Shown here: positions 1 through 64,000 of the stretch, one piece after another
Numbering within the stretch: the first letter of the stretch is position 1
How the letters are laid out: each line of letters begins with the position of its first letter
NCBI GenBank assembly: GCA_029260315.1
Contig: JAJDDM010000033.1
Location: 1 to 64,000, forward strand
Length of the DNA: 64,000 nt
Reading direction: 5' to 3'
Source of the DNA: Phycisphaerales bacterium
GTDB lineage: Bacteria; Planctomycetota; Phycisphaerae; Phycisphaerales; UBA1924
The notes under the pieces: generated by a model
Database searches by the model: none
What the model was told of the DNA's origin: nothing
What the model saw: only the letters and a program-made list of their open reading frames with translations
Translations under genes and position numbers: made by a program

Positions 1-951
1 CAGCGCCGCGCGACCCGCCTCGGCCCAACCCCCTTGCGCATATCGACCTACCGCGTAGCTCACCAGCGCACGCTGGGGCGCCGAGGCGCGCTCGGGGTCG
101 AAGTCGTCGCTCGTCGGGTTGTATGTGCCGCGCAGGCTCGCGCCGATGATCTCGCTCGTCCGCAGCCCGTCGAGATACGCCGCGAGGCCGTCGCCCATCT
201 CGCGGAGTGCTGCGGTGGTGATCTCGGCGGTCTGGATGACCCGCCCGCCGCGCTTGAGGAACACGGGCGCCGCCTCGGGGTCGGGCTGGGCCATGTGCGT
301 GACACCGAAGCGATAGAACACGAACCCGTCGTCGCGAAGCTCCTCGACGGGCCGCAGCCCGCCCGCGGCGTTGTCGCCCAACGCCCCGACGAGCGAGCGG
401 TATGCCCAGCCGGGCGAGGTCCGATTCAGCAGCATCTTGGAGGGGAACGCCACGCCCAGGCGCGTGCCGAGTCGCACGCCCACTCCCTCGATCCCCGGCG
501 TGATCTCCATCGTCGCGTCGGTCAGCGTTTCGGGCTCGAACGGCGTCAGCGGATGGGCCAGCTCCAGGCTCAGCGTCGCCCCTGCGCCGAGGGCCTGCAT
601 GCGCTCTTGAAGCCTTGCGTCCTCGGGCACGCCGAGTCGCCGCTGGGCGTCGCGCATTGCGCCGGCCAGGGCCTCTCGCACGCACGCGCCGCGCGTGGTG
701 CTCTCGCCGCGTCCGAGAATCATGCCCGAACCGCGCAGCAGCACCGCCGCGGCGGGGACGCCCGCCTCATCAGGTGCTCGCGAAGCATCCCAGGCATCAA
801 GGGCCTCGCGCGTTTGCCGAAAGACCTGGAGCGCCCGGGCCGGATCGATCGGATCCTGGGCCATCGCCCGCCCTTGGCCTGTGAGTCCGAGAACAATGAG
901 CCCCGCGAGAATCGTTGCGTTTCGAGGCCAGCGCGCGCTGATTCGCGGCAA
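1..951 (-). CDS. Exported protein of unknown function, C-terminus cut by window edge
   Basis: Read directly on the minus strand; an open frame runs from about 951 off the left edge, so the C-terminus is missing. A TTG at 951 gives an N-terminus with several Arg followed by a hydrophobic stretch (ILAGLIVLGLTG) and a small-residue cleavage region before MAQD, i.e. a plausible Sec signal peptide; the ATG at 864 would remove it. Codon bias fits a real gene: the plus-strand frames over it are shadows. The middle part (SLELAHPLTPF ... PGIEGVGVRLGTRLGVAFP) is faintly like the strand pattern of AMMECR1-domain proteins, but this is only a resemblance. The visible C-terminal part (PQRALVSYAVGRYAQGG) may begin another domain. 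Function unknown. Confidence 0.7.
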   Translation of the reverse strand, partial: MPRISARWPRNATILAGLIVLGLTGQGRAMAQDPIDPARALQVFRQTREALDAWDASRAPDEAGVPAAAVLLRGSGMILGRGESTTRGACVREALAGAMRDAQRRLGVPEDARLQERMQALGAGATLSLELAHPLTPFEPETLTDATMEITPGIEGVGVRLGTRLGVAFPSKMLLNRTSPGWAYRSLVGALGDNAAGGLRPVEELRDDGFVFYRFGVTHMAQPDPEAAPVFLKRGGRVIQTAEITTAALREMGDGLAAYLDGLRTSEIIGASLRGTYNPTSDDFDPERASAPQRALVSYAVGRYAQGGWAEAGRAAL

Positions 952-1099
952 CAGCCCCGCACCAACCCGGCGTATCTGGTACCATGCGGATCGTGCGTGA
1001 GAGCCCCAGAAGGGCGATCGGGCTGGCCTGAGGTTCAAGGAGGATCTTCGGCACGGATCTTGAATGGAGTCTTTCGACAACTCCAGACAGGATCGCACT

Positions 1100-1180
1100 A
1101 TGTCCAAAATCCTCGTCGTGACCAGCCACCAGCGCAAGGTCGCCATCCTCTGCCTCCTGAGCTTCCTGGCCCTCTGCTAG
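1100..1180 (+). CDS. Possible 26-residue hydrophobic peptide
   Basis: A short ATG-to-TAG frame in the gap between the truncated gene and ribosomal protein S1 encodes a basic N-terminus (MSKILVVTSHQRK) followed by a hydrophobic C-terminal segment (VAILCLLSFLALC), like a small membrane peptide or a leader. No convincing Shine-Dalgarno sequence sits at the right distance; a strong AAGGAGG lies about 60 bases upstream. Nothing else supports expression, so this is only a candidate. The rest of 952-1377 holds no other gene that I can see. Confidence 0.2.
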   Translation: MSKILVVTSHQRKVAILCLLSFLALC

Positions 1181-1305
1181 AAGCCGCGCCAGACTCGAGA
1201 GTTCAACCCCCGAGCGTTCGAGCCGTGGGACGAGCGTCCCGCGTGCTATTCGGACCTCAGCGATCCGGGTTCGCCCGCGCTTTGCCAAGCCCAGCATGGT
1301 ACCGA

Positions 1306-1338
1306 CGAAAAACGCCCCGCCATTGCAGACGAGGCGTG
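1306..1338 (-). terminator. Candidate intrinsic terminator after the S1 gene
   Basis: On the minus strand, about 40 bases past the S1 stop codon, ACGCCTC can pair with GGGGCGT (one G-T pair) across a 12-base loop, and the 3' arm runs straight into TTTTT. Position and orientation fit the end of the S1 transcript. The stem is short and the loop rather large, so the call is moderate. Confidence 0.4.
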
Positions 1339-1377
1339 TGGTGGTTGTGTCCGGGTCGCGTTCCTGAACTCGACGGG

Positions 1378-3150
1378 TTAGAGCGAGATCTTGTCGGTGC
1401 CAAGCGAGCCGTGGTCGCCCATGCCGCCTGAGCTGGGCCCGACGTCCGGGCCTCGCACGCCGCCGTCGCCACCCTCGTCGCCGTCCATGCCGGTGGAGTC
1501 GCCCCACTGGGCCCGCTTGAGGCTGAGGCCGATCTTTCGGTCGGCGATATCGACCCGCAGGATCTTGACGTCGATCTCCTCGCCGGGCTTGACGACCTCC
1601 TGCGGATTCTCGACCTTGTGGTCGGCGAGCTCAGAGATGTGCAGCAGGCCCTCGAGATCGCCCTCGAGCTCGACGAAGACGCCGAAGTTGGTGATCTTGG
1701 TGACGTGCCCGCGGACGACCATGCCCGGCTTGTAGGCGTCGGGGATGGCGTGGAGCCAGGGGTCCTCGGTGAGCTGCTTCATGCCGAGGCTGATGCGCTG
1801 CTTCTCCTGGTCGACCTCGAGGATGACGCACTCGACCTCGTCGCCCTTGGTGACCATCTCGTTGGGATGGGTGATCTTCTTGGTCCAGGACATGTCGGAG
1901 ATGTGGAGCAGGCCGTCGATACCGGGTTCGATCTCGACGAACGCGCCGTAGTTGGCGAGATTCCGCACGGCCCCGCTGATGACGGTGCCGGTCGGGTAGC
2001 GCTCGCTGACGAGTTCCCAGGGGTTGACCTCGACCTGCTTCATGCCGAGGCTGATCTCGTTCTTGTTCTTGTCGATGTCCAGGACGACGACCTCGACCTC
2101 CTCGCCGGCGCTGACGATCTCGGAGGGATGGTTGACGCGCCGGGTCCAGGACATCTCGGAGATGTGGACCAGGCCCTCGATGCCCTCCTCGAGCTTGATG
2201 AATGCGCCGTAGGACATGAGGCTGACGACCTCGCCCTTGATCCGCGCGCCGACCGGGTAGCGGGCCTCGATCTCGTCCCACGGGCTCGCCTCGAGCTGCT
2301 TGAGCCCCAGGGCGATCTTCTCCTTGTCGCGGTTGATATCCAGCACCTTGACCTTGACCCGCTGGTCGATCTTGACCACCTCCGAGGGGTGGTTGACCCT
2401 GCCCCAGGACATGTCGGTGATGTGCAGCAGGCCGTCGATCCCGCCGAGATCGACAAACGCGCCGAAGTCGGCGATGTTTTTCACCGTGCCCTCGATCGTC
2501 TGGCCTTCCTCGAGCGTGGAGAGCAGGCGGTCCTTGGCTTCTTCGCGTTCGGACTCGATGAGCCGACGCCGGCTGATGACGATGTTCCGACGCTCCTCGT
2601 CGATCTTGAGGATCTGCGCCCGGATCTTGCGACCGATGAACTCGCCGATGTCGCTCGGGCGGCGGATATCTACCTGGCTGGCGGGCAGGAAGACCGGCAC
2701 GCCGATATCGACCAGCAGGCCGCCCTTGATCTTGCGCATGACGATGCCGTCGACGACGTCGTCCTCGTTGGTGGTGTCGATGATCCGCTGCCAGTTGATG
2801 ATCCGCAGGGCCTTGCGGTGGCTGAGCTGGATGAGCCCGCTGTCGCCCTCGATCTCTTCGAGCAGGACATCGACGTTGTCGCCGATGGCGCAGGACTGCC
2901 CGGACTCCTGGAACTCCTGCTTGGGCACCAGGCCCTCAGACTTGAGCCCGACCTCGACGACCACGTCGTCGCCGGCGTTGCCCATCACGCGCCCCTTGAG
3001 CAGCTTGCCCGGGGCGACGTCCTGGATCTCGTCGCTCAGCAAGGCGTCCATCTCACCCGCGGCGACCTCGTCCCCGAACGCCTCGGCGATCATCGATTGG
3101 GCCTCGCTGTCATCGAGCCCCAAAGAGGCGATCAGTGTCTCGTCAACCAT
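1378..3150 (-). CDS. rpsA: 30S ribosomal protein S1
   Basis: 590 residues with six consecutive S1/OB-fold RNA-binding repeats, roughly at 46-112, 130-196, 216-284, 301-370, 387-457 and 474-543. Repeats 3-6 carry the diagnostic pattern GxFVxL..GIDGLLHISDMSW...HPSE. It binds mRNA on the 30S subunit and helps initiation. The C-terminal tail after residue 545 is Gly/Asp-rich and low complexity. The ATG at 3150 is chosen because AAGGAA lies just upstream and the protein then begins MVDETL; the frame stays open upstream to 3294 but that part reads as junk. Six repeats is the usual full-length bacterial form. Monocistronic here; about 260 bases of leader separate it from the next gene. Confidence 0.96.
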   Translation of the reverse strand: MVDETLIASLGLDDSEAQSMIAEAFGDEVAAGEMDALLSDEIQDVAPGKLLKGRVMGNAGDDVVVEVGLKSEGLVPKQEFQESGQSCAIGDNVDVLLEEIEGDSGLIQLSHRKALRIINWQRIIDTTNEDDVVDGIVMRKIKGGLLVDIGVPVFLPASQVDIRRPSDIGEFIGRKIRAQILKIDEERRNIVISRRRLIESEREEAKDRLLSTLEEGQTIEGTVKNIADFGAFVDLGGIDGLLHITDMSWGRVNHPSEVVKIDQRVKVKVLDINRDKEKIALGLKQLEASPWDEIEARYPVGARIKGEVVSLMSYGAFIKLEEGIEGLVHISEMSWTRRVNHPSEIVSAGEEVEVVVLDIDKNKNEISLGMKQVEVNPWELVSERYPTGTVISGAVRNLANYGAFVEIEPGIDGLLHISDMSWTKKITHPNEMVTKGDEVECVILEVDQEKQRISLGMKQLTEDPWLHAIPDAYKPGMVVRGHVTKITNFGVFVELEGDLEGLLHISELADHKVENPQEVVKPGEEIDVKILRVDIADRKIGLSLKRAQWGDSTGMDGDEGGDGGVRGPDVGPSSGGMGDHGSLGTDKISL

Positions 3151-3413
3151 GGATGTTCCTTCGTTCGTGCTCGCCGACGAGCCCTGCCGGGGGTCGGCTG
3201 GCGGCTGGCACGATCCTCGCCCCCGCGTGGCGCGGGGGCGACCCATTGTCGGGCGGTAAAAAACGCCTCCCCGAGCGCCACGCGGACCACCCACGTGCCA
3301 CGCTCCCGGCGGGGACTCTGTGACCCCAACGATAGCCCATTACCCCTGCGCCGAAAAGGGTTTCCGCCGAACTAATCGTGGAACGGCCCGACCGAAGGCT
3401 CGTACTGGTCCGC

Positions 3414-3803
3414 TTAGGAGCCGGTCGATCCGTGCTCCAACTCCTGGAGGATTTCCACCAACCGGCGATCAAACGCGCCGCGGGCCAGCGCCCCATCTGC
3501 TCCGGCCTCGTGCGCCTCGCGCAGCAGATCCTCGCGCACATGCGGCCCGAAGCAGAGGATCCGGATCGACCCGCCCTGCTCATGGGCCCGCGCCGCCCGG
3601 ACCATCTCGATCCCCCGCTCCTCGGTTTCCAGGTCGACGATCAGCCCGCGGACCTCGCCTTCTTGCAGGCGCTGGTCGAGGGTCTCGATATCGCGGACCG
3701 GGCGGCAGGCGATGCCCGCGTCCTCGGCGGTCCGTTTGATCCGCGTGGCCCAGACAAGATCGCTCGCGAGATAGAGAATCACGGATGCCTCCCGGCCTAG
3801 CAT
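3414..3803 (-). CDS. Receiver-like (pseudo-receiver) domain protein
   Basis: 129 residues with the alternating strand/helix pattern of a CheY-like receiver: ILYLASDLVWATRIKRTAEDAG, then GLIVDLETEERGIEMVRAAR, then IRILCFGPHVREDLLREAHEAGADGALARGAF. The Asp in LIVDLE is at the place of the phospho-acceptor, but the usual acidic pair at the N-terminus and the Lys near the C-terminus (KP motif) are absent, so normal phosphotransfer is doubtful. No output domain and no kinase nearby. The ATG at 3803 is preferred over the open frame extending to 3980. It is divergent from glutamate dehydrogenase, about 160 bases apart. Alternative: a stand-alone sensor domain that has lost phosphorylation. Confidence 0.75.
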   Translation of the reverse strand: MLGREASVILYLASDLVWATRIKRTAEDAGIACRPVRDIETLDQRLQEGEVRGLIVDLETEERGIEMVRAARAHEQGGSIRILCFGPHVREDLLREAHEAGADGALARGAFDRRLVEILQELEHGSTGS

Positions 3804-3964
3804 ATTGACCACACCCCGCGCGTGCGGGTTGGGGATGGTTGATTTCGAATCTGGAACTGTTTTCGTGTGTGTGAGGTCGTGAGAGTGTTGGATCCGTGCG
3901 CGCTGCGATTCGAGCCCGCCGCGACAGGCAACGCCCCACCGCCCGCCACCAGGTGAGTCCATCG

Positions 3965-5353
3965 ATGAGCACCGCGACAACGCCCGAGTCCTCCAGTTCC
4001 CGCGTCCCCGGCGTGCGCTGGGATCCGGTCTTCGATGAGCTCGGGTTCCCCGAGGATCCCGAGAACCTCTACACCCAGACGGTCGCGACGATGCTCGAGA
4101 GCGCAGAAACAGTCGCGCTCCCGCACCGTGTGAAGATCATCCTCGCCCAGCCCAAGAATGAGTTCATGGTGCACTTCCCGGTCCGCATGGACGACGGGCA
4201 CCACCGCCTGTTCAAGGGCTACCGCGTCCAGCACAACAACGCGCTGGGCCCGTACAAGGGCGGCCTGCGGTTTCACCCCAACATCCACCTCGACGACGTC
4301 AAGAGCCTCGCGCTCATGATGACGATCAAGACCTCGCTTGTCCGTTTGCCGCTGGGCGGCGGCAAGGGCGGCGTCAAGTGCGACCCGCGCGCCCTCAGCG
4401 AGGGCGAGCTCCAGCGCGTCGCGAGGCGCTTCACCACTGCGATCCTCAACGACATCGGCCCGGACTACGACATCCCCGCGCCCGACGTCGGCACCAACGC
4501 CCAGGTCATGGCCTGGATCGCGGACACCTATCAGATGTCCACGAACAACCGCACCAGCACCGAGGCCATGCGCGTGGTCACGGGCAAGCCCGTCGAGATC
4601 GGCGGCTCGCTCGGGCGCAACAAGGCCACCGGGCAGGGCGTCGTGGACACCCTCGTCGAGATGCTCCCGGCGCTGGATATGCCCATGACCGACCTGCGCG
4701 TCAGCGTCCAGGGTTGGGGCAACGTGGGCTCCTGGGCCGGGCGGATCCTCGAGAAGAAGGGCGCCAAGGTCGTCTCGGTCATGGACCACACCGGCGTGCT
4801 CCACAACGACCACGGATTCGACTGCGAGGCCCTCACCGAGTACTGCATGGAGCACGGCGGCATCGCCGGCTTCGAGAAGCACGCCAGCGCAAGCGCCAGC
4901 GGCAAAAACCCGGGCCTCGGCGGCGAGGTCGTCAGCCTCGAGGAGTTCTACACCAACCCCGTGGACATCTTCATCCCCGCCGCTCTCGAGCAGATGGTCA
5001 AGACCCGCGAGGCAGAGATGATCCAGTGCAAGGTCGTGATCGAGGGCGCCAACGGCCCGGTAACGCCCGACGCCGACGAGATCCTCGAAAGGCGCGGCAT
5101 TCCGGTCATCCCCGACATCCTTGCCAACGCCGGCGGCGTGACCGTCAGCCACTTCGAGTGGGTGCAGAACAAGACCAACCACATGTGGACCGAGGAGTTC
5201 GTCGACGCCGAGCTCAACCGCTACATGGTGATGGCTGCCCGCCGGACGCTGCTGGCCAGGCAGAAGTTCGGCGTGCCGCTGCGCAAGGCCGCGTACTGCT
5301 CGGCCCTGGCGCACATCGGCGATGTCTATCGCGTCCGCGGCATCTTCCCCTGA
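3965..5353 (+). CDS. gdhA: Glutamate dehydrogenase (Glu/Leu/Phe/Val family)
   Basis: 462 residues. Interconverts glutamate and 2-oxoglutarate plus ammonia, in the cytoplasm, linking nitrogen assimilation to the TCA cycle. The N-terminal substrate domain has GPYKGGLRFHP (Lys98) and LPLGGGKGGVKCDP (catalytic Lys134), then PAPDVGT; the C-terminal Rossmann domain has VQGWGNVGSWAG. Length is somewhat above the ~420 residues of many hexameric bacterial GDHs, with about 25 extra residues at the N-terminus and an extra loop (HASASASGKNPGLGGE). The ATG at 3965 is chosen because AGGTGAG lies upstream and the sequence then starts MSTATTPE; the frame is open to 3896. Whether it uses NAD or NADP cannot be told by eye. 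It converges with the SDR gene 12 bases downstream. Confidence 0.94.
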   Translation: MSTATTPESSSSRVPGVRWDPVFDELGFPEDPENLYTQTVATMLESAETVALPHRVKIILAQPKNEFMVHFPVRMDDGHHRLFKGYRVQHNNALGPYKGGLRFHPNIHLDDVKSLALMMTIKTSLVRLPLGGGKGGVKCDPRALSEGELQRVARRFTTAILNDIGPDYDIPAPDVGTNAQVMAWIADTYQMSTNNRTSTEAMRVVTGKPVEIGGSLGRNKATGQGVVDTLVEMLPALDMPMTDLRVSVQGWGNVGSWAGRILEKKGAKVVSVMDHTGVLHNDHGFDCEALTEYCMEHGGIAGFEKHASASASGKNPGLGGEVVSLEEFYTNPVDIFIPAALEQMVKTREAEMIQCKVVIEGANGPVTPDADEILERRGIPVIPDILANAGGVTVSHFEWVQNKTNHMWTEEFVDAELNRYMVMAARRTLLARQKFGVPLRKAAYCSALAHIGDVYRVRGIFP

Positions 5354-5365
5354 GCAACCCCGCGC

Positions 5366-6148
5366 TCACGGGTACTCCTGTCGCACCGCCCGAATCACGG
5401 CGTCGTTGATGTGGATATGCGCCGGCTGGCTCACGACAAAGCCGATCAGGCGAGCAACGTCGGCGGGCTCCAGCACCGGCCCGATCCGTTCCATGAACTC
5501 GCCGAAGCTCTTGGGGTCATACCCCGCGACGCTCTGGAACTCGCTCTTGACAACGCCCGGCTCGATCAGCGAGACCCGCACGCCGCGAGGCCCGATCTCC
5601 CGGCGCATCGCCTCGGCGAGCGAGTGCAGGGCGAACTTCGTTCCGCCGTACATCGAGCTGAACGGCGAGATGTGCCGACCGACGTTGGAGCCGAGCACAA
5701 CGATGTCACGCGGCGATCTCAGCCAGGCGTCCCCGTCCTCGGTCTTCGGGCCCGCCTCGACCATCCGCCTGGCCGCCGCACGCATGAGCAGAGCCGCCCC
5801 CAAGAGATTCGTTCGAATCAGGTCCTCCCACTCGCTGGCGTCGCTGGTGAAAACCGATCCCGCGAGCCCCCGCCCGGCGTTGACGACGACCAGATCCGCC
5901 TCGCGCCCGAACCGCTCGCGGGCCGCGTCGAGCATCTCATCGACGACCTTCGCGTCGCCCGCGTCGCCCGCGACGATCTCGGCGTCGTTTTCACCAATCT
6001 CATCACGCAGCTCGCGCAGGCGATCCTCGCGCCGAGCATTCAGAACGACCCTGGCGCCACGCTCCGCGAGATCCATCGCCACCGCCCGCCCGATCCCGGC
6101 ACTGGCTCCGGAGATAACAGCGATCCGATCTTTCAACTCATCGCTCAT
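5366..6148 (-). CDS. Short-chain dehydrogenase/reductase
   Basis: 260 residues, a single classical SDR domain. The cofactor motif SGASAGIG is near residue 15, NAG near residue 90, a catalytic Ser in the VLGSNVG region and YGGTK gives the catalytic Tyr-x3-Lys. The Arg residues after the second strand (LNARRED) suggest NADP preference. C-terminal segment has PGVVKSEF, as in SDRs acting on ketones or sugars. Substrate cannot be inferred. The ATG at 6148 is preferred; the frame extends upstream to 6223 but would overlap the start region of the divergent endonuclease IV gene. Confidence 0.9.
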   Translation of the reverse strand: MSDELKDRIAVISGASAGIGRAVAMDLAERGARVVLNARREDRLRELRDEIGENDAEIVAGDAGDAKVVDEMLDAARERFGREADLVVVNAGRGLAGSVFTSDASEWEDLIRTNLLGAALLMRAAARRMVEAGPKTEDGDAWLRSPRDIVVLGSNVGRHISPFSSMYGGTKFALHSLAEAMRREIGPRGVRVSLIEPGVVKSEFQSVAGYDPKSFGEFMERIGPVLEPADVARLIGFVVSQPAHIHINDAVIRAVRQEYP

Positions 6149-6258
6149 GGATCGATCGTAGAGCGTGCTGCCCGAGAGCACCCATCGCACCGGCCACGGA
6201 TCCCAACTCCGCCCCTTTGCCACTCTGCCATTCTGCCCCTTGCCCTCTATCCTCCGCC

Positions 6259-7191
6259 ATGTTCGGATCCCACCTGTCGATCGCCGGCGGCATGCACAAC
6301 GCGCTGCTCGAGGCCGAGAAGCTCGCGCTCGACGCCGTGCAGGTCTTCACGAAGAACCAGCAGCAGTGGAAGGTCAAGCCGCTGGGCGATCGGGGCGTCG
6401 CCGAGTGGAATCTCCACCGCGACCGCCTCGCCTTCCAGGATCGCGTCGTCAGCCACGCGTCGTACCTGATCAACCTCGCCAGCCCCGACAATGCGCTCTG
6501 GAAGAAGTCAATCGACCTAATGACGATCGAGATCGAGCGTTGCGAGGCCCTCGGCATCCGCTATCTCGTGCATCATCCCGGCGCGTTCACTACCTCGACC
6601 GCCGACGAGGGCCTTACCCGCATCGCCAAGGCATACCAGACACTCCTGTCACGGACCGAGGGCTTCCGGACGATCCTCTGCCTGGAGAACACCGTCGGCT
6701 CGGGGTCGAATCTCGGGCGGACCTTTGACGAGCTCGCCGACTTGCGCGCCCGCATCCTCGAACTCTCGTCGGAGCCCGAGCGTGTCGCCTACTGCTTCGA
6801 TACCTGCCACGCCCACGCCGCCGGGTACGACATGTCCACCCGCCCCGGCGGCGAGTTCGTCCTCGACCTGTTCGACCAGCTCTGCGGCCTTGCCAACCTC
6901 AAGGTCATGCACCTCAACGACTCCAAGGGCGAGCTCGGCTCCCGGCGCGATCGGCACGCCCACATCGGCGAGGGCACCCTCGCCAGCGGCGTCTCGAAAA
7001 AGGCCCTCTCCAGCTCCGGATTCGCCGCCGTCGTCAACCACCCGGCTCTGCGTGATATCCCCAAGATCCTGGAGACCCCCAAGGAGACGACCGAGGCGGG
7101 GACGCCCATGGACAGGATCAACCTCCGCCGCCTCACTCGCCTGATCGAGGCGGAAAATCGACCGAACTCGCCCGCCCCGAACGCCCGATAG
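6259..7191 (+). CDS. nfo: Endonuclease IV (AP endonuclease)
   Basis: 310 residues, a TIM-barrel metal-dependent AP endonuclease of base-excision repair that cuts 5' of abasic sites. Signatures: GSHLSIAGGMHNAL at the N-terminus, HHPGAF, LCLENTVGSGSNLGR, CFDTCHAHAAGYD and HLNDSKGELGSRRDRHAHIGEG, which supply the His, Glu and Asp ligands of the trinuclear zinc site. Length is slightly above the usual 280-300 because of a C-terminal tail (RLIEAENRPNSPAPNAR). The ATG at 6259 gives the canonical MFGSHLS start; the upstream part of the frame is not homologous. First of several plus-strand genes. Confidence 0.95.
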   Translation: MFGSHLSIAGGMHNALLEAEKLALDAVQVFTKNQQQWKVKPLGDRGVAEWNLHRDRLAFQDRVVSHASYLINLASPDNALWKKSIDLMTIEIERCEALGIRYLVHHPGAFTTSTADEGLTRIAKAYQTLLSRTEGFRTILCLENTVGSGSNLGRTFDELADLRARILELSSEPERVAYCFDTCHAHAAGYDMSTRPGGEFVLDLFDQLCGLANLKVMHLNDSKGELGSRRDRHAHIGEGTLASGVSKKALSSSGFAAVVNHPALRDIPKILETPKETTEAGTPMDRINLRRLTRLIEAENRPNSPAPNAR

Positions 7192-7260
7192 AACCGCGGA
7201 TCGAACCCCACGCTGCGGGGCGGCGTTCGTATGGTCCAGGCACCAGGGAGGCGGAACTAC

Positions 7261-8274
7261 ATGGATCGCAGCTGGGGAGTTTTCAGGATGTCACGGGCCT
7301 TGGGCCTGATCGCCGCTGGGGGCGCAATGCACGCCTGTGCCGCCCCGGATCCCTACGCCGCGACGCGGTCCGAGACCGTGACGCCGACCCGGCGCGTCGG
7401 CACCAGCCAGGTCGAGCGAGCTCGCTCCCTCGAACGCGCCGGCGACCTGACCGGCGCCCTGGACATGTTCGAGCGGGCGATCGAGTTCAATCCAGAGTTG
7501 ACCGTCGCGTACCTCGGTGCGGGCGATATCTATCGCAAGCGGGGCGATTTCAGTGCCGCCGAGCGTCACTACTCCGAGGCCGCGCAGATCGAGCCCCGCA
7601 ACTTCGACGCCCAGTACCTCCACGGCCTGTCGCTGCAACTGCTCAACCGCCTCGCCGAGGCGGTTCGCGCCTACCTGCGCGCCCTGGCCGTTCGCCCCAA
7701 CGACGTCAACGCGAATCTGAATATCGCGACCGCGTACCTCCAGATGGAAGAGCCGCGCCAGGCGCTGGTGTACGGCGTGCGCGCCGTGCGCATCGACGGC
7801 AACAGCGGCCCGGCCCGCGCGAACCTGGGAGCAATCTACGCGGCACTGGGTCGCTACGAGGCCGCGGTCGCCGAGTTCCAGCAGGCCGCCGAGTTGATGG
7901 AGCTCACGCCCGAGCTGCTTCTCAATCTCGCCGACGCCCTCTCCCGCACCGGGCGGCACGACGAGGCGATCAACACGCTCCAGCAGGTCATCCGCACCAA
8001 GCCCGGCGCGATCGCCTATGAGCGCCTCGGAGCCGCGGCGTTCCGCCAGCGCGATTACGAGGGCGCCCAGGAAGCCTTCGAGCTCGCCCTGGAGTTCAAC
8101 CGCTCGCACTACCCCGCGCTCAACGGCCTGGCGGTCTGCCGCCTCAACGCGTACGTCTGGTCCGAGCAGACCGATCAGGCGAGCAAGGACGAGGCGGTGC
8201 GGTTGCTCCGCCGGAGCCTGCAGATCGAGCCGAACCAGCCGCGGATTGTGGAGCTGCTGCGCCGGTATAGCTGA
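7261..8274 (+). CDS. Exported TPR-repeat protein, possible lipoprotein
   Basis: 337 residues. A hydrophobic N-terminus (RALGLIAAGGAMHAC) ends in a Cys that may be a lipobox, though MHAC is not a textbook one; cleavage as an ordinary signal peptide is the alternative. From about residue 50 on it is a chain of 7-8 tetratricopeptide repeats, e.g. AERHYSEAAQIEPRNFDAQYLHGLSLQLLNR and AVAEFQQAAELMELTPELLLNLADALSRTGR, ending near QIEPNQPRIVELLRRYS. Such repeats bind partner proteins. The ATG at 7261 has GGGAGG about 10 bases upstream; an in-frame ATG also lies at 7231. Role unknown. Confidence 0.85.
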   Translation: MDRSWGVFRMSRALGLIAAGGAMHACAAPDPYAATRSETVTPTRRVGTSQVERARSLERAGDLTGALDMFERAIEFNPELTVAYLGAGDIYRKRGDFSAAERHYSEAAQIEPRNFDAQYLHGLSLQLLNRLAEAVRAYLRALAVRPNDVNANLNIATAYLQMEEPRQALVYGVRAVRIDGNSGPARANLGAIYAALGRYEAAVAEFQQAAELMELTPELLLNLADALSRTGRHDEAINTLQQVIRTKPGAIAYERLGAAAFRQRDYEGAQEAFELALEFNRSHYPALNGLAVCRLNAYVWSEQTDQASKDEAVRLLRRSLQIEPNQPRIVELLRRYS

Positions 8275-8290
8275 GCGCTACGCTTGGCGC

Positions 8291-8671
8291 ATGCCTGATT
8301 CGTCGCTCCTCGAAGCCTTCGAAACCCCCACCGATACTCCCTTCGTCATTGAGCACGTCGCCGAGGAGTTCACCAGCCTCTGCCCCAAGACCGGGCACCC
8401 CGACTTCGGCACGGTCACGATCCGCTTCCAGCCGCGCCCGGCCTCTGCCGGCGGCACTTGCGTCGAGCTCAAGAGCTTGAAACTCTACCTCCAGAGCTTC
8501 CGCGACGAGGGCGCGTTCTACGAGAAGGTCACCAACCTCATCCGCGACGACCTCGCCGAGCTCATGAACCCCGCATGGCTGCGCGTCCGCACCGACTGGA
8601 AGGGCCGAGGCGGGATCCGCAGCACCATCACCGCCGACTATGGCCCATCGCACGATCCACCCGAGCGTTGA
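8291..8671 (+). CDS. queF: preQ0 reductase (7-cyano-7-deazaguanine reductase)
   Basis: 126 residues, the short unimodular QueF type of the tunneling-fold superfamily. It reduces preQ0 to preQ1 with NADPH in queuosine biosynthesis. Diagnostic features: FTSLCPKTGHPDFGTVTI with the catalytic Cys that forms the thioimide, and ELKSLKLYLQSFRDEGAFYEK, the QueF signature, followed by RTDWKGRGGIRSTI. The start at 8291 follows the TPR stop by 16 bases. No preQ1 riboswitch-like structure was seen upstream and no other queuosine gene is in the window. Confidence 0.96.
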   Translation: MPDSSLLEAFETPTDTPFVIEHVAEEFTSLCPKTGHPDFGTVTIRFQPRPASAGGTCVELKSLKLYLQSFRDEGAFYEKVTNLIRDDLAELMNPAWLRVRTDWKGRGGIRSTITADYGPSHDPPER

Positions 8672-8688
8672 ATCAGCGCCCGCACATC

Positions 8689-9558
8689 ATGCGAAGAGCG
8701 GCCCGGGCCATCCTGCCACTGGCCCAAGACCTTATCGACGGATGTGCGCGTTATCTCCCTGCGATCCGTCCTCGGACCCGCCAGTTCCGATCTGCGCAGC
8801 GCGAGCTGTTGGCGCAGGTGGACGCATTGGAATCGCCCTATCCGCGGGCCGTTCGCCGCGAGCACGCGCTCGATGGAAGCCTCAAGCCCGCCGAGGCGCG
8901 CCGGATCGCCCGCGTGCTGATTCGCCACAAGCCCGAGCGGATCCTCGAAGTCGGCAGCTTCCTCGGGCTCTCGACCCGCTGGTTGTTGCACGTCTCGAGC
9001 GGCTGGGATGCGCACATCACCGCCGTCGATCCGAACCTCCGTCACCGGGTCTTCGACGACCCGCGCGAGACCGTGGAGCGACTCAACGCCCGATACCCGC
9101 CCGAACGCCTGGAGATCGTGACCGCCTTCTTTGCGCACGCCCACGATCCCACGCACGACTACGACCGCTACGAGCCGCGTCGGACACGGGCCGAGGTCGC
9201 CGGGCTCGTCGCAAGCCGACCAACGATCGACGCGAGCTGGAACCGACAGTTCGACCTGGTCTTCATCGACGCCAGCCATCGCTACGACGCCGTGCTCCGC
9301 GACTTCTCCCTCGCGCGATCCCTCCTCGCGCCGCACGGCACCATCGTGTTCCACGATGTCCTCTCCTGGCCGGGGGTCGCCCGGGCACTCCGCGAGATCC
9401 AGCGCCTGCACACCGAGGCGACCATCACGGTACGCGGCCCGCGATCGGCGCTTGTGCGAAGGCTGACCCGCCCCGATGGCATCGCGGTGTATCACCAAGG
9501 GCCGACCGCCCCGACCGACGCCCCGGCGTCTCAAGCACCCTCCTACCCTCGCCCATGA
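8689..9558 (+). CDS. Class I SAM-dependent methyltransferase
   Basis: 289 residues. The SAM-binding glycine loop ILEVGSFLGLST lies near residue 85, followed by an acidic strand end TAVDPN, then DLVFIDASHRYDAVLRDFSLARSLLAPHGTIVFHDV. This last block (IDASHxYxxVxxDF...L..GGxIVFHD) matches the Methyltransf_24 / CmcI-like O-methyltransferase group. Substrate unknown. The N-terminus is Arg-rich. The start at 8689 lies 17 bases after queF; its stop overlaps the start codon of the next gene as ATGA, so the two are probably translationally coupled. Confidence 0.85.
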   Translation: MRRAARAILPLAQDLIDGCARYLPAIRPRTRQFRSAQRELLAQVDALESPYPRAVRREHALDGSLKPAEARRIARVLIRHKPERILEVGSFLGLSTRWLLHVSSGWDAHITAVDPNLRHRVFDDPRETVERLNARYPPERLEIVTAFFAHAHDPTHDYDRYEPRRTRAEVAGLVASRPTIDASWNRQFDLVFIDASHRYDAVLRDFSLARSLLAPHGTIVFHDVLSWPGVARALREIQRLHTEATITVRGPRSALVRRLTRPDGIAVYHQGPTAPTDAPASQAPSYPRP

Positions 9559-10556
9559 CCATGACCACCGACCGCAAGTACATCTGCGACATGAAGCCCT
9601 CCGAGCGCATCGAGGGCGCCTTCACCATCGCCAACGCCCAGCTCGGACGCACCCGCAACGACAAGCCCTATCTCCGCTGCCTGCTGCGCGATAAGACCGG
9701 CGAGGCCCCGGCCCGCAAGTGGACCATCGACGAGGCGACCTTCGAGCAGGTCCCCGCCGACGGCTTTGTGTATATCGAGGGCGAGACCCAGGCATACCAG
9801 GGCGAACTCCAGATCATCATCCACCGGATCGACGCGCTGGAGCCGAGCCAGTCGCAGCTCGCGGAACTCCTGCCGACCGCCGAGCGCCCGATCGACGAGA
9901 TGTTCACAGAGCTGAGCGCCATCCTGAGCAGCGTCGAGCACCCGGCCATGACGGCGCTCGTCGAGACCTATCTCGAAGACGAGCATCTGATGGAGGCCTT
10001 CCGGCGCTCGCCCGCGGCCAAGAGCATGCACCACGCCTACATCGGCGGCCTGCTCACCCACACGCTGCAACTGCTCAACCTCGCCGGCGTCATGCTCCCG
10101 CTCTATCCCAAGCTCAATCGCGACATCGTGCTCGTGGGCCTGTTCCTCCACGACCTCGGCAAGACCCGCGAGATCGCCTGCGACGGGCCGTTCCTCTACA
10201 CCGATCGCGGCGAGCTGATCGGGCACATCGTCGAGGGCGCGATCATGCTCCACGACAAGGCCCAACAGGTCATGACCACCAAGGGCGTGCGCCTCCCCCA
10301 CGGCGCGCTCACCGTCCTCCAGCACATCATCATCAGCCATCACGGCGTCCCCGAGTACGGCGCGGCCAAGATCCCGGCGACACCCGAGGCCATCTTCGTC
10401 TCGCTGCTGGACAACCTCGACGCCAAGACCGAGATGGCGGTGCAGGCGGCCCGCCCGGATCGCGCCGACGCCTTCGACCTCGGCGGCAACTTCACGCAGA
10501 AACAGTGGGCCCTGGACACCAAGCTCTATCGCCCCGATCCACTGGCCGACGGCTAG
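9555..10556 (+). CDS. YhaM-like 3'-5' exoribonuclease (OB fold plus HD domain)
   Basis: 333 residues. The N-terminal 100 residues resemble an OB-fold nucleic-acid-binding domain (LRCLLRDKTGEAPARKWTI ... GFVYIEGETQAYQGELQIII). The C-terminal half is an HD phosphohydrolase: SMHHAYIGGLLTHTLQL, LFLHDLGKTREI (the HD pair), and HHGVPEYGAAKIPATPEAIFVSLLDNLDAK. This order matches the YhaM/CBF1 family of 3'-5' exoribonucleases. A second in-frame ATG lies at 9561. The gene starts inside the stop codon of the methyltransferase. RNA decay is inferred from the family; DNA substrates are possible. Confidence 0.88.
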   Translation: MTMTTDRKYICDMKPSERIEGAFTIANAQLGRTRNDKPYLRCLLRDKTGEAPARKWTIDEATFEQVPADGFVYIEGETQAYQGELQIIIHRIDALEPSQSQLAELLPTAERPIDEMFTELSAILSSVEHPAMTALVETYLEDEHLMEAFRRSPAAKSMHHAYIGGLLTHTLQLLNLAGVMLPLYPKLNRDIVLVGLFLHDLGKTREIACDGPFLYTDRGELIGHIVEGAIMLHDKAQQVMTTKGVRLPHGALTVLQHIIISHHGVPEYGAAKIPATPEAIFVSLLDNLDAKTEMAVQAARPDRADAFDLGGNFTQKQWALDTKLYRPDPLADG

Positions 10557-10566
10557 GAGTCGCTCC

Positions 10567-10950
10567 ATGAGCGCAGAACAGAGCGCCCATCAGAGCGCGA
10601 TCAACCCCGCTCAGAAGCTCGAGCTCTTTGCCGACCATTGGAACCCCCGCATCGTCGCCGAACTGAACGGCCAGCAGATCAAGCTCGCAAAGCTCAAGGG
10701 CGCGTTCGTCTGGCACGCTCACGAGCACGAGGATGAAGCATTCCTCATCCTGCACGGCGAGCTCCGCATGCAGTTCCGTGACCGCGAGGTGTGTGTCTGC
10801 GAGGGTGAACTCATCGTCGTCCCCCGCGGCGTCGAGCACCGCCCCGTCGCGGACGCCGAGTGCCACGTCCTGCTCTTCGAACCCACCTCGACTGTCAACA
10901 CCGGCACCACCGGCGGCGATCGCACCCGCAACCAGCTCGAACGCCTCTGA
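10567..10950 (+). CDS. Cupin-domain protein
   Basis: 127 residues with one conserved beta-barrel cupin domain. Motif 1 is WHAHEHEDEAFLILHGELRMQF (His, His, Glu metal ligands) and motif 2 is PRGVEHRPVADAECHVLLFEP (third His). It probably binds a divalent metal; the reaction is unknown. Small stand-alone cupins of this kind are often annotated as mannose-6-phosphate isomerase-like. TAGGAG, overlapping the stop of the HD nuclease gene, is well placed as ribosome binding site, so it is likely in the same operon. Confidence 0.87.
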   Translation: MSAEQSAHQSAINPAQKLELFADHWNPRIVAELNGQQIKLAKLKGAFVWHAHEHEDEAFLILHGELRMQFRDREVCVCEGELIVVPRGVEHRPVADAECHVLLFEPTSTVNTGTTGGDRTRNQLERL

Positions 10951-11121
10951 TCCCCCCCGGGAAGAAGCGATTCATGCCGCCGGATCACTCGCGGGCGCAC
11001 GTCGATCGCAATCCCTATCCCGTTCCGGCCCCCCTCCGTGGCCCTCCGTGTTTCAACTCCGCGCCCTCCGCGATGAACCCCGCCCTCGCGCTCTACAGTT
11101 GGCAGTCGGAAAGGAACACCG

Positions 11122-11826
11122 ATGTCCGAGCAGCAGGCGATCAGCGTGAACTTCGGCAAGCCGATGCCGATCTTTCCCCTGGCGTCGCTGGCCATGCTCC
11201 CCCAGCAGGTCGTCCCCCTACACATCTTCGAGCCGCGCTATCGCCAGATGGTCGAGCATGTGCTTGACGGGGCCGGCCAGATCGCCCTGGGGGTTTTCGA
11301 CGGCTCCCGCTGGGAGCAGGAATACCACGGCAACCCGCCTCTGCGCCCCTACGTCTGCATCGGCCAGCTCGTCCAGCACGAGAAGCTGCCCGATGGTCGG
11401 TACAACATCCTGCTCCACGGCATCTGCCGGGCCCGGATCAACGAGCTGCTCATGCCCGATGAGCAGCACGAGTATCGGCGTGCCGTGCTCGAGCCCGTCG
11501 GCGTGCAGAACGACGAGGACGAGTTGCTGCCGGTGCGTGACCGCCTGGAATCGGCCCTCTCGGCGGGACCCCTCAAGCAGATGGCTGCGGCGGACCCCGT
11601 CCTGGAGTACATCCGCAACGAGGAGGTCCCGACGTCGGCGGTCCTCGAACTCATCTCTTTCACAATGCTTTCGGACGCCGAGATCCGATATCGCCTCCTC
11701 GCCGAGGCTGATGCGTCGAAGCGCGCACGCTTGGTCGAGCGAGAGCTTTCTGACATATCGAGCCTGATCGAGCGGGCCGCGGACCAGCATCCGGAGCGCT
11801 GGCCCAAGGGCTGCAGCTGGAACTAG
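11122..11826 (+). CDS. LON substrate-binding (N-terminal) domain protein
   Basis: 234 residues, formed entirely by a Lon N-terminal type domain without ATPase or protease. The start MPIFPLASLAMLPQQVVPLHIFEPRYRQMVEHVL is the family signature. Stand-alone proteins of this type are widespread but of uncertain role, perhaps binding unfolded peptides. AAAGGA precedes the ATG at 11122. The 170 bases before it contain a degenerate CTCCGTGGCCCTCCGTGTTT stretch resembling short dispersed repeats, and no gene. Confidence 0.9.
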   Translation: MSEQQAISVNFGKPMPIFPLASLAMLPQQVVPLHIFEPRYRQMVEHVLDGAGQIALGVFDGSRWEQEYHGNPPLRPYVCIGQLVQHEKLPDGRYNILLHGICRARINELLMPDEQHEYRRAVLEPVGVQNDEDELLPVRDRLESALSAGPLKQMAAADPVLEYIRNEEVPTSAVLELISFTMLSDAEIRYRLLAEADASKRARLVERELSDISSLIERAADQHPERWPKGCSWN

Positions 11827-11894
11827 CCCGATAATGTGCCCAAGAAAACACTGGGCCGGAATACGCTGGACGCATCCGGCGTTAGAAGCTAGCG

Positions 11895-11928
11895 TATACT
11901 TACTTGGAGCCGCCGACAGATCGGCGGC
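11895..11928 (+). promoter_or_regulatory. TATACT -10-like box and leader hairpin
   Basis: A TATACT hexamer at 11895-11900 stands out in a less GC-rich pocket upstream of the glycine-zipper lipoprotein gene. It is followed at 11909-11928 by a perfect 8-bp stem, GCCGCCGA-CAGA-TCGGCGGC, which would lie in the 5' untranslated leader about 15 bases before the start codon. No good -35 is visible, so promoter assignment is weak; the hairpin could affect mRNA stability or translation. Confidence 0.3.
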
Positions 11929-11943
11929 GGATCGGAGGCCACC

Positions 11944-12285
11944 ATGACACGCACCATCAAGAGATTGGGAATCGCAGGAACGAGCGCGGGATTCGTGCTC
12001 CTCGCCGGCGGGTGCAATGACGCCGTCAGCGGGGGTACGACCGGCGCGGCCCTCGGCGCGCTCGCCGGGCTCGGCCTCGGCAGCCTGACCGGCGACATGG
12101 GCAAGGGAGCCGCCGCGGGCGCGATCATCGGCGGCGTCAGCGGCGCTGTCGTCGGCGACCAGAACCAACGCTCCGACCGCAGACGCTACCGCTCGTACGA
12201 CTACTACGACGGCGGAAACTACTACGACAACGACCACCACTACCACCACGGCGGCTACCACCACGGACGCGGTTATCCCCGATAG
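11944..12285 (+). CDS. Glycine-zipper lipoprotein
   Basis: 113 residues. The N-terminus MTRTIKRLGIAGTSAGFVLLAGGC ends in a good lipobox (LAGGC), so the mature protein is probably lipid-anchored. Then comes a glycine-zipper segment (GAALGALAGLGLGSLTG and GKGAAAGAIIGGVSGAVVG) of the type that packs in membranes, as in SlyB/OmpA-associated small lipoproteins. The C-terminal 40 residues are rich in Tyr, His, Asp and Arg (DYYDGGNYYDNDHHYHHGGYHHGR), possibly metal binding. GGAGGCC precedes the ATG. Function unknown. Confidence 0.82.
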   Translation: MTRTIKRLGIAGTSAGFVLLAGGCNDAVSGGTTGAALGALAGLGLGSLTGDMGKGAAAGAIIGGVSGAVVGDQNQRSDRRRYRSYDYYDGGNYYDNDHHYHHGGYHHGRGYPR

Positions 12286-12412
12286 CCCGAACGACTCGCG
12301 TCCGACGAGCGGTGCCGTGGTCTGAGCGAGTCTTCGAGCGAAGGCCACGTCGAAGCACAACGTCCTCTGACCACCGCACCGGCCCCCTCTTCGCGCACGA
12401 CTTCGCGTGGCC

Positions 12413-13132
12413 CTAAAAACAGAACGGATCCGATCCATCCGGTCGCGCCTCTTCCGGTGGCGGGCAACGTGACGCCTTCAATGCCGCGTCCGCGAGCGCA
12501 TCGTGCAGCGCATCGTCGTCCGGGTGCGCCAGCACCGCGCCGATCAGATCATCCGTCCGCCAAGCCGGGTGCTCGAGTTCCGCCACCTTTGCCAAGATCG
12601 CGCGCCCGATCGCCGCGCACGCTGAGAGGAACCACTCGCTCTCAGGCAGTCCATCCAACTCATCACGGCACATCGTCCCCGGCGCCTCGCGCACGCCCGC
12701 CGGCGGCTCGACGTATGCCCGGTACGACCCCTCCTCCACCGCCACGACCGGCCACAGCCCCGCGTCCGTGCGCGGCTCGCGCGTCACAACCAGGACCGCC
12801 ACCCGGCGTCCCCACGCGTTATCCCGATACCCACGACCCTCGATGCCGACCAGCGGCGGGGTCACCAGCACGCACCCCGACGCCGGCGGCTCCTGGAGCT
12901 GCGCCACGCGATGGACCAGCGTGCATCCGCCATCGGCGACCGCCATCTCCCGGATCGCGCTGCGCGTCACGCGCAGCGTCTCGGCGATCCTCGCGATGCC
13001 CGCGTAATCGCCGGCGTGCCAGGCCATCTCCAGATCGCGGCGCGCCCGCGCCTCGGCACGGAACGGATCGCCCGACGCGCTCGACGGTCGGCGGCCCATC
13101 GGCGCGGCTCCCTGGCGGTCGATTCCGCTCAT
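12413..13132 (-). CDS. Conserved-looking protein of unknown function
   Basis: 239 residues, no family recognised. The N-terminal third is charged and helical (EARARRDLEMAWHAGDYAGIARIAETLRVTRSAIREMAVADGG), possibly a small helical repeat. The middle has beta-rich stretches (GCVLVTPPLVGIEG, RRVAVLVVTREPRTDAGLWPVVAVEEGSYRAYVEPP). No signal peptide or membrane segment. Start ATG at 13132, four bases after the stop of the preceding gene, so it is likely the last gene of a four-gene minus-strand operon with the GT2 and LAB_N genes. Confidence 0.65.
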   Translation of the reverse strand: MSGIDRQGAAPMGRRPSSASGDPFRAEARARRDLEMAWHAGDYAGIARIAETLRVTRSAIREMAVADGGCTLVHRVAQLQEPPASGCVLVTPPLVGIEGRGYRDNAWGRRVAVLVVTREPRTDAGLWPVVAVEEGSYRAYVEPPAGVREAPGTMCRDELDGLPESEWFLSACAAIGRAILAKVAELEHPAWRTDDLIGAVLAHPDDDALHDALADAALKASRCPPPEEARPDGSDPFCF

Positions 13133-13136
13133 AACG

Positions 13137-13766
13137 CTACTGCGGCTTGTTCTCGTCGCGCACGGCCTTGGCCAGCGAGACCACGATCTCGCGCCAGTTC
13201 TCGGCCTCCTCCTCCAGTTCGTACGCGAGCAGGTCGCTCATGCTCGACCAGTCCTCGTTCTGTGCGCCCTGCGTCAGCGTCGTAAGGTGATTCGCAAGCC
13301 CCTTGACGCGCTCGCCGAGCGCGATCGGCGGCTCGCCGAAGCGCAGACTTTCAATATCGATCTCCAGGAGCTGGCCGCTGCGCTGGATAGCCATGACCAC
13401 CTGCTGCCAGATACCCATCGCGACCTCGATATCCTCGCGCGCCTCATCCAGCTTGCCGTCGAGGATGTGCTCACTCGCCCGGCGCTGGTGCTCGCTGGCC
13501 GATTCCAACGCCTCGGCGGACTCGTGCATGATCTCGTAGACCATCGACCACGGCTCGACGGAGGTGAATCGCAGCTCGCCGCCGTCGAGCGGGTCGTCCG
13601 GCGGATCGGCGAGCAGCGGCCCGTCGACGGGCTTTCCATCGGCGACGACCTCGACGATCACCCGCCCGCGTCCCTGTGCCAACTCGATCGCCGCGCCGAA
13701 GGCGGACTTCAGCGTCGGGCGCGTGACGCTCAGCGGCTCGTTGTCCAGGAAGACCTGCATGCTCAT
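13137..13766 (-). CDS. Protein of unknown function, helical C-terminus
   Basis: 209 residues from ATG 13766 (a second ATG at 13760). The first 80 residues look like a small beta-rich domain (MQVFLDNEPLSVTRPTLKSA ... GRVIVEVVADGKPVDG), reminiscent of the beginning of a flagellar or anti-sigma type regulator but not assignable. The rest is predicted long helices with many Glu (HESAEALESASEHQRRASEHILDGKLDEAREDIEVAMGIW, then LAYELEEEAENWREIVVSLAKAV). Cytoplasmic. Lies between LAB_N and the last gene of the operon. The frame is open up to 13811 but no better start is seen. Confidence 0.65.
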   Translation of the reverse strand: MSMQVFLDNEPLSVTRPTLKSAFGAAIELAQGRGRVIVEVVADGKPVDGPLLADPPDDPLDGGELRFTSVEPWSMVYEIMHESAEALESASEHQRRASEHILDGKLDEAREDIEVAMGIWQQVVMAIQRSGQLLEIDIESLRFGEPPIALGERVKGLANHLTTLTQGAQNEDWSSMSDLLAYELEEEAENWREIVVSLAKAVRDENKPQ

Positions 13767-13817
13767 AGTGTCGGCTCTCGCGGCGGTTTGGGCAAGAGCC
13801 AAATCCGCCAACTCAGT

Positions 13818-14477
13818 CTAACCGATTCTTTCACGCTCCGCGTCAGTTTCCGGGTCGATCTCTGAGTCTGCCTCGCTCGGTTCGCGGGCGGCGCGCCGTT
13901 TCTGCTTGTGGATCAGCCGCAGATTCCGGGCGTAGATCACCACGCCGGTCGACTGGCCCAGCAGGCCGATGATGTCTCGACGCCAGACGAAGTAGGCAAA
14001 GAGGAAGACCGCCCCGATCAGGCTGATCCACCAGAACGCCGTGGGGATCACCGACTCCTGCTTGCGTTCGGAGACCATCCATTGGATCAGAAAGCGGCTC
14101 ATGAACACGGCCTGCCCGCCGAAGCCGATCACGATCCAGACCATGCTCGCCCAGCTCGTGATGTTGAGCAGACGGAAGAGGGCGTTCTCGCCGCCGCTGG
14201 TGAGCCGTTGAAGCAGGTCTCGCCCGAACAAGCGTCCGAACGCGTACTCATTGAGCACCGGCGGCTCCTCGCTCCCGGGCATGAGCACGCGGAACGAGTG
14301 CTGGCCCTGCTCGTCGGCGACGACCTCGATGAGCCCCTTGCTCTGCCCGATGCGCACCTGGTGCACCTCGGCATTCGGGCGCAACGCGATCTCGCTCATG
14401 GGGCCCGGGCGATGCCAGACGAGCCACAGCCCCAGCAGCGGCAGCAGGATCATCGCGATGATCGGGCCGGGCTTCAT
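13818..14477 (-). CDS. LAB_N (lipid-A-disaccharide synthase N-terminal domain) membrane protein
   Basis: 219 residues. One membrane segment at the N-terminus (IIAMILLPLLGLWLVW), a soluble loop of about 80 residues, then the LAB_N block near 115-190: FGGQAVFMSRFLIQWMVSER, PTAFWWISLIGAVFLFAYF, RRDIIGLLGQSTGVVIYARNL. This domain occurs at the N-terminus of some LpxB proteins and as a stand-alone partner of GT2 enzymes that modify lipid A or membrane-linked sugars. Its start codon overlaps the stop of the upstream GT2 gene (ATGA), strongly suggesting a functional pair. The C-terminal tail is acidic (EADSEIDPETDAERE). Confidence 0.9.
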   Translation of the reverse strand: MKPGPIIAMILLPLLGLWLVWHRPGPMSEIALRPNAEVHQVRIGQSKGLIEVVADEQGQHSFRVLMPGSEEPPVLNEYAFGRLFGRDLLQRLTSGGENALFRLLNITSWASMVWIVIGFGGQAVFMSRFLIQWMVSERKQESVIPTAFWWISLIGAVFLFAYFVWRRDIIGLLGQSTGVVIYARNLRLIHKQKRRAAREPSEADSEIDPETDAERERIG

Positions 14478-15307
14478 CGGCGGTGCTCCCGCAGCGGCGC
14501 GCCCAGCCCAATGTCCGCCTCCGGCTCACACGAACTGTCCTTGACGATCTCCACGATGCTCGGGGGCACACGTCGGCGCGATCGCATCCAGCGCACCGCG
14601 AAGCAGTCGATGAGCCCCGGGATCGCCCGCGGCAGGATCCCCATGCCGTATTTTGTCTCTCCCGCGTGCCGATGGTGGTGGCTCACGGACAACTCGACGA
14701 CCTTGTAGCCCATCTGGCGTGCGGTCACGGGGATGAACCGGTGCATGCCCTTGAACTCCAGCGGCAGGCGCAGCGCGATCTCCCGCTTCATGATCCGCAA
14801 AGAGCAGCCAGTATCACGGATCCGATCGCCCAGGATCATCCGCCGGAAGAGCCGACCGATCGCCGAGGTCACCCGGCGGATCCAGGCGTCGCCCTCGCGC
14901 CGGGCCGCGGAGCGATCGCCCTGGACGAAGTCCGCGTTCTCCCGCTCCATAAGCTCGAGCATTCTGGGCATGTCGGCGGGGTCGTTCTGGAGATCAGCGT
15001 CGAGCACGCCGATCAGCCGCCCGCGAGCCCGGGCGAAGCCGATCTTGAAGGCAATGGACTGGCCAGTGCCCGCGCCGGTTGACGGGCGGCCCAGCGAGAT
15101 CAGACGCAACCAAGGGCAAGCCTGCTGGAGGTCGCGAACGCGCTGAGGCGTCTGGTCGGTCGAGGCGTCGTCGACGATGATGAACTCGAAGGCGAGGCCG
15201 GTCGCCCCGATCGCGTCGCCGACAGCCTGGACGAGCGGCTCGATGTTGCCCTCCTCGTTGTGGGCGGGCGCGACGACGCTGAGCGTGATGTCCGGAGTGC
15301 CTTCCAT
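14474..15307 (-). CDS. Family 2 glycosyltransferase
   Basis: 277 residues. N-terminal GT-A fold: LSVVAPAHNEEGNIEPLV, then FEFIIVDDASTDQTP, then GVLDADLQNDP (the DxD-like metal site), and GMHRFIPVTARQMGYKVVEL with HAGETKYG, as in dolichyl-phosphate mannose synthase / ArnC-like enzymes. No strong C-terminal membrane anchors are seen, unlike DPM1-type bacterial enzymes, and the partner LAB_N protein may provide the membrane contact. Likely transfers a sugar to a lipid carrier for envelope glycolipid modification; donor and acceptor unknown. First gene of the four-gene operon 15307-12413. Confidence 0.92.
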   Translation of the reverse strand: MEGTPDITLSVVAPAHNEEGNIEPLVQAVGDAIGATGLAFEFIIVDDASTDQTPQRVRDLQQACPWLRLISLGRPSTGAGTGQSIAFKIGFARARGRLIGVLDADLQNDPADMPRMLELMERENADFVQGDRSAARREGDAWIRRVTSAIGRLFRRMILGDRIRDTGCSLRIMKREIALRLPLEFKGMHRFIPVTARQMGYKVVELSVSHHHRHAGETKYGMGILPRAIPGLIDCFAVRWMRSRRRVPPSIVEIVKDSSCEPEADIGLGAPLREHRR

Positions 15308-15342
15308 GGCGTCTGCAAAGATAGCAGGAGGGCGAGGGCGAC

Positions 15343-15410
15343 GGGTCTGGGGTCTGGGGTCTGGGGTCTGGGGTCTGGGGTCTGGGGTCTGGGATCTGGG
15401 ATCTGGGATC
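15343..15410. repeat. Heptanucleotide tandem repeat (GGTCTGG)n
   Basis: About nine head-to-tail copies of a 7-base unit (GGTCTGG), the last two or three changed to GATCTGG. It lies between the divergent GT2 and ferredoxin genes, 35 bases upstream of the GT2 start. About 80 bases further, CTAGACCCCAGACCC at 15487-15501 is a partial copy in the opposite orientation. A two-unit copy is also found at the 3' end of ribE (41828-41843). The remainder of 15308-15616 has no gene. Confidence 0.9.
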
Positions 15411-15616
15411 GTGTATCCTCCAATCCACCTTCACCCCATGGCGTGCATGGGGACACGAAGCGCCAGAGCCGTCGGATGCACAGCGCTAGACCCCAGACCC
15501 ATGACCCCAAACCCAGGCTCGCCGCGCGACGGGCGTGTCAGGACCGACTGGTGACGATTCAACCAACAGATTCTGCCTACACTTGATTGATTCTCATTCT
15601 CAGTTGAGGTCCGCCC

Positions 15617-16012
15617 ATGCACATGCACCATTCCGAGGTTGAGGGGCCCAAGGAAGTCCCCGTCAAGGTCATCCTCGAAGACCCCCACGCACTCACCGAC
15701 ACCGACCAGCGCGAGTGGAACCTGAAGGCCGCCAAGGGCGAGCACCTGCTCGAGGTCGCGATCGAGGCCGGCATCAATATCGAGCACGCCTGCGGCGGGG
15801 TCTGCGCCTGCTCCACCTGCCACATCTACCTCGAAAAGGGCGAAGACGACGTCTCAGAGCCGACCGAGGCCGAGGAGGATCGGGTCGAGGAAGCCCCGGG
15901 CCTCCAGCGCAACAGCCGCCTGGCGTGTCAATGCGAGGTCGAGGGCGACGGCCCGATCGAGATCCGCGTGCCGGCGTGGAATCGCAACGCGGTGAAGGAA
16001 GTTCCGCACTAG
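15617..16012 (+). CDS. 2Fe-2S ferredoxin, adrenodoxin/ISC type
   Basis: 131 residues. Cluster ligands are seen as Cys59-x5-Cys65-x2-Cys68 in HACGGVCACSTCHIYL and Cys104 in RLACQCEV, the vertebrate-type/ISC ferredoxin spacing. An acidic stretch follows the third Cys (EKGEDDVSEPTEAEEDRVEEAP), as in Fdx electron carriers for iron-sulfur cluster assembly. The N-terminus is longer than in E. coli Fdx by about 15 residues and His-rich (MHMHHSE), with a second ATG at 15623. No isc genes are adjacent. GAGG lies upstream of the start. Confidence 0.93.
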   Translation: MHMHHSEVEGPKEVPVKVILEDPHALTDTDQREWNLKAAKGEHLLEVAIEAGINIEHACGGVCACSTCHIYLEKGEDDVSEPTEAEEDRVEEAPGLQRNSRLACQCEVEGDGPIEIRVPAWNRNAVKEVPH

Positions 16013-16169
16013 CGCCGCCGCACGCATTCGTGACCTTGGCTCGATCTGTAGCCGGACGGTTGGCCGTACCAGGCCAACATGGGGAACGACCTGCCTCAAA
16101 ATCGCCTGCGAGAGGGGCTGATCGCGACTGGCACGGCGTTCGCACAGGTGGCGTCCAAGGAGATTGCAC

Positions 16170-17519
16170 ATGCGCCATGACCAGAATGATCCGAGCTTTC
16201 TAGACCATCTCGAGCCTCGCAAGTTGCTCTCGGCCAGTCTGGACGGCGGCGGATCCCTCGAAATCCACGGGACCGCCGGCGACGACGCCATCGTCGTCGA
16301 GGCGACCGACATCGACGGGCAGGTCCGCGTCAGCGGCGTCGAGAGCGTCGAGGACGGGTCGATCTTCGACGGTGTGCGGCGCATCCGCGTCCGACTCGGG
16401 CAGGGCGACGACGGAGCGAGCTTCGTCGGCAGCTTCACCAACGAGCGCGGGCGGGTCATGCCCATCCGCGTGTTCGGCAACGCCGGCGACGACGACATCG
16501 ACGGCGGCGACGCCCGCAACCGCATCATCGGCGGGGGCGGCGACGACGTGCTCGACGGCGGCGCGCGGGCCGATGTGATCCGCGGGCGGGCCGGCGACGA
16601 CGTGATCCACGGCAACGGCGGGCCGGACAGGCTGCGAGGCGACGCCGGGCGCGACACCATCAATGGCAACGACGGCAACGACCGCCTCAAGGGCGGGCGC
16701 GGCGACGACGCGCTGTACGGCGACGACGGACGCGATCGGCTCGCGGGTGGTGCCGGAACGGACATGCTGCGCGGCGGCGCCGGCGACGACTGGCTCAACG
16801 GCAACGCCGGGAGCGACGATCTCTACGGCGACGACGGCTCGGACGACTTCCGCGGACGCCGCGATGAGTCTCGCGACGACGACGACAGCGACCGGCACGG
16901 CTCCGACGACGACGGCACCGATGACCGCGGCGGCGGCAACGACGATGATGGCACCGATGATCGCGGTGGTGGTAATGACGACGATGGCACCGATGACCGC
17001 GGCGGCGACGACGGTGAGCACGTCGGGTTCGACGACGACTTCGTCTTCCTCCTCCGTCAGATCGAGACTAACCTCGGTGCGCTGCCTCAGGAGATGATCG
17101 ACCTGGTCAACGCGGCACACGAGCTGAACGCGGTCGCCGGGCCGGCGATGCACCGGGCCGACAACGCCATCAAGGATCTGTTCACCGACGACCGGTTGGA
17201 GTTCCTGGTGAACGACGACCCGCCGGAGGACGCCGGGGACGCGATCGCCGAGGCCCTCGAACGGCTGTTCGGCGGCGATGACGGCGTCCGCGACTTCGAT
17301 CGCGACGGCGACCTGCTGGACTTCGACGATGTCGTCACCAGCTACGACATCCTGCTCGGCGAGCTGACCGAGGACCAGGGACGCACGCTGCGGGCCGCCC
17401 GCGACGCCCTGGCGGCGAACGAGGCTCGGAGCGACGCGGTCGAGGCCGCCTTCGAGCGACTGCTCGCGGCGGATCTGAGCGACGCGTTCTGGAGCACGGT
17501 GCGCACTTCCGTCCGTTGA
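16170..17519 (+). CDS. LEPR-XLL surface protein with hemolysin-type calcium-binding repeats
   Basis: 449 residues. Residues near 10-21 read [11 protein letters not shown], the LEPR-XLL motif found at the N-terminus of planctomycete surface proteins. About residues 105-230 are RTX-like nonapeptide repeats ([43 protein letters not shown]) that form a calcium-binding beta roll. Then a 12-residue unit [12 protein letters not shown] is repeated three times at DNA level (16905-17009). The C-terminal 150 residues are helical and unfamiliar. ATG 16170 is chosen because AAGGAG ends 7 bases upstream; a TTG at 16164 is also in frame. Secreted or surface role inferred. Confidence 0.85.
16905..17009 (+). 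repeat. 36-base in-frame tandem repeat in the RTX-type gene
   Basis: Three units of 36 bases, each starting GACGA(C/T)GA(C/T)GGCACCGAT, encode [12 protein letters not shown]; the last is shortened. Copies differ mostly at third codon positions, so the array is not freshly amplified. It adds a highly acidic linker between the calcium-binding repeats and the C-terminal region. Confidence 0.85.
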
Positions 17520-17615
17520 CACTTCCCCGTCGGCGAGCCCGGCGAGAGCCGGGTTGGCCGATTCAGTCCATCGGGGCGTTCAATTCAAGCCCCACCGCTG
17601 CTATCGTCCCGGCCC

Positions 17616-18185
17616 ATGCAGTGGCAGATCGAGTGGTACATCCCGCTGCTCATCTTCTTTGCGCGGATCTGCGACGTGCCGATCGGCACGGTCCGCATGA
17701 TCTTCGTGATCGCGGGGTCGAAGTACGTCGCCGCGGCCCTGGGGTTCTTCGAGGTCATCATCTGGGCGCTGGCTGTCGGTGGGGTGATCGCGTACCTGAA
17801 GAACCCGGTCGCGCTGGTGGCCTACGGCGCGGGCTTCAGCGCGGGGACGCTGATCGGGATGTCGATCGAGGAGAAGATTGCGATCGGGCTGCGGATGATC
17901 CGGGTGATCAATCCACACGCCGAGGTGAGCATTGCCAAGGCCCTGCGCGAGAGCGGCTACAAGGTCACGGCGATCGCCGGCGAGGGGCAGAAGGGGCCGG
18001 TCGAGGTGGCCTTCTTCGCGGTCAAGCGCCGCAACGTGCCCAAGGTCATGGAGATCGTGGAGCGGCTGACGCCGGAAGCATTCGTGACGATCGAGCGGGC
18101 GGATCGTGCCGCGAGCGTGACGCTGCCGCCGAGCCATGCCAACGGGCGGCGGAGCCTGACGAAGATGTTCCTGCTGCGCAAGTGA
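17616..18185 (+). CDS. UPF0316 / DUF2179-type membrane protein
   Basis: 189 residues. Three membrane segments in the first 95 residues (WYIPLLIFFARICDVPIGTVRMIFV, ALGFFEVIIWALAVGGVIA, ALVAYGAGFSAGTLIGMSIEEKIAIG), with the family motif ICDVPIGTVR. The C-terminal cytoplasmic domain (ALRESGYKVTAIAGEGQKGPVEVAFFAVKRRNVPKVMEIVERLTPEAFVTIE) is the DUF2179-like part. This matches UPF0316 proteins, function unknown. Followed 16 bases later by an MFS gene. Confidence 0.88.
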   Translation: MQWQIEWYIPLLIFFARICDVPIGTVRMIFVIAGSKYVAAALGFFEVIIWALAVGGVIAYLKNPVALVAYGAGFSAGTLIGMSIEEKIAIGLRMIRVINPHAEVSIAKALRESGYKVTAIAGEGQKGPVEVAFFAVKRRNVPKVMEIVERLTPEAFVTIERADRAASVTLPPSHANGRRSLTKMFLLRK

Positions 18186-18201
18186 GGCCAACAATCGGCG
18201 C

Positions 18202-19509
18202 GTGCTGACGCGCTTCTGCCTGTACGGCTTCCTGAAGAACCAGCGGTACTTCGAGCCGGTGTTCATCCTGGCCTTGCTCGACAAGGGCTTGGGGTTCGGG
18301 CTGATCGGGGTGCTGTTCGGCTTCCGCGAGCTGATCGTGGCGGTGCTGGAGATCCCGTCGGGGGCCGCGGCGGACGTGCTGGGTCGGCGCGGGTCATTGG
18401 TGCTGGCGACGGGGGCGTACATCGTGAGCTTCGCGGTGTTCGCGCTCGCCGAGCCGGTGTGGATGCTGTTTCTGGCGATGGCGTGCTACGGCGTGGGCGA
18501 GGCGTTCCGATCGGGAACCCACAAAGCGCTGATCTTCCGGTGGCTGGAGATCGAGGGCAGGACGCGCGAGAAGACGCGGGTGTACGGGCTGACCCGCTCG
18601 TGGAGCAAGTACGGCTCGGCCCTCGCGGTCGTGATGACCGGACTTCTGCTCGGGGCAACCACCAGCTACGAGGTGGTGTTCGCGGCGACGATCGTGCCGT
18701 ATGCGCTGCTGTTGGTCAATCTCCTGACCTATCCCAGGGCGCTGGAAGCATCGCCCGCTCGCGATGTGGAGAAAGCGAAAGGGGAGCCGGGTGCGGAACA
18801 TCTCGACGATGGCGCGGCAGAATCGCCTCGGGCGAAGGAGCGATCGCTGCGACAGGTCTGGCGGCACACGCTCGACACGCTCAAGCTCTCGCTCCGTCGG
18901 CGGGCGCTGCGGCGGCTCATCGTGAGCTCGATGGGTTTCGACGGGATGTTCCACGCGGCGAAGGACTATCTCCAGCCCGTGCTGGCGGCGATCGCGCTGT
19001 CGATGCTGGCGTCAAGGCCGATGGAGGACGAGCAGGCGGTCGCCGCGGTTCTGACGCCGGTGTATGTCGGGTTGTATGTGCTCGCGGGGCTTGCGAGCCG
19101 GTGGAGCCATCGGTTCAGCGCGTGGGCGGGGGGCGAGCGGCAAGGGATGGCTCGGTTGTGGGTGGCGTTCGGGGTGTGCTTCGGTGTGGTGTTGTTGCCG
19201 GTGCCGGTGGCGGTCGCCGGGGCGTTCGTGGCGCTGCACGCGATCCAGAATCTGTGGCGGCCGATGCTGATCGCGCGGTTCGATGATGAAGGGGAGGAGG
19301 CGAGAGGGGCGACGATTCTGTCGATCGAGAGCCAGGCGCGGCATCTGGCGACGATGGTGCTGGCGCCGGCGATCGGGTTTGCGGTGCAGGCGGTGAGTGC
19401 GTCGCCGGAGAGGGTGGAGGTGTGGCCGATTGGGGTGGTTGGGGTGATGGTTGCGGTGGTAGCCTTTTCCCGAGTTGATCTCGAAGGAACGAGTGAAGGA
19501 AACTCGTAG
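18202..19509 (+). CDS. MFS-type transporter
   Basis: 435 residues with around 11-12 hydrophobic segments. The loop after the second segment reads SGAAADVLGRRGSLV, the MFS loop 2-3 signature (GxxxDxxGRRxxL). A long hydrophilic central loop (about residues 190-235, EKAKGEPGAEHLDDGAAES) separates the two halves. Start is GTG 18202. Substrate cannot be guessed; it could be an exporter. It may be cotranscribed with the UPF0316 gene. Codon use in the 3' part becomes very G-rich (GGGGTGGTTGGGGTG), as elsewhere in this genome. Confidence 0.87.
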   Translation: MLTRFCLYGFLKNQRYFEPVFILALLDKGLGFGLIGVLFGFRELIVAVLEIPSGAAADVLGRRGSLVLATGAYIVSFAVFALAEPVWMLFLAMACYGVGEAFRSGTHKALIFRWLEIEGRTREKTRVYGLTRSWSKYGSALAVVMTGLLLGATTSYEVVFAATIVPYALLLVNLLTYPRALEASPARDVEKAKGEPGAEHLDDGAAESPRAKERSLRQVWRHTLDTLKLSLRRRALRRLIVSSMGFDGMFHAAKDYLQPVLAAIALSMLASRPMEDEQAVAAVLTPVYVGLYVLAGLASRWSHRFSAWAGGERQGMARLWVAFGVCFGVVLLPVPVAVAGAFVALHAIQNLWRPMLIARFDDEGEEARGATILSIESQARHLATMVLAPAIGFAVQAVSASPERVEVWPIGVVGVMVAVVAFSRVDLEGTSEGNS

Positions 19510-19539
19510 GCTTTGAGTCGCGGTGTTCTACGATCCCAG

Positions 19540-21795
19540 GTGCCGACCATTCCCGATCGCTTCCGTCTCACCAGCCGCTACCACCCCACCGGCGATCAGC
19601 CCACCGCCATCGAGGCGCTCATCGACCGACTGGACACCCGCTCCGAGCCCTACGCGACGCTGCTGGGAGCGACGGGGACGGGTAAGACGTTCACGATGGC
19701 CAACGTCATCGCCCGCCTCAACAAGCCGACGCTGATCATCAGCCACAACAAGACGCTCGCGGCCCAGCTCTACGAGGAGCTCAAGGAGTTCTTTCCGGAG
19801 AACGCCGTCAGCTACTTCGTGAGCTACTACGACTACTACCAGCCCGAGGCGTACATCCCCGGCAGGGACATCTACATCGAGAAAGACGCGAGTAGGAACG
19901 ATGATCTGGATCAGTTGCGGCTCGCCGCGACGAGCAACCTGCTGAGTCGGCGGGACACGATCGTTGTGGCGAGCGTTTCCTGTATCTTCGGCTTGGGGTC
20001 GCCCGAGGCGTACGGGGAGAAGCGGCTGCCGATCATCCGCGGCGTCGAGATCGACCGGCGCCAGTTCTTTTTGGCGCTGAGCGCGATGCAGTATCAGCGC
20101 AGCGATATCGAGTTCCGGCGGGGGACCTTCCGCGCCCGCGGCGACGCGATCGACATCTGGCCCGCCTACGAGCGATTCGCCGTCCACGTCGAACTGTTCG
20201 GCGACGAGATCGAGCGGATCGACCTGATCAACCCGACCAGCGGCGAGGTGCTCGCCGAGGAGAAGCATTTCAATCTGTTTCCCGCGGTTCACTACGTCAC
20301 GCCCGAGCAGATCCTCGAGCAGGCGATCGCGAATATCAGGGCTGAACTCGAGGAGCGGGTCGCGGTGCTTCGGGGCGAGGGAAAGCTGCTGGAGGCCCAA
20401 CGCCTGCTCGCCCGCACGAAGTATGACCTGGAGATGCTGGAGGAGGTCGGGACGTGCCCCGGCGTTGAGAACTACTCGCGGTATTTCGACGAGCGCCAGC
20501 CGGGGGAGGCGCCGTTTACGCTGCTGGATTACTTTGATTACGCGCCGGGTAGATCGGCTCTCCGAGCCGATGCGTTGGATGACCGCGGCGAAGTGAACGT
20601 GGATGGTGATGCGGACGACCTGCATATCGGCTCGGAGAGCCGATCTACGCAGGAGAGCCGACCTACCCGCACGAACAAGGACGACTGGCTCTGCATCATC
20701 GACGAGAGCCATGTGACCATGCCGCAGATCCAGGCGATGTTCAATGGCGACCAGGCGCGCAAGCGGGTGCTGGTGGAGCACGGATTCCGGCTGCCGAGCG
20801 CGCTGGACAATCGCCCGTTGCGCTTCGAGGAGTTTGAGGAGGTGGTGCCGCGGCTGCTGTTCGTGAGCGCCACGCCGGGGCCATACGAGCTGAAGAAGAC
20901 CCAGGGCGAGGTCGCCGAGCAGGTGATCCGCCCGACGGGACTGCTGGATCCGGAGATCAGCGTGCGCCCCGCGCAGGGGCAGGTGCCGGATTTGCTGGAA
21001 GCCTGCCAGGAGCGGGTTGCCCGCAACGAGCGTGTGCTCATCACGGCCCTGACCAAGCGGCTGTGCGAGGATCTGACGAACTATCTCGACAAAGCCGGGC
21101 TGCGGGTGCGGTATCTGCACAGCGAGATCGACACGCTCGAGCGGATCGAGATCCTGACCGATCTGCGCGCGGGCGACTTTGACGTGCTCGTCGGCGTGAA
21201 TCTGCTGCGTGAGGGGCTGGACCTGCCAGAGGTCAGCCTTGTCTGCGTGCTGGATGCCGACAAGGAGGGGTTCCTGCGCAGCGGCACAAGCCTGATCCAG
21301 ACCATGGGGCGCGCGGCACGCAACGCCAACAGCCTCGTCATTCTCTACGCCGACAAGATGACCCCCGCCATGCAGAAAGCGATTGACGAAACCGATCGCA
21401 GGCGGGCCAAGCAGATCGCCTACAACGAGGCCCACGGCATTATCCCCCAGACGATCGTCAAGCCGATCCGTCGCGGTATCGAGACCGAGCTCAAGGCGAG
21501 ACGCATGGCCCGCGAGGCGCTCCAGGACGCCGAGGAAGCCTTCGAGGCGGGCCAGCTCGTCCAGACGTTGGAGGAGGAGATGCTGCGGGCCGCCGAGCAG
21601 TTGCAGTTCGAGAAGGCCGCGGATCTGCGGGATCAAGCGAACGCGCTCAAGAAGCTCATCGAAGAGGCCGGGGAGGACGCGACGATCACGCGGGCCGAGC
21701 TGAGCGAGATCCTCGGCGGCAAGGCCCGCAAATCGCGCCCGGGCATGGCCGGGACCAAGGCCAAGAAGAAGCGCCGCCCCGCGAAGAAGCGATAA
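19540..21795 (+). CDS. uvrB: UvrABC system protein B, with a repeat-derived insertion
   Basis: 751 residues from GTG 19540, giving MPTIPDRFRLTSRYHPTGDQ, equivalent to the start of E. coli UvrB; an in-frame TTG at 19513 is the other option. DNA-damage verification helicase-like subunit of nucleotide-excision repair. Seen: Walker A GATGTGKT (43-50), YFVSYYDYYQPEAY beta-hairpin, DESH (388-391), DNRPLRFEEFE, VNLLREGLDLPEVS, MGRAARN, and the C-terminal UVR motif LQFEKAADLRDQANALKKLI. Odd: about 45 extra residues at 336-380, between FTLLDYFDYAPG and WLCIIDESH, encoded by a palindromic repeat (20549-20666). The frame and all motifs are intact, so it is probably functional. Confidence 0.96.
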   Translation: MPTIPDRFRLTSRYHPTGDQPTAIEALIDRLDTRSEPYATLLGATGTGKTFTMANVIARLNKPTLIISHNKTLAAQLYEELKEFFPENAVSYFVSYYDYYQPEAYIPGRDIYIEKDASRNDDLDQLRLAATSNLLSRRDTIVVASVSCIFGLGSPEAYGEKRLPIIRGVEIDRRQFFLALSAMQYQRSDIEFRRGTFRARGDAIDIWPAYERFAVHVELFGDEIERIDLINPTSGEVLAEEKHFNLFPAVHYVTPEQILEQAIANIRAELEERVAVLRGEGKLLEAQRLLARTKYDLEMLEEVGTCPGVENYSRYFDERQPGEAPFTLLDYFDYAPGRSALRADALDDRGEVNVDGDADDLHIGSESRSTQESRPTRTNKDDWLCIIDESHVTMPQIQAMFNGDQARKRVLVEHGFRLPSALDNRPLRFEEFEEVVPRLLFVSATPGPYELKKTQGEVAEQVIRPTGLLDPEISVRPAQGQVPDLLEACQERVARNERVLITALTKRLCEDLTNYLDKAGLRVRYLHSEIDTLERIEILTDLRAGDFDVLVGVNLLREGLDLPEVSLVCVLDADKEGFLRSGTSLIQTMGRAARNANSLVILYADKMTPAMQKAIDETDRRRAKQIAYNEAHGIIPQTIVKPIRRGIETELKARRMAREALQDAEEAFEAGQLVQTLEEEMLRAAEQLQFEKAADLRDQANALKKLIEEAGEDATITRAELSEILGGKARKSRPGMAGTKAKKKRRPAKKR
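20549..20666. repeat. Palindromic repeat inserted in frame in uvrB
   Basis: Left arm 20549-20571 (begins GTAGATCGGCTCTCCGAGCC) and right arm 20626-20648 are perfect 23-base reverse complements, 54 bases apart. A third, partial arm GAGAGCCGACCTAC lies at 20653-20666. Each arm is itself nearly palindromic (GGCTC-TCC-GAGCC). The element keeps the uvrB frame and encodes GRSALRADALDD ... SESRSTQESRPTRTN. Related copies are at 24755-24824 (uvrA) and, half only, at 49022-49047 (dipeptidase). Confidence 0.92.
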
Positions 21796-21806
21796 CGGAA
21801 TCTCAC

Positions 21807-21925
21807 CACGGAGACATGGAGACACAGAGACTGACAGCACGCCGGAAACTGTGGGATTGCCGCGCAATGATCCAACCGGCGTCTGACTCGCCTTTCTGAT
21901 TTCTCGGTGTCTCGGTGGTGAATCA
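21807..21925. repeat. Imperfect inverted repeat between uvrB and the small membrane ORF
   Basis: TCACCACGGAGACATGGAGA at 21807-21826 is matched in inverted orientation by TCTCGGTGTCTCGGTGGTGA at 21902-21921 (approximate ends). Such CACCACGGAGACAC...GTGTCTCGGTGGTG units look like a dispersed intergenic element. No conserved protein is encoded between the arms. The rest of 21796-22343 has the small frame described next and otherwise no gene that I can see. Confidence 0.55.
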
Positions 21926-22148
21926 TCTTTTCGGTAATCAGTTGACCAGACCTTCGCCCCAACCCGCGCCCCGCTCCGGACTCGCCCGTCGATTCGGCGC
22001 ATACTTCCTCGGCCTCGCCATCGGCCTGATCCTGCTCGGCCTGTTCCAGTCCCAACGCGCGCAGCGGGCAAGCCGGGAATCCAAGGATGAACAGACCAGC
22101 GGCGCGAACGATGCGCCGGAGCCGCGGCGAGCCGACGAAGATCGCTAG
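21915..22148 (+). CDS. Possible small single-span membrane protein
   Basis: Up to 77 residues from GTG 21915, or 68 from TTG 21942. The first residues are encoded by the inverted-repeat arm, so the later start may be right. One clear membrane segment (FGAYFLGLAIGLILLGLFQ) is preceded by Pro/Arg-rich sequence and followed by a strongly charged tail (SQRAQRASRESKDEQTS ... EPRRADEDR). No family recognised, no clear ribosome binding site. The hydrophobic/charged pattern supports a real small protein but only moderately. Confidence 0.45.
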   Translation: MVNHLFGNQLTRPSPQPAPRSGLARRFGAYFLGLAIGLILLGLFQSQRAQRASRESKDEQTSGANDAPEPRRADEDR

Positions 22149-22343
22149 ACCCCGATGGATCCCTTGGGATTGCGCGCCCGCAACCGCCCTCCGCGACGCC
22201 GGCGTGACACCGCTGCGAAAACTCACGGATGGTCGGTGTGTCGGCGTCGTTGCGATATGCTGATGGCAAGCGGAAGGCGGTCGCGGCGTGGTCGCGGTGC
22301 CCCGTGAGTTCGGAACAACCAGGGGGGATCAAGGAGATCGCAA

Positions 22344-24116
22344 ATGCGCCCCATTTATCCGTCCGTGCTCGCTCTGAGCCTCGTGTCCGCCCATGGCCTC
22401 GCACAACCGCTCTCGTTTGATCTGATCGCCTTCGTCGGGCAGGACGCCGCGGACATCGGCAACGGCGTCGTCTACCGATTCCTCATCGACGCCGACATCA
22501 ACGATGCGGGCGGCGTCGCCTGGCGCGCCGGGCTCGGCGGTCCCGGCGTCGATGAGAACAACGACGGCGCGCACTACGTCGCACTCCTCGGCGCTCCCAG
22601 CCGGTTACTCGCGCGGGACAACGCCCAGGCCGATGGCCTGCCCCAGGGGGTGCGCTACCAGGGCCTGTGCTACGAATGCAGCATCGGACCGATCGCCGGC
22701 CCCCGCATCGCCAGCGACGGCGACGCCGCCTTCATGAACCTGCTCACCGGTGACGGCTTCGCCTTCGGGCAGACCGGCGTGTTCACGCGATCCGTCGGCC
22801 AGACGCCGCGCCCGCTGATCGTCAGCGGGGACGACGCCTTCGGCCTGCCCGACGGGCTCGATATCTTCAGCGTGGAAGTCCCCATTGTCGACAGATCGGG
22901 TGCGATCGCCGTCTCGGTGCTTGCGCGAATCAACAACGCACAGCTGCCGCAAGGGACCGCGGTGTACCAGGGCGACGCCGAATCGCTGCGCTACGTCGCA
23001 GGCGCCGGCGACGACGCCGTTGGCTTCGACCCGGGCCACATCATCTGGGACGTCCTCCCGGTCGGGCTGACCGGCGAGGGGGCGGTGACGATGCGCGCGA
23101 CCGTCCGCGACCCCGACGACCCGTTCAGCAACGAGCAGGCCGTCTATCGCGAGGTGGACGGCGCGATCGAGCTCGCCGCGGCGACCGGCGAGCAGGCGCC
23201 CGCCATGGATCCCGGCGTCGTGTGGCGATGGTTCAGCGTCACCCCGCCCAATGCGTCCGGGCGCATCGCGCTGCTGGGAGACGTGGAGGGCGACGACATC
23301 GACTTCCCCGAGAACAGCGGCGTGATCATCTCCGACATCACCGGCGACTACCGCAAGCTCGCCCAGGCGGGCGATCAGGTGCCGGGGCTGCCCGACGGCG
23401 AGACCTACCGCCAGCTCTTCACACCCTCGCTCAACGACGCCGCCCAGTACGCCTTCCGCGCCACGACCGAGATCCTCGGCGCCCAGGCGAACGACGTGAT
23501 CGTGTCGAACATACTGGGCGAGCCGCGCGCCGTCGTCGTGACGGGCGGGCAGGTCGGAGACGTGCCCGTCGGCGAGGTCTTCATCTCGATCTTCGACTCC
23601 TCAGACATCAACCGGCGAGGGCAGATCGCGTTCAGCGCCCGGACCTCGCGCGATCCGCAGGGCTTCGGCCTCTTTCTCGCCGAACCAAACGGACTCACCC
23701 GTCCGCTGATCCGAAAGGGCGACCACATCGAGATCGCCCTCAGGGATTTTCGCGAGGTCGAGAGCTTCGGCGGCGGCCTCCACGGGAACCCCATGCTGAC
23801 CGACTCGGGCCTGCTGGCCATCAAGATCTTCTTCACCGATGGCACGCAGGGCCTCTTTCGTGCCCGGGTCAACTGCCGGGCCGACCTCACCGGCTCGTCC
23901 GACCCCAACGCGCCGGACTTCGGCGTGCCCGACGGCCAGATCGACGCCGAAGATTTCTTCTTCTTCCTCGACGCGTTCGCGAGCTTCAACTTCGAGGTCG
24001 CCGACCTGACGGCCTCCGGCGATCCGGGAGACCCGCTGTACGGGGCGCTCGACGGCGTGCTCTCGGCGGATGATTTCTTCTTCTTCCTCGATCGCTTTGC
24101 CGAGGGATGCCCCTGA
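22344..24116 (+). CDS. Exported GC-type dockerin surface protein
   Basis: 590 residues. Signal peptide MRPIYPSVLALSLVSAHGLAQ. The main body resembles planctomycete beta-rich repeat proteins in which segments like INDAGGVAWRAGL, SDGDAAFMNLL, NASGRIALLGDV, LNDAAQYAFRA and INRRGQIAFSA recur (choice-of-anchor tandem NxxG type). The C-terminal 80 residues carry two dockerin-like calcium loops with identical hydrophobic cores, IDAEDFFFFLDAFA and LSADDFFFFLDRFA, and end in a conserved Cys (EGCP). This C-terminal form is typical of Phycisphaerae and is probably a surface-anchoring or sorting tag. AAGGAGA lies upstream of the ATG. It splits uvrB from uvrA. Confidence 0.87.
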   Translation: MRPIYPSVLALSLVSAHGLAQPLSFDLIAFVGQDAADIGNGVVYRFLIDADINDAGGVAWRAGLGGPGVDENNDGAHYVALLGAPSRLLARDNAQADGLPQGVRYQGLCYECSIGPIAGPRIASDGDAAFMNLLTGDGFAFGQTGVFTRSVGQTPRPLIVSGDDAFGLPDGLDIFSVEVPIVDRSGAIAVSVLARINNAQLPQGTAVYQGDAESLRYVAGAGDDAVGFDPGHIIWDVLPVGLTGEGAVTMRATVRDPDDPFSNEQAVYREVDGAIELAAATGEQAPAMDPGVVWRWFSVTPPNASGRIALLGDVEGDDIDFPENSGVIISDITGDYRKLAQAGDQVPGLPDGETYRQLFTPSLNDAAQYAFRATTEILGAQANDVIVSNILGEPRAVVVTGGQVGDVPVGEVFISIFDSSDINRRGQIAFSARTSRDPQGFGLFLAEPNGLTRPLIRKGDHIEIALRDFREVESFGGGLHGNPMLTDSGLLAIKIFFTDGTQGLFRARVNCRADLTGSSDPNAPDFGVPDGQIDAEDFFFFLDAFASFNFEVADLTASGDPGDPLYGALDGVLSADDFFFFLDRFAEGCP

Positions 24117-24183
24117 TCGACCCCCTGGCGCCGTCCCGGGCATCTGACAGGACCCTACCATCGAACCCGATGGAGGAGGTCAG

Positions 24184-27100
24184 ATGCCCAGGGATGGAGT
24201 CGGCGTGATCGAGCCAAAGCCGCGCAAGAAGCGCACGAAAAAGGCGCCGAGCCCGGCGTCGCCGACGCGAGGCGTGTCCAAGCCGTCCGCCAACGAGCGG
24301 GTTATCCGGGTCCGCGGCGCCAAGGAGCACAATCTCAAGAACGTCGATCTGACGCTGCCGCGGGATCGGCTGATCGTGATGACGGGGCTCTCCGGCTCGG
24401 GTAAGAGCAGCCTGGCATTCGACACGATCTTCGCCGAGGGGCAGCGGAAGTACATGGAGAGTCTCTCCGCGTACGCGCGCCAGTTCTTGGACCAGATCAA
24501 GAAGCCCGACGTCGAAGAAGTCGAGGGCATCCCCCCCACCATCGCGATCGAGCAGCGATCCAGCGCGCACAATCCCCGGTCGACCGTGGCGACGACGACG
24601 GAGATCTACGACTACCTTCGCCTGCTCTACGCCCGCTGCGGCACGGCGTACTCGTGGGCGCCGAAGAAGACCAAGAAGGACGGCACGATCACCGAACGCC
24701 GGGGCGTGCCGATCACCGCCTCCAGCGCCACGCAGATCGTCGACGCGATCATGAGTAGATCGGCTCTCCGGGCCGATTCGGCGGCGACCGACGCACAACG
24801 CATCGATTCAGAGAATCGATCTACCCGGATGATGATCCTCGCCCCGGTCGTGCGCACAAAGAAGGGTTTTCACAAGGACACGCTCGAGAGCCTGCAATCC
24901 CAGGGCTGGGGTCGCGCCCGCGTCAACGGCGAGATCATCGAGCTGCGCGAGGCGCTCAAGGAGGGCGGCGAGAACCCGCTCAATCTGGGCCGCCACCACA
25001 AGCACGACATCGAGGCCGTGATCGACCGCATCGTCCTCAAGGACACCGTCCGCCAGCGCCTGAGCGAGGCGATCGAGAGCGCGCTCAAGATCGGCGAAGG
25101 TTCGGTGATCGTTTCGGTTCAACCCGGTGGCACGGGCGTCCCGCCCGTGCGAGGAGAGTCGTCCGATTCGGGGATCGCGCACGGGCGGGACGCCCGTGCC
25201 ACTGGGAAAGATGCTTCCCCCTGGACCGACAACTCATTCTCCGACCGCCTCGCCGATCCCGAGCATCCCGAGTACGCCATCAGCGAGCTCGCCCCGCGTC
25301 TGTTCAGCTTCAACAGCCCGCACGGGGCCTGCCCGACCTGCCACGGCCTCGGCGCAATCCTCGAGTTCGACGAAGAGCTGGTCATCCCCGACGAGGAGAA
25401 GACCCTCCAGGGCAGCGCCATCGCCCCCTGGAAGAAGAACGGCCCCGGCGGCATGATCTACCCGCGCATGCTGAGGCGATACTGCCGGGCCTCGGGGCTC
25501 AGCCCCGCGACGCCCATCGCCGAGATGCACGAGGACGACTACGACGCGCTGATGCACGGCGATCCCGACTCCAAGTGGTCCGGCGTGCTGCCCATGCTGC
25601 GCGCCTGGTTCGACAAGACCGAGAGCACCTGGGTCAAGGACCACCTGCACCAGTTCATGGCCGAGCACACCTGCCCGGAGTGCCTGGGCGACCGCCTGCG
25701 GATCGAGGCGCTGCATGTGCAACTCGAGTCTGATCGGGCGGCCCAGACCGACGGCGCGATGAGCAGCGTCGTCATCGGCCGCCCGACCCAGAACGGCACA
25801 ATGCTCAACATCTCCGAGCTGAGCCGCCTGACGATCACCGACGCCATCCGCTTCATCGAGGGGCTGAAACTCACCAGCGAGCAGCAGCACATCGCAGAGC
25901 CCATCCTCCGCGAGGTCGCCAATCGACTGCGCTTCCTGACAAGCGTCGGGCTCGACTATCTCAGCCTCGACCGGCGCACCAGCACCCTCTCCGGCGGCGA
26001 GGCCCAGCGTATCCGCCTGGCAACACAGGTCGGCTCCGGCCTCGTCGGCGCGTGCTACGTCCTCGACGAGCCGACCATCGGCCTGCACCCGCGCGACAAC
26101 ACCCGACTCATCGCCACCCTCCGCCACCTCACCGACATCGGCAACACCGTCCTCGTCGTCGAGCACGACGAGGAGATGATCCGGGCCGCGGATCACGTCG
26201 TGGACATCGGCCCCGGCGCGGGCGTGCATGGCGGGCGCATTGTCGCCCAGGGCACGATCGACGACGTCGCCGCGGAGCCCGAATCGCTCACCGGCGACTA
26301 CCTCGCCGATCGCCGGCGGATCGAAATCCCCGAGTATCGGCGCAAGCTCAGCGAGAGAAAGGCGATCACGCTCAAGGGCGCCAAGGCCAACAACCTCAAG
26401 TCCATCGACGCCTCGTTCCCGCTCGGCGGCATGCTCTGCGTCACCGGGGTCTCCGGCTCGGGCAAGAGCACGCTCGTCAACGAGATCCTCCTCAAGGTGC
26501 TCAAGAAGAAGCTGCTCGGCACGCGCGTCGTCCCCGGCGAGCACACCCGCCTCAACGGCTCGCAACACGTTGACCGCGTCATCGAGGTCGACCAGTCGCC
26601 CATCGGGCGCACGCCGAGATCCAACCCCGCGACCTACACCGGCATCTTCGACGAGATCCGCAAGCTCTTCAGCCAGACCAAGGAAGCCAAGATCCGGGCG
26701 TACAAGCCCGGGCGCTTCAGCTTCAACGTCAGCGCCCAGAACGGCGGCGGGCGCTGCGAGGCCTGCCAGGGCCAGGGGCTCAAGAAGATCGAGATGCACT
26801 TCCTCGCCGATGTGTTCGTGGAGTGCGAGGTCTGCCGGGGCAAGCGCTACAACCGCGAGACGCTCGAGGTGCTGTATCGCGGCAAGTCGATCGCCGACGT
26901 GCTCGATATGACAATCGAGAAGGCCTGCGGATTCTTCGAGAACCACCCCAAGGTCCTGCGCTTCTGCGAGTGCCTGCGCGACGTCGGCCTCGGCTATGTC
27001 ACGCTCGGCCAACCCTCGACCACGCTCTCCGGCGGCGAGGCCCAGCGCGTCAAGCTCGCGACCGAGCTCGGCAAGGGCGGCGGCACCAAGAACAACCCCA

Positions 27101-27387
27101 CCGGCTACACCAACATCCTCTACGTCCTCGACGAGCCCACCACCGGTCTGCACTTCGAGGACGTCCGCAAGCTGCTCACCGTCCTCACCCGCCTCGTCGA
27201 ATCCGGCAACACCGTCCTGCTCATCGAGCACAACCTCGACGTGATCAAATGTGCCGACTGGATCATCGATCTGGGGCCGGAGGGCGGGGAGAAGGGCGGG
27301 ATGATCGTCGCCCAGGGGCCGCCGGAGAAGATCGCGAAGAGCAAGAAGGGGTACACGGCGGAGTTCTTGAAGCGAGTGCTCTGCTGA
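24184..27387 (+). CDS. uvrA: UvrABC system protein A, with two repeat-derived insertions
   Basis: 1067 residues, against about 940 in E. coli. Damage-recognition ATPase of nucleotide-excision repair. Walker A motifs GLSGSGKSS (68-76) and GVSGSGKST (about 756-764), signature LSGGEAQRIRLATQVG and LSGGEAQRVKLATELG, Walker B YVLDEPTIGLH and YVLDEPTTGLH. The C-terminal zinc finger is intact (GGGRCEACQGQG from Cys858 ... CEVCRGKRYNRETL). Odd: residues about 191-214 (SRSALRAD ... SENRST) and 315-340 (GGTGVPPV ... GRDARAT) are encoded by palindromic repeats, and the first zinc finger keeps only C383PTC386. A good GGAGG precedes the ATG. A basic N-terminal extension (KPRKKRTKKAPSP) is also unusual. 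Confidence 0.96.
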   Translation: MPRDGVGVIEPKPRKKRTKKAPSPASPTRGVSKPSANERVIRVRGAKEHNLKNVDLTLPRDRLIVMTGLSGSGKSSLAFDTIFAEGQRKYMESLSAYARQFLDQIKKPDVEEVEGIPPTIAIEQRSSAHNPRSTVATTTEIYDYLRLLYARCGTAYSWAPKKTKKDGTITERRGVPITASSATQIVDAIMSRSALRADSAATDAQRIDSENRSTRMMILAPVVRTKKGFHKDTLESLQSQGWGRARVNGEIIELREALKEGGENPLNLGRHHKHDIEAVIDRIVLKDTVRQRLSEAIESALKIGEGSVIVSVQPGGTGVPPVRGESSDSGIAHGRDARATGKDASPWTDNSFSDRLADPEHPEYAISELAPRLFSFNSPHGACPTCHGLGAILEFDEELVIPDEEKTLQGSAIAPWKKNGPGGMIYPRMLRRYCRASGLSPATPIAEMHEDDYDALMHGDPDSKWSGVLPMLRAWFDKTESTWVKDHLHQFMAEHTCPECLGDRLRIEALHVQLESDRAAQTDGAMSSVVIGRPTQNGTMLNISELSRLTITDAIRFIEGLKLTSEQQHIAEPILREVANRLRFLTSVGLDYLSLDRRTSTLSGGEAQRIRLATQVGSGLVGACYVLDEPTIGLHPRDNTRLIATLRHLTDIGNTVLVVEHDEEMIRAADHVVDIGPGAGVHGGRIVAQGTIDDVAAEPESLTGDYLADRRRIEIPEYRRKLSERKAITLKGAKANNLKSIDASFPLGGMLCVTGVSGSGKSTLVNEILLKVLKKKLLGTRVVPGEHTRLNGSQHVDRVIEVDQSPIGRTPRSNPATYTGIFDEIRKLFSQTKEAKIRAYKPGRFSFNVSAQNGGGRCEACQGQGLKKIEMHFLADVFVECEVCRGKRYNRETLEVLYRGKSIADVLDMTIEKACGFFENHPKVLRFCECLRDVGLGYVTLGQPSTTLSGGEAQRVKLATELGKGGGTKNNPTGYTNILYVLDEPTTGLHFEDVRKLLTVLTRLVESGNTVLLIEHNLDVIKCADWIIDLGPEGGEKGGMIVAQGPPEKIAKSKKGYTAEFLKRVLC
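24755..24824. repeat. Palindromic repeat inserted in frame in uvrA (same family as in uvrB)
   Basis: Left arm 24755-24776 differs from the uvrB arm by one base over 22 (GGGCC for GAGCC). Right arm 24802-24824 (ends GAATCGATCTAC) is a variant of the uvrB right arm with G-C to A-T changes that keep its own internal palindrome (ATCGATTC-AGA-GAATCGAT). The 25 bases between are unrelated to the uvrB spacer. The reading frame across the left arm is the same as in uvrB (SRSALRAD). Confidence 0.88.
25128..25201. repeat. GGTGVPPV/GRDARAT palindromic repeat in uvrA
   Basis: Arms 25128-25150 (begins TGGCACGGGCGTCCCGCCCG) and 25179-25201 are perfect 23-base reverse complements with a 28-base spacer; each arm is itself palindromic (CACGGGCG-TCC-CGCCCGTG). 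In frame it encodes GTGVPPVRGESSDSGIAHGRDARAT. I recall peptides of the GGTGVPPV...GRDARAT kind as scattered products of such repeats in other bacterial genomes, but could not check. Confidence 0.9.
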
Positions 27388-27404
27388 GACTGCCGACGAC
27401 ACTC

Positions 27405-27515
27405 GGCTCTCTCGCCAGCCGCGGAGTGGCGCTCGACCCTGGCGAGGGGCGCCAGCCCCTCGAAGTCCCAGAGCGGATTCCAGCCCCAGCGGGGCGCTCG
27501 AATCGCCGCGCACTT
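27405..27515. repeat. Intergenic palindromic repeat, diverged copy of the 37.1 kb element
   Basis: Between uvrA and the next gene: GCCAGCCGCGGAGTGGCGCTCGA, then GGCGAGGGGCGCCAGCCCCTCG (itself a hairpin), then CCAGCCCCAGCGGGGCGCTCGAA. The order and wording (GGCGAGGGGCG..AGCCCCTCG followed by CCAGCC..GGCGCTCGAA) match the perfect nested palindrome at 37124-37257. The remaining bases of 27388-27709 contain no gene that I can support. Confidence 0.6.
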
Positions 27516-27709
27516 CTTCAACACGCAGACAGTGCCAACAAGAAACGACCGCCGCACGCTCACGCGCCCCGCGACCACAACGTCACTACGAGACACCGAT
27601 GTGCGCCCGCTTCATGCCCCGCCGGCGTGCATCGTGAGTGTCATGCCTTCCAACCCGACACAAACGCGTCCTCGCGGTCCAGCCCGAAGTCGCACGATAC
27701 CATCCCGCC

Positions 27710-29509
27710 ATGCTCACACGATCCATCGGCAAGTTCATCCGAGGCCGCGCGACCCCCTTCCAGATCCTCAGCGCCACCATCCTCGGCTCGCTCATCGGCT
27801 TCATCCCGGGGCTCCTGCACGCCCCCGCACTCCTGCTCATCCTCCTGTGCATCCTTCTCATCCTCAACGCCAACCTCCCCATCGCGGCGGTCCTGACGCT
27901 GATCGCCAAGCTGCTCTCCCTCGCCCTCCAGCCCGTCAGCTTCGCCATCGGCCGCCTGATCATCGATGGGCCGACACAGCCGCTGTTCAAGGCCATGATC
28001 AACGCCCCCGTGCTCGCCTGGGCGGGCATGGATAACTATGTGACGGTGGGCGGCATGGTCCTCGGCGTCGTCCTCGGCGTCGTGAGCGGCCTCGTCCTCA
28101 TCAAGTTCCTCCAGGGCTTCCGCCGCAAGATGGGCAAGCTCGAAGAAGGCTCGGAGAAATACAAGAAGCTCACCTCCAAGAAGTCCGTCAAGTTCGCGAC
28201 GTTCCTCTTCGTCGGCGGCAAGAAGGGCAAACGCTCCTGGGAAGAGCTGACATCCAAAAGAATCGGCAACCCCATCCGCATCCTCGGCGTCGTCTTCGCC
28301 GTGCTGCTCATCGCCTGCGTGATCCTCATCCAGATCGCCCTCGGCGACAAGATCATGACCGCCTGGCTCACCAAGGGCTTGGAACAAGCCAACGGCGCGA
28401 CCGTCGATCTCGATTCCGCCTCGATCGACCTCGGCACCGGCAAGATGTCGCTCACCGGCCTCGCCATGGCCGACCCCAACAAGCTCGACACCGACCTGCT
28501 CCGAGCAAAAGAACTCGAGGCCGACGTCTCCAACTCCGACCTGCTCACGCGCCGGATCGCCATCGACCGCATCGTCGTCCGCGATGCTTCCAGCGGCGAA
28601 AAACGCCCCCGCCCCGGCGTGCTCGTCGGCGACCGCCCCAAGCCGCCCCCGCCGCCGGAGGGCGACGGCAAGACCATCGACGACTACATCAAGCAGGCCG
28701 AGACCTGGAAGAAGCGCCTCGAACAGCTCCGCGAGTGGATCGAAAAGGGCGAGGGCAGGCCCGAGGAAGATGAGACCGAAGAGGATAAGGAGACCCTCCG
28801 CGAGCGCCTCGAGCGCCAGGCCCGCATGCACGGCTACGCCAGCGTCCGCGCCACCCACCTGATCGACGGCGCCCCCTCGGTCGTCATCAAGGAGGTCATC
28901 ATCGACGGCTTCACGATCGCGGGCTTGCCCGGCGAGGTCTTCAACTTCCACGCCACGTCGCTCTCGACACAGCCGCCGCTGCTCGCAGACCCCCCGGTCA
29001 TCAATCTCGTCTCACGCAGCGGCAAGATCGAAGCCAACGCCAGCCTCGGGCGCTTCGTCCCCGCCTCGGGCATCACTTCGCTCAGCTACCGCCACGACGG
29101 GCTCTCGGGAGACAAAATCGGCGAGCTGCTCACCGTCGCCGGCTTCACCCCCGTCCGCGGCGGCACCATCGACCTCAACCTCACCGCCCAGCGCACCACC
29201 GACGGCATCAACGCCCCGCTGATCGCCAACCTGCACAACGCGATCATCAACATCCCAGGCGTGGGCGAGACCGACGTCGCGCAGTTCACCCTGCCCATCG
29301 AAATCCGCGGCCCGCTCTCGGCCCCGCGCATCATGCTCGACGACGCGGCCCTCCAGCAGGCCCTCATCGACGCGGGCAAGGCAGAGGCCGCGAGGCGGCT
29401 GAAGGACGAGGCCGGCAAGCTCCTCGACGATGCCCTCGGCGACAAGGCCGAGGACGCCAAGAAGAAGGCTAAAGACGCGATTGGGAATCTGCTGGGCGGG
29501 GGCGGGTGA
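27710..29509 (+). CDS. TIGR03546/TIGR03545-like fused membrane protein
   Basis: 599 residues. The N-terminal 150 residues have the TIGR03546/DUF2062-like pattern: RATPFQILSATILGSLIGFIPGLLHAPALLLILLCILLILNANLP followed by further membrane segments. A second part after a membrane segment at about 205-225 (ILGVVFAVLLIACVILIQIAL) is AsmA/TIGR03545-like: MTAWLTKGLEQANGATVDLDSASIDLGTGKMSLTGLAMADP, with repeated beta segments to the C-terminus and a charged helical insert (ETWKKRLEQLREWIEKGEG). In many bacteria these are two adjacent genes; here they read as one frame. Likely an envelope lipid-transport-related protein. ATG 27710 chosen; frame open to 27638. Confidence 0.75.
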   Translation: MLTRSIGKFIRGRATPFQILSATILGSLIGFIPGLLHAPALLLILLCILLILNANLPIAAVLTLIAKLLSLALQPVSFAIGRLIIDGPTQPLFKAMINAPVLAWAGMDNYVTVGGMVLGVVLGVVSGLVLIKFLQGFRRKMGKLEEGSEKYKKLTSKKSVKFATFLFVGGKKGKRSWEELTSKRIGNPIRILGVVFAVLLIACVILIQIALGDKIMTAWLTKGLEQANGATVDLDSASIDLGTGKMSLTGLAMADPNKLDTDLLRAKELEADVSNSDLLTRRIAIDRIVVRDASSGEKRPRPGVLVGDRPKPPPPPEGDGKTIDDYIKQAETWKKRLEQLREWIEKGEGRPEEDETEEDKETLRERLERQARMHGYASVRATHLIDGAPSVVIKEVIIDGFTIAGLPGEVFNFHATSLSTQPPLLADPPVINLVSRSGKIEANASLGRFVPASGITSLSYRHDGLSGDKIGELLTVAGFTPVRGGTIDLNLTAQRTTDGINAPLIANLHNAIINIPGVGETDVAQFTLPIEIRGPLSAPRIMLDDAALQQALIDAGKAEAARRLKDEAGKLLDDALGDKAEDAKKKAKDAIGNLLGGGG

Positions 29510-29535
29510 TCATTGTCCTTGTCCCTGGGTGCCAT

Positions 29536-29690
29536 TGCCACGGCTTTGCGTGACACTATGTAGCAGGCCTCCAATCGTGATCTTGTGCGAGATCGACTCG
29601 AGGGTGTAACTCGGGTCGTCCCAGGATCAGCTATTGAGTTCTCGTCGCAATCGCATGGCCGCTCAAAGCAGCGGCCATGCCACCCGCCGG
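29536..29690. repeat. Dispersed repeat, left copy flanking the 29.8-31.0 kb gene
   Basis: Two blocks, GGGTGCCATTGCCACGGCTT (29536-29555) and GTTCTCGTCGCAATCGCATGGCCGCTCAAAGCAGCGGCCATGCCACCC (about 29638-29685, with the hairpin GGCCGCT-CAAAGC-AGCGGCC), flank about 80 unrelated bases. The same blocks, directly joined, recur at 31025-31104, in the same orientation, on the far side of the gene 29762-31018. Confidence 0.8.
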
Positions 29691-29761
29691 TCGGGAAGCA
29701 CGCTAGGATATCCATATGCCACCAAGCAGCAGCACACCGGCACCGCATTCAGGGGCACAAC

Positions 29762-31018
29762 ATGCATCCACAGATCTTCGTTGTCGCGCCGCTAGTGGCG
29801 CTCATTTGGGCTCTCACTTTTGCTTCAATCGGACCACTCCACACCATTGTCGGTAGTGGGATCTACGTCGGCAACAAGTCGGCAAGATCCACGTTAGCCA
29901 TTCCGTATGCTGCCATTGAGGAGCGTCTCAAATCGCGGGTGCTTTCAGAACCGTTCAAAGAGGCAATCCAGGCAGCGGCCAAACAAGAGAATGGAAAGAA
30001 CAAGATCCGTGCTATCGGCTGGGGCGGCCTCTTCCCGGCGGCGATTCGCCCCGATGACCCAAGCAGGGGCGTACTCGTTGCTCTAGTGACCGTCGACCTT
30101 CTGTGGGATACTCGCGGCGATTTCATTAGAGACCACGGCGCTCTGTTCACCGTCGCGATCCCGATTCACCTAACCCTGGATGCCGGACAGTTCCGAGCGG
30201 CAGCCGGACGGCCGCAACTCGCCGACATTCACAGTTGGGGTGGAGGAGGAGTCGGGATCGGCAAGCTCAAGGACGAGTCGCGTGTGCGCACAGGCGTCGC
30301 AAACGCAGTGGCCGGAGATAAGATGAGGAGTATTGCAGCAGACAGCATTGCCGGAGCCGGACTCAAGGACATCCTGCCCGCGCACAATGGAACACCTCCT
30401 CCCATCCACCGTCTACGCCTTACCGACACCGCGTGCGAGATTGACTTTGGTTCTCCCGGCGACGGCCCCGCGTTCTTCGATATCACTGACCGACAGAAGC
30501 TTTTTAAGCAAAGCAGAACACACTTCCGATCATTCGTTAGTGATGTGGACGCGGTGTTTGTGGTGACTCTTTTCGAGCAGAACCAGGTCCTTCTTGCTAC
30601 GGAAACCAGGGAGGAAAACGGGGATATCGATTGGAGCCTCTTAGACAACAATAAAGGGCGAGATCAGCAGCGTAAAGAGCGTGAGGTTCCAGGCACGAAC
30701 CAGATTACTTTGGTGATGGGCAGTTCGTTCGACTGCGAGAGTAAGGAGGGGGGTGATGGCCATCTTGACAACAGACTCTTGAGAGACGACGAAGGGCATA
30801 GGCGACCTAACGGGCAAAAGTGGAAGAACCGGGCGAGCGTCGTTCTCGTGGAGCGAGGGCCGGCGTGGAACGGCCAAACGCTGCATGTGTCACAGGAGAA
30901 AAACAAGGGTGGGTTCAACGCCAAACTACATCTGGGGTTCAACATGTTGGAGATCGACCCACCATTCGGCGGGAAGATCAACCGGAACGTCATCGATATG
31001 TGGGTAGAAGCGCCCTAG
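29762..31018 (+). CDS. Orphan membrane-anchored protein of unknown function, lower GC
   Basis: 418 residues, no family recognised. A hydrophobic N-terminus (IFVVAPLVALIWALTFASIGPL) is a signal anchor or signal peptide; the rest appears soluble and presumably outside the cytoplasm. Visible segments: a helical region AIEERLKSRVLSEPFKEAIQAAAKQ, then beta-rich RGVLVALVTVDLLWDTRGDF, a Gly-rich loop, and a Cys in TACEIDFGSPGDG. Base composition and codon use (AAG/AAC/ATT, AGA, TCA common) are clearly less GC-rich than neighbours. It is bracketed by two direct copies of a repeat, so it may be acquired. ATG 29762 chosen; upstream frame runs through the repeat. Confidence 0.7.
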   Translation: MHPQIFVVAPLVALIWALTFASIGPLHTIVGSGIYVGNKSARSTLAIPYAAIEERLKSRVLSEPFKEAIQAAAKQENGKNKIRAIGWGGLFPAAIRPDDPSRGVLVALVTVDLLWDTRGDFIRDHGALFTVAIPIHLTLDAGQFRAAAGRPQLADIHSWGGGGVGIGKLKDESRVRTGVANAVAGDKMRSIAADSIAGAGLKDILPAHNGTPPPIHRLRLTDTACEIDFGSPGDGPAFFDITDRQKLFKQSRTHFRSFVSDVDAVFVVTLFEQNQVLLATETREENGDIDWSLLDNNKGRDQQRKEREVPGTNQITLVMGSSFDCESKEGGDGHLDNRLLRDDEGHRRPNGQKWKNRASVVLVERGPAWNGQTLHVSQEKNKGGFNAKLHLGFNMLEIDPPFGGKINRNVIDMWVEAP

Positions 31019-31024
31019 GTGCCG

Positions 31025-31104
31025 GGTGCCATTGCCACGGCCTTGCGTGGCCTATGGGTTCTCGTCCGAATCGCATAGCCGCTCAAAGCAGCGGCCATGC
31101 CACA
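31025..31104. repeat. Dispersed repeat, right copy flanking the 29.8-31.0 kb gene
   Basis: GGGTGCCATTGCCACGGCCT, then GTTCTCGTCCGAATCGCATA and a hairpin GCCGCT-CAAAGC-AGCGGC leading to CATGCCAC, immediately downstream of the orphan gene's stop codon. It is the compact form of the left copy at 29536-29690. The GTGCCA/TGCCAC ends recall the other GTGCCAC-ended palindromes in this window. Confidence 0.8.
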
Positions 31105-31122
31105 CATATTCGCACGCTCGCA

Positions 31123-32349
31123 TCACGCCGCGATCGCGCGGGCCGCGCACGCAACACGCCGCACGACCAGCGCCGTCAGATCATCCGCCTGGTGCAGCGA
31201 CCCGGCCTGCTCGTCGACGCGCCCCTCGAGATCCGCGACCGCCTCGCTGACATCGCGCCCGCCGCCGAGGATATCGCGCAGACGCAAAACATAATCAGCG
31301 CCCGGCAGCGGACGCCCGTCCTCGGCGAGCTTGTCATCAGGAAACGCCGACTCGAAGCCGTCGCTGTAGAGCGCCAGCGTCTCGCCGATCTCCAGCGTCA
31401 GCGACGCCTCCTCGAACGCCGCGTCCTCGAAGATGCCGAGCAGGGGGCCGGCGGACTCGATCGGCGTCGAGACCCCGCCGTTGATCCGCAGCGCCGGCGG
31501 GTGTCCCGCGCCCGCGATCGTCGCCTCGCCCGTGGCCGGGTCGATCACGCAGTAGACCGCCGTGGCAAACCGCGGCGTACTAAACCGCCGCTCGCACATC
31601 GCCTGGTTCAGCTCATGTAACACCCGTGCGGGCGGCACACTATCGGCACCCAACTGACACTTGGCCAGGTGATGGGCGACCATCATGGTGAGCAGCGCCG
31701 CGGGCATGCCGTGCCCCACCGCGTCGGCGATGAACAGGCTGACGCGCCCGTCGTCCAGGATCGTCATGTCATAGATATCGCCAGAGACCTGTCCCGCCGG
31801 GCGGAACAGCAGTCCGCCATCCAAACCGTCCACGATCGGCAGGCCCTTGGGCAGGATGTCCCGCTGGACGCTCGCGGCGATCTCGAGCTCTTCATGGACG
31901 TGCCGCAGCTCCTCGGCGAGCCCGTGGGCCGACGCCGAGGCCATCTTCGCCTCGCGCGCCACGTCCCGCATCGCCCCCTGCCTTCGCAGCAGGGCATCGA
32001 GCGCGATCGCGATGGACGGGATCGGCGTCTCCCACGTCTCGACCAGCACCCCCGCGCTCTCGACCGACTTCTGCCCCTCGCGAACGTCGCCGATCACGAT
32101 GGCGGGAAGGCGCTGGCGCACGATCTGATCGACGATCATGTCCACCTTGATCGCCGGCGTCTGTGCATCGACGAGCACGACGATCCCCGCGTCGATCCCG
32201 CCGGCGATCAATCGCTCGATCGTCTGCTCGACGGTGCCCACTCCAAGGAACGGGCGGACCTTGCCGGGCCACGCCTCCTCGAGCTGCGTCGCCAGACGAT
32301 TGGCCTGTCCCTCGAGCTCCGGTTCTGCGACGATGTACAGCGTTGCCAT
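31123..32349 (-). CDS. PP2C/SpoIIE-type serine phosphatase with N-terminal receiver-like domain
   Basis: 408 residues. The N-terminal 120 residues have a Rossmann/receiver-like pattern without a clear phospho-acceptor site. A short coiled region (SAHGLAEELRHVHEELEIAASVQRDILPKGLP) leads into the SpoIIE/RsbU PP2C domain: GQVSGDIYDM, FIADAVGHGMPAALLT, AGHPPAL, LYSDGFESA and QADDLTALVVRR, carrying the Asp metal ligands. Such proteins dephosphorylate anti-sigma-antagonists in partner-switching stress responses; no partner gene is nearby. ATG 32349 is preferred over an upstream extension to 32430. Confidence 0.9.
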   Translation of the reverse strand: MATLYIVAEPELEGQANRLATQLEEAWPGKVRPFLGVGTVEQTIERLIAGGIDAGIVVLVDAQTPAIKVDMIVDQIVRQRLPAIVIGDVREGQKSVESAGVLVETWETPIPSIAIALDALLRRQGAMRDVAREAKMASASAHGLAEELRHVHEELEIAASVQRDILPKGLPIVDGLDGGLLFRPAGQVSGDIYDMTILDDGRVSLFIADAVGHGMPAALLTMMVAHHLAKCQLGADSVPPARVLHELNQAMCERRFSTPRFATAVYCVIDPATGEATIAGAGHPPALRINGGVSTPIESAGPLLGIFEDAAFEEASLTLEIGETLALYSDGFESAFPDDKLAEDGRPLPGADYVLRLRDILGGGRDVSEAVADLEGRVDEQAGSLHQADDLTALVVRRVACAARAIAA

Positions 32350-32455
32350 GGCGTGCCCCTCGCGTGTCCGTCGCGAGATATCGGGCCAGCCAAGGGGCGA
32401 CTCAAGCGAGACCCCGGCGATAACTCCCAAGTTTCACCGTGACGCGAGCGCCGGC

Positions 32456-33085
32456 TTATCGGGCGTTTCGCAGCAGCTTGCGCGTGTCCAGCTCGATCAC
32501 CTGCCCCGGCTCGAGTTGCTTGGCGACTTCCGGATCCTCACGCAGCTTTTCGAGCGTGCCGCCCTTGAGCTCGATCACGAACTGGCTCGGAAACTTGCTG
32601 CTGTACTTCTTGAGACGCTCGTGGTAAAGGTCTCGCTGGGTGCGCGGATTGATTGGCTTGGGCTCGTCGGCTCGCCGCGGCTCCTCGATCGGCATGTGAT
32701 ACGTCGCCGTGATACGCATCTTCGGGTCCAGAAAGATGATGTCGATCGGGACGAGGCAGTCACGCATCACGAAACTATGCACGTCGACTTTCCTTCGCGG
32801 GAACACGAACAGCATCCCGCCGTCCTCGGCGATCTCCTCGCGCCCGCTCAACCCCTTGATCCGAGTAAGTTCCGTCGAGACCACCTCGAGGCGGAACTCC
32901 TTGCCGCCCACCTTCACCCGCTCGATCGGATGTCCCGCCTCGCTGATCTCGGGCTTGTCCTTTGAGTCCTGCATCGGCGGGGCGACGGCGGTGCCGCCGC
33001 CATCCTGCCCCAGCGCGAGATAGGCGATCAGACCCGCGCACAGCACGAGCAGCCCGCCGAACACCGTCAGCTTTTTTGGATCCAT
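32456..33085 (-). CDS. DUF192 family exported protein
   Basis: 209 residues. Signal anchor LTVFGGLLVLCAGLIAYLAL, a Pro/Asp linker, then the DUF192 domain: RIKGLSGREEIAEDGGMLFVFPRR ... VHSFVMRDCLVPIDIIFLD. DUF192 is usually about 110 residues; here it has an extra insertion (EEPRRADEPKPINPRTQRDLYHERLKKYSSKF) before the final strand. Function of the family is unknown. The start codon lies 19 bases inside the 3' end of the gluQ gene, so the pair is translationally overlapped. Confidence 0.88.
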   Translation of the reverse strand: MDPKKLTVFGGLLVLCAGLIAYLALGQDGGGTAVAPPMQDSKDKPEISEAGHPIERVKVGGKEFRLEVVSTELTRIKGLSGREEIAEDGGMLFVFPRRKVDVHSFVMRDCLVPIDIIFLDPKMRITATYHMPIEEPRRADEPKPINPRTQRDLYHERLKKYSSKFPSQFVIELKGGTLEKLREDPEVAKQLEPGQVIELDTRKLLRNAR

Positions 33086-34047
33086 CGCTCATCTCCCGGG
33101 CGGAATACCACCTGGCTTCTGGGCATCGTATGGAGATCGAACCGCCGAAGAAACTCTCCCGCCGACATCGGCTCGCGAGGCCCCAGGCCGCACCACTCGC
33201 CGAGCAGGCCCACGATCCGCTCGGGCTCCACGCCCTGCTCTCGGTAGTGCGTGATTCGCGTGTCCCCATGGCGTTTGGCGAGCCGCCGCCCGTCCTCGCC
33301 GACCACCATCGGCAGGTGGGTGTACCGAACATCGTCGCCTCCTGCCCTTCCCAGCCCCAGCGCCCGGCGGAGCAGGATCTGCCGCCCGGTGGAGTCCAGC
33401 AGATCATCGCCCCGCACGACCTCATTGACTCCCTGACGCGCATCATCGACGACGACGGCGAGCTGGTACGCCGGCTGCCCGCGCTTGGTCCAGACCACGA
33501 AGTCGCCCACGGTCTGCGCCGGATCCACGCGCTGCGGACCCAGGAACGCGTCCTCGAACTCCACGATCCCCGGCTGCACCAGAAACCGCCACCCGCGCTC
33601 CCGGTCGTCGAAGCGCTTCGCCATCTCCGCCGGCCGCAGGTGCTCGGGAAACCGCGTCTCGTGGACCCCCTGCTGCGGCGCCGACGCCGCGGCCTCGATC
33701 TCGCTGCGCGTCAGATCGCACGCGAAGACCCGCCCCATCGCCGCGAGCTGCTCCATCGCCTCGATGAACGGCGACAGGTCGTCGCTCTGCACGATCGGCC
33801 CCTCGTCCCAATCCATCCCGAGCCACGCGAGGGTCTCGATGGTCTGCTCGATTACGCCTGGCTTGACCCGGGGCGAATCCAGATCCTCGATCCGCAAGAC
33901 GATCCGCCAGCCCGCCTTGCGAGCCATAGCCCAGTTGATGAGAAACGTCCTGGCATTCCCGAGGTGCAGAGCGCCCGTGGGAGAGGGGGCAAGACGGGTC
34001 GTCTGGGGCAGGGCTGTGAGGGAGTTTGGGGGGGTACCACCTGGCAT
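33067..34047 (-). CDS. gluQ: Glutamyl-Q tRNA(Asp) synthetase
   Basis: 326 residues, a truncated GluRS-like enzyme that glutamylates queuosine in tRNA(Asp). Seen: TRLAPSPTGALHLGNARTFL (HIGH region), RIEDLDSPRVKPG, the EFEDAFLGPQ and GDFVVWTKRGQPAYQLAVVVDDARQGVNEVVRGDDLL blocks, and RRLAKRHGDTRI in place of KMSKS. No anticodon-binding domain. Odd: the zinc site normally given by CxC...Y...C is mostly gone (FACDLTRSEI keeps one Cys). ATG 34047 is chosen; an upstream extension to 34200 overlaps the divergent dehydratase gene. queF in this window belongs to the same pathway. Confidence 0.9.
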   Translation of the reverse strand: MPGGTPPNSLTALPQTTRLAPSPTGALHLGNARTFLINWAMARKAGWRIVLRIEDLDSPRVKPGVIEQTIETLAWLGMDWDEGPIVQSDDLSPFIEAMEQLAAMGRVFACDLTRSEIEAAASAPQQGVHETRFPEHLRPAEMAKRFDDRERGWRFLVQPGIVEFEDAFLGPQRVDPAQTVGDFVVWTKRGQPAYQLAVVVDDARQGVNEVVRGDDLLDSTGRQILLRRALGLGRAGGDDVRYTHLPMVVGEDGRRLAKRHGDTRITHYREQGVEPERIVGLLGEWCGLGPREPMSAGEFLRRFDLHTMPRSQVVFRPGDERWIQKS

Positions 34048-34123
34048 GGGTGCGGACGATACACTCCCCGATTCCGCGGGCTCGCCAAAGCGGGCCGCGC
34101 CTTTCGTCGAAAGGAGGCACGAA

Positions 34124-34405
34124 ATGGCGACCAAGCTCTCAGAGACCGAGATCGCGACATCCCTGAACGACCTGCCTGAGTGGGCGGAGGTCGGCGGCAC
34201 ACTCCAGCGGACATTCGACTTCGCCGACTTCGTGGAGGCGATGGCCTTCGTGAATAAGGTCGCCGAGCGTGCCGAGGCGGACCAGCATCATCCGGACATT
34301 CTTATCCGATATAACCGCGTCACGCTGACGCTTTCCACGCACGACGCCGGCGGGATCACCGAGAAGGACTTCGCCCTGGCCTCGACCGCCGATTCGTTTG
34401 TCTGA
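34124..34405 (+). CDS. phhB: 4a-hydroxytetrahydrobiopterin dehydratase (PCD/DCoH)
   Basis: 93 residues. Dehydrates 4a-hydroxy-pterin formed by aromatic amino acid hydroxylases, or acts in related pterin recycling. Family pattern: RTFDFADFVEAMAFVNKVAERAEADQHHPDILIRYNRVTLTLSTHDAGGITEKDFALA, with the active-site HHP motif and H near THDAGG. A strong AAGGAGG at about 34111-34117 decides the ATG 34124. No hydroxylase gene is nearby, so a role in molybdopterin or other pterin chemistry is possible. Confidence 0.93.
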   Translation: MATKLSETEIATSLNDLPEWAEVGGTLQRTFDFADFVEAMAFVNKVAERAEADQHHPDILIRYNRVTLTLSTHDAGGITEKDFALASTADSFV

Positions 34406-34454
34406 GTGAGACCGCAGCGTGCGTGACAGCCCTGTCTGAGTGAGAGAAATACTG

Positions 34455-36437
34455 ATGCGCATGCGAATGGACTCGCGACCGGCGATCGCCCTGTTCCTCT
34501 CGCTCCTGCTCGCAAGTGCTCTTGCGACTGAGACCGATCAGTTCAGCGTGCCGCGAGGCCAGCGGATGGCCGATCTGGGCCCGTACTTCACGCGGATGGT
34601 CTACGACAACCTTGAGTCCGCCCGCAGGCAGTTCAACCGCGGCATCGAGGAAGCTCTCGAGACCAACCCGTCCGATGCCGACTGGTGGCGTTCGCCGGCG
34701 GTCGCCGCTCGGATCATGCGCCGCCAGTTCCCCCAGGCCCAGCTCCTGATCGAGGGCCTGGAATCGCGCCTGTACTCCGAGCGGTTCCGGCGCGACTATC
34801 CCGGGCAGCTCTGCGCGTACAAGGACCACGCGACGATCTTCTCCAAGCGCTCGGTGCTCGATCCCGGCCTGCCGTTCACCTGGCACATCTCCAGCACCAT
34901 CCGCATCGGCGAGGTCTACTGCGGCACCGACAAGATCGGACACTTCTTCGACAAAGGCTCGATCCTGATCGAGCACTATTTCAAGGAGCGTGCCGCCGGT
35001 TTGTCTGCCGAGGAAGCCGAGGCAAGCGCCGTGGGGCTCGGCACGGGCGACAGCGTGATCCTCGGCGAGAACGCCGTGCTGGGCTCGTGGTCCAGCGGCG
35101 TCTACTCCAACGCCGACCTCGCCTGCGATCTCAGCGGCATGCTGTTCTTCAAGAACCTCACGCTCGAAGTCACGATCGGCGATGAGACCTGGCCCCCCAT
35201 GCTCGTTCTCGAGGACGGCTACTGGCAGATCAACGACCACGTCCGGCGAGACTCGGACTTCTTCACCCGCTTCGTCACCGACCACTTCGACGAGGCTCTC
35301 AATCCCTCCAAGTTCCGCTGGGGCCTCAAGGACGACGTCCGCAAGGCCGTCGCCAGGCGCGGCCCCGACTTTCTCGACTGGTACGCCGACGCCAATGGCG
35401 CGTGGCGCTCGCGTGAGAGCTTCGACAACCAGCTCTGCGAGTTGGAGACGTTCTTCGGCCGCGACTACGGACACTCGCAGGACTGGGACGAGCTGGTGGT
35501 CATCTCGCGGACGGCGTTTCCCGACGAGGCCGAGGACGACCCGTTCATGCTCCTGCGCGAGAGCGAACGCGCCCGCCTGATCGCGATGCTCGACGCCGAT
35601 CCCTCGGCGGTTCGCGCCGTGGGACGCAAGGGCGCATCGCTGCTGCATCACGCGACGCGTGACGCCGAGCTCGTTCAGTTACTGCTCGAGCGTGAGGCCG
35701 ATCCGAACGCCCGCGACGACGCGGGCAGAACGCCACTGCACTGGGCGGCGCGATACAACACGCCCGAAGCGATCGAGGCGCTGCTGGACGCCGGGGCGGG
35801 CCCCGACGCTCGCGACCATCGCGGTCGCGCGCCTCTGCACGACGCGGCCTGTGCCGGGCACGGCGGCCCGATCGAGATCCTGGCAAGAGCGACCGGCGCG
35901 GTCGATGTCGCGGACCGCGCGGGCATGACCCCGCTCCATCTCGCGGCACGCGAGGGGCACGTCGAGGCGCTCACGATGCTTGAAGAACGCGGCGGGGACG
36001 CCGCGGCTCGCGATGCGTACGGGTGGACGCCCTGCCATCACGCGGCGTCGCGCGGGCAGACCGACATCATCGGCCTGCTCGCGGAGTTCGGTGTCAATCC
36101 GGATACTCCGGACTTGGACGGCACGCGCCCGATCCATCTCGCCGCGCGGGCCGCGATGCCGACGGCGTTCGACATGCTCGCGGCCACCGGCGCCGACGCG
36201 CTGAGCCCGAACAGCCTCGGCGCGACACCCCTGCACGAGGCCGCCCAGGCGGGCGATCCCGCGATCGTCGAACGCCTGGTCCGGGCCGGCGCATCGCTGG
36301 ATAATCGCAACATCGCCGGCAAGACCCCGATAGAGATCGCGCGCGGATGGGATCGCCACGACGCGGCCAACGTGCTGCGTCTGGCCAGCCTCGATCAGCT
36401 CGACCTGCTCGACACGCTCCGGAGCTTCGGGACATGA
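34455..36437 (+). CDS. Exported ankyrin-repeat protein with a unique N-terminal domain
   Basis: 660 residues. Signal peptide RPAIALFLSLLLASALA. Residues about 30-370 form a non-ankyrin domain with CGTDKIGHFFDKGSILIEHYFK, GSWSSGVYSNADLACDLSGMLFFKNL and WQINDHV, a pattern I recall from uncharacterised DKxGHFF-containing proteins. From about 385 come eight or so ankyrin repeats (GRTPLHWAARYNTPEAIEALLDAG, GMTPLHLAAREGHVEALTMLEERG, GATPLHEAAQAGDPAIVERLVRAG). ATG 34455 preferred (GTG 34440 and ATG 34461 also in frame). Its stop overlaps the start of the following lipoprotein gene (ATGA), implying joint expression. Confidence 0.82.
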   Translation: MRMRMDSRPAIALFLSLLLASALATETDQFSVPRGQRMADLGPYFTRMVYDNLESARRQFNRGIEEALETNPSDADWWRSPAVAARIMRRQFPQAQLLIEGLESRLYSERFRRDYPGQLCAYKDHATIFSKRSVLDPGLPFTWHISSTIRIGEVYCGTDKIGHFFDKGSILIEHYFKERAAGLSAEEAEASAVGLGTGDSVILGENAVLGSWSSGVYSNADLACDLSGMLFFKNLTLEVTIGDETWPPMLVLEDGYWQINDHVRRDSDFFTRFVTDHFDEALNPSKFRWGLKDDVRKAVARRGPDFLDWYADANGAWRSRESFDNQLCELETFFGRDYGHSQDWDELVVISRTAFPDEAEDDPFMLLRESERARLIAMLDADPSAVRAVGRKGASLLHHATRDAELVQLLLEREADPNARDDAGRTPLHWAARYNTPEAIEALLDAGAGPDARDHRGRAPLHDAACAGHGGPIEILARATGAVDVADRAGMTPLHLAAREGHVEALTMLEERGGDAAARDAYGWTPCHHAASRGQTDIIGLLAEFGVNPDTPDLDGTRPIHLAARAAMPTAFDMLAATGADALSPNSLGATPLHEAAQAGDPAIVERLVRAGASLDNRNIAGKTPIEIARGWDRHDAANVLRLASLDQLDLLDTLRSFGT

Positions 36438-37015
36438 CCGCCGCCAGACGCACAGCACGCATCTTCCTTGGCGCCCTCATCGCGTGCGCCCTCATGGGAT
36501 GCTCGGGCGGACCGATCGCCAAGTGGCAGGACGCTGTCGAGCACCATGTGATCGAGCACGCCCAGGGCGACATGAACGCCCTGCGCACCGCGTCGCCCGA
36601 GGGCGACCGCTTCGACTTCGTCGATCGGCGGGCCAAGCTCACCGAGATGTTCCCCTCCAACCGGCGCGATGTGCACGCGCTGGTGCTCGGAAGAACAGAG
36701 GTGCAGGACCATACCTGGCAGGTCTTCCTGCTCGGCGTCGTCCATTACTCGGGCGTGCTCGATCGCTTCCCGCTCGAACCCAAAGGCGTCGACGACATCC
36801 GCCTCGCACTCGCGCGCGTCACCGACGCCGGCACACTCGCATGGATCATGTCAAAGCCCGACGACGATACGATCGAGACGTATCTCGGGGCGCAGGACGG
36901 CGACCCCGCTTTTCCAACGCCTCGCGACATGATCGAGGTCGAGATCGGCGACGCGGCTATCCGCGCGATCGACGCGAACTCCGGTGCGACATGGTCGATT
37001 GAGTTGGATCGATGA
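36434..37015 (+). CDS. Lipoprotein of unknown function
   Basis: 193 residues. MTAARRTARIFLGALIACALMGC ends in a lipobox (LMGC), so it is probably anchored in the outer or inner membrane. The mature part has no recognised domain: KWQDAVEHHVIEHAQGDMNALRT, then RRDVHALVLGRTEVQDHTWQVFLLGVVHYSGVLDRFPLEP with beta character. It is translationally coupled to the ankyrin gene and probably works with it at the envelope. No paralog in the window. Confidence 0.8.
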   Translation: MTAARRTARIFLGALIACALMGCSGGPIAKWQDAVEHHVIEHAQGDMNALRTASPEGDRFDFVDRRAKLTEMFPSNRRDVHALVLGRTEVQDHTWQVFLLGVVHYSGVLDRFPLEPKGVDDIRLALARVTDAGTLAWIMSKPDDDTIETYLGAQDGDPAFPTPRDMIEVEIGDAAIRAIDANSGATWSIELDR

Positions 37016-37123
37016 CACCAGATCGCACAACTTTCCGATCGGTGTGTGTCGCCCGGCGACCTCGCTGAGAATGGCAATCGCAAAGTCAAGCCATTGCATC
37101 GCCCCGGAGGGGCATGGCGATCT

Positions 37124-37257
37124 TGGCGAGGGGCGATAGCCCCTCGGAGAGCAGCAAGGGTATCCAGCCGCGGAGCGGCGCTCGAAGCGAGAGTTTCGAG
37201 CGCCGCTCCGCGGCTGTGCGCGTCAATGCACAATCGAGGGGCTATCGCCCCTCGCCA
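37124..37257. repeat. Nested perfect palindromic element
   Basis: Outer arms 37124-37146 (begins TGGCGAGGGGCGATAGCCCC) and 37235-37257 are perfect 23-base reverse complements. Inside, arms 37165-37186 (begins CAGCCGCGGAGCGGCGCTCG) and 37195-37216 are perfect 22-base reverse complements around an 8-base loop. Each outer arm is itself a hairpin (CGAGGGGC..GCCCCTCG). A diverged relative is at 27405-27515. The gap 37016-37334 has no coding potential that I trust. Confidence 0.93.
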
Positions 37258-37334
37258 CATTCGCACCGCCACATCCGTGGCGAGAACTCGTCCCGAAAAC
37301 ACCTCGTTGCGCAAGGACGAGCCGAAGCCAGCCC

Positions 37335-38009
37335 TTACTTCAGCTCCACCGACCAGTACGCATCGTCCAGGAACGCCCGCCACGACGAGTACTTCTGATC
37401 GTTCAGTCGCAGCGTCAGCAGCGGATTGCGCTTCGGCCGCGCCGGGCGCCGGATCAGCTTCATCCCCGCCTGCGCCGGCGTCCTGCCGCCCTTGCGGGCG
37501 TTGCACCGGATGCACGCGCACACGAGATTCGTCCACGAGTCCTCTCCGCCGGTGATCCGCGGCACCACATGGTCGATGCTCAACTCGGCGGTCCCGAAGT
37601 GCTTGCCGCAGTACTGGCAGACGTTGCGATCGCGCGCGAACAGGTTCCGGCGGTTCAGCTTCACTTCCTGGCGCGGCAGGCGGTCGTAGCCGAGCAACCG
37701 GATGATCCTGGGCACCGGGATCTCCAGACTCACCGTCCGCACCCAGTCGTACTCCTCGCGCGGGAACAACTCACGGAGCTCTGCGATCTCCTGCCAACTC
37801 TCGAAATCAAAGTTCAGATACTGCCCGTCCTGGACATCGATCACCTCGGCGACCTCGCGGGCGAGCAGACAGAACGCCCGGCGCGCGGTCACCACTCGCA
37901 CGGCCATGTAGCCGCGGTTGAGCACCAGCACCTTGGCGTTCAGCCCCTGCCAGAGCGCCGCCGCCACGTCCGATGTCGCCTGCCCGTCCTGTCGCTTCGT
38001 CCAGCTCAT
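37335..38009 (-). CDS. HNH endonuclease family protein
   Basis: 224 residues. The C-terminal part holds a canonical HNH/McrA-type domain: CQYCGKHFGTAELSIDHVVPRITGGEDSWTNLVCACIRCNARKGGRTPAQAGM, with two CxxC zinc pairs and the catalytic DHV..N..C core. The N-terminal 100 residues (KVLVLNRGYMAVRVVTARRAFCLLAREVAEVI) match the usual pattern of stand-alone HNH proteins widespread in bacteria. Not obviously part of a restriction system or intron. ATG 38009 is preferred; the frame is open to 38207. The 213-base gap to purH contains nothing else visible. Confidence 0.9.
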   Translation of the reverse strand: MSWTKRQDGQATSDVAAALWQGLNAKVLVLNRGYMAVRVVTARRAFCLLAREVAEVIDVQDGQYLNFDFESWQEIAELRELFPREEYDWVRTVSLEIPVPRIIRLLGYDRLPRQEVKLNRRNLFARDRNVCQYCGKHFGTAELSIDHVVPRITGGEDSWTNLVCACIRCNARKGGRTPAQAGMKLIRRPARPKRNPLLTLRLNDQKYSSWRAFLDDAYWSVELK

Positions 38010-38222
38010 GTCCTGTTCCAACACTCGCCCGATCGCGACCCCGCCCAGGCGGGGCCCTGTGCCAATGGGCCCAGATATACCCCCAAGAGCGTAGCGGCGA
38101 GGCGTCTGTTTGCAAAATTGCTGGGTCGGCCGGGGGCAGAACGGTCGGACTTCGCGCGATCCGAACCCCCCCGGCGGGCCGGGATGGCCCATCAGACTCG
38201 CGTGCATTGATTCCCCGGGTGG

Positions 38223-39818
38223 TCAGTGGCGGAATCGGCGGACGCCGGTCGTGTAGCAGGAGACGCCCCGGGACTCGCAGAGCTCGAAGGTCTCGGCATC
38301 GCGCTTCGACCCGCCCGGGTGGACGATCAGATCGACGCCCGCGTCGATCAACAGCTTCGGCCCGTCCGAGAACGGAAAGTACGCGTCGCTGAACGCGATC
38401 GCCCCGCGCGTCCGTTCGCCGGCCTTCTCGATCGCGATGCGGCACGCATTCACGCGATCCATCTGGCCCGCCCCGCCGCCGAACAGCCGCACGCCGACGC
38501 CATCGACGCCACCGATCGCGATCGCGTTGGAGGTGAGGGCCCGTGCGCACAGCTCCAGCATCGCCGCGGCGCTGAGACGATCCTGATCCGCCGGCGGGCC
38601 CGCTTGGTGCGTCCACGCCGCGGGATCCGGAGCGAGCGCATCGCGCTGTTGCACGAGCATGCCGCCGCGTACAGTGCGATGCTCCCACGAGGGCGCGTCC
38701 TGGGCGTCGATCGCTCCTACCTCGAGCAGACGCACATTCTTCCAGCGCGCCCGCAGGCGCTTCAGGGCCGCGTTATCGAACGCCGGGGCGATGACGACCT
38801 CGAAGAACGCGTCCTCGGCGCAGATCCGCTCGCTCGCCTTGTCATCGATCAGTGCGTTGACGGCGAGGATGCCGCCGAATGCCGCCAGCGGATCGCCGGC
38901 GATCGCCAGGCCGACCGCCTCGCGGGGCGAGGATGCCATCGCCGCGCCGCATGGATTCGTGTGTTTGATCACGCACACCCCGACGCGATCGGCGCTGACC
39001 GATCGCAGCGCGATCGCCAGACCCAACGCCGCGTCGGCGTCGAGGATGTTGTTGTAGCTCAGTTCCTTGCCGTGGAGCTGCTCAGCCTCGACGACCGATG
39101 GTGATGCTCGTTTGGTGCGGTACAGCGCCGCCGCCTGATGCGGATTCTCGCCGTAGCGCAGCGACGCCACACGCTCGCCCTGGATCGCCAGGCTCCGCGG
39201 CGTTTCCTCATCGCCCGATTCCCCGCCGTCCACAGAGGCGAGATACGCGGCGATCGCGCCGTCGTACGCCGCGGTTCGGGCGAACGCCGCCGCCGCGAGG
39301 CTTCGCCGAAGCTCCGGCGTCGTCGCCCCGTCGTTCTCTCGCATCGCCTCGACGACGCGGGCGTACTGCGCGGGATCGGTCACGACGGTCACCCAGTCGC
39401 AGTTCTTCGCCGCGGCTCGGATCATCCCCGGCCCGCCGATATCGATCTGCTCGACCGCCTCCTCGCGCGAGACGCCCTCGCGGGCCACCGTCGCCTCGAA
39501 CGGATAGAGATTCACGCAGACCAGATCGATCGGCTCGATCTGGTTCTCGCGCATCGCTTCGCCGTCGACATCGCGCCTCGCGAGGATCCCGCCGTGGATC
39601 TTGGGGTGCAGGGTCTTGACCCGCCCCGCCATGATCTCGGGAAAGCCCGTGACCTCCGAGACATCGCGGACGGCGATGCCGGCCTCGCGGATCGCCCGCG
39701 CCGTGCCGCCGGTCGAGATCAGCTCGACGCCCATCTCCACGAGCGCGCCGGCGAACGCGACCAGGCCCTCCTTGTCGCTGACGCTGAGCAGCGCTCGCCG
39801 GACGATCGCCTCTGCCAT
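38223..39818 (-). CDS. purH: Bifunctional AICAR transformylase/IMP cyclohydrolase
   Basis: 531 residues. Catalyses the last two steps of purine synthesis. The N-terminal IMP cyclohydrolase (MGS-like) domain shows RALLSVSDKEGLVAFA, ELISTGGTARAIREAGI, GRVKTLHPKIHGGIL and NLYPFEATV. The transformylase part has RYGENPHQAAALY, GKELSYNNILDADAAL, VCVIKHTNPCGAA (active-site Lys-His), FGGILAVN and SDAYFPFSDGP. Length is normal. The start codon shares one base with the stop of the BamB-like gene (TGATG), so both may be on one transcript. Confidence 0.97.
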   Translation of the reverse strand: MAEAIVRRALLSVSDKEGLVAFAGALVEMGVELISTGGTARAIREAGIAVRDVSEVTGFPEIMAGRVKTLHPKIHGGILARRDVDGEAMRENQIEPIDLVCVNLYPFEATVAREGVSREEAVEQIDIGGPGMIRAAAKNCDWVTVVTDPAQYARVVEAMRENDGATTPELRRSLAAAAFARTAAYDGAIAAYLASVDGGESGDEETPRSLAIQGERVASLRYGENPHQAAALYRTKRASPSVVEAEQLHGKELSYNNILDADAALGLAIALRSVSADRVGVCVIKHTNPCGAAMASSPREAVGLAIAGDPLAAFGGILAVNALIDDKASERICAEDAFFEVVIAPAFDNAALKRLRARWKNVRLLEVGAIDAQDAPSWEHRTVRGGMLVQQRDALAPDPAAWTHQAGPPADQDRLSAAAMLELCARALTSNAIAIGGVDGVGVRLFGGGAGQMDRVNACRIAIEKAGERTRGAIAFSDAYFPFSDGPKLLIDAGVDLIVHPGGSKRDAETFELCESRGVSCYTTGVRRFRH

Positions 39819-40984
39819 CAGAACCGCGTGACGAACTTGGCGACGCCGCCGCCCTCGCCCCAGGCGTACAGGTTCCCGTCGACGAACCGATCGAACGCGA
39901 TCCCCGCGACCGTCGGCAGCGACACGCGCTGGTACACAACGCCGGAGGTCGGGCTCAGCGTGAACGCCTCGCGGGTCTCGCTATTGAACACCACGAGCCG
40001 CCCGTCATGTACGCCGACGACCTCGCCCTGAACCTCGTCGTTCGTCCATTGCACCCGCCCGTTGCGCTGATCCAGCGAGACCAGCCCGCGATCGGTCGTG
40101 CTCACCAGCAGGGCACCGCCGAACGCCACCGGCTGCACCCGCAGCGGCCGGGACGTCTGGAACCGCCAGATCGCCCGCGAGGGATTCCCCGGATCGAACG
40201 CCCAGACCGACTGATCGAGGCTCGCCACGAAGAAAAGCATGTCGCCGGCGACCGGCGCCGTGACCGCGCCGTCGTAGATCGCGCCCAGCCCGAACAGCGT
40301 GCCGCTGATCGCTTCCAGGCTCACGATCTGCCCGGAGTCGGCGACGCCGACGACGGCCCCGTGGACGTACGTCGGCCCGGCCTGGATCGGCCCGTCGAGG
40401 TCGTGCCCCCACAACCGCGCACCGGTGGTGAACGAATGGGCCATGACCTCGCCGCCCGCTGTCCCGTAGATCGCGATGTCGCCCACGATCACCGGACCCG
40501 TGCTCACGACCTTCGCCAGGTTCTGGCGGGCCAGCAGGTTCCCGGTATCGGCCTGCAACGCATGCACATCCGACTCGCTGGAGACCAGCACCGCCGCCGT
40601 CCCCCGCCAGTTGTACGGGTAGATCGACACATACTTGGTCAGGGCGCTCCCCAGGCGGTTGTCCCAGCGCAGCCTTCCCGTCGACGGCTCCAGATAGGAC
40701 ACCGTGCTCCCGGTCTCCTGCACGACGACGTTGTTCGCGTCGACGTACACCTCGCGGACCCGCCCGTTCTTGGTCATGGTCGGGAATCCCGACCACTCCC
40801 GCCGGAACCCGATCTCGCCGAAGGCCTCGTCGTCCGCCGACAACGCCTTCGCGTCGCCCTTGGACTGCCCGATCCCCACCGAGGCGCATCCGCCCGCCAG
40901 GAGAGCCCCCCCGAGAAGAGCCAAGGAGCCGACGCACGCGATCGCGAGCGAGCAGCTCAGTTGCCGAATCAGTTTTCGCGCCAT
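39818..40984 (-). CDS. PQQ-like beta-propeller lipoprotein (BamB-like)
   Basis: 388 residues. N-terminal MARKLIRQLSCSLAIACVGSLALLGGALLAGGC gives a signal peptide with lipobox LAGGC. The rest is a beta propeller with recurring PQQ-like blades (STGRLRWDNRLG, TGNLLARQNLAKVVSTGPVIVGDIAIYGTAGGEVMAHSFTTGARLWGHDL, RNGRVQWTNDEVQGEVVGVHDGRLVVF). BamB in the outer-membrane assembly complex has the same layout, but other bam genes are absent here, so the role is inference. ATG 40984 chosen; the upstream open frame to 41215 is a shadow. Confidence 0.85.
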   Translation of the reverse strand: MARKLIRQLSCSLAIACVGSLALLGGALLAGGCASVGIGQSKGDAKALSADDEAFGEIGFRREWSGFPTMTKNGRVREVYVDANNVVVQETGSTVSYLEPSTGRLRWDNRLGSALTKYVSIYPYNWRGTAAVLVSSESDVHALQADTGNLLARQNLAKVVSTGPVIVGDIAIYGTAGGEVMAHSFTTGARLWGHDLDGPIQAGPTYVHGAVVGVADSGQIVSLEAISGTLFGLGAIYDGAVTAPVAGDMLFFVASLDQSVWAFDPGNPSRAIWRFQTSRPLRVQPVAFGGALLVSTTDRGLVSLDQRNGRVQWTNDEVQGEVVGVHDGRLVVFNSETREAFTLSPTSGVVYQRVSLPTVAGIAFDRFVDGNLYAWGEGGGVAKFVTRF

Positions 40985-41244
40985 GTTCTGCGTATCTCCG
41001 CGGCGAGCAGCTCGCCTCCAAGGGGTCTCCGATCCGTGCAACCGGGCCATTCGGATCCGCCATCGCCCCGCCCGGGCCCTGAACACCCCTCCCAAAGGGC
41101 CCGATCGCCCGACGATCCGCCCAGCCGAGGGGAGTCGGAGTATCGAGCCGGCCCGGCGCGGGGTCAAGCAGCCGCGTCGAGTTCCCCCATGCGAACTTTT
41201 CCCGCCCGCTCGCACCCGCCCCGCTCTCGCCCAACGATCTGACC

Positions 41245-41856
41245 ATGTTCACCGGGCTCGTCCAGGCCGTCGGCAGGGTCGCCGATCTCTCCCCCACCGC
41301 CGCCGGCGTCCGCCTGCGGATCGACCCCGCCGACTGGGCCCATCGCCCCCAACCCGGCGAATCCATCGCCGTCAGCGGCTGCTGCCTGACCCTCGCAGAG
41401 CCCGTGGGCGAAGCTCGCCTCCTCGTCTTCGACGCGATCCCCGAGACCCTCCGCCTCACCACCCTCGCCGACCTCCAGCGGGGCTCGCGGGTCAACCTCG
41501 AACCCTGCTGCACCCCCACCACCCTCCTCGGCGGGCACATCGTCCAGGGCCACATCGACGGCGTCGGCGAGGTCGCCAGCGTCGTGACCGAGGGTGAGTA
41601 TCGCGTCCGGATCCGCCCACCGCGTGGGTTGATGGAGTTCGTGACGCCGAAGGGGTCGGTGTGCGTGGATGGGGTGTCACTGACGATCGCGGGGCTGGGA
41701 GACGACTGGTTCGAGGTGGCGCTGATCCCGACGACGCTGCGGGAAACGACGTTGGGCGAACTCGCGGCGGGGTCGCGTGTCAATCTGGAAATGGACGTAT
41801 TGGCGAAGACGCTGGTGCATTGGGCAAGGGTCTGGGGTCTGGGAGCGAGGGGCTAG
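41245..41856 (+). CDS. ribE: Riboflavin synthase alpha subunit
   Basis: 203 residues. Converts two lumazines into riboflavin. The two related barrel halves are visible: MFTGLVQAVGRV, ESIAVSGCCLTLAE, LQRGSRVNLEP and then GGHIVQGHIDGVGEV, KGSVCVDGVSLTIAGLGDDWFEVALIPTTLRETTLGELAAGSRVNLEMD. The MFTG start is diagnostic. The C-terminal residues RVWGLGARG are encoded by a short copy of the GGTCTGG repeat, apparently extending the frame past the usual KYV/ARY end. No FMN riboswitch is seen upstream, and other rib genes are not in the window. Confidence 0.95.
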   Translation: MFTGLVQAVGRVADLSPTAAGVRLRIDPADWAHRPQPGESIAVSGCCLTLAEPVGEARLLVFDAIPETLRLTTLADLQRGSRVNLEPCCTPTTLLGGHIVQGHIDGVGEVASVVTEGEYRVRIRPPRGLMEFVTPKGSVCVDGVSLTIAGLGDDWFEVALIPTTLRETTLGELAAGSRVNLEMDVLAKTLVHWARVWGLGARG

Positions 41857-42007
41857 GGTCGCGCGGCGGGAACCGGTATGCTGAAGAGAGGTCACAAAGC
41901 TCCGCAATGAAGCACCAGCGCGCAACATGGAGGATTCTCGTTCACTTTGTGCTTTGCGGCCTGTGCGGAATGTTGGTGAGTGTGACCTGCCCCCATTGAA
42001 TGACCTG

Positions 42008-43185
42008 CCCCATCTATGCACGAGCCGAGAGGCCCAAGCCGCTCTCGAGCACGCCGTCGCGCCTGCGGGAAGCGATCCGATCGCCGGTTACGCCATCTGC
42101 GCCTCCTCGTTCAGTTGGTTCATCTGATGGAACAGCCAACGCACCCAGCGGTTGGCGATCGCCGCGACGACCACGCTGCCGGGCTTGCCGCGTTCCAACA
42201 GCTGCTCGCGCAATGCGCGCCAACGCGGATCGTGCCGGCCCAAGCGGTGCGCCGCCTCGATCAGTGTCGCACGCAATGCGCCATTGCCGGCTTTGACCAG
42301 CCCGGCATCGGCCACACGCTCACCGCTGGACGCGTTCCGCGGGCTCAATCCGCAGAACCGGGCCATCTGCTTGCCCGAACCGAACCGATCGAACCTGCCG
42401 ATCTCTGCCCGCAACACCCACGCCGTCACCGGCCCGATCCCGCGCAGGCCCATCAGTCGCCCGACGATTCGATCGTCGCGGGTGAGCTCACGCAGGCGAC
42501 GCTCGCACGCGTCAATCCGCGTGCAGAACCAAGCGATCTCCTCCAGCAACCTGTCGGCCACCCACCGGCCCTGCGCGCTCAACTGATTGGTCTCGCCCAG
42601 CCATCGCATCCAACCCGCGCTCCACGCTCGCGCAGGCCCTTTCACACGCTGCTCTCGCAGAACCGCGCGCACCCGCAACTTGCTCGACCGCCGGCTGTTG
42701 GCCAGGCTCTGGCGGTGCCGCGTGAGACAACGCACCTCGCGCACATGCCGAGGCGCCAGCCACATCCGTGGCAGGTATCCCACCCGCGTGAGGTCCGCCA
42801 GCAGCCGCGCGTCGGAGAAGTCGCTCTTGTCCGGCGAGCTCTTCATCCGCTTGGCGTAGCCCGGATGGCACAACTCCACGTTCCAACCGGCCTCCTCGGC
42901 CAGGGCCTCGGCGAACTCCGTGGCCCCGCAACAAGATTCGATCGCCACCCGCACCACCCGGCCGCACGCCCCGGCCGCCTCCAAGGTCGCGCCGACCTCG
43001 CTGGGACATCTCCGGTTGAGCAACACGCTCCCAGACCCATCCAGCACACACACCTGCACGGCAGATTGGTGATAGTCCAACCCCACGAACACTGGTACCC
43101 TCGTCATGTCTGCTGCTCCTTTCGGGATTCTCGGTCACCCACATGGGATACCAAGGGAGCAGCAGGCCTTCATCCCCATCTATGC
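42008..43185 (-). mobile_element. IS110-family insertion element (boundaries provisional)
   Basis: A single transposase gene is flanked by a 12-base direct repeat, CCCCATCTATGC, at 42008-42019 and 43174-43185. IS110 elements lack terminal inverted repeats and carry a guide (bridge) RNA in a non-coding end, so the repeat could be the recombination core or chance; the true ends may lie a little outside. The left limit of the plausible right side is the RRM terminator at 43272. TGACCTGCCCC also occurs twice at 41987-42011, next to one end. Confidence 0.5.
42088..43107 (-). CDS. IS110-family transposase
   Basis: 339 residues. N-terminal RuvC-like DEDD domain: Asp11 in VGLDYHQ, Glu57 in VAIESCCG, Asp96 and Asp99 in DKSDFSDARLLADL. 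A coiled linker region leads to the C-terminal Tnp20 domain LMGLRGIGPVTAWVLRAEIGRFDRFGSGKQMARFCGLSPRNASSGE, which contains the Ser-rich catalytic segment. Length is normal and no frameshift is seen, so the element may be active. AAAGGAG lies ahead of ATG 43107. The cargo-free layout fits IS110. Confidence 0.95.
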   Translation of the reverse strand: MTRVPVFVGLDYHQSAVQVCVLDGSGSVLLNRRCPSEVGATLEAAGACGRVVRVAIESCCGATEFAEALAEEAGWNVELCHPGYAKRMKSSPDKSDFSDARLLADLTRVGYLPRMWLAPRHVREVRCLTRHRQSLANSRRSSKLRVRAVLREQRVKGPARAWSAGWMRWLGETNQLSAQGRWVADRLLEEIAWFCTRIDACERRLRELTRDDRIVGRLMGLRGIGPVTAWVLRAEIGRFDRFGSGKQMARFCGLSPRNASSGERVADAGLVKAGNGALRATLIEAAHRLGRHDPRWRALREQLLERGKPGSVVVAAIANRWVRWLFHQMNQLNEEAQMA

Positions 43186-43271
43186 GCTCCATACCTACAC
43201 CCCTCCACCTCTTCCATCGCCACGAAGTCGAGCCCATGCCGCCAACCGCTTCGCCCAAGTCACTCCCTATC

Positions 43272-43296
43272 AAAAAAACAACCGAGACCTCTCGGC
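43272..43296 (-). terminator. Intrinsic terminator of the first RRM gene
   Basis: On the minus strand, CCGAGA-GG-TCTCGG is a perfect 6-bp stem, followed by TTG and a run of seven T. It lies about 40 bases past the stop of the RRM gene at 43335 and reads in its direction. Confidence 0.75.
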
Positions 43297-43334
43297 CTCG
43301 GCTTTCGATCTGGCATGAACGGACTTACCGACTG

Positions 43335-43616
43335 CTACCAGCGACCGCCGCCGCCGCCGCCACCCGAGCGGGGCTCGCGGGCCTTGGCCTCGTTGACGGT
43401 GAGGTCGCGGCCGCCGACGTTCTTGCCGTTGAGCGCCGACATCGCCGCGTTGGCGTGGCCGGAGTCGGCGAACTCGACGAAGCCGAAGCCGCGGGGGCGT
43501 CCGGTCTCGCGGTCCATGACCAGGGCGCAGCTGGTGACCTGGCCGTGCTCGGCGAACATGTCGCGGAGTTCGGACTCGGATGTGTCGAATGAGAGGTTGC
43601 CTACGTAGAGCTTCAT
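43335..43616 (-). CDS. RRM-type RNA-binding protein, glycine-rich tail (copy 1)
   Basis: 93 residues. A single RRM: RNP2 LYVGNLSF at residues 3-10 and RNP1 RGFGFVEF near residue 43, then a short Gly/Arg tail (REPRSGGGGGGGRW). Same architecture as cyanobacterial Rbp proteins, which bind RNA and are often cold-induced. It is about 75 percent identical by eye to the copy at 46864-47184. ATG 43616 is chosen at the MKLYVGN start. It is followed by its own intrinsic terminator and is divergent from the alcohol dehydrogenase gene. Confidence 0.95.
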   Translation of the reverse strand: MKLYVGNLSFDTSESELRDMFAEHGQVTSCALVMDRETGRPRGFGFVEFADSGHANAAMSALNGKNVGGRDLTVNEAKAREPRSGGGGGGGRW

Positions 43617-43995
43617 ATGACGCTTCTTTCCATGCTCGTCGATCAGATCCGCTGCGACCACTCGAGCATGGAGGGCGCGCCGGGACCTGCGAGACTCGCC
43701 CTCGATGGTCGATGGCCCCGCAGGAACACTGAACGATAGACCATGTGGGGTGTCAAACCCCGCAATGGATCCGTAATTTGGACAGAAAGTGCCGAGAGAG
43801 CCGCTCGGGGGCGCTGACCACAGATTCGTGCCGCGAACCCGTCGGCGGAACAGGGATTCTCAGCAGGTTCCATCCGATCCGGCCCTGGCCATCGGCATGG
43901 CCGGCGGCACGCGCAGGACGCGTGCTTGCACGAGACCGGGGCGACCCGATCGACGAATACGGCCCAGGCCGGTCTTACGGCCATATCCTCGGCCC
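43617..43995. other. Intergenic region between divergent RRM and alcohol dehydrogenase genes
   Basis: 379 bases with no trustworthy gene; small frames here have no protein-like composition. It should hold the promoters of both neighbours. The RRM side leaves a leader of well over 100 bases, as for cold-regulated mRNAs, but no known RNA element was recognised. The operator-like palindrome at 43747-43761 lies inside it. Confidence 0.5.
43747..43761 (-). promoter_or_regulatory. Palindrome overlapping a TTGACA box
   Basis: GGGGT-GTCAA-ACCCC is a perfect 5-5-5 inverted repeat. On the minus strand its centre reads TTGACA, a consensus -35 directed to the RRM gene, about 135 bases upstream of its start codon. 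No convincing -10 is present at 17 bases, although TATCGT occurs 12 bases downstream, so promoter function is uncertain. Confidence 0.3.
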
Positions 43996-45000
43996 ATGAC
44001 AAAGGTACACGCATACGCCGCGACGACCGCCGGGGGGCGGCTGGCTCCGTTTGAATATGAGCTGGGGGAGCTGGGACCGGGCGAGGTGGATATCAAGGTC
44101 TCGCACTGCGGGATCTGCCACTCGGACCTGTCGATGCTGAACAACGAATGGGGGATGACGGCGTATCCGTTCGTGGGCGGGCACGAGGCGGCGGGGACGG
44201 TGGAGGCGGTCGGGGAGATGGTGCGGGGGGTGTCGGTGGGTGATCGGGTGGGGCTGGGGTGGCACGCCGGGGCTTGCATGCACTGCGGGCACTGCATGGG
44301 CGGGAATCACAATCTCTGCGCCGAGCAGGTGGGGGTGATCGTCGGGCGGCACGGGGGGTTCGGCGATCGGGTGCGGTGCCAGGCGGAGTTTGCGGTGAAG
44401 ATCCCCTCGGGCATCGAGCTGGCGGACGCCGGGCCGCTGTTCTGCGGGGGGATCACGGTGTTCGATCCGATCCGGCGGTTCGTGTCGCCGACGGATCGGG
44501 TGGGGGTGATCGGGATCGGCGGGCTGGGGCACATGGCGCTGCAGTTCGCGCGGGCGTGGGGATGTCATGTGACGGCCTTCACGTCGACCGACGCGAAGGC
44601 GGACGAGGCGAAGTCGATGGGCGCCCATGCGGTGATCAACTCACGGGATGACAACGCGCTGGAAGCCGCGGCGGGATCGTTCGATTGCATCATCTCGACG
44701 GTGAACGTGCCGTTGAACTGGGAGGGATACCTCAACGCGCTTGCGCCGAAGGGGCGGCTGCACTTGTCGGGGGCCGTGCTGGAGCCGGTGCCGGTGAACG
44801 CGATGGGATTGATCATGGGGCAGAAGCAGGTTTCGGGATCGCCGGTGGGCTCGCCGCGGGCGATCGCGACGATGCTGGAGTTTGCGGCGCGGCATGGTGT
44901 GAAGCCGCGGACGGAGGTGTTTGCGATGGCGGAGGTGAACGAGGCGTTCAAGCATCTGGAGGCGGGGAAGGCTCGGTATCGGATCATTTTGGAGGCGTGA
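43996..45000 (+). CDS. Zinc-dependent alcohol dehydrogenase, CAD/YahK type
   Basis: 334 residues, MDR superfamily. Catalytic zinc ligands in HCGICHSDLSML and GGHEAAGTVEAVG; structural zinc site CMHCGHCMGGNHNLC; Rossmann motif VGVIGIGGLGHMALQFARAWG followed by TSTDAKADEAK, where Ser/Thr and Lys suggest NADP(H). Closest in pattern to cinnamyl-alcohol/YahK-like aldehyde reductases. ATG 43996 is preferred to the open frame back to 43789. It reads in the same direction as the SUI1 and desaturase genes. Confidence 0.92.
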   Translation: MTKVHAYAATTAGGRLAPFEYELGELGPGEVDIKVSHCGICHSDLSMLNNEWGMTAYPFVGGHEAAGTVEAVGEMVRGVSVGDRVGLGWHAGACMHCGHCMGGNHNLCAEQVGVIVGRHGGFGDRVRCQAEFAVKIPSGIELADAGPLFCGGITVFDPIRRFVSPTDRVGVIGIGGLGHMALQFARAWGCHVTAFTSTDAKADEAKSMGAHAVINSRDDNALEAAAGSFDCIISTVNVPLNWEGYLNALAPKGRLHLSGAVLEPVPVNAMGLIMGQKQVSGSPVGSPRAIATMLEFAARHGVKPRTEVFAMAEVNEAFKHLEAGKARYRIILEA

Positions 45001-45044
45001 GCTGGGCTGGTGTCGAAGACGGGGACCGGGTCTTACCCTGTGGC

Positions 45045-45422
45045 ATGGGACTGTTCGACGGCACACCTCTCGAACGGCCGGTGACGTGCGAGCGGTGTGG
45101 CAAGCCGCTCGAGGCCGACGCCGGCGCAGACTCTTGCGCGTGTTCGCGAGACAACGAAGGGACGCTTCGGCGGCCTGAGGACATCCACCCGCGGGTGCGG
45201 CGCGAGAAGCGGCGCGGCAAGTGGTGCACGGTCGTCGGCGAGTTGGGCGAACCGGCGGACGGAGAGCTCAAGGCGCTGCTGAAGACGCTGCGCACCTCTC
45301 TGGGGACCGGCGGGGGAATCGACGGCGAAACCGCCAGCCTGGTGATCCAGGGCGATCATCGCGACGCGATCGTCGAACGGCTCAAGGCGATGGGCTACCG
45401 GGCCAAAGCGAGTGGCGGCTAA
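45045..45422 (+). CDS. SUI1/YciH-type translation initiation factor
   Basis: 125 residues. The C-terminal SUI1 domain shows RRGKWCTVVGELGEPADGELKALLKTLRTSLGTGGGIDGETASLVIQGDHRDAIVERLKAMGY, with the conserved GTGG and IQGDHR elements. The N-terminus has a Cys cluster (CERCGKPL ... SCAC) that may bind zinc, which is not typical for E. coli YciH. The family acts at the ribosomal P site and affects start-codon fidelity. Starts 44 bases after the alcohol dehydrogenase gene. Confidence 0.92.
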   Translation: MGLFDGTPLERPVTCERCGKPLEADAGADSCACSRDNEGTLRRPEDIHPRVRREKRRGKWCTVVGELGEPADGELKALLKTLRTSLGTGGGIDGETASLVIQGDHRDAIVERLKAMGYRAKASGG

Positions 45423-45539
45423 CAAGGCTCGAATCGGCGTTATCCAGAGAATTCCCCTGGCGCTCGCAGGAGGAGCCGGCGCGGATCGCGTAAACTCCCG
45501 TTCTCGCCCGATTTCCCGGGCCTCAGCCCGGAGGATTCC

Positions 45540-46520
45540 TTGGCCCACGCCGCGAGCCACGAGCGACTTCCTCTGCCGGACTGCATCGTGCCGGCGCGGA
45601 TCAACTGGCACTATGTCATCACGCTGGCGACGGTCCATGCGATCGCGCTGTTGGCGGTGTTGCCCTGGCTGTTCAGTTGGACGGGGCTGATCGTGATGGT
45701 GGTCGGCGTGTTCTTCTTCGGACAGAGCATCAACCTGTGCTACCACCGGGTTCTGACGCATAGGAGCGTCGTGCTGCCGAAGTGGCTGGAGCACGCGTAT
45801 GTCGTGCTGGCGCTGTGCTGTTTGCAGGACACGCCGGCGAAGTGGATCGCGGTGCATCGGTATCACCACCAGCACTCGGACCATCAGGAGGATCCCCACT
45901 CGCCGCTGGTGACGTTTTTGTGGGCGCACGTCGGCTGGCTGTGCGTGAAGAACTCGAGCACGCACAGCCTGTCGACGCTGAGCAAGTATGCGCCGGACGT
46001 CTTGAAGGATCCGTTCTACATGCGGCTGGAGAAGTCGTACCGCTGGGTGTGGTTCTTCGTGCTGCACGCTCTGCTGTTCGCGGCGGTCGGGTTTGCGATC
46101 GGGGCGATCTCGGCTGCCCCTGGCCCCGCGGCGCTCGCGTCCGGCGTCCAGATGGCGGCGAGCCTGCTGGTCTGGGGGGTGTTCGCGCGGATCGTGGCGG
46201 TCTGGCACATCACCTGGTCGGTGAACTCGGTGACGCACGCGTTCGGGTATCGGAACCACGAGACCGACGACCACAGCCGCAACAACTGGCTGGTGGCGCT
46301 GCTGGCGGTGGGTGAGGGGTGGCACAACAACCACCACGCGGATCAGGCGAGCGCGTCGAACCGCCATCGGTGGTGGGAGATCGACCTGACGTATCTGAAT
46401 ATCAGGCTGTTGCAGATGTGTGGGCTGGCGACGAGGGTGACGCCGCCGCGGCATGTGCGAAGGGCGCGGCGAGAGGCGTCGGTCGTGGGTCAGGCGAAAT
46501 CGAGCGAGCGGGCGGCGTAA
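45540..46520 (+). CDS. Acyl-CoA/fatty-acid desaturase
   Basis: 326 residues, integral membrane di-iron desaturase. The three His boxes are HRVLTHRS, HRYHHQHSDH and GEGWHNNHHADQ. Four hydrophobic segments (HAIALLAVLPWLFSWTGLIVMVVGVFFF; WVWFFVLHALLFAAVGFAIGAI; ALASGVQMAASLLVWGVFARIVA). The pattern fits delta-9-type desaturases that raise membrane fluidity. Start is TTG 45540 with GGAGG 6 bases upstream. The DPHSP sequence after box 2 is typical. Position between two RRM genes suggests a role in cold adaptation (inference). Confidence 0.93.
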   Translation: MAHAASHERLPLPDCIVPARINWHYVITLATVHAIALLAVLPWLFSWTGLIVMVVGVFFFGQSINLCYHRVLTHRSVVLPKWLEHAYVVLALCCLQDTPAKWIAVHRYHHQHSDHQEDPHSPLVTFLWAHVGWLCVKNSSTHSLSTLSKYAPDVLKDPFYMRLEKSYRWVWFFVLHALLFAAVGFAIGAISAAPGPAALASGVQMAASLLVWGVFARIVAVWHITWSVNSVTHAFGYRNHETDDHSRNNWLVALLAVGEGWHNNHHADQASASNRHRWWEIDLTYLNIRLLQMCGLATRVTPPRHVRRARREASVVGQAKSSERAA

Positions 46521-46584
46521 GAGCCATTTGCGTCGTTTGTCACAAGTGCTTCGCGGCAGGATGCTTGCGCGCGCGTCGAGCGTC

Positions 46585-46670
46585 GTGCCACCAACCGCTG
46601 CTTTGAGCGGTTGGTGTTTCTTGGCGCTCTCCCAGAAGCACCAGCCGTGCAAAGCCACGGCTGGTGGCAC
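46585..46670. repeat. Double palindromic repeat with GTGCCACC/GGTGGCAC ends
   Basis: Two hairpins in series: ACCAACCGCT-GCTTTG-AGCGGTTGGT and CACCAGCCGTG-CAAAGC-CACGGCTGGTG, bounded by GTGCCACC and GGTGGCAC. Located between the desaturase and second RRM genes. The rest of 46521-46863 has no gene; it includes the terminator at 46794. Confidence 0.88.
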
Positions 46671-46793
46671 GTCACTCGGTCATCCGCATCTGTTCGAGTT
46701 CTCCGCCAGTTGACGCAAAGCGCTCGTAAGCGGACGGACCTCGGGAGCTTGCGCAGTGGGAGCTTGCGCGGCGGGACCGTGCGCAGTGCGCAA

Positions 46794-46821
46794 GAAAAAA
46801 CCGGGGCCAAGAGGCCCCGGC
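46794..46821 (-). terminator. Intrinsic terminator of the second RRM gene
   Basis: On the minus strand a perfect stem CCGGGGCC-TCTT-GGCCCCGG is followed by TTTTTTC. It lies about 40 bases past the stop codon of the RRM gene at 46864. This is the clearest terminator in the window. Confidence 0.88.
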
Positions 46822-46863
46822 TCGCGGGTTGATCAGATGACTGATCGGTTGGGAACGGTTGGT

Positions 46864-47184
46864 TTACCAGCCGCCTCGGCGACCGCCGCCGCCACCACCG
46901 CCGCCACCGAAGCCGCCACGACCGCCGCCGCCGCCGCGATTCTCGCGGGGCTTGGCCTCGTTGACGGTGAGGCTGCGACCGCCGACATCGGTGCCGTTGA
47001 GGGCCTCCATGGCGTTGCGGGCGTTGCCGTCATCGGCGAACTCGACGAAACCGAAGCCGCGGGGGCGTCCGGTTTCACGATCCATGACCAGCGTGGCGCT
47101 GGTGACCTCGCCGTGCTCGGAGAACATCTCGAGCAACTCGCTCTCGGTGCAACTGAACGGCAGGTTTCCTACATAAAGCTTCAC
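46864..47184 (-). CDS. RRM-type RNA-binding protein, glycine-rich tail (copy 2)
   Basis: 106 residues from GTG 47184 (VKLYVGN). RNP2 LYVGNLPF and RNP1 RGFGFVEF as in copy 1; the Gly-rich tail is longer (RENRGGGGGRGGFGGGGGGGGGRRGGW). GAGGAAG lies upstream. The high similarity to copy 1 (43335-43616) and the shared arrangement with a dedicated terminator suggest a duplication with the alcohol dehydrogenase, SUI1 and desaturase genes in between. Probably binds RNA in stress or cold; no direct evidence of regulation. Confidence 0.94.
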   Translation of the reverse strand: MKLYVGNLPFSCTESELLEMFSEHGEVTSATLVMDRETGRPRGFGFVEFADDGNARNAMEALNGTDVGGRSLTVNEAKPRENRGGGGGRGGFGGGGGGGGGRRGGW

Positions 47185-47374
47185 GACGCTTCCTCTGACT
47201 TTGCCCGAAATCTGATTTTCCAATGCTGCAAGTCGGGCGCGATCGCGAGCGTCGGATCGTCTGGGAAGAGGCCCACGGTGGGCATTGGCTCCCAGAGCAT
47301 CGACAAGGATACGTCGAATGGTGGCTTTAGGCAAGGTCAAGGGACGGGGGAAACTCCGGCCTCCGATTTTCGCC

Positions 47375-47953
47375 TCAGGCTTCCTGATACGCCTCCTTGA
47401 GCCATCCGAACAGTTCCTTGTCGACCTGGGAGGGGCTTTCGAGGCGGACGCGGTGGGAGACCATGGCGTTGAAGCTGGCGGAGGGCTCGAGGCGGGCGGT
47501 CGGGGGCTTGCCCTTGAGGTTGATGCCGAGGTCGACGCGGGTCTTGGTGCTGGGCTGGATGATGGCGAACTGTTTGGAGCGCCGGAGGCTGACGTAGGCC
47601 TTCTTGGGGGCGATCTCGACGTCGCTGGCGAGCTTGTTGACGCCGGCGATGAGCTTGTCATAGATCGGGCGGAGGTCGGCTTTGAGGCCGGCGTACTGGG
47701 CATCGACGAGGGCGTCCTCGCCGCCAGCGGCCTTGGCGGTGCTGGCGGCGTCGGACTTGAGGAGGGAGTGGGCGACGAGGTTGGCGTAGCCGTGGGTCAT
47801 GGCGTGCTCGGCTTTGAGGTGCTTGACGATCTCGCCGTGCTTGGTGAGCTTGGAGGCCTTGGCGATCTTGAGCCACTGATCGAGGGCTTTGCCGGTCTTT
47901 TCCTTCATGTTGGCGAGCATGGCGTTGGTCATCTCGTCGGGGTTTTTGGCCAT
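47375..47953 (-). CDS. DUF4287/DUF5655 domain protein
   Basis: 192 residues. N-terminal DUF4287: MLANMKEKTGKALDQWLKIAKASKLTKHGEIVKHLKAEHAMTHGYANLVAH. C-terminal DUF5655-like: YDKLIAGVNKLASDVEIAPKKAYVSLRRSKQFAIIQPSTKTRVDLGINLKG ... RVRLESPSQVDKELFGWLKEAYQEA. Both domains are of unknown function and often occur together. Soluble. The 190 bases before the second RRM gene contain no other gene. Confidence 0.9.
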   Translation of the reverse strand: MAKNPDEMTNAMLANMKEKTGKALDQWLKIAKASKLTKHGEIVKHLKAEHAMTHGYANLVAHSLLKSDAASTAKAAGGEDALVDAQYAGLKADLRPIYDKLIAGVNKLASDVEIAPKKAYVSLRRSKQFAIIQPSTKTRVDLGINLKGKPPTARLEPSASFNAMVSHRVRLESPSQVDKELFGWLKEAYQEA

Positions 47954-48014
47954 TGGATGTCTCCGTTGGGGTGCCGGGAGGGTATTGCAGAGGGTCAGGC
48001 TCGGTTGCCTCGGA

Positions 48015-48048
48015 ACACCAACCGCTCAGAGCAGCGGTTGGTGGCACG
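48015..48048. repeat. Single palindromic repeat of the GTGCCAC family
   Basis: ACCAACCGCT-CAGAGC-AGCGGTTGGT followed by GGCACG; almost the same hairpin as the first half of the element at 46585-46670. It ends three bases before the stop of the cupin gene. Confidence 0.85.
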
Positions 48049-48050
48049 GG

Positions 48051-48473
48051 TCATTTCGTGGGGCGTTCGTAGGGGGCGATGTTGGCCCACTCGTCGGCGT
48101 CGGAGCGGGCGACGACGGCGACGACCTCGTCGTCGCCGATGTTGAAGACCTCGTGGGGGACGCCGGGCTCGATGTAGATAAAATCGCCTGCGGCGTTGTC
48201 GACGGCCTTGGTGAGACCCTCGCCGTACTCGTGGCGGACCTTGCCCTGGACGATGTAGAGCATGAGCTCGAAGCCGACGTGGATGTGGGCCTTGGCGACG
48301 CCGGCGACGGGGATGGTCGCGACGTTCATGGAGAGCTTGGTGGAGCCGACGTTTTCGCGGCACATGCCGAGCTTGTATTGGATGCCGTTCCAGCCCCGGC
48401 AGTTCTGGCTTGCGCGGATGACGGAGATGCCGTCGGCGCCTTCGACGGGGGCTTTGAGGTCGGGGTCTGGCAT
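48051..48473 (-). CDS. Cupin-domain protein
   Basis: 140 residues. Cupin motif 1 HIHVGFELMLYIVQGKVRHEYG and motif 2 IEPGVPHEVFNIGDDEVVAVVARSD. One of the usual His residues in motif 1 is at HIH, so metal binding is likely. The N-terminus (GISVIRASQNCRGWNGIQYKLGMCRENVGSTKLSMNVATIPVAG) resembles cupins acting in sugar or polyketide chemistry but no reaction can be named. Unrelated in detail to the cupin at 10567. Confidence 0.87.
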   Translation of the reverse strand: MPDPDLKAPVEGADGISVIRASQNCRGWNGIQYKLGMCRENVGSTKLSMNVATIPVAGVAKAHIHVGFELMLYIVQGKVRHEYGEGLTKAVDNAAGDFIYIEPGVPHEVFNIGDDEVVAVVARSDADEWANIAPYERPTK

Positions 48474-48706
48474 GGGCGGGTCCTTGGAAACGGAGCATAG
48501 GAGGCCATGGCGCGAGCCTGGGCTGGTTGGGCGCTTGATGCGAAGGGAGTGGGTGGTAGGAGGTGTAGGAAAGCCCAGGCTTGCGCTATAGGGCCTCCAT
48601 GTGTGCAGCGTTCGTGCGGGCGCGTTGAGTGGTGTCGAAGTTGCGATCGCGTGGCCTTCGTCGCAAGGCCTCCTCAGACCACGGCACCGGCGGTTATCCT
48701 CGGTCT

Positions 48707-49774
48707 ATGCCCATTTTCGACGCCCATCTCGATCTTGCGTTTCTGGCCGAGACCGGGCGGGACATGCACGCGCCCTTGGAAACCTGCCGGGGGCGGTATC
48801 AACCGGCGGGGGTGACGCTTCAGAGCCTGCGCGAGGGCGGGGTGACGCACTGTCTGGGCACGATCTTCACCGAGGCGATCGATCCGAGCGATCGCGAGAG
48901 CGAGGACGGGGCGTGGGCGTATCCGATGGGCGACGCCGAGGCGGCGCATGTTTGTGGGTTGCGGCAGTTGAAGCTGTATCAGGCGTGGGCGAGCGCGGGG
49001 GTTATCGCATTGATGCCTCGGGTAGATCGGCTCTCCGAGCCGATGCGCCGTCCAATCCACGACAGCGAGCGCATCCAACTCGGCATCCTCATGGAGTGCG
49101 CGGATCCGATTCGGGGGCCCGAGGAAGTGGAGTTCTGGGCCGAGGGTGGGGTGATCGCGGTCGGCCTGGCGTGGTGGCGGCAGGGGCGGTACGCCGGGGG
49201 GAATGGGACAAATGCGAGTGATTCGAAGGCAGGGCTGACGGGGATGGGGCGCGGGCTCGTGGCGGAGTTGGACCGGCACGGAGTCGTCCATGATCTATCG
49301 CACCTGTCGCAGCGGGCGACCGATGACCTATTGGAGGCGACCGATGCGGTGGTGATGGCGAGTCACTCGAACTGCCGGGCGCTGCTGGGGGGCGAGGGCA
49401 ATCCGGAGTGGCAGCGGCATCTGAGTGATGAGACGATCCGCGAGATCACGCGGCGCGGCGGGGTGATCGGGCTCAACCTGATCCGGAACTTCATCAAGAC
49501 GGGGCTCGATCGCAAGGATCCGAACGACCGCCCTTCGATCGACGATTGCGTCGCGCATGTCGAGCATGTGTGCGAGATCGCGGGAGATCGGTGGTGCGTG
49601 GGGTTGGGCAGCGATATGGATGGTGGCGTTCCGACGACGGAGATGGCGGCGGGGATCGATTCGCCGGGGGATTTTTCGAAGTTGGGGGAGGCGCTGGCGC
49701 AGAAGGGGTGGTCGGATGGAGATGTGGAGGGGTTCTTGTTTGGGAACTGGGGGAGGTTTTGGGGGAGCGATTGA
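48707..49774 (+). CDS. Membrane-dipeptidase-like peptidase, family M19
   Basis: 355 residues, TIM-barrel zinc dipeptidase. Ligands: HxD in FDAHLDLAF, Glu in ILMECADPI, His in VHDLSHLS and in MASHSNCRALL; WCVGLGSDMDGG gives the C-terminal Asp. No signal peptide, so cytoplasmic. Odd: residues about 106-114 (DRLSEPMRR) are encoded by half of the palindromic repeat found in uvrA/uvrB, in a different frame. ATG 48707 is chosen at MPIFDAHLD. Probably cleaves dipeptides, perhaps D-Ala-containing. Confidence 0.9.
   Translation: MPIFDAHLDLAFLAETGRDMHAPLETCRGRYQPAGVTLQSLREGGVTHCLGTIFTEAIDPSDRESEDGAWAYPMGDAEAAHVCGLRQLKLYQAWASAGVIALMPRVDRLSEPMRRPIHDSERIQLGILMECADPIRGPEEVEFWAEGGVIAVGLAWWRQGRYAGGNGTNASDSKAGLTGMGRGLVAELDRHGVVHDLSHLSQRATDDLLEATDAVVMASHSNCRALLGGEGNPEWQRHLSDETIREITRRGGVIGLNLIRNFIKTGLDRKDPNDRPSIDDCVAHVEHVCEIAGDRWCVGLGSDMDGGVPTTEMAAGIDSPGDFSKLGEALAQKGWSDGDVEGFLFGNWGRFWGSD
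49022..49047. repeat. Half palindromic element inside the M19 peptidase gene
   Basis: 26 bases beginning GTAGATCGGCTCTCCGAGCC are identical to the left arm of the uvrB element plus three following bases (GCG). No right arm is found within the next 150 bases. The reading frame differs from that in uvrA and uvrB, giving VDRLSEPMR instead of RSALRADA. Confidence 0.85.
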
Positions 49775-49775
49775 T

Positions 49776-50468
49776 CTAGGCGGCGTTTGATGATGGACTT
49801 GGCGGTGGATTCAGTCTCTGTTGCACCAACGACCACGCACGATCAGCAATGGTCGAAGGCACCCGGGCTGTCGGCAGAAATCCCGCGACGCAGGCGATGT
49901 CTCCGGACTCGAAGCCATGCTCACCATCCTGCGAGGCATCTCGTGCATGTTCCCAGTCCACGGACCTCGAGAAGGCGGACGCCGCACACTCCCATGCAAC
50001 GGGGCCGAGACACAGTACGGTTGTGAGCGATGGCATCCTGGAGATTACATAACGCAGTACGCTCGATCCGTAGTCGATCGCGTCTTGGGCGCGCGGCAGT
50101 TGATCGGGAATCTCATCGCCGACGGGTAGCAAGCCAGCGAGCGCAGATCCGTACATGATGCCGCACGAACTCGGGTTCTCGCAGGTTCGCAGCAGATCGG
50201 CTCGCTTCGTCAGACGCTTGTTGGTTGGCCAGCTCCACTCGTGGCTGAACGGGCGAGGATGGCCAGACGCCTTTCTTCGCTCTATGAATCCACTCCCGCA
50301 GAACGTCTTGAGCAGAACAAGGAGCTGACCATTCCAATCGCCATATAGATCCTCGGTGCCATAGATCCTCGTCTCATCCGGGAGTAGCTCGTAGATGTTG
50401 CGATACCCCGCGAGTCGGTAGGATTGCATCCAGTGTGGCACGGGAGGTGATATCGATCTGTTGGGCAT
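49776..50468 (-). CDS. Possible uracil-DNA-glycosylase-fold protein
   Basis: 230 residues from ATG 50468 (GTG 50489 possible). The layout suggests the UDG superfamily: an early strand WNGQLLVLLKTFCGSGF, a central CGIMYGSALAGLLPVGD, a strand SLTTVLCLGPVAWECAASAF and a late segment IACVAGFLPTARVPSTIADRAW where UDGs have a His-Pro-Ser motif. The match is at pattern level only and the catalytic motifs are not clearly conserved. Base composition is lower in GC than neighbours. It ends against the peptidase gene (convergent, one base between stop codons). Confidence 0.6.
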   Translation of the reverse strand: MPNRSISPPVPHWMQSYRLAGYRNIYELLPDETRIYGTEDLYGDWNGQLLVLLKTFCGSGFIERRKASGHPRPFSHEWSWPTNKRLTKRADLLRTCENPSSCGIMYGSALAGLLPVGDEIPDQLPRAQDAIDYGSSVLRYVISRMPSLTTVLCLGPVAWECAASAFSRSVDWEHARDASQDGEHGFESGDIACVAGFLPTARVPSTIADRAWSLVQQRLNPPPSPSSNAA

Positions 50469-50540
50469 CGAGGCACCTTCGAAAGACACCTCGCTTGCGC
50501 TTCGGGCTCGTAGAGGCGAGGGGGGAGCGGCGCGCGAGGG

Positions 50541-50999
50541 TCAGTTGCCGTCGTAGCCTTCGATGCCGTCCTGCATGTAGCCGTAGTCGTCTTCCATCGC
50601 GCGGCGCATCTGCTCCATGTGCTCGCGCTGCATGCGCTGGGATTCTTTGGCCATGTCGATTGCCTCGCGGGCCATCTGCTGCTGCTGCTGCCAGAGGCTC
50701 GGCTGGGCCTGCCTTTTGGGCTTGGGCGGCTCGGGGTCGGCGACCATGCTGCGGATGATGCCGAAGGCGACGAGGACCAGCGCGGCGCCCGCGATGCCGA
50801 TGAGCACCTTGGAAGGGCCCTGCGGCGGCGGAGGCTGGAGCGGCTCGTAGGTCGGCGTGACCGGGCGGCCCATGCTCGGCGGGGCGGGTTGGGTGGTCGG
50901 GGATGGCCGCGTGCCCACGTCGCTCACGCTGTTGATCGCGGGATCGCTTTGTGAGATCACAGGATCGTTGCTCGGATGGGAGTTCGGTTGCTCGTGCAT
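50541..50999 (-). CDS. Single-span membrane protein of unknown function
   Basis: 152 residues. A Pro/Ser-rich cytoplasmic N-terminus (about 60 residues), one membrane helix (VLIGIAGAALVLVAFGIIRSMV), then a helical, Gln/Met-rich tail (QQQQQMAREAIDMAKESQRMQREHMEQMRRAMEDDYGYMQDG), possibly a coiled coil. No family recognised. Divergent or independent of neighbours; 254 bases separate it from the thioredoxin gene and contain its terminator. Confidence 0.65.
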   Translation of the reverse strand: MHEQPNSHPSNDPVISQSDPAINSVSDVGTRPSPTTQPAPPSMGRPVTPTYEPLQPPPPQGPSKVLIGIAGAALVLVAFGIIRSMVADPEPPKPKRQAQPSLWQQQQQMAREAIDMAKESQRMQREHMEQMRRAMEDDYGYMQDGIEGYDGN

Positions 51000-51195
51000 G
51001 GCATCCCCTGTCAGCGCCCGCGGCGCGGCCTGTGAACGGTGCTATGTCGGCGAGGGGCGGACAGCGAGCGAGGGGGACACGCCGGGTCTGGCTATGGCAT
51101 GTGAATGTGTGCGTACGGCGCGGAGGGTGCGGGCCGCGCGGGCGCGATGCGGGCGTGTTCGGACGTTCGTTCTCGCGTTATCAGGCGATGCGCAA

Positions 51196-51224
51196 GAAAA
51201 CACGCCCGTCGTGGACGGGCGTGT
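51196..51224 (-). terminator. Intrinsic terminator after the double-thioredoxin gene
   Basis: On the minus strand CACGCCCGTC-CAC-GACGGGCGTG is a perfect 10-bp stem followed by TTTTC, about 30 bases past the stop codon at 51254. Confidence 0.75.
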
Positions 51225-51253
51225 CGAGATCCGGTGAAAATTAGGTCTGTCGA

Positions 51254-52342
51254 TCAGCCGTCGGTGGAGGCGTGGCGCTTGGCGACGCCGGGGTCGGCGT
51301 TGATGATCTGCTCGAGCAGCTCGGTGGTGAGGGGCTCTTCCTTGCTGCCGGGGAAGCCCTGCCAGCGGACGACGCCGTCGGTGGAGACGACCATGACGTG
51401 GGGGATGCCCTTGACGCCGAGTTGGCCCTTGGTGCGTCCCTGGGTGTCGATGGCCATGGAGTAATCGACGTCGTTGCTGCTCAGGAAGGACTTGACCTTC
51501 TTGGGATCCTCGTCGCTGATGCCGACGATGACGAGCTGATCGGCGAACTCTGCCTGCCACTCGTTGAGCTCGGGGATGAGCTTGCGGCATGGGCCGCACC
51601 AGGTCGCCCAGAAGTCGATCAGCATGACCTTGCCCTCGGTGGCGGGCTTGTCGGTGAGCCAGGTCTCGGTGACCAGCTCGGGGGCCTTCTTGCCGCGATA
51701 GTCATTCTCGGCGTAGAGCTCCTTCCGGACGGGCTTGGGAAAGCTCGCCGTGGAGATCGAGCTCTTGGACGTCGGGGCCGGACCGGGCTCTGCGAGCAGG
51801 GCCTTGACGATCTCATCGAGCTTGTCGCGGTTGGCGTAGGCGACGCGCATGACGCCGGCCTTGTCGATGATGAAGTACGAGGGGATGTACTTGACGCCGA
51901 GCTTGGTGGAGAGCTTGCGCTCGGCGTCGGCGGCGAAGGCGTAGGGGAGCTTCTTCTCCTTGACGTAGCCGGCCATCTTGTCGACGCCGGTCGCGGAGTG
52001 GACGCCGAGGATCACCAGGCCGTCGTCCTTGTACTTGTTGTGCATCTCGACGAGGTGTGGGATGCCGGCGATGCAGGGGCCGCACCATGTGGCCCAGAGG
52101 TCGAGCACGACGACCTTGCCGCGCAGGTCTTCCCAGTTGCGGGCCTTGGTGTTGGTCCACTGGCTGAGCGCGTCGAGCTTGGGGGCGGGCTTGCCCTCGA
52201 GCTTGGCGCGGATCTCGTTGTTGGAGGGGATCGAGGTATCGCGCCACTCTGGCAGAATCTCGGCCTTCTGGGCGAGGGTCGGCGCGGCGAGGGTGGCACC
52301 CGCGACTGCGGCGGCGAGGACGGCGGCGAGGCGGTGTTTCAT
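51254..52342 (-). CDS. Exported protein with two TlpA-like thioredoxin domains
   Basis: 362 residues. Signal peptide MKHRLAAVLAAAVAGATLAAPTLAQ. Two thioredoxin-fold domains, each with the same active site: VVVLDLWATWCGPCIAGIP near residue 80 and VMLIDFWATWCGPCRKLIP near residue 255. After each comes a cis-Pro loop (IPSYFIIDKAG; IPHVMVVSTDG). They look like TlpA/ResA reductases in tandem, probably reducing or exchanging disulfides in periplasmic proteins. ATG 52342 is chosen; the frame is open far upstream. Both CxxC sites are intact. Confidence 0.92.
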   Translation of the reverse strand: MKHRLAAVLAAAVAGATLAAPTLAQKAEILPEWRDTSIPSNNEIRAKLEGKPAPKLDALSQWTNTKARNWEDLRGKVVVLDLWATWCGPCIAGIPHLVEMHNKYKDDGLVILGVHSATGVDKMAGYVKEKKLPYAFAADAERKLSTKLGVKYIPSYFIIDKAGVMRVAYANRDKLDEIVKALLAEPGPAPTSKSSISTASFPKPVRKELYAENDYRGKKAPELVTETWLTDKPATEGKVMLIDFWATWCGPCRKLIPELNEWQAEFADQLVIVGISDEDPKKVKSFLSSNDVDYSMAIDTQGRTKGQLGVKGIPHVMVVSTDGVVRWQGFPGSKEEPLTTELLEQIINADPGVAKRHASTDG

Positions 52343-52569
52343 GGCGACTCCTTGTGCTTGGTTCCTTCGTGGAGGATATCGACTTGTTGTGCCGCTGGGT
52401 GCGTGGTTTGTTCCCATCGCACATGCAATGCGGACGCTCCCGTGCGACATCGGACAACGTGTGTGGGGGCTGGGCCGCGTATCGCGGACGCCGCTGGGGA
52501 ACCGCGGGGGGGTCGGGGATATTCCGGCCCTCTCGCCCATCCGGCGGTAGCCCGCGGGAGGTATTGAAG

Positions 52570-54030
52570 ATGAGAAAGTCAGCAATAGGAGTCGTCGGGG
52601 GAGTGTCGGTCATCGCCGGTGTGTGCGGAGGCCAGCCGCTGGATAATCCGATTCCGGACCCGATCGTGCATGGCGACATCGCGATCGAGTTGGAGTTGAT
52701 CGCCGGCGGGATGGCCGCGCCGAATCTCGTGACCCACGCGCGCGACGGGTCGGGGCGGCTGTTCATCGTGGATCAGGCGGGGCAGGTGCGGATCCATCAG
52801 AACGGCGGGCTGCTGGATACGCCCTTCCTGGACGTGGGCGACCGGCTGGTGAAGCTGGGCGTGTTCGGGACGCAGGATCCGTTCAGCGATTTCGACGAGC
52901 GGGGGCTGCTCGGGCTGGCGTTCCATCCGCAGTTCGACGTGCCGGACACGCCGGGGTTCGGCAAGCTCTATACCTACACGTCCGAGCCGGTGAGCGGCAG
53001 GGCGGACTTTACTGTCGAGATCCCCGACGGGCGATCGTTCGATCATCAGAGCGTGGTCAGCGAGTGGCGGATCGATGGCGGAAACGCCAACGTCGTGGAC
53101 CCGGGCTCGCGACGCGAGATCATGCGGATCGACCAGCCGCAGTTCAACCACAACGCCGGGATGATCGAGTTCGGGCCCGACGGGCAGCTCTATATCGCCC
53201 TCGGCGACGGCGGCGGGGCCGACGACACCGACGGGCAGGAATTCTTCGGTGAGCCGCTGGTTGGGCACGGCAAAGACGGCAACGGGCAGAACATCAACAA
53301 CGTGCTCGGCTCGATGCTGCGGATCGATCCACTCGGCAATAACTCGGCGAACGGGCAGTACGGCGTGCCGGGGGACAACCCGTTCGTGAACGGCGAGGGC
53401 GTGGACGAGATCTGGGCCTCGGGGCTGCGCAACCCGTTTCGGTTCAGCTTCGATCGCGACACGGGGGATCTGCTTCTCGCCGACGTCGGGCAGAACGACA
53501 TCGAGGAGATCAACCGCATCAGCAAGGGTGGGCAGAACTTCGGCTGGAAGCTGATGGAGGGCTCGTTCCTGTTCAACGCCAACGGCAACGACGACGGGTT
53601 CGTGGAAGAGGACGACGGGCGATTCCCCGATCTGGTCCGCCCCATCGGCGAATACGACCACGACGAGGGGCTGAGCGTCATCGGCGGGTTCACCTATCGC
53701 GGCAGCGCCATCCCCGAACTCCAGGGCATGCACGTCTTCGGCGACTTCTCGACCGACTTCTTCAGCCCCGGCGGGCGGCTGTTCTACATGGACCCCGCGA
53801 CCGGCGAGATCAACGAGCTCATGCTCGGGCTGGACAACCGCGAGCTCGGGCTGTTCATCAAGGGTTTCGGCGAGGATGAGAACGGCGAGCTGTACCTCGC
53901 CGCGGGAACCAATCTCGGGCCGTTCGAGGACTTCGGCGAGGTCTATCGGATCGTGGTGGTCCCGACGCCGGGCGGGATCGCGTTGCTCGCTCTCGGCGGG
54001 CTGGTCGCGGTGCGTCGGCGTCGGGCGTAG
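52570..54030 (+). CDS. Exported sugar-dehydrogenase-like beta propeller with PEP-CTERM-like tail
   Basis: 486 residues. Signal peptide MRKSAIGVVGGVSVIAGVCGG. The body is a glucose/sorbosone dehydrogenase-like propeller: VTHARDGSGRLFIVDQAGQVRI, ERGLLGLAFHPQF, FNHNAGMIEFGPDGQLYIALGDGG, MLRIDPLG, WASGLRNPFRFSFDRDTGDLLLADVGQNDIEEIN. The C-terminus VPTPGGIALLALGGLVAVRRRRA is a PEP-CTERM-like sorting signal (VPTP in place of VPEP, hydrophobic helix, Arg cluster) recognised by exosortases. PQQ dependence is a family inference. ATG 52570. Confidence 0.9.
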   Translation: MRKSAIGVVGGVSVIAGVCGGQPLDNPIPDPIVHGDIAIELELIAGGMAAPNLVTHARDGSGRLFIVDQAGQVRIHQNGGLLDTPFLDVGDRLVKLGVFGTQDPFSDFDERGLLGLAFHPQFDVPDTPGFGKLYTYTSEPVSGRADFTVEIPDGRSFDHQSVVSEWRIDGGNANVVDPGSRREIMRIDQPQFNHNAGMIEFGPDGQLYIALGDGGGADDTDGQEFFGEPLVGHGKDGNGQNINNVLGSMLRIDPLGNNSANGQYGVPGDNPFVNGEGVDEIWASGLRNPFRFSFDRDTGDLLLADVGQNDIEEINRISKGGQNFGWKLMEGSFLFNANGNDDGFVEEDDGRFPDLVRPIGEYDHDEGLSVIGGFTYRGSAIPELQGMHVFGDFSTDFFSPGGRLFYMDPATGEINELMLGLDNRELGLFIKGFGEDENGELYLAAGTNLGPFEDFGEVYRIVVVPTPGGIALLALGGLVAVRRRRA

Positions 54031-54123
54031 GAGCCGCACATCTTTCAGTCCCCCCCCGGCTCCGTCGTGCTCATCGTGAGTGCGGCGGAGCTTTTTCCAT
54101 TTTGTTCGGTATCTCATGCAGCA

Positions 54124-54166
54124 AAAAGGGGCGGTTGGTCACAAAAAGGGCGGCTGGTCATAAAAA
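54124..54166 (+). repeat. Short direct repeat in AT-rich leader
   Basis: AAAAAGGG(G)CGG(T/C)TGGTCA occurs twice in a row, followed by TAAAAACCGATATTT. This is one of the few AT-rich spots, upstream of the His-rich protein gene at 54301, and may belong to its promoter or leader; no -35/-10 pair is obvious. Confidence 0.45.
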
Positions 54167-54300
54167 CCGATATTTCCTCTGGGATTCGGGAAGAGCGGAG
54201 CTTCCCGCTATGTTGGTGAATACGAACTTCGCTCGCGGACGTATGGCATAGCGGATGTGGATCGGGGGGGCGCACTCGCGAAAGAGAAAGGAAGTCGCAG

Positions 54301-55212
54301 ATGGCGGTTTCACGAACACTCGTAGCGTTGAGCGCGATCGGGGTCCTGGCAGCGGCCGCCGGCGCGGCGGGCCCGCACGGCAGCCGGTCGCACGGAACGA
54401 GCGCCGGGCACCACGGTGGAGGGCACTCCAGCGTGGGGCACCATCGCGGCTCGGGCGTCCACGGGGGCGTCTCGATCCACTTCGGCGGGCACCACGGGAA
54501 CAGCCACTATTCCTACTCCGGCAGGCATCACGGCGGCAGCCACTACTACTCGTCAGGCGTGCATTACTCCTCGGGCGGGCATTACTCCTCGGGCGGGCAT
54601 TACCGCGCACCGGTCCGCAAGCATGTGACGGTGCATGAGCACCGTCCGGTGTACCAGGAAACGTATGTGTATCGCAGGCCGGCGTCGTATCAGCCGTCGC
54701 GCGTCGTGAAGGTGTACGACGACGGGTATGACCGCGGATATTCTCGGGCGACGATCGAGCAGGCATGGGACCAGCTCGGGCGCGGAGATTCGCGTGGTGC
54801 GTTGCGCTCGTTCGGCACGCTCGCCGAGGCGTCGCCGTACAAGGCGATGCCGAAGGTCGGGTACGCGTTGGCGATCGCCGAACGAGGTGATCTGCAGGGA
54901 GCGATCGTGGCGATGCGCCGGGCGTTCGCGGCGGACGCCGAGGCGATCCACTACTTCCCGCGCGATGAGCGGCTGCTGGCCCTGGCCCAGAGCCTGGAGA
55001 ATCGGTACATCGAGCTGAGCGAGGCGGCGTACACGAATCCGGATTATCACTTCATGATCGGGGCGCTGGCGTTCCTGCGGCACGACATGGAGCGGGCGCA
55101 CGTCGCGGTGAGCAAGGCCGAGGACCATCGGGACCGCTCGAAGGGAACGCGCGAGCTGCGGCGGGTCGTCGAGACCTACCGCGAGGAATACTCGGGCAAG
55201 GACGGGTATTGA
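54301..55212 (+). CDS. Exported His/Gly/Ser-rich protein of unknown function
   Basis: 303 residues. Signal peptide MAVSRTLVALSAIGVLAAAAGAAG. Residues 25-105 are low complexity and rich in His, Gly, Ser and Tyr (GGHHGNSHYSYSGRHHGGSHYYSSGVHYSSGGHYSSGGHY), with an 18-base tandem repeat at 54549-54603; this may bind metals. From about 140 a helical region (ATIEQAWDQLGRGDSRGALRSFGTLAEASPYKAMPKVGYALAIAERGDLQGAIVAMRRAFAADAEAIHYFP) resembles TPR-like helices. No family recognised. The gene follows the PEP-CTERM protein after 270 bases. Confidence 0.75.
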   Translation: MAVSRTLVALSAIGVLAAAAGAAGPHGSRSHGTSAGHHGGGHSSVGHHRGSGVHGGVSIHFGGHHGNSHYSYSGRHHGGSHYYSSGVHYSSGGHYSSGGHYRAPVRKHVTVHEHRPVYQETYVYRRPASYQPSRVVKVYDDGYDRGYSRATIEQAWDQLGRGDSRGALRSFGTLAEASPYKAMPKVGYALAIAERGDLQGAIVAMRRAFAADAEAIHYFPRDERLLALAQSLENRYIELSEAAYTNPDYHFMIGALAFLRHDMERAHVAVSKAEDHRDRSKGTRELRRVVETYREEYSGKDGY

Positions 55213-55482
55213 TGACGCCGGCGCGAGCGGAGCGCTCGCGCGAGTGAGCCCTCGAATGGCGCGGCCGGCCGCTGGTGGCTGGTCGCGCCTTGTCTATCGG
55301 GTCGCAGCGCCTGGGTGGGCGAGGATCCTTACCTAGATTGCCCGCGCGCCAAATCCCGATGGCCGGCGTTGGTTTTCGGCGCGACGAGCTGGCGGCATCG
55401 TTGGGTGAATTCTCTCTTTGGGTCGGACGTGCGGGTGTGACCCCATGCCCAAGGTGAGAGCCAACCCAAGAGGAGAACCGCC

Positions 55483-56388
55483 ATGCGTGACGCACGAACC
55501 ACGAACCCCACGCGATTCCTGTTTGCCGGTGTGATCGCCGCGTGCGGCCTGGGCACGGCGGTGCATGCCCAGGAGAGCGGATTCGACAACCCCTACGACA
55601 CCCAGCCGATCTTCAACGTCAAGACAGACGGCCCGCGTGGCGACACGATCTTCCGCAGCGCCGACTTCGGCGACCGGGTGCCGTACACCAAGTACATCTT
55701 CGCGTCGGGCGTGCGAGACTTCTCGTTCCGCGGCAGGCCAGGCGCGACGCGCGTGGTCGCGGGGCCGGACACGACGACCGACGGCATCGTCCGCCATCGA
55801 CTGGGCAACGCCGACGGGGACAACGGCGACGTGTCGGGTGAGGACATGGACGCGTTCAACGACGCGATCCTGCGCGTGTTCCAGAACACGAACCTGAACA
55901 ACTTTCTGGACAACAACGGCTCGAGCCCGGAGTGGAGCTTCGTGATCGATCTGGAGCGTCCGCTGGTGGACAACGAGGCGGGCCCGGACCACGTCGGCGA
56001 GATCCTGTTCTTCGAGCGCGGGGCGAATACGGCCAACAGCTTCGTGGTGATCGAGGCGCTGGACGACGACGATGACGTGATCGGGACACCGTTTCTCGTG
56101 CATCCGGATGAGCCCGTGAACATGCGCCCGCCCGCGTACGTCGGCGTGTTCCGCGACGATCTCAGCTACGCCGATCGGTACCAGGAGATGGGCGCGGTCT
56201 CGGTCGATCTGACCCGCCTGGGTGTCGCGTCGGTGCAGCACCTTCGGGTCAAGCGGGCAACGATCGGCGAGAACGGCCTGACCAGCGAGATGGTCGGCGC
56301 GATGGGGCGCGACCTGAACCCGGACTTCAAGCTGCTGTTCGTCGAGACCGACAACGTCGAGCTGCCGGCGTGGGTCATCGGCGACTGA
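55483..56388 (+). CDS. Exported protein of unknown function
   Basis: 301 residues. Signal peptide RFLFAGVIAACGLGTAVHAQ. The mature part is beta-rich and acidic (RGDTIFRSADFGDRVPYTKYIFASGVRDFSFRG, NNGSSPEWSFVIDLERPLVDNEAGPDHVGEILFFERGANTANSFVVIEALDDDDDVIG). An NADGDNGDVSGEDMDAF segment looks like a single EF-hand or dockerin-type calcium loop. It resembles surface-anchored proteins without a visible C-terminal sorting tail. AGAGGAG is well placed before ATG 55483. Confidence 0.75.
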   Translation: MRDARTTNPTRFLFAGVIAACGLGTAVHAQESGFDNPYDTQPIFNVKTDGPRGDTIFRSADFGDRVPYTKYIFASGVRDFSFRGRPGATRVVAGPDTTTDGIVRHRLGNADGDNGDVSGEDMDAFNDAILRVFQNTNLNNFLDNNGSSPEWSFVIDLERPLVDNEAGPDHVGEILFFERGANTANSFVVIEALDDDDDVIGTPFLVHPDEPVNMRPPAYVGVFRDDLSYADRYQEMGAVSVDLTRLGVASVQHLRVKRATIGENGLTSEMVGAMGRDLNPDFKLLFVETDNVELPAWVIGD

Positions 56389-56460
56389 ACGCGACTGTCA
56401 ATACGAGCCAGCGCGCCCGGCGGCCCGTCCGCCGGGTGTTTCTTGCGCTGACGGAGCGGG

Positions 56461-57009
56461 TCAGGCGCTGGAGCGGTCGATGACGCGGTAGGACTCGCGC
56501 TCGCCCCGCCCGCGGACGGGGTAGTCCTTGCGCAAGGGGTGCGCGGGGAAAGACTCCCATGTGAGGATGCGCCGGAGGTCGGGGTGGTTCTTGAAGCGGA
56601 TGCCGAACATGTCGAAGACCTCGCGCTCGGTCCATTCGGCACCCGCCCAGAGGTCGGTCACGGAATCGAGCTCGAGGGCCGGGTCGGCGTCGGCGCCCTC
56701 GGTTGAGATCGAGGGATCGAGGAAGACCTTGACGGCGAAGCGGTCGTTGCGCTCGGTCGATTCCAGGAGGTAGACGACGGCGAAGCGACCGGCGGTCTTG
56801 GCGGGGTAGTTCAGGTAATCCACGCCGACGACGTCGGAGAGGAAGTCGAACGAGAGTCGGTCGTCGGTCTTGAGGAATCTCAGAAGTTCGTGGGCGTCGG
56901 CGGGAGAAACGATGAGCGTCGAGCGGTTGCGGAACTCAGTGCCGGCGAGGCGCGCGCCCGGGAAACGCTCCTTGAGAATTGCGAACGCGGGATGGTCCAG
57001 TGTCGGCAT
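56461..57009 (-). CDS. nuoC: NADH-quinone oxidoreductase subunit C
   Basis: 182 residues. Complex I 30-kDa subunit on the cytoplasmic peripheral arm. Seen: LSFDFLSDVVGVDYLNYP, FAVVYLLESTERNDRFAVKVFL and the signature WTEREVFDMFGIRFKNHPDLRRILTWESFPAHPLRKDYPV. Normal length. No other nuo gene lies within this window on either side, although the gene is not cut by the edge, so either nuo genes are scattered in this genome or this is a single stand-alone copy. ATG 57009. Confidence 0.95.
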   Translation of the reverse strand: MPTLDHPAFAILKERFPGARLAGTEFRNRSTLIVSPADAHELLRFLKTDDRLSFDFLSDVVGVDYLNYPAKTAGRFAVVYLLESTERNDRFAVKVFLDPSISTEGADADPALELDSVTDLWAGAEWTEREVFDMFGIRFKNHPDLRRILTWESFPAHPLRKDYPVRGRGERESYRVIDRSSA

Positions 57010-57066
57010 CGGCTCTCTCTCGTCAAAGAATCGAGCATGGAATCGAGGGAAAAGTGGGACCGAAGG

Positions 57067-57798
57067 TTAGCGCGCCGCGTGGAGCCCGGCGGGGCGGAGC
57101 ACGCCGAGCTGGCGGGCCAGGCCAGCCTCGCGCAGCACGATCGGCTTGGCGGCAGACAGGGCACGCTCGGCGAGATAGATGAGATGGCAAGACTCGAGCT
57201 CGCCCTCGTGTACCGGCGTCGGCAGCAGATCGTCACCCCGCCGGCGGGCGTTGCGGAGCAGGACCATCGGGACGCGCGGGTGGTCGATCAGGGCGTCGGC
57301 GATGCGGGTGAGATGGTCCTCGGCGCAGGAGAGCATGTCGGGCGTGAGCATCGCGATGGGGTCCAGGGCGATGTCGATGGGCTCGTTGTCGTGGGTGTCG
57401 AGGAAGGCGAGGCAGGCGTGAGGGTCGCTCAGGATCTGACGAGCGTGGGGGCGGAGGGCGAGGCGCCCGCCGCGGACCCGGGCCTCCTGAGCGAGCCAGG
57501 GGGCGATCTCGTCGAGGCGGACTCTGCCCTCTCCCATCCAGACGCGCGGGTCCTCGGGATAGACCTCATCGCGGGCCGGGGCGTTCTCGGGCAGCCAGCC
57601 GGAGTGAGTGACGAGCCAGTTGGGCAGGTCCATCGCGGGCAGTGCCGGCACGGCCCCGGCGAGGATGTTGAGCGAGGGGGCGAGGGCCAGGGGGTGCTGG
57701 ATCTGCCCGTCGATGCTCACGATCGCGCGATCGGCCCAGGGGCCGGTGAGGTAGTCGAGGCCGGCAGCGACGGGTTGGCGGATCGCGTAGAGAGCCAC
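57067..57798 (-). CDS. Possible xylose-isomerase-like TIM-barrel protein
   Basis: 243 residues, no firm family. Beta-alpha patterning such as GRLALRPHARQILSDPHACLAFLDTHDNEPIDIALDPIAMLTPDMLSCAEDHLTRIADALIDHPRVPMVLLRNA is reminiscent of the AP-endonuclease-2 / sugar-phosphate isomerase fold. No signal peptide. The gene lies upstream of nuoC on the same strand, with 57 bases between them; a shared transcript is possible but no functional link is known. Confidence 0.6.
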   Translation of the reverse strand: MALYAIRQPVAAGLDYLTGPWADRAIVSIDGQIQHPLALAPSLNILAGAVPALPAMDLPNWLVTHSGWLPENAPARDEVYPEDPRVWMGEGRVRLDEIAPWLAQEARVRGGRLALRPHARQILSDPHACLAFLDTHDNEPIDIALDPIAMLTPDMLSCAEDHLTRIADALIDHPRVPMVLLRNARRRGDDLLPTPVHEGELESCHLIYLAERALSAAKPIVLREAGLARQLGVLRPAGLHAAR

Positions 57799-57946
57799 GG
57801 GTCTCAGGTTATCACCCCCGGGCGGCGCAGGCCATGCGCCGATCGCTGGCGACAGGGGCGGGAGGTGGTGGGCGAGGGGCGTGGATGTCGATAGCGGCGG
57901 GCCCGGGGTTGGGCGTGTGGCTCAGCCCGCGGGGAAGCTGGAACGG

Positions 57947-58222
57947 ATGCCGGAGCAGTTGATGTCCCTACCCACGCCCGTCGTGGGGATGCCGGAGCGC
58001 GTCTCGAGTTGCACACGCCGATTGACCCGGGAGCAGGTCGTCGATCGGATCATGGCTTTGAACACGTCGATCAGCGTGTCATTCCTGGAGGGGTTTTGCG
58101 AGCGGACGCTGTGGAGCTATCTGCGGCGGTTGGATGGACTCAGCGAGCCCCGCGGCAGACGAGCGGCATGGAAGCGTGAGGGGGATACGCCTGCGATCGT
58201 GACGAGGCGGCGGCGGGTGTGA
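57947..58222 (+). CDS. Small protein with a conserved helical motif
   Basis: 91 residues from ATG 57947 (GTG 57881 is possible). The core LTREQVVDRIMALNTSISVSFLEGFCERTLWSYLRRLDGL looks like two helices with the order ..RI..LN.S.S..FL..F....L..YL..L, a pattern I associate with small planctomycete proteins, though I cannot name a family. The tail is Arg-rich. Soluble; function unknown. Confidence 0.5.
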   Translation: MPEQLMSLPTPVVGMPERVSSCTRRLTREQVVDRIMALNTSISVSFLEGFCERTLWSYLRRLDGLSEPRGRRAAWKREGDTPAIVTRRRRV

Positions 58223-58317
58223 AGCGCCGTCCCTTGCTCGCCACGGAGCAATGAGGGCTGGTAGATAGCGAAGGAGGAGGAGACGCCCTCCCTCACGGTC
58301 AGGCCTGTGATGGGCGC

Positions 58318-58507
58318 GGTGCCGTGCCACCGAGATGGCCGGCTCTGCGGCCTTCTCGGTGCTACTTCCCTGCCTGACGCTGTGCCCCGTCCAACCGCAC
58401 CTGTTGCTCGAAAGTCCACGCCCTTGCGCGCCACCGGGACGGTCATGGGCAACCTGACGAGGGTATGAGTGAAGCACCGAGATCGCAGAGCCGATCTCGG
58501 TGGCACG
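58318..58507. repeat. Inverted pair of palindromic repeats
   Basis: GTGCCACCGAGATGGCCGGC... at about 58322-58362 and AGCACCGAGATCGCAGAGCC...GGTGGCAC at about 58471-58506 are two related hairpin units in opposite orientation, with GTGCCAC ends, about 110 bases apart. They belong to the same loose family as 46585 and 48015. The gap 58223-58517 has no gene besides these. Confidence 0.7.
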
Positions 58508-58517
58508 GTGCGGCAGG

Positions 58518-59141
58518 CTATCTGCCGAACCAGCGGAGGCGCCAGTTGCCTCGTTCCATGACCATGTCGAAGTGGGTGTAGCGCAGGTCGCGTGCGGCGA
58601 GGCCGGAGACGCCGAGGCGGACGAGGTTCTTGCCGTCGATCGTGCCGAGCTTCTGCCAGACGACGCCTGGGGTGTGCTCGCCCTGGGGCATCTGGTCGAA
58701 GAGTTTCAGAACGTGCCGCTCGTCTTTCTTGAGCAAGTCGAAGGCCTCGGCGGGATCCTTGCCGCGCGAGACGAACTCGGCGCGGGTGACACTGGAGAGA
58801 ACCTGCTCGGCGAAGAGGCCGCGTTCATTGTTCTGAAGCGTCGTGTAGATGTGGGCCATGAGCTGTCGGCCGGAGCGGGCGTAGAGGGTGATGGCGCCGT
58901 CGGCCGCTTCCTGGCGGATGCCGCCCTCGGGGGCGGCGGCGGGGTCGGGGAAGTTGAATCGCCGGTCTGCGGGGACGCCGAACCCGCCGGTCGCGCCCGG
59001 CAGCCCGGCGAGGGGCTGGTTGGCACGGACGATGCGTTCCTGGGTGCAGGCCGAGAGGGAGACGAACAGAATCCCAATACAGTGAGTGATGCTGCGCGCG
59101 GTCACGGGGGACTCTATGGGCCGCGCGTGGGCGTCGCGCAT
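58518..59141 (-). CDS. Lipoprotein of unknown function
   Basis: 207 residues from ATG 59141. A GTG at 59105 would give MTARSITHCIGILFVSLSAC, an ideal lipoprotein signal (LSAC), and may be the true start. The mature part contains GGIRQEAADGAITLYARSGRQLMAHIYTTLQNNERGLFAEQVLSS and ends with HFDMVMERGNWRLRWFGR, which has the look of a nuclear-transport-factor-like or small periplasmic domain, not assignable. Divergent from the next gene. Confidence 0.75.
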   Translation of the reverse strand: MRDAHARPIESPVTARSITHCIGILFVSLSACTQERIVRANQPLAGLPGATGGFGVPADRRFNFPDPAAAPEGGIRQEAADGAITLYARSGRQLMAHIYTTLQNNERGLFAEQVLSSVTRAEFVSRGKDPAEAFDLLKKDERHVLKLFDQMPQGEHTPGVVWQKLGTIDGKNLVRLGVSGLAARDLRYTHFDMVMERGNWRLRWFGR

Positions 59142-59173
59142 GGGGGGCGTTGCTCGATTAGGATGGCGGCGAT

Positions 59174-59815
59174 ATGAGTGAGACCGACGGCGAGAATGTG
59201 GCGAAGCGGAACGAGGGCCCGGGACGCAAGCCCGCGGAGAAGCCGCGCGAGTCATCGGGGAAGTCGCGCAAACGCTCGGGGGGTTCGCGCGAGCCCTCGG
59301 GCAAAGAGACCTCCTCGCGCTTCGGCGACGCGTTCTTCGCTGTCCAGAAGTTCATCGTCGGGCGGGCGTGGAGCCTGCTGCTGCTGGTGCTGATCGGCGA
59401 GATCGGCGGGTTTCTCATCCACAAGAACTGGGAGAGCGTCTCGCAGGCGAGCGGGCGGAACATCGTGCAGGTCGTCCTGCTCGTGCTCGGTCTGATCGCG
59501 TTCTGGATCGCGCCCGGGCGGGCGGGGTTCATGCGGCGGCTGTGCTTCCTGCTGGTGTTCGCCGGGGGCGTGCTGGTCGCGCTGACGTGGGGGGTCGAGG
59601 TGCTCGACGGACGGGCGTTGAAGATCGGCCATCTGGAAGCAGTGCAGACGACCTGGCTCGGCGAGCTTGGGCTCATGTGGCTGATGTTCGGCGTGTTTCT
59701 CGCGCTGCTGATGTACGGCGGGCGGTTCGTGTTCAGCAAGTGGCGGGAGACGCCGGACGCGGCGGCGCGCCGGGCGGGGAAGCGGTCGCAGGGGGATGAC
59801 TCGCCGAGGGGTTAG
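59174..59815 (+). CDS. Multi-span membrane protein of unknown function
   Basis: 213 residues. A basic, Ser-rich N-terminus of about 50 residues (RKPAEKPRESSGKSRKRSGG) precedes four membrane segments (SLLLLVLIGEIGGFLI; IVQVVLLVLGLIAFWIA; LCFLLVFAGGVLVALTW; LGLMWLMFGVFLALLMYGG) and a basic tail. No family recognised. It converges on scpA, the stop codons overlapping by a few bases. Confidence 0.7.
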   Translation: MSETDGENVAKRNEGPGRKPAEKPRESSGKSRKRSGGSREPSGKETSSRFGDAFFAVQKFIVGRAWSLLLLVLIGEIGGFLIHKNWESVSQASGRNIVQVVLLVLGLIAFWIAPGRAGFMRRLCFLLVFAGGVLVALTWGVEVLDGRALKIGHLEAVQTTWLGELGLMWLMFGVFLALLMYGGRFVFSKWRETPDAAARRAGKRSQGDDSPRG

Positions 59816-60687
59816 AGCTTGGCGTCAAAGGCCGACGAAGAGGCCTCGGACGAATCGGCGTCGTCGGAAGGAATCCTCGCTTGCGCGTCGGGCTCGCTTT
59901 GGTCGTGCTCGTCTTGTTCGGGCGCGTCGTGGTCGGGCACGTCTTGTTCGTTGAGGGCGACGCGGATCTCGGCGTCGGTCTGCGTCACCGCGAGGCGGCG
60001 CTGGCGGACGAGCTCCAAGAGCGCGATGAACAGGCCGATCATCTGGCCCTTGGTGCGGCCGGTGAAGATCTCGCGCAAGGTCAGGCCGGCGCTGGTCGCG
60101 TCGCGGCTGAGCAGGTCGATCAGATCCTCGACGTGCAGCTCGATCGGCGTGTCGTCGTCGGTGATCTCGTGGTCGCCGACGCGCTCGAGGTTGACCGACG
60201 ACATGATCTGGCCGAACGCCTCGACGAGATCGTTGAGATGCAGGTCCTCGAGATCGAGGGCGTCGGCCCTGGAGTCGATCTCGGCGATCGCGGCGCGGGC
60301 GATTGGGTAGCGGCTGGACCACTCGTTGCGCCGGCGTTCGAGCGAGTCCGCCGCGTCACGGTATTTCTTGTATTCGAGGAGCTGGGCGACGAGGGTGGCG
60401 CGGGGGTCGTCCTCGTCGGATTGGCGGTCGCGATCGGGCGAGGCGTCGGGCTCGCCGAGGGCGATCATGCGGCTCTTGATCTCCATGAGCGTGGCGGCCA
60501 TGAGCAGGAACTCGCCGGCGATCTCGACGTCGATCCGCTCGATCCCCTCCAGATGGGCGAGGTACTGGTCGGTGATGGTTGCGACGGAGATGTCGTGGAT
60601 ATCGACCTCGTGCTCGCGGATGAGGTGGAGCAGCAGGTCGAGCGGGCCCTCGAAGGGCTCGAGCGTGACGCGGTAGGTGTCCTCCAT
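59812..60687 (-). CDS. scpA: Segregation and condensation protein A
   Basis: 291 residues. Kleisin subunit of the SMC-ScpAB condensin. N-terminal FEGPLDLLLHLIREHEVDIHDISVATITDQYLAHL is the family signature, followed by FLLMAATLMEIKSRMI and the C-terminal winged-helix region (LTLREIFTGRTKGQMIGLFIALLELVRQRRLAVTQTDAEIRV). An acidic tail (PDHDAPEQDEHDQSEPDAQ) extends beyond the domain. ATG 60687; the longer open frame runs antisense through kdsD. scpB and smc are not in the window. Confidence 0.95.
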   Translation of the reverse strand: MEDTYRVTLEPFEGPLDLLLHLIREHEVDIHDISVATITDQYLAHLEGIERIDVEIAGEFLLMAATLMEIKSRMIALGEPDASPDRDRQSDEDDPRATLVAQLLEYKKYRDAADSLERRRNEWSSRYPIARAAIAEIDSRADALDLEDLHLNDLVEAFGQIMSSVNLERVGDHEITDDDTPIELHVEDLIDLLSRDATSAGLTLREIFTGRTKGQMIGLFIALLELVRQRRLAVTQTDAEIRVALNEQDVPDHDAPEQDEHDQSEPDAQARIPSDDADSSEASSSAFDAKL

Positions 60688-60763
60688 GCGGGCTCCAGAA
60701 CGGGGCGTCCGTGCGCCGGGGTGTGAGTCGCTGCGGGGTCGCGGTCGAGTGTACCCTTGGACG

Positions 60764-61792
60764 ATGTCTGAGAGCGGCGGGCCCGATGCAAACCCCGATC
60801 CGAGCGAGCTGGCCTTTGCGCGGGCGGTGCTGGAGCACGAGAGCGCGGCGGTCGGTCGCCTCGCGGCGTCGCTGGATGCCGCGTTCTCGGAGGCGGTCGG
60901 GCTGATCGATGCCTGTGCCGAGCGCGGCGGGACGGTGCTGGTGTCTGGATTGGGTAAGAGCGGGCTTATCGGACAGAAGATCGCCGCGACGCTGTCGAGC
61001 CTGGGGATTCCGAGCCACGCGGTCCATCCGACCGAGGCGGCCCACGGCGATCTGGGACGGTTCCGATCCAGCGACATCTGCCTGTGCCTGTCGTGGAGCG
61101 GGGAGACACAGGAGGTCGTGAATCTCGCGGCGATCCTGCGCCAAGACGGGCTGGCGGTCATCGCGATCACGGGCGAGCACGATGCAAGCTCGAGCCTGGA
61201 GGAGTTGGCGCGGGTGACGCTGCGCTTACCGGTGGCCGAAGAGGCGGGCGGGGGGATGTACGTCGCGCCGACGAGCTCGACGACGGCGACCTTGGCGTTG
61301 GGCGATGCGCTGGCGCTGTGCGCGGCTCGGCGACGGAACTTCACGACCGGGGACTTCGCCAAGCGCCATCCGGGGGGGTCGCTGGGCGGGCAGTTGCGGG
61401 CGGTGACCGACGTGATGCGGGCGCGGGCGGGGGAGAACCTGCCGCTGATCGGGCAGGAGGTGACGCTCGGCGAGGCGCTGCGAGAGGGCGCGGGCAAGCG
61501 GCGGAGCGGGGCGATGCTGGTGGTCGATGGCGACGGGCGGCTGGCGGGGATCTTCACCGACGGGGATCTGCGCCGCCAGGTGTGTGCGGACGACGGGGCG
61601 CTGGGGCGGGCGATGTCCGAGCTGATGACGCGCAACCCGCGGGTGCTGGGCGATGATGCGCTGGTGCGCGACGCCGTGACGCTGTTCCGGGAGTTCCGTC
61701 AGGACGAGATCCCCGTGGTCGATGGTGAGGGCAGGCCCGTCGGGCTGCTCGACGTGCAGGATCTGATCACGCTGCGGCTGGTGAGCGACTGA
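60764..61792 (+). CDS. kdsD: Arabinose-5-phosphate isomerase
   Basis: 342 residues. Converts ribulose-5-phosphate to arabinose-5-phosphate for Kdo synthesis. SIS domain: VLVSGLGKSGLIGQKIAATLSSLGIPSHAVHPTEAAHGDLG and CLSWSGETQEV, with TSSTTATLALGDALA. Two C-terminal CBS domains (AMLVVDGDGRLAGIFTDGDLRR and IPVVDGEGRPVGLLDVQDL). Length is normal. The stop overlaps the kdsC start (TGATG). First gene of the kdsD-kdsC-lptC-like operon; divergent from scpA. Confidence 0.96.
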   Translation: MSESGGPDANPDPSELAFARAVLEHESAAVGRLAASLDAAFSEAVGLIDACAERGGTVLVSGLGKSGLIGQKIAATLSSLGIPSHAVHPTEAAHGDLGRFRSSDICLCLSWSGETQEVVNLAAILRQDGLAVIAITGEHDASSSLEELARVTLRLPVAEEAGGGMYVAPTSSTTATLALGDALALCAARRRNFTTGDFAKRHPGGSLGGQLRAVTDVMRARAGENLPLIGQEVTLGEALREGAGKRRSGAMLVVDGDGRLAGIFTDGDLRRQVCADDGALGRAMSELMTRNPRVLGDDALVRDAVTLFREFRQDEIPVVDGEGRPVGLLDVQDLITLRLVSD

Positions 61793-62298
61793 TGGCGGAT
61801 GCGGCGGATATCGAGCTGCTGATCCTCGACGTGGACGGCGTGCTGACCGACGGGTCGATCTGGTACGACGACGCCGGGCAGGAGTTAAAGCGGTTCCATG
61901 TGCGAGACGGCTCGGCGATCAAGGCGTGGATGCGCCTGGGGTTTCATGTCGGGGTCATCACCGGTCGCGGCGGGCCGGCGGTGGTGCATCGGATGCGCGA
62001 TCTGCGCGTGACCAGGATCGTGCAGCGCTGCGAGGACAAGCTCAAGGCGGCTAAGCGGATGGCGACGGATGTCGGCGTCGGTCTCGACAGGGTCGCGTGC
62101 GTCGGCGACGACTGGGCGGATCTGAAGATGATGCGCGTTGTCGGCTACGCGATGTCGGTGGGCGACGCGGACGCGAGCGCCCGTGAGGCCGCGGCGTTCG
62201 TAACCGACGCGGGCGGCGGACAGGGCGCGGTCCGCGAGGCAATCGAGCACCTGCTGCGGGCCAAGGACCTTTACGACAAGGCTCTTGACGCGGGCTGA
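61792..62298 (+). CDS. kdsC: Kdo-8-phosphate phosphatase
   Basis: 168 residues, HAD superfamily without cap domain, tetrameric type. Removes phosphate from Kdo-8-P. DVDGVLTDGSIWYDDAGQELKRFHVRDGSAIK gives the nucleophile Asp and the diagnostic TDG; later blocks are ITGRGGPAVVHRMRDL, KLKAAKRMATDVGVGLDRVACVGDDWADLKMMRVVGYAMSVGDA. Overlaps kdsD by one base and is followed by the lptC-like gene 17 bases on. Confidence 0.96.
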   Translation: MADAADIELLILDVDGVLTDGSIWYDDAGQELKRFHVRDGSAIKAWMRLGFHVGVITGRGGPAVVHRMRDLRVTRIVQRCEDKLKAAKRMATDVGVGLDRVACVGDDWADLKMMRVVGYAMSVGDADASAREAAAFVTDAGGGQGAVREAIEHLLRAKDLYDKALDAG

Positions 62299-62315
62299 TC
62301 GCGTACGATGGGCCC

Positions 62316-64000
62316 ATGGCCACCAAACGCCCGGGCAAGCGAGGGATCGATGCGCAGGTTATCGGCGCTGGGCTGCTGACGCTCACGGCGATCGCGTCGC
62401 TGGCGATGCTCGTGGTCTTTCTCATGCGCGGGCCGGGCTCGGGGGGCGGCGCGGGGCTGGAGGTCGATGTCGACTCACCGGAGATCGGGAACCTCGGGAC
62501 CAATGGGAACCAGCCGCAGGTGCTTCGCGGCCAGAGCCTGCAGATCCAGGTGACCGACGAGGACGACCCGACGCGGATCGTCGCGGAGATGAACTTCGGC
62601 AAGCTGGACCCGCTGCCGAATCGGCGGTACGAGGCGAGCGAGACGCGGACGTGGATCTACCCGGATTCGGGGGATTTCGTGCTGATCACCTCGCCGAGGG
62701 CGGTGCTGACGATGCCCGACGGCAAGCGGCCGGAATCCGGGCGGCTGACCGGCGGGGTCGAGATGCGGGTGTACGATCCGCCGAGGGGCGGGGGCAAGCC
62801 GGATCCGGCGTTCGCGCGACCGAAGCTGATCGCCAACACCGATCGGTTCGACTTCGACCTGACGATGGGGCTGGTCTCTGCGCCCGGGCGGCTGACGGTA
62901 ACGACCGATCAGGTGGACTTCGCCGGCAGCGACATGGAAGCACGGCTGAACGAGTCGCAGCGCCGGATCGAGAGCGTGAGCGTGGGCGTCGGCGAGAGCC
63001 TGGTGTATCGCCCGCGGACGGACGAGGAGGCGGGGAATGCTCGCGAGGTGGTGGCACGGGGCGACGCTCACCGGACGGGCGTTTCGCGACCGGACGATGC
63101 CCCGGGAGCGCGGGGCGCGGGCGGCGATGCGGGGCAGGCGGTCGAGCCCGCGCCGAACGAGCCCGCCAGGGCCGAGCGCGGGGAGCCGCTGCGACAGCAC
63201 TATCACGTTATTTTCAACGACGGCGTGCGTGTTGTCCAGGGCGTGAAAGAGATCCGGGGGGATCGGTTGGACGTGTGGGCGCGTCTGGTGGATGGGAAGT
63301 TGCCGGGCGATGCGCTGGGACGCCCGCCGCGGGATGCACTTAGAGATGGATTGACGCCGACGAGCGGGGCGCGGACGACGCTTCAGGAGGTGCTGGCGTC
63401 CAGCGCGATCGCAGCGTTGGGAGGAGCGGGCGACCAGCCGGGGCGTCTGGGCGGGTTCGGCGTGCGGATTCCCGCGCGTGCGCAGAGCGATGAGAGCACG
63501 GAAGATACGGGCGTGGTTGAGGCGACCTCGGAGGACGACGACGCCGAGGACGACGCGTTCGCGCGGCTGGCGAAGGACGAAACTGTCGTACTGCGCTGGA
63601 CCGGGGCGATGATGATCGAGTTCCTTCCCGGAATCGCGCCCGACCAGCTGCGAGCCCAGAACCACCTCGCAGTGCGTGTGAGCGCGCCCAAGTCCGGGAC
63701 GGTGCAGTTCGAGGATCTGGAGTCGGGCTCGCGGGGGTTCTGCGGCGATCTTTTCTATAAGGCGACGCTGCGAGAGCTGGCCCTGGGCGGCTTGGGCCCG
63801 CACGCGGTGCGCCTGCTTCGGCCCGGGGCGGGGATGCTCGAGGCCGGGCGCGTGGAGTTTGATTTGTACACGGGCGCGGCGCGGATCCCCGGCGCGGGGA
63901 TCGCCCACGCGCTGGGCGACGAGCAGGAGCGTCCGGACCCGGCGTCACCAAGACGAGTGTCGTGGACCGAGCGGGCCGATCTTCAACTCGCGGTGCGCGA
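62316..64000 (+). CDS. LptC-like LPS transport protein, C-terminus cut by window edge
   Basis: Read directly; the open frame from ATG 62316 continues past the right edge (561 codons visible). One N-terminal membrane anchor (GLLTLTAIASLAMLVVFLM), then a beta-rich region: LEVDVDSPEIGNLGTNGNQPQVLRGQSLQIQVTDEDDPTRIVAEMNFGKLDPLPNRRYEASE, PRAVLTMPDGKRPESGRLTGGVEMRVYDP, GRLTVTTDQVDFAGSDMEARL. Mentions such as 'GGVEMRVYDP..' resemble LptC/LptA/OstA repeats, and the kdsD-kdsC-lptC gene order is classical. It is much longer than ordinary LptC (about 190 residues), with acidic and Gly/Arg linkers, so it may combine LptC- and LptA-like parts. Confidence 0.75.
   Translation, partial: MATKRPGKRGIDAQVIGAGLLTLTAIASLAMLVVFLMRGPGSGGGAGLEVDVDSPEIGNLGTNGNQPQVLRGQSLQIQVTDEDDPTRIVAEMNFGKLDPLPNRRYEASETRTWIYPDSGDFVLITSPRAVLTMPDGKRPESGRLTGGVEMRVYDPPRGGGKPDPAFARPKLIANTDRFDFDLTMGLVSAPGRLTVTTDQVDFAGSDMEARLNESQRRIESVSVGVGESLVYRPRTDEEAGNAREVVARGDAHRTGVSRPDDAPGARGAGGDAGQAVEPAPNEPARAERGEPLRQHYHVIFNDGVRVVQGVKEIRGDRLDVWARLVDGKLPGDALGRPPRDALRDGLTPTSGARTTLQEVLASSAIAALGGAGDQPGRLGGFGVRIPARAQSDESTEDTGVVEATSEDDDAEDDAFARLAKDETVVLRWTGAMMIEFLPGIAPDQLRAQNHLAVRVSAPKSGTVQFEDLESGSRGFCGDLFYKATLRELALGGLGPHAVRLLRPGAGMLEAGRVEFDLYTGAARIPGAGIAHALGDEQERPDPASPRRVSWTERADLQLAVR

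Follow-up and report, generated by a model that had tools for sequence, protein, structure and literature searches.

The uvrB gene of this Phycisphaerales genome contains, in frame, a head-to-head pair of REP sequences and a truncated third arm. The insert is very probably a REPIN-like, non-autonomous element that would have been moved as single-stranded DNA by a REP-associated tyrosine transposase (RAYT), the likely cognate enzyme being the one nested in leuS.

A REP pair in frame in uvrB

The window, that is, the whole stretch of 64,000 nucleotides that was analysed, contains uvrB and its insert in the following arrangement:

19540..21795, + strand: uvrB, with Pfam matches UvrB_inter, Helicase_C, UvrB and UVR; its predicted model matches solved UvrB structures
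20549..20571, + strand: REP arm 1, GTAG tag plus ATCGGCTC-TCC-GAGCCGAT hairpin, read as (G)RSALRAD
20572..20625, + strand: spacer separating arms 1 and 2, in frame
20626..20648, - strand: REP arm 2, the exact inversion of arm 1, read as IGSESRST
20652..20666, - strand: truncated third REP arm, GGAGAGCCGACCTAC (reverse complement GTAGGTCGGCTCTCC)

The start codon of uvrB is uncertain, the reading frame being open from 19510. This frame stays open across the palindrome, which lies in frame between LDYFDYAP and DDWLCIIDESH and encodes GRSALRADALDDRGEVNVDGDADDLHIGSESRSTQESRPTR. Arms 1 and 2 have 23 bases each and are perfect inversions of one another, and the coordinates and the open frame bear out the initial annotation of this DNA, in which perfect 23-base inverted arms and a partial third arm had been described in frame in uvrB. 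The truncated arm has the tag and the stem start of the GTAGGTCGG variant that occurs in other genera of the family.

Each complete arm is made of an unpaired GTAG followed by an 8-bp DNA hairpin with a TCC loop. Folding of this hairpin gave a z value of -3.75, and that of the whole uvrB pair one of -9.5. When the 21-base core was searched with up to three mismatches, four occurrences were found in the window against 0.00 expected from 100 window shuffles.

The window also holds REP copies that had gone unnamed in the initial annotation, in uvrA and in an M19 dipeptidase gene:

24184..27387, + strand: uvrA, with two different REP pairs in frame
24755..24777, + strand: REP arm in uvrA, in frame (RSALRAD), with one stem mismatch
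24802..24824, - strand: second REP arm in uvrA, GTAGATCGATTC-TCT-GAATCGAT, with both stem sides changed
25127..25149, + strand: second REP-like family in uvrA, GTGG-CACGGGCG-TCC-CGCCCGTG, in frame
25180..25202, - strand: inverted partner of this second family, which reads HGRDARAT
49022..49044, + strand: single REP in the M19 dipeptidase gene (48629-49774), in frame (VDRLSEP)

The REP family in the genome

The genome, the one available for its species, is a 4.18-Mb draft of 195 contigs that is 92% complete. A search of the whole draft with the 23-base arm, as had been proposed from the window, recovered 139 copies with up to three mismatches, 87 of them exact, and the reversed pattern used as a control gave 0 matches. 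When up to four mismatches were allowed, the window together with 56 fetched stretches (450 kb) yielded 133 arms, which were grouped into 69 clusters. Neighbouring arms of opposite orientation, with starts within 400 bp, formed 29 pairs with their tags outside and two with their tags inside, apart from one overlapping match. Arms paired in this way, with their tags outside, correspond to GTAG REP dimers or REPINs.

Changes in the stems are compensated. Among 11 arms (set A3), seven of the eight stem pairs change on both sides and 98.9% of the cells are paired, against at most 36.4% in slid controls, a result that is favoured by the hand-picking of these arms as hairpins. The REP hairpins thus coevolve on both stem sides. 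The family has the unpaired GTAG before a short hairpin, the dispersed high copy number, the mostly head-to-head pairs and the association with a RAYT that characterize GTAG REPs.

The UvrB linker in relatives

In this genome UvrB has 63 residues from LDYF to DESH. By comparison, of the 55 named UvrB loci in which a motif was detected, 54 have 16 residues and the remaining one has 22 (80 were fetched, and the 25 without a regex match were left out of the spacing counts). In 34 loci from relatives, one gene being counted twice, the distance is 26 to 81 residues, the longest being that of congener G001, which carries hairpins of its own. Set A2 comprised 34 of the 80 named loci (39 were tried, and five had stops). 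As the relatives share an expanded and variable linker, the REP pair would have fallen into a linker that already existed, and about 40 codons, not the full excess over other bacteria, are palindrome. The initial annotation had attributed the extra UvrB residues to the palindrome; this holds for those roughly 40 codons, the rest of the excess being the long linker typical of relatives.

The comparison with relatives and the modelling of the insert, both of which had been suggested from the sequence, were carried out. No REP was found at the UvrB site of congener G002, and congener G001 has there a different hairpin in two tandem copies, GTGG-CACAGCTC-TCC-GAGCTGTG. AlphaFold, run with 35 sequences (mean pLDDT 81), gave values below 50 for insert residues 336-378 and of at least 90 for the adjacent blocks, so the insert is predicted to be disordered.

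These data bear on ordinary evolution of a variable loop, by which the insert would be linker sequence typical of the family and palindromic by chance. The expanded linker of all 34 relative loci agrees with that explanation, but the exact 23-base arms recur 87 times, in unrelated genes, and the congeners have either no insert or another hairpin at the site. An insert present in all relatives and without matches elsewhere in the genome, the pattern named beforehand as that of loop evolution, is the opposite of what was found, given the 139 copies and the differing congeners. Chance palindromy is thus highly improbable: loop evolution is refuted for the palindrome itself and holds for the linker around it. 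The same copies and congener differences support the earlier view, in which a palindrome that is mobile or can be amplified was inserted without breaking the frame, in the manner of the Rickettsia palindromic elements but with another sequence; its mobility is what we infer from these data.

REPs inside genes

Long coding frames enclose 44 of the 69 REP clusters, compared with 215 of 311 intervals placed at random in the same sequences (P 0.39); REPs are not visibly kept out of genes. The 'mainly extragenic' feature of GTAG REPs was therefore not found in this genome. As Table 1 of a 2013 survey lists intragenic units for GTAG families (PMC3733652), the genic location describes a variant and excludes nothing. 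The host frames were chosen by a crude codon-usage score, by which gltX was misfiled (score -0.10), to be recovered by reading of the frame. None of 40 forward arms used the TAG frame, which is no evidence in itself because open frames had been selected.

REPs lie inside 26 recognised proteins, according to Pfam coordinates as read plus one frame. These are UvrB, UvrA, the M19 dipeptidase, two aconitases, a RimO-like protein, PurL, ClpB, DnaE, Acs, DUF58, a pyridine-nucleotide oxidoreductase (these last two hosts deduced from family matches in two stretches), CarB, PSD1, LeuRS, an aldehyde dehydrogenase, a pseudouridine synthase, Fpg, SerRS, an ABC-F-like protein, a carboxyltransferase, AlaRS, RlmN, UppP, ProRS and GltX. 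An enrichment in synthetases calculated by a rough binomial was set aside, as its assumptions (20 of 3500 genes; 45 or 37 clusters) were entered by hand and it is biased towards genes that can be recognised.

Genic REPs were also seen in G070, which represents a second genus and has the variant GTAGGTCGGCTC: the same coding score was passed by 14 of the 18 clusters looked at, which came from 14 stretches around 26 of the 51 matches and whose hosts were assigned by reading only. Some sites are shared. The gltX loop DEGP-DPRGVGP is occupied by REP pairs in G000, in G070, in G023 and, judged by coordinates, in G034; in G028 the pair there is of another hairpin. A strict scan of this loop in 12 other relatives detected none, and under relaxed settings weak hairpins were flagged in two of them. 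By reading, G000 and G070 share the position of a REP in SerRS, and in a kbl-like gene G070 has a REP pair where G062 has a whole RAYT. The gltX, SerRS and kbl-like loops look like recurrent landing sites.

A RAYT nested in leuS

Eleven Y1_Tnp matches were found in the genome. Three exceed the cut-off of NCBIfam REP_Tyr_transpos (80 bits), by which RAYTs were called, and eight fall under it, two of these being over the IS200 cut-off. The first RAYT is part of a 1180-residue frame in which a leuS_bact match of 978 bits encloses the REP_Tyr_transpos match of 86.9 bits. It lacks a stop of its own, retains HVH (the HUH motif) and the catalytic Tyr, and has an exact inverted REP copy on each side. 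The frame that carries it is the sole strong match to the LeuRS editing domain, a weak one (20.6 bits) being present in another frame of 1208 aa. In congener G001 the same place of leuS is empty and reads YWM-DGG-VDLYIGG. No RAYT match was found in congeners G001 (70% complete) and G002 (87% complete).

The second RAYT (96.3 bits) lies in frame in an rdgB-like gene that is truncated by a contig edge, between inverted hairpins of other sequence. The third (REP_Tyr_transpos 101.4 bits) is free-standing on contig C18 and is flanked by a different inverted repeat. Only the leuS-nested copy among these three is flanked by REPs of the uvrB type.

The free-standing RAYT could act in trans, which weighs against the nested copy as the mover. 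The uvrB REP might then have been moved by the C18 enzyme, which exceeds the curated cut-off and is encoded by a gene of its own, or by one missing from the draft, for which a completeness of 92% leaves room; the leuS copy would be a passive fossil with REPs at its flanks, as many other loci have them. Against this, the uvrB-type arm, searched with up to six mismatches, is absent from the 7-kb stretch of the C18 RAYT, the inverted repeat there is a different one, and the nested RAYT keeps its HVH and Tyr. Exact copies on both sides are, moreover, the usual sign of a cognate pair in the sections drawn on here of the survey (PMC3733652). A mover other than the leuS copy is considered unlikely.

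Relatives of the nested RAYT

The best matches of a search for relatives of the leuS RAYT were read as 30 loci in 30 genomes. The RAYT is in frame in a host gene in 29 of them and free-standing in one. The hosts are valS (14), leuS at the editing-domain site (nine) or the YIGG site (two), rdgB (two), miaA (one) and a kbl-like gene (one); 15 were assigned by NCBIfam, L228 through L063, and 13 by reading of the flanks. Matching inverted hairpins flank all 30, most of them differing between genomes. HVH is found in 29 of the 30 RAYTs (L250 has HVL) and the Tyr likewise in 29 (L252 has Ser). In a REP_Tyr_transpos scan of 15 relatives, 11 scored above the cut-off and four below it (76.1, 77.8, 77.1 and 70.5). 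As an internal control, frame lengths were entered by hand from the match listing: 42 of the 48 matches listed with E values no higher than 1e-19 lie in frames of at least 365 aa, as do three of the 77 weaker ones.

Six of the 29 host frames end at what is, judged by position, the stop of the host gene (L228, L234, L236, L238, L246 and L255). Another 21 reach the end of the fetched locus, so their gene ends lie beyond it; one of these, L229, starts late because of an upstream TAA. The frames of L245 and L254 are cut short. In three of the 29 loci the host gene seems to be interrupted at another place: leuS of G010 has a TAA upstream, valS of G039 (L245) has a stop directly after a REP-like hairpin, with homology continuing beyond it, and valS of G047 (L254) has a frame change.

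Misassembly, in which repeats would have joined unrelated contigs, could be imagined in a 195-contig draft, as repeats can misassemble. However, the REP arms have just 23 bp, and the same arrangement was found in 29 separate assemblies, including G068 and G135, which are listed as single contigs. An artefact of this kind is extremely improbable.

Removal of the insertions at the RNA or protein level, as by an intron or intein, would leave normal mature proteins and would explain their tolerance in essential-type genes. Neither the leuS nor the uvrB-uvrA stretch gave an Rfam match at gathering score, and no group I intron RNA, a feature of IStrons with their IS605-type transposase, was matched at that score in L063 3900-7943 or in the window at 19400-25400. 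No intein family, and no intein splicing domain, was among the matches listed for the leuS, valS, miaA, kbl and rdgB frames scanned. The linkers that flank the 29 nested RAYTs are stop-free, which suggests translation through them, and removal by splicing is very unlikely.

The distribution of hosts was compared with the RAYT tree (set A1 comprised 20 of the 30 RAYTs). Host labels need nine changes on this tree, the least possible being six and the mean after shuffling 14.4. The valS insertion site is occupied by two distant RAYT clades, and within one genus the RAYT is in miaA in G004, where no RAYT was seen in leuS, and in leuS in G076. Label clustering, the two valS clades and the differing hosts within a genus together point to both processes, and nested RAYTs seem to have spread by inheritance and re-insertion together.

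The same clustering, a valS insertion common to three families (f1, f4 and f6) and signs of purifying selection on the nested RAYTs (dN/dS 0.12-0.20 in six pairs and undefined in a seventh, with dS near saturation) would also suit domesticated domains that serve the synthetase, for example in the regulation of charging or editing, and are no longer parasites. On the other hand, leuS has two insertion sites, the valS loop was reached by two distant clades, and further hosts are miaA, kbl and rdgB. Inverted REPs still flank every one of the 30, the leuS of a congener is empty, and the residues kept are those of transposase catalysis, beyond the fold alone. Domestication is rather unlikely, and nested, probably mobile RAYTs are the preferred reading.

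A phylum-wide search gave matches at E 1e-25 or better in 60 of 392 genomes. Among the long frames scanned, eight had a RAYT match, five of them over the cut-off, although GC-rich DNA can contain long frames by chance alone. These eight lie inside or beside alaS, purH and genes for salicylyl-CoA hydroxylase, BREX/Eco57I-type, DUF1156 and N6/N4 methylases. Free-standing RAYTs (L268, L269 and L273) were also recovered.

Relation to known systems

REPINs, reportedly described by Bertels and Rainey in 2011, are said to be mobile units of two inverted REPs that go with a RAYT. The elements described here likewise combine paired inverted REPs and a RAYT, but differ in their variable spacers, their genic location and the nesting of the RAYT in a host gene. 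Inteins with homing endonucleases encode a mobile enzyme in frame within an essential gene, as is the case here; in contrast, no splicing domain was among the matches, hairpins flank the enzyme, and HUH transposition would be expected. Rickettsia palindromic elements are also palindromes in many genes and are set apart by host and tag. REPtrons, or RAYTs (TnpA-REP, NCBIfam NF047646), share with the present loci a RAYT that has HUH and Tyr motifs and lies between inverted REPs; such flanking REPs were found in all 30 loci. A free-standing gene with its own stop, however, is lacking in 29 of these 30, the RAYT lying in frame and without a stop of its own in leuS, valS, rdgB, miaA or a kbl-like gene.

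Intragenic GTAG REPs are known from uvrA of Thioalkalivibrio and Opitutus terrae and from other repair genes (Di Nocera et al. 2013, PMC3733652). In the sections of that survey drawn on here, the GTAG REPs resemble the present family in their tag, hairpin, predominant head-to-head dimers and genic copies, in the inclusion of PVC bacteria, in inserts of dimers or groups that encode 20-30 residues, and in hitting uvrA and other repair genes. They are mostly intergenic there, whereas in this genome no depletion from genes is visible and at least five aminoacyl-tRNA synthetases contain them. The same sections count the R. conorii uvrB repeats with the CGTC/RPE repeats, equate the intragenic repeats of R. 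conorii with RPE-4 and RPE-6, and report that no association of CGTC repeats with transposase genes was found (PMC3733652). Since the survey already covers intragenic GTAG REPs, among them those of uvrA, as well as REP-like repeats in uvrB of R. conorii, the uvrB insert as such belongs to a known kind.

The transposase section of the survey describes RAYT genes with REPs beside or overlapping them and contains no mention of one nested in frame within another gene (PMC3733652). A few 'unexpectedly long' Y1 proteins were set aside as gene fusions or annotation errors in the part drawn on here of another study (PMC6006769). In the open-access literature, taken without preprints or most subscription journals, no paper was found on RAYTs nested in frame in synthetases.

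A proposed origin of the insert

In the proposed mechanism, a RAYT would recognise the GTAG tag and its hairpin and would, probably, move the REP pair as single-stranded DNA. The pair would have entered the UvrB linker, predicted to be disordered and already variable, where its stop-free frame would add about 40 tolerated residues. The likely cognate RAYT is that of leuS, between exact inverted REP copies. As this RAYT is in frame and without its own stop, it would be made within the synthetase chain, and the fused LeuRS-RAYT may be made whole and working. Insertions would survive by landing in tolerant loops. The GTAG-type REP pair, the pre-existing variable linker as its site and the likely transposase nested in leuS had not been foreseen in the initial annotation.

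For the lineage as a whole, it is somewhat probable that part of the RAYT-REP world exists as a stop-free, open-frame transposon settled in loops of core proteins that tolerate it, most of all in aminoacyl-tRNA synthetases. The transposase would be translated through as a domain of a host protein with which the cell could hardly dispense, and the short REP copies would spread in frame among core genes, for example uvrB, uvrA, dnaE, gltX and serS.

If this is true, a selfish element persists in frame in an essential-type gene, where its expression would be guaranteed and its deletion hard, and it would do so without splicing. It would also account for two odd peptides in proteins of the group, GTGVPPV...HGRDARAT and RSALRAD...IGSESRST. 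Questions raised are what makes genes of translation and repair such frequent hosts, and whether a transposase can be active as part of a synthetase. The family may thus serve as a system for asking how mobile DNA creates protein segments, of which the UvrB linker would be one case.

RAYTs in the genome under study

In the genome under study (G000), REP-associated tyrosine transposases (RAYTs) were found at the following positions (bit scores are for REP_Tyr_transpos, cut-off 80 bits):

L038/L063, 4132-7671 (contig C80, 13131-16670): leuS with an in-frame RAYT between REPs, 1180 aa
L095, 1-1104 (contig C136): rdgB-like NTP pyrophosphatase gene with an in-frame RAYT, 96.3 bits
L094, 3201-4097 (contig C18): free-standing RAYT, 101.4 bits

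The leuS gene carries one more exact copy of its REP downstream of the two that flank the RAYT (L063). The RAYT in the rdgB-like gene, which lies at a contig edge, is flanked by inverted hairpins of a sequence other than the REP of the leuS RAYT, and the free-standing RAYT is surrounded by a 22-nt inverted repeat unrelated to the uvrB REP.

Elsewhere in the phylum, more distantly related RAYTs were detected within long frames (L275, L279, L283, L284, L286, L287, L289 and L264), in or next to alaS, purH, a salicylyl-CoA hydroxylase and DNA methylases of the BREX/Eco57I, DUF1156 and N6/N4 types.

Other repeats in the window and in UvrB linkers

Downstream (3') of uvrB, a short repeat-like sequence, CACCACGGAGACATGGAGACA, is present with its near-inverse (window 21800-21930), and the frame at 16164-17519 is abundant in GGxGxD-type repeats and also holds an 11-letter peptide tandem repeat. 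The UvrB linkers of some relatives (L183, L186 and L187) are apparently made of other simple repeats.

A second REP-like family and the valS genes of relatives

A second REP-like family was identified in uvrA:

Window 25127-25202: GTGG-CACGGGCG-TCC-CGCCCGTG element, encoding the peptide HGRDARAT

This family amounts to 34 arms (tag plus hairpin) in G000 at up to two mismatches, and its hairpin also borders the valS-nested RAYTs of two relatives, G071 and G039. In the latter genome, the valS frame ends as follows:

L245, 2620-2682: GTGGCACGGGCG-type hairpin, followed directly by the stop that ends the valS frame

Homology to valS continues past this stop with the frame unchanged, and the valS gene of G039 may thus have been broken or shortened by a REP.

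Follow-up and report, generated by a model that had tools for sequence, protein, structure and literature searches.

A GTAG-tagged REP unit in the reading frame of a bacterial dipeptidase gene and a REPtron nested in leuS as its likely source

Known REPs, REPINs and REPtrons

GTAG-tagged REPs and their REPtrons are established features of bacterial genomes (Nunvar et al., 2010, PMC2817692; Di Nocera et al., 2013, PMC3733652); in the 2013 survey, tag and palindrome are what make a repeat a member of the class, and intragenic units are already listed (PMC3733652). The family described here was met in a 64,000-nucleotide stretch of Phycisphaerales DNA (the window) and followed through the genome that contains it (G000; 4.18 Mb in 195 contigs, in which repeats may be miscounted). 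It shares with the described systems the GTAG foot, the short palindrome, head-to-head dimers, clusters and a RAYT (REP-associated tyrosine transposase) lying between inverted REPs; its palindrome falls within 20-40 nt, carries an unpaired GTAG at one foot and is dispersed in high copy number. As in the known families, some copies lie inside genes, including uvrA, uvrB, dnaE-type genes and those for tRNA synthetases. Unlike those families, which are mostly intergenic, G000 has 34 of its 61 classifiable sites in frame within coding sequence, and its RAYT sits in frame within leuS. A mostly extragenic location is part of the REP name but lies outside the sequence definition; judged by sequence, the element can be filed as a GTAG-tagged REP that departs from the extragenic habit.

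Three other systems invite comparison. In the S. maltophilia REPtron, with its group 3 TnpA-REP, the REP is likewise 23 nt long and made of GTAG, a perfect 8-bp stem and a 3-nt loop, but the loop reads GCT rather than TCC; that REP is cut in vitro by its transposase (PMC8266576), an activity shown for S. maltophilia, whereas the G000 element is known from sequence. In REPINs (Bertels and Rainey, 2011, PMC3116915), an inverted pair and its spacer fold into one long hairpin, as the uvrB copy would; by contrast, the dipeptidase copy is single, exact singlets are common in G000, and pairs often lie within coding sequence. Studies of REPINs regard singlets as defunct leftovers (PMC3116915), yet most of those in G000 are exact. 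Rickettsia palindromic elements (RPEs) also insert in frame into genes for functional proteins, uvrB among them (PMC3733652), but the tag of REP-like RPEs is CGTC and they lack a linked transposase, whereas the G000 repeat has GTAG and a linked RAYT and is not an RPE.

What, then, is unusual here? Taken alone, the dipeptidase copy would be an ordinary addition to a known class; REPs with a GTAG tag, REPs inside genes and REPtrons have all been reported. In the literature, intragenic REPs are usually a minority and RAYTs are treated as separate genes; in G000, REPs occupy many core genes in frame and the RAYT is nested in leuS. We found no precedent for a REPtron in frame in an essential synthetase gene: no description of a RAYT or transposase embedded in frame in a tRNA synthetase or other essential gene turned up in open-access full text. 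In a large survey of Y1 transposases, "unexpectedly long proteins" were set aside on the view that they were fusions or annotation errors (PMC6006769), and embedded REPtrons may thus have been filtered out.

The dipeptidase unit and its family

Features of the window, and those outside it that bear on the argument, are collected in Table 1. In the gene for the M19 family dipeptidase, the GTA codon that starts at 49022 is the first of eight encoded by the unit (VDRLSEPM, residues 106-113). The initial annotation had reported 26 bases identical to the uvrA/uvrB element; those in uvrB are identical indeed (49022-49047 and 20549-20574), and the match extends to 29 nt (20546-20574 in uvrB), because both copies carry the flanks typical of the family, (T/C)GG before the unit and GC(G) after it. 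The 26-mer differs at two positions from the right arm of the uvrB pair (minus strand, 20623-20647) and at two from the left arm in uvrA (24756-24780), and has no match in shuffled windows. The shared block is read as VDRLSEPMR in the dipeptidase and as RSALRADA in UvrB.

Table 1. Coordinates of the REP-related features (positions are those of the window unless a contig or locus is given)
Feature	Position	Strand	Remarks
uvrB, host of REP pair	19513..21795	+	reading frame; sequence and empty-site alignment
Inverted REP pair (REPIN) in uvrB, in frame	20549..20648	units 20549-20571 (+), 20626-20648 (-)	absent from the G002 orthologue
uvrA, host of REP pair	24184..27387	+	reading frame
Inverted REP pair in uvrA	24755..24824	+	unit 24755-24777 (1 mismatch), diverged right arm ending at 24824; absent in G001 and G002
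M19 family dipeptidase gene, host of REP	48707..49774	+	frame open through the REP; Pfam PF01244, E 1.2e-52; full-length
REP unit in M19 gene	49022..49044	+	exact consensus of 131 genome copies; hairpin fold
Parts of this unit	GTAG foot 49022-49025; stem 49026-49033 and 49037-49044; loop TCC 49034-49036	+	
29-nt block identical to uvrB left arm	49019..49047	+	includes flanks CGG and GCG, common in the family
REP-RAYT-REP (REPtron) in leuS	contig C80 15024-15688 (locus L125 3025-3689)	REPs 15024-15046 (+), 15666-15688 (-)	both REPs exact; outside the window
RAYTs embedded in genes across the family	valS L203-L234; leuS L187-L208; miaA L201; kbl L202		

The repeat is much wider than these three genes. 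Its core, GTAG+ATCGGCTC-TCC-GAGCCGAT, forms a perfect hairpin with an 8-bp stem and a 3-nt loop, and the 23-mer GTAGATCGGCTCTCCGAGCCGAT has 131 matches in the genome at no more than two mismatches, against none for a reversed control pattern. The stretches retrieved around the listed exact sites and their neighbours contain 133 units, which fall into 70 sites: 25 hold a single unit (exact in 20), 30 hold a head-to-head inverted pair, and tandem clusters also occur. Spacers in the pairs are mostly 40-60 nt, and tandem units often stand 7 or 10 nt apart. About half of the units have CT or CC at positions -4/-3 before GTAG, which is at most compatible with cutting at CT. The earlier description of the dipeptidase copy as half of a uvrA/uvrB element therefore stands as regards the shared sequence but was drawn too narrowly, since uvrA, uvrB and the dipeptidase gene are three of about 70 sites.

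Is the dipeptidase copy degenerate? Relative to the uvrB pair it is one-armed, as had been suggested: a sequence search around it found no second arm, and it is named a REP singlet, the REPIN arrangement of two inverted REPs with a spacer being present in uvrB and at 29 other sites. The suggestion that it is decayed fared worse, for the unit and its flanks (CGG on the 5' side, GCG on the 3' side) equal the family consensus, and with singlets at more than a third of the sites, most of them exact, a single unit is an ordinary form in G000. What the M19 gene carries is a lone, intact REP, without visible decay, in a loop of variable length. The residues VDRLSEPM are absent from the aligned M19 relatives, which counts against a coincidence in which the same residues would be written in other codons. 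The proposed comparison of lengths was run and proved indecisive, the linker differing by tens of residues: it spans 29-62 residues among relatives, most commonly 35, and 41 in the window (on the script's scale). In a moderate-quality structure prediction (four sequences, mean pLDDT 67), this linker joins two strands, and residues 108-118 fall below pLDDT 50. No M19 orthologue was found in the same genus, so that the size of the insertion is unreadable from an empty site. In-silico removal of 27 nt gives MPR-RPI, which may be compared with MPRRP in a relative (L043); the likeness is suggestive only of what the empty site may have been. What was inserted was probably one unit, about 24-27 nt long.

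REP units in reading frames

According to a codon-usage model, the 34 intragenic sites have one open frame on both sides, against 6 of the 61 at which both sides are coding on the same strand in different frames (p = 2e-11 against an expectation of 1/3); some of these 6 may be gene junctions. Intragenic units are read as IGSESRS (17), RSALRAD (16), VDRLSEP (11), SARRADL (10) and RLGEPIY (4), with nine diverged, and the sixth frame, which bears a TAG, is never used in genes. All five open frames being read and the TAG frame never, it is the DNA that spreads and not the peptide, as the initial annotation had argued. Hosts named by NCBIfam include rlmN, purL, acnA, sucC, clpB, dnaE, carB, lipA, an RluA-type synthase, fpg, serS, uppP, proS, alaS, gltX, rimO, acsA, a CstA-like transporter, an aldehyde dehydrogenase and others; uvrA, uvrB, leuS and the M19 gene add to these, and five tRNA synthetases in total are named among the in-frame hosts. 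The strong intragenic share is shown for G000 only: in genomes with a valS-type REPtron, 2 of 17 sites are in frame, a small sample scored with a codon model trained on G000.

Two genomes of the same genus, G001 and G002 (70 and 87% complete), offer a view of the corresponding sites. Among 13 REP-bearing segments, 12 have an orthologue in at least one of them, and the unit is missing in all 12; gltX has no usable orthologue in either. Length differences at the sites alignable as DNA are multiples of three, from 18 to 666 nt; in acnA, leuS and rluA, where the site holds one unit, the net insertion is just 18-27 nt. For uppP and clpB, the flanks overlapped and the DNA-level insert lengths are unusable, but the protein alignments are clear. 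No obvious target-site duplication, the mark of a classical MITE at its borders, appears in the empty-site alignments, in which the orthologous flanks have diverged. Neither genome, each in its incomplete state, contains a REP of the G000 family or a Y1 gene.

These comparisons bear on several other accounts of the dipeptidase copy. It might be what is left of a REPIN whose right arm was deleted or decayed: inverted pairs are frequent in G000, Pseudomonas singlets are regarded as remnants (PMC3116915), and a fully symmetric fused form (GTAGATCGGCTCGGAGAGCCGATCTAC), expected from deletion between the arms of a pair, lies in the aldehyde dehydrogenase gene (L144 4896-4922). Yet the search for a deleted right arm at the M19 site found no trace of one, and the short net insertions in acnA, leuS and rluA are of the size of a unit on its own; an exact unit with consensus flanks, including the GCG on its 3' side, favours single-unit insertion over a decayed pair, and we consider a remnant doubtful. 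Roles in supercoiling or mRNA stability have been assigned to REPs of other bacteria (PMC3733652), so the hairpins could in principle be kept as functional RNA or DNA signals and not be mobile at all, but an account of this kind is very improbable for units that are missing at every compared site in same-genus relatives and that occupy genes with no relation to one another, on either strand and in every open frame. That similar codons for a similar peptide converged by chance, helped by a high G+C content that favours recurring codons, has a negligible probability: 29 nt are identical in different frames where no match is expected, and the genome-wide count, 131 against none for the control, refutes it.

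Other palindromes and repeats were seen along the way. The uvrB linker of G001 (L265) is occupied by another palindrome, GTGG-tagged and present two to three times, which suggests that one linker has been used by different elements. An in-frame phrase, HGRDARATG, occurs near REP units at L090 2816-4399 and L144 3038-5260 (rlmN and aldehyde dehydrogenase) and is possibly the translation of another palindromic repeat. Within the window, 49-nt repeats at 29635-29683 and 31055-31103 (92% identical) include a palindrome that has GTGG at its foot on the minus strand, and may represent a second REP family; 72-nt repeats at 27434-27505 and 37118-37189 (74% identical) have self-complementary stretches; and the 7-mer GGGTCTG is repeated in tandem at 15343-15417.

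RAYTs in frame in synthetase and other genes

If the units are mobile, what moves them? G000 has 11 Y1 genes; inverted copies of the G000 REP stand on either side of a single one of them, that in leuS. Its leuS is one open frame of 1175 aa, with LeuS matches on both sides of a central RAYT match (NCBIfam NF047646, REP-associated tyrosine transposase; 90.8 bits against a cut-off of 80) that keeps the HUH and Tyr catalytic motifs: a RAYT-class transposase flanked by the genome's own REP, and hence a REPtron. The LeuS of G001, about 85% identical, is contiguous at this site, where the G000 gene is 666 nt longer; another single REP lies downstream within the same leuS. The leuS RAYT probably moves the G000 REPs, and we hold with considerable confidence that the M19 unit is a member of this GTAG-tagged family, most likely spread by a RAYT, with the leuS REPtron as its likely source. 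By analogy with studied REPtrons, the RAYT (TnpA-REP, a Y1 HUH nuclease) would recognize the single-stranded REP hairpin via its GTAG foot and stem-loop, cut beside the hairpin and join the strand elsewhere. Insertions that shift the frame or bring in the TAG would mostly be purged by selection; surviving intragenic units would thus be those in frame, in loops that tolerate extra residues.

The ten further Y1 genes could act in trans, and one of them, or an unlinked factor, might be the mover, with the leuS unit a passenger. This is unlikely: none of the ten is bracketed by the G000 REP, and the pairing of an embedded RAYT with a dispersed palindrome peculiar to its genome recurs elsewhere. 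In each of six other genomes tested, the palindrome flanking the embedded RAYT occurs in 9-47 copies dispersed through that genome and is absent from unrelated ones.

How widespread is the arrangement that the leuS REPtron exemplifies? A RAYT domain search covered 163 genomes of the family, with hosts assigned among the loci fetched; 45 genomes carry a RAYT in frame in valS, leuS, miaA or kbl, and four have both a valS and a leuS copy. The 31 valS loci share one site; in leuS, 14 RAYTs lie near the start of the editing domain and two at the G000 site. At most embedded RAYTs, the flanks carry an exact inverted palindrome 14-38 nt long (shuffles gave matches of at most 11), which often has GTAG, GTGG or GTAC at its foot and whose sequence changes from one genome to the next. 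Homologues of the RAYT domain retain HVH in 57-58 of 58 and the Tyr in 56 of 58.

On balance, but with little to spare, we lean towards a REPtron lineage housed in essential genes. Its RAYT would form an additional in-frame domain in leucyl- or valyl-tRNA synthetase (in fewer cases in MiaA or Kbl), co-translated with the host enzyme and hard to delete without harm to the host gene, and would seed in-frame REPs in other housekeeping genes, the dipeptidase copy included. In the tree of RAYT domains, host labels are clustered, requiring 11 changes where the minimum possible is five, a pattern that suggests that embedded RAYTs have largely stayed where they are and have sometimes moved from one gene to another.
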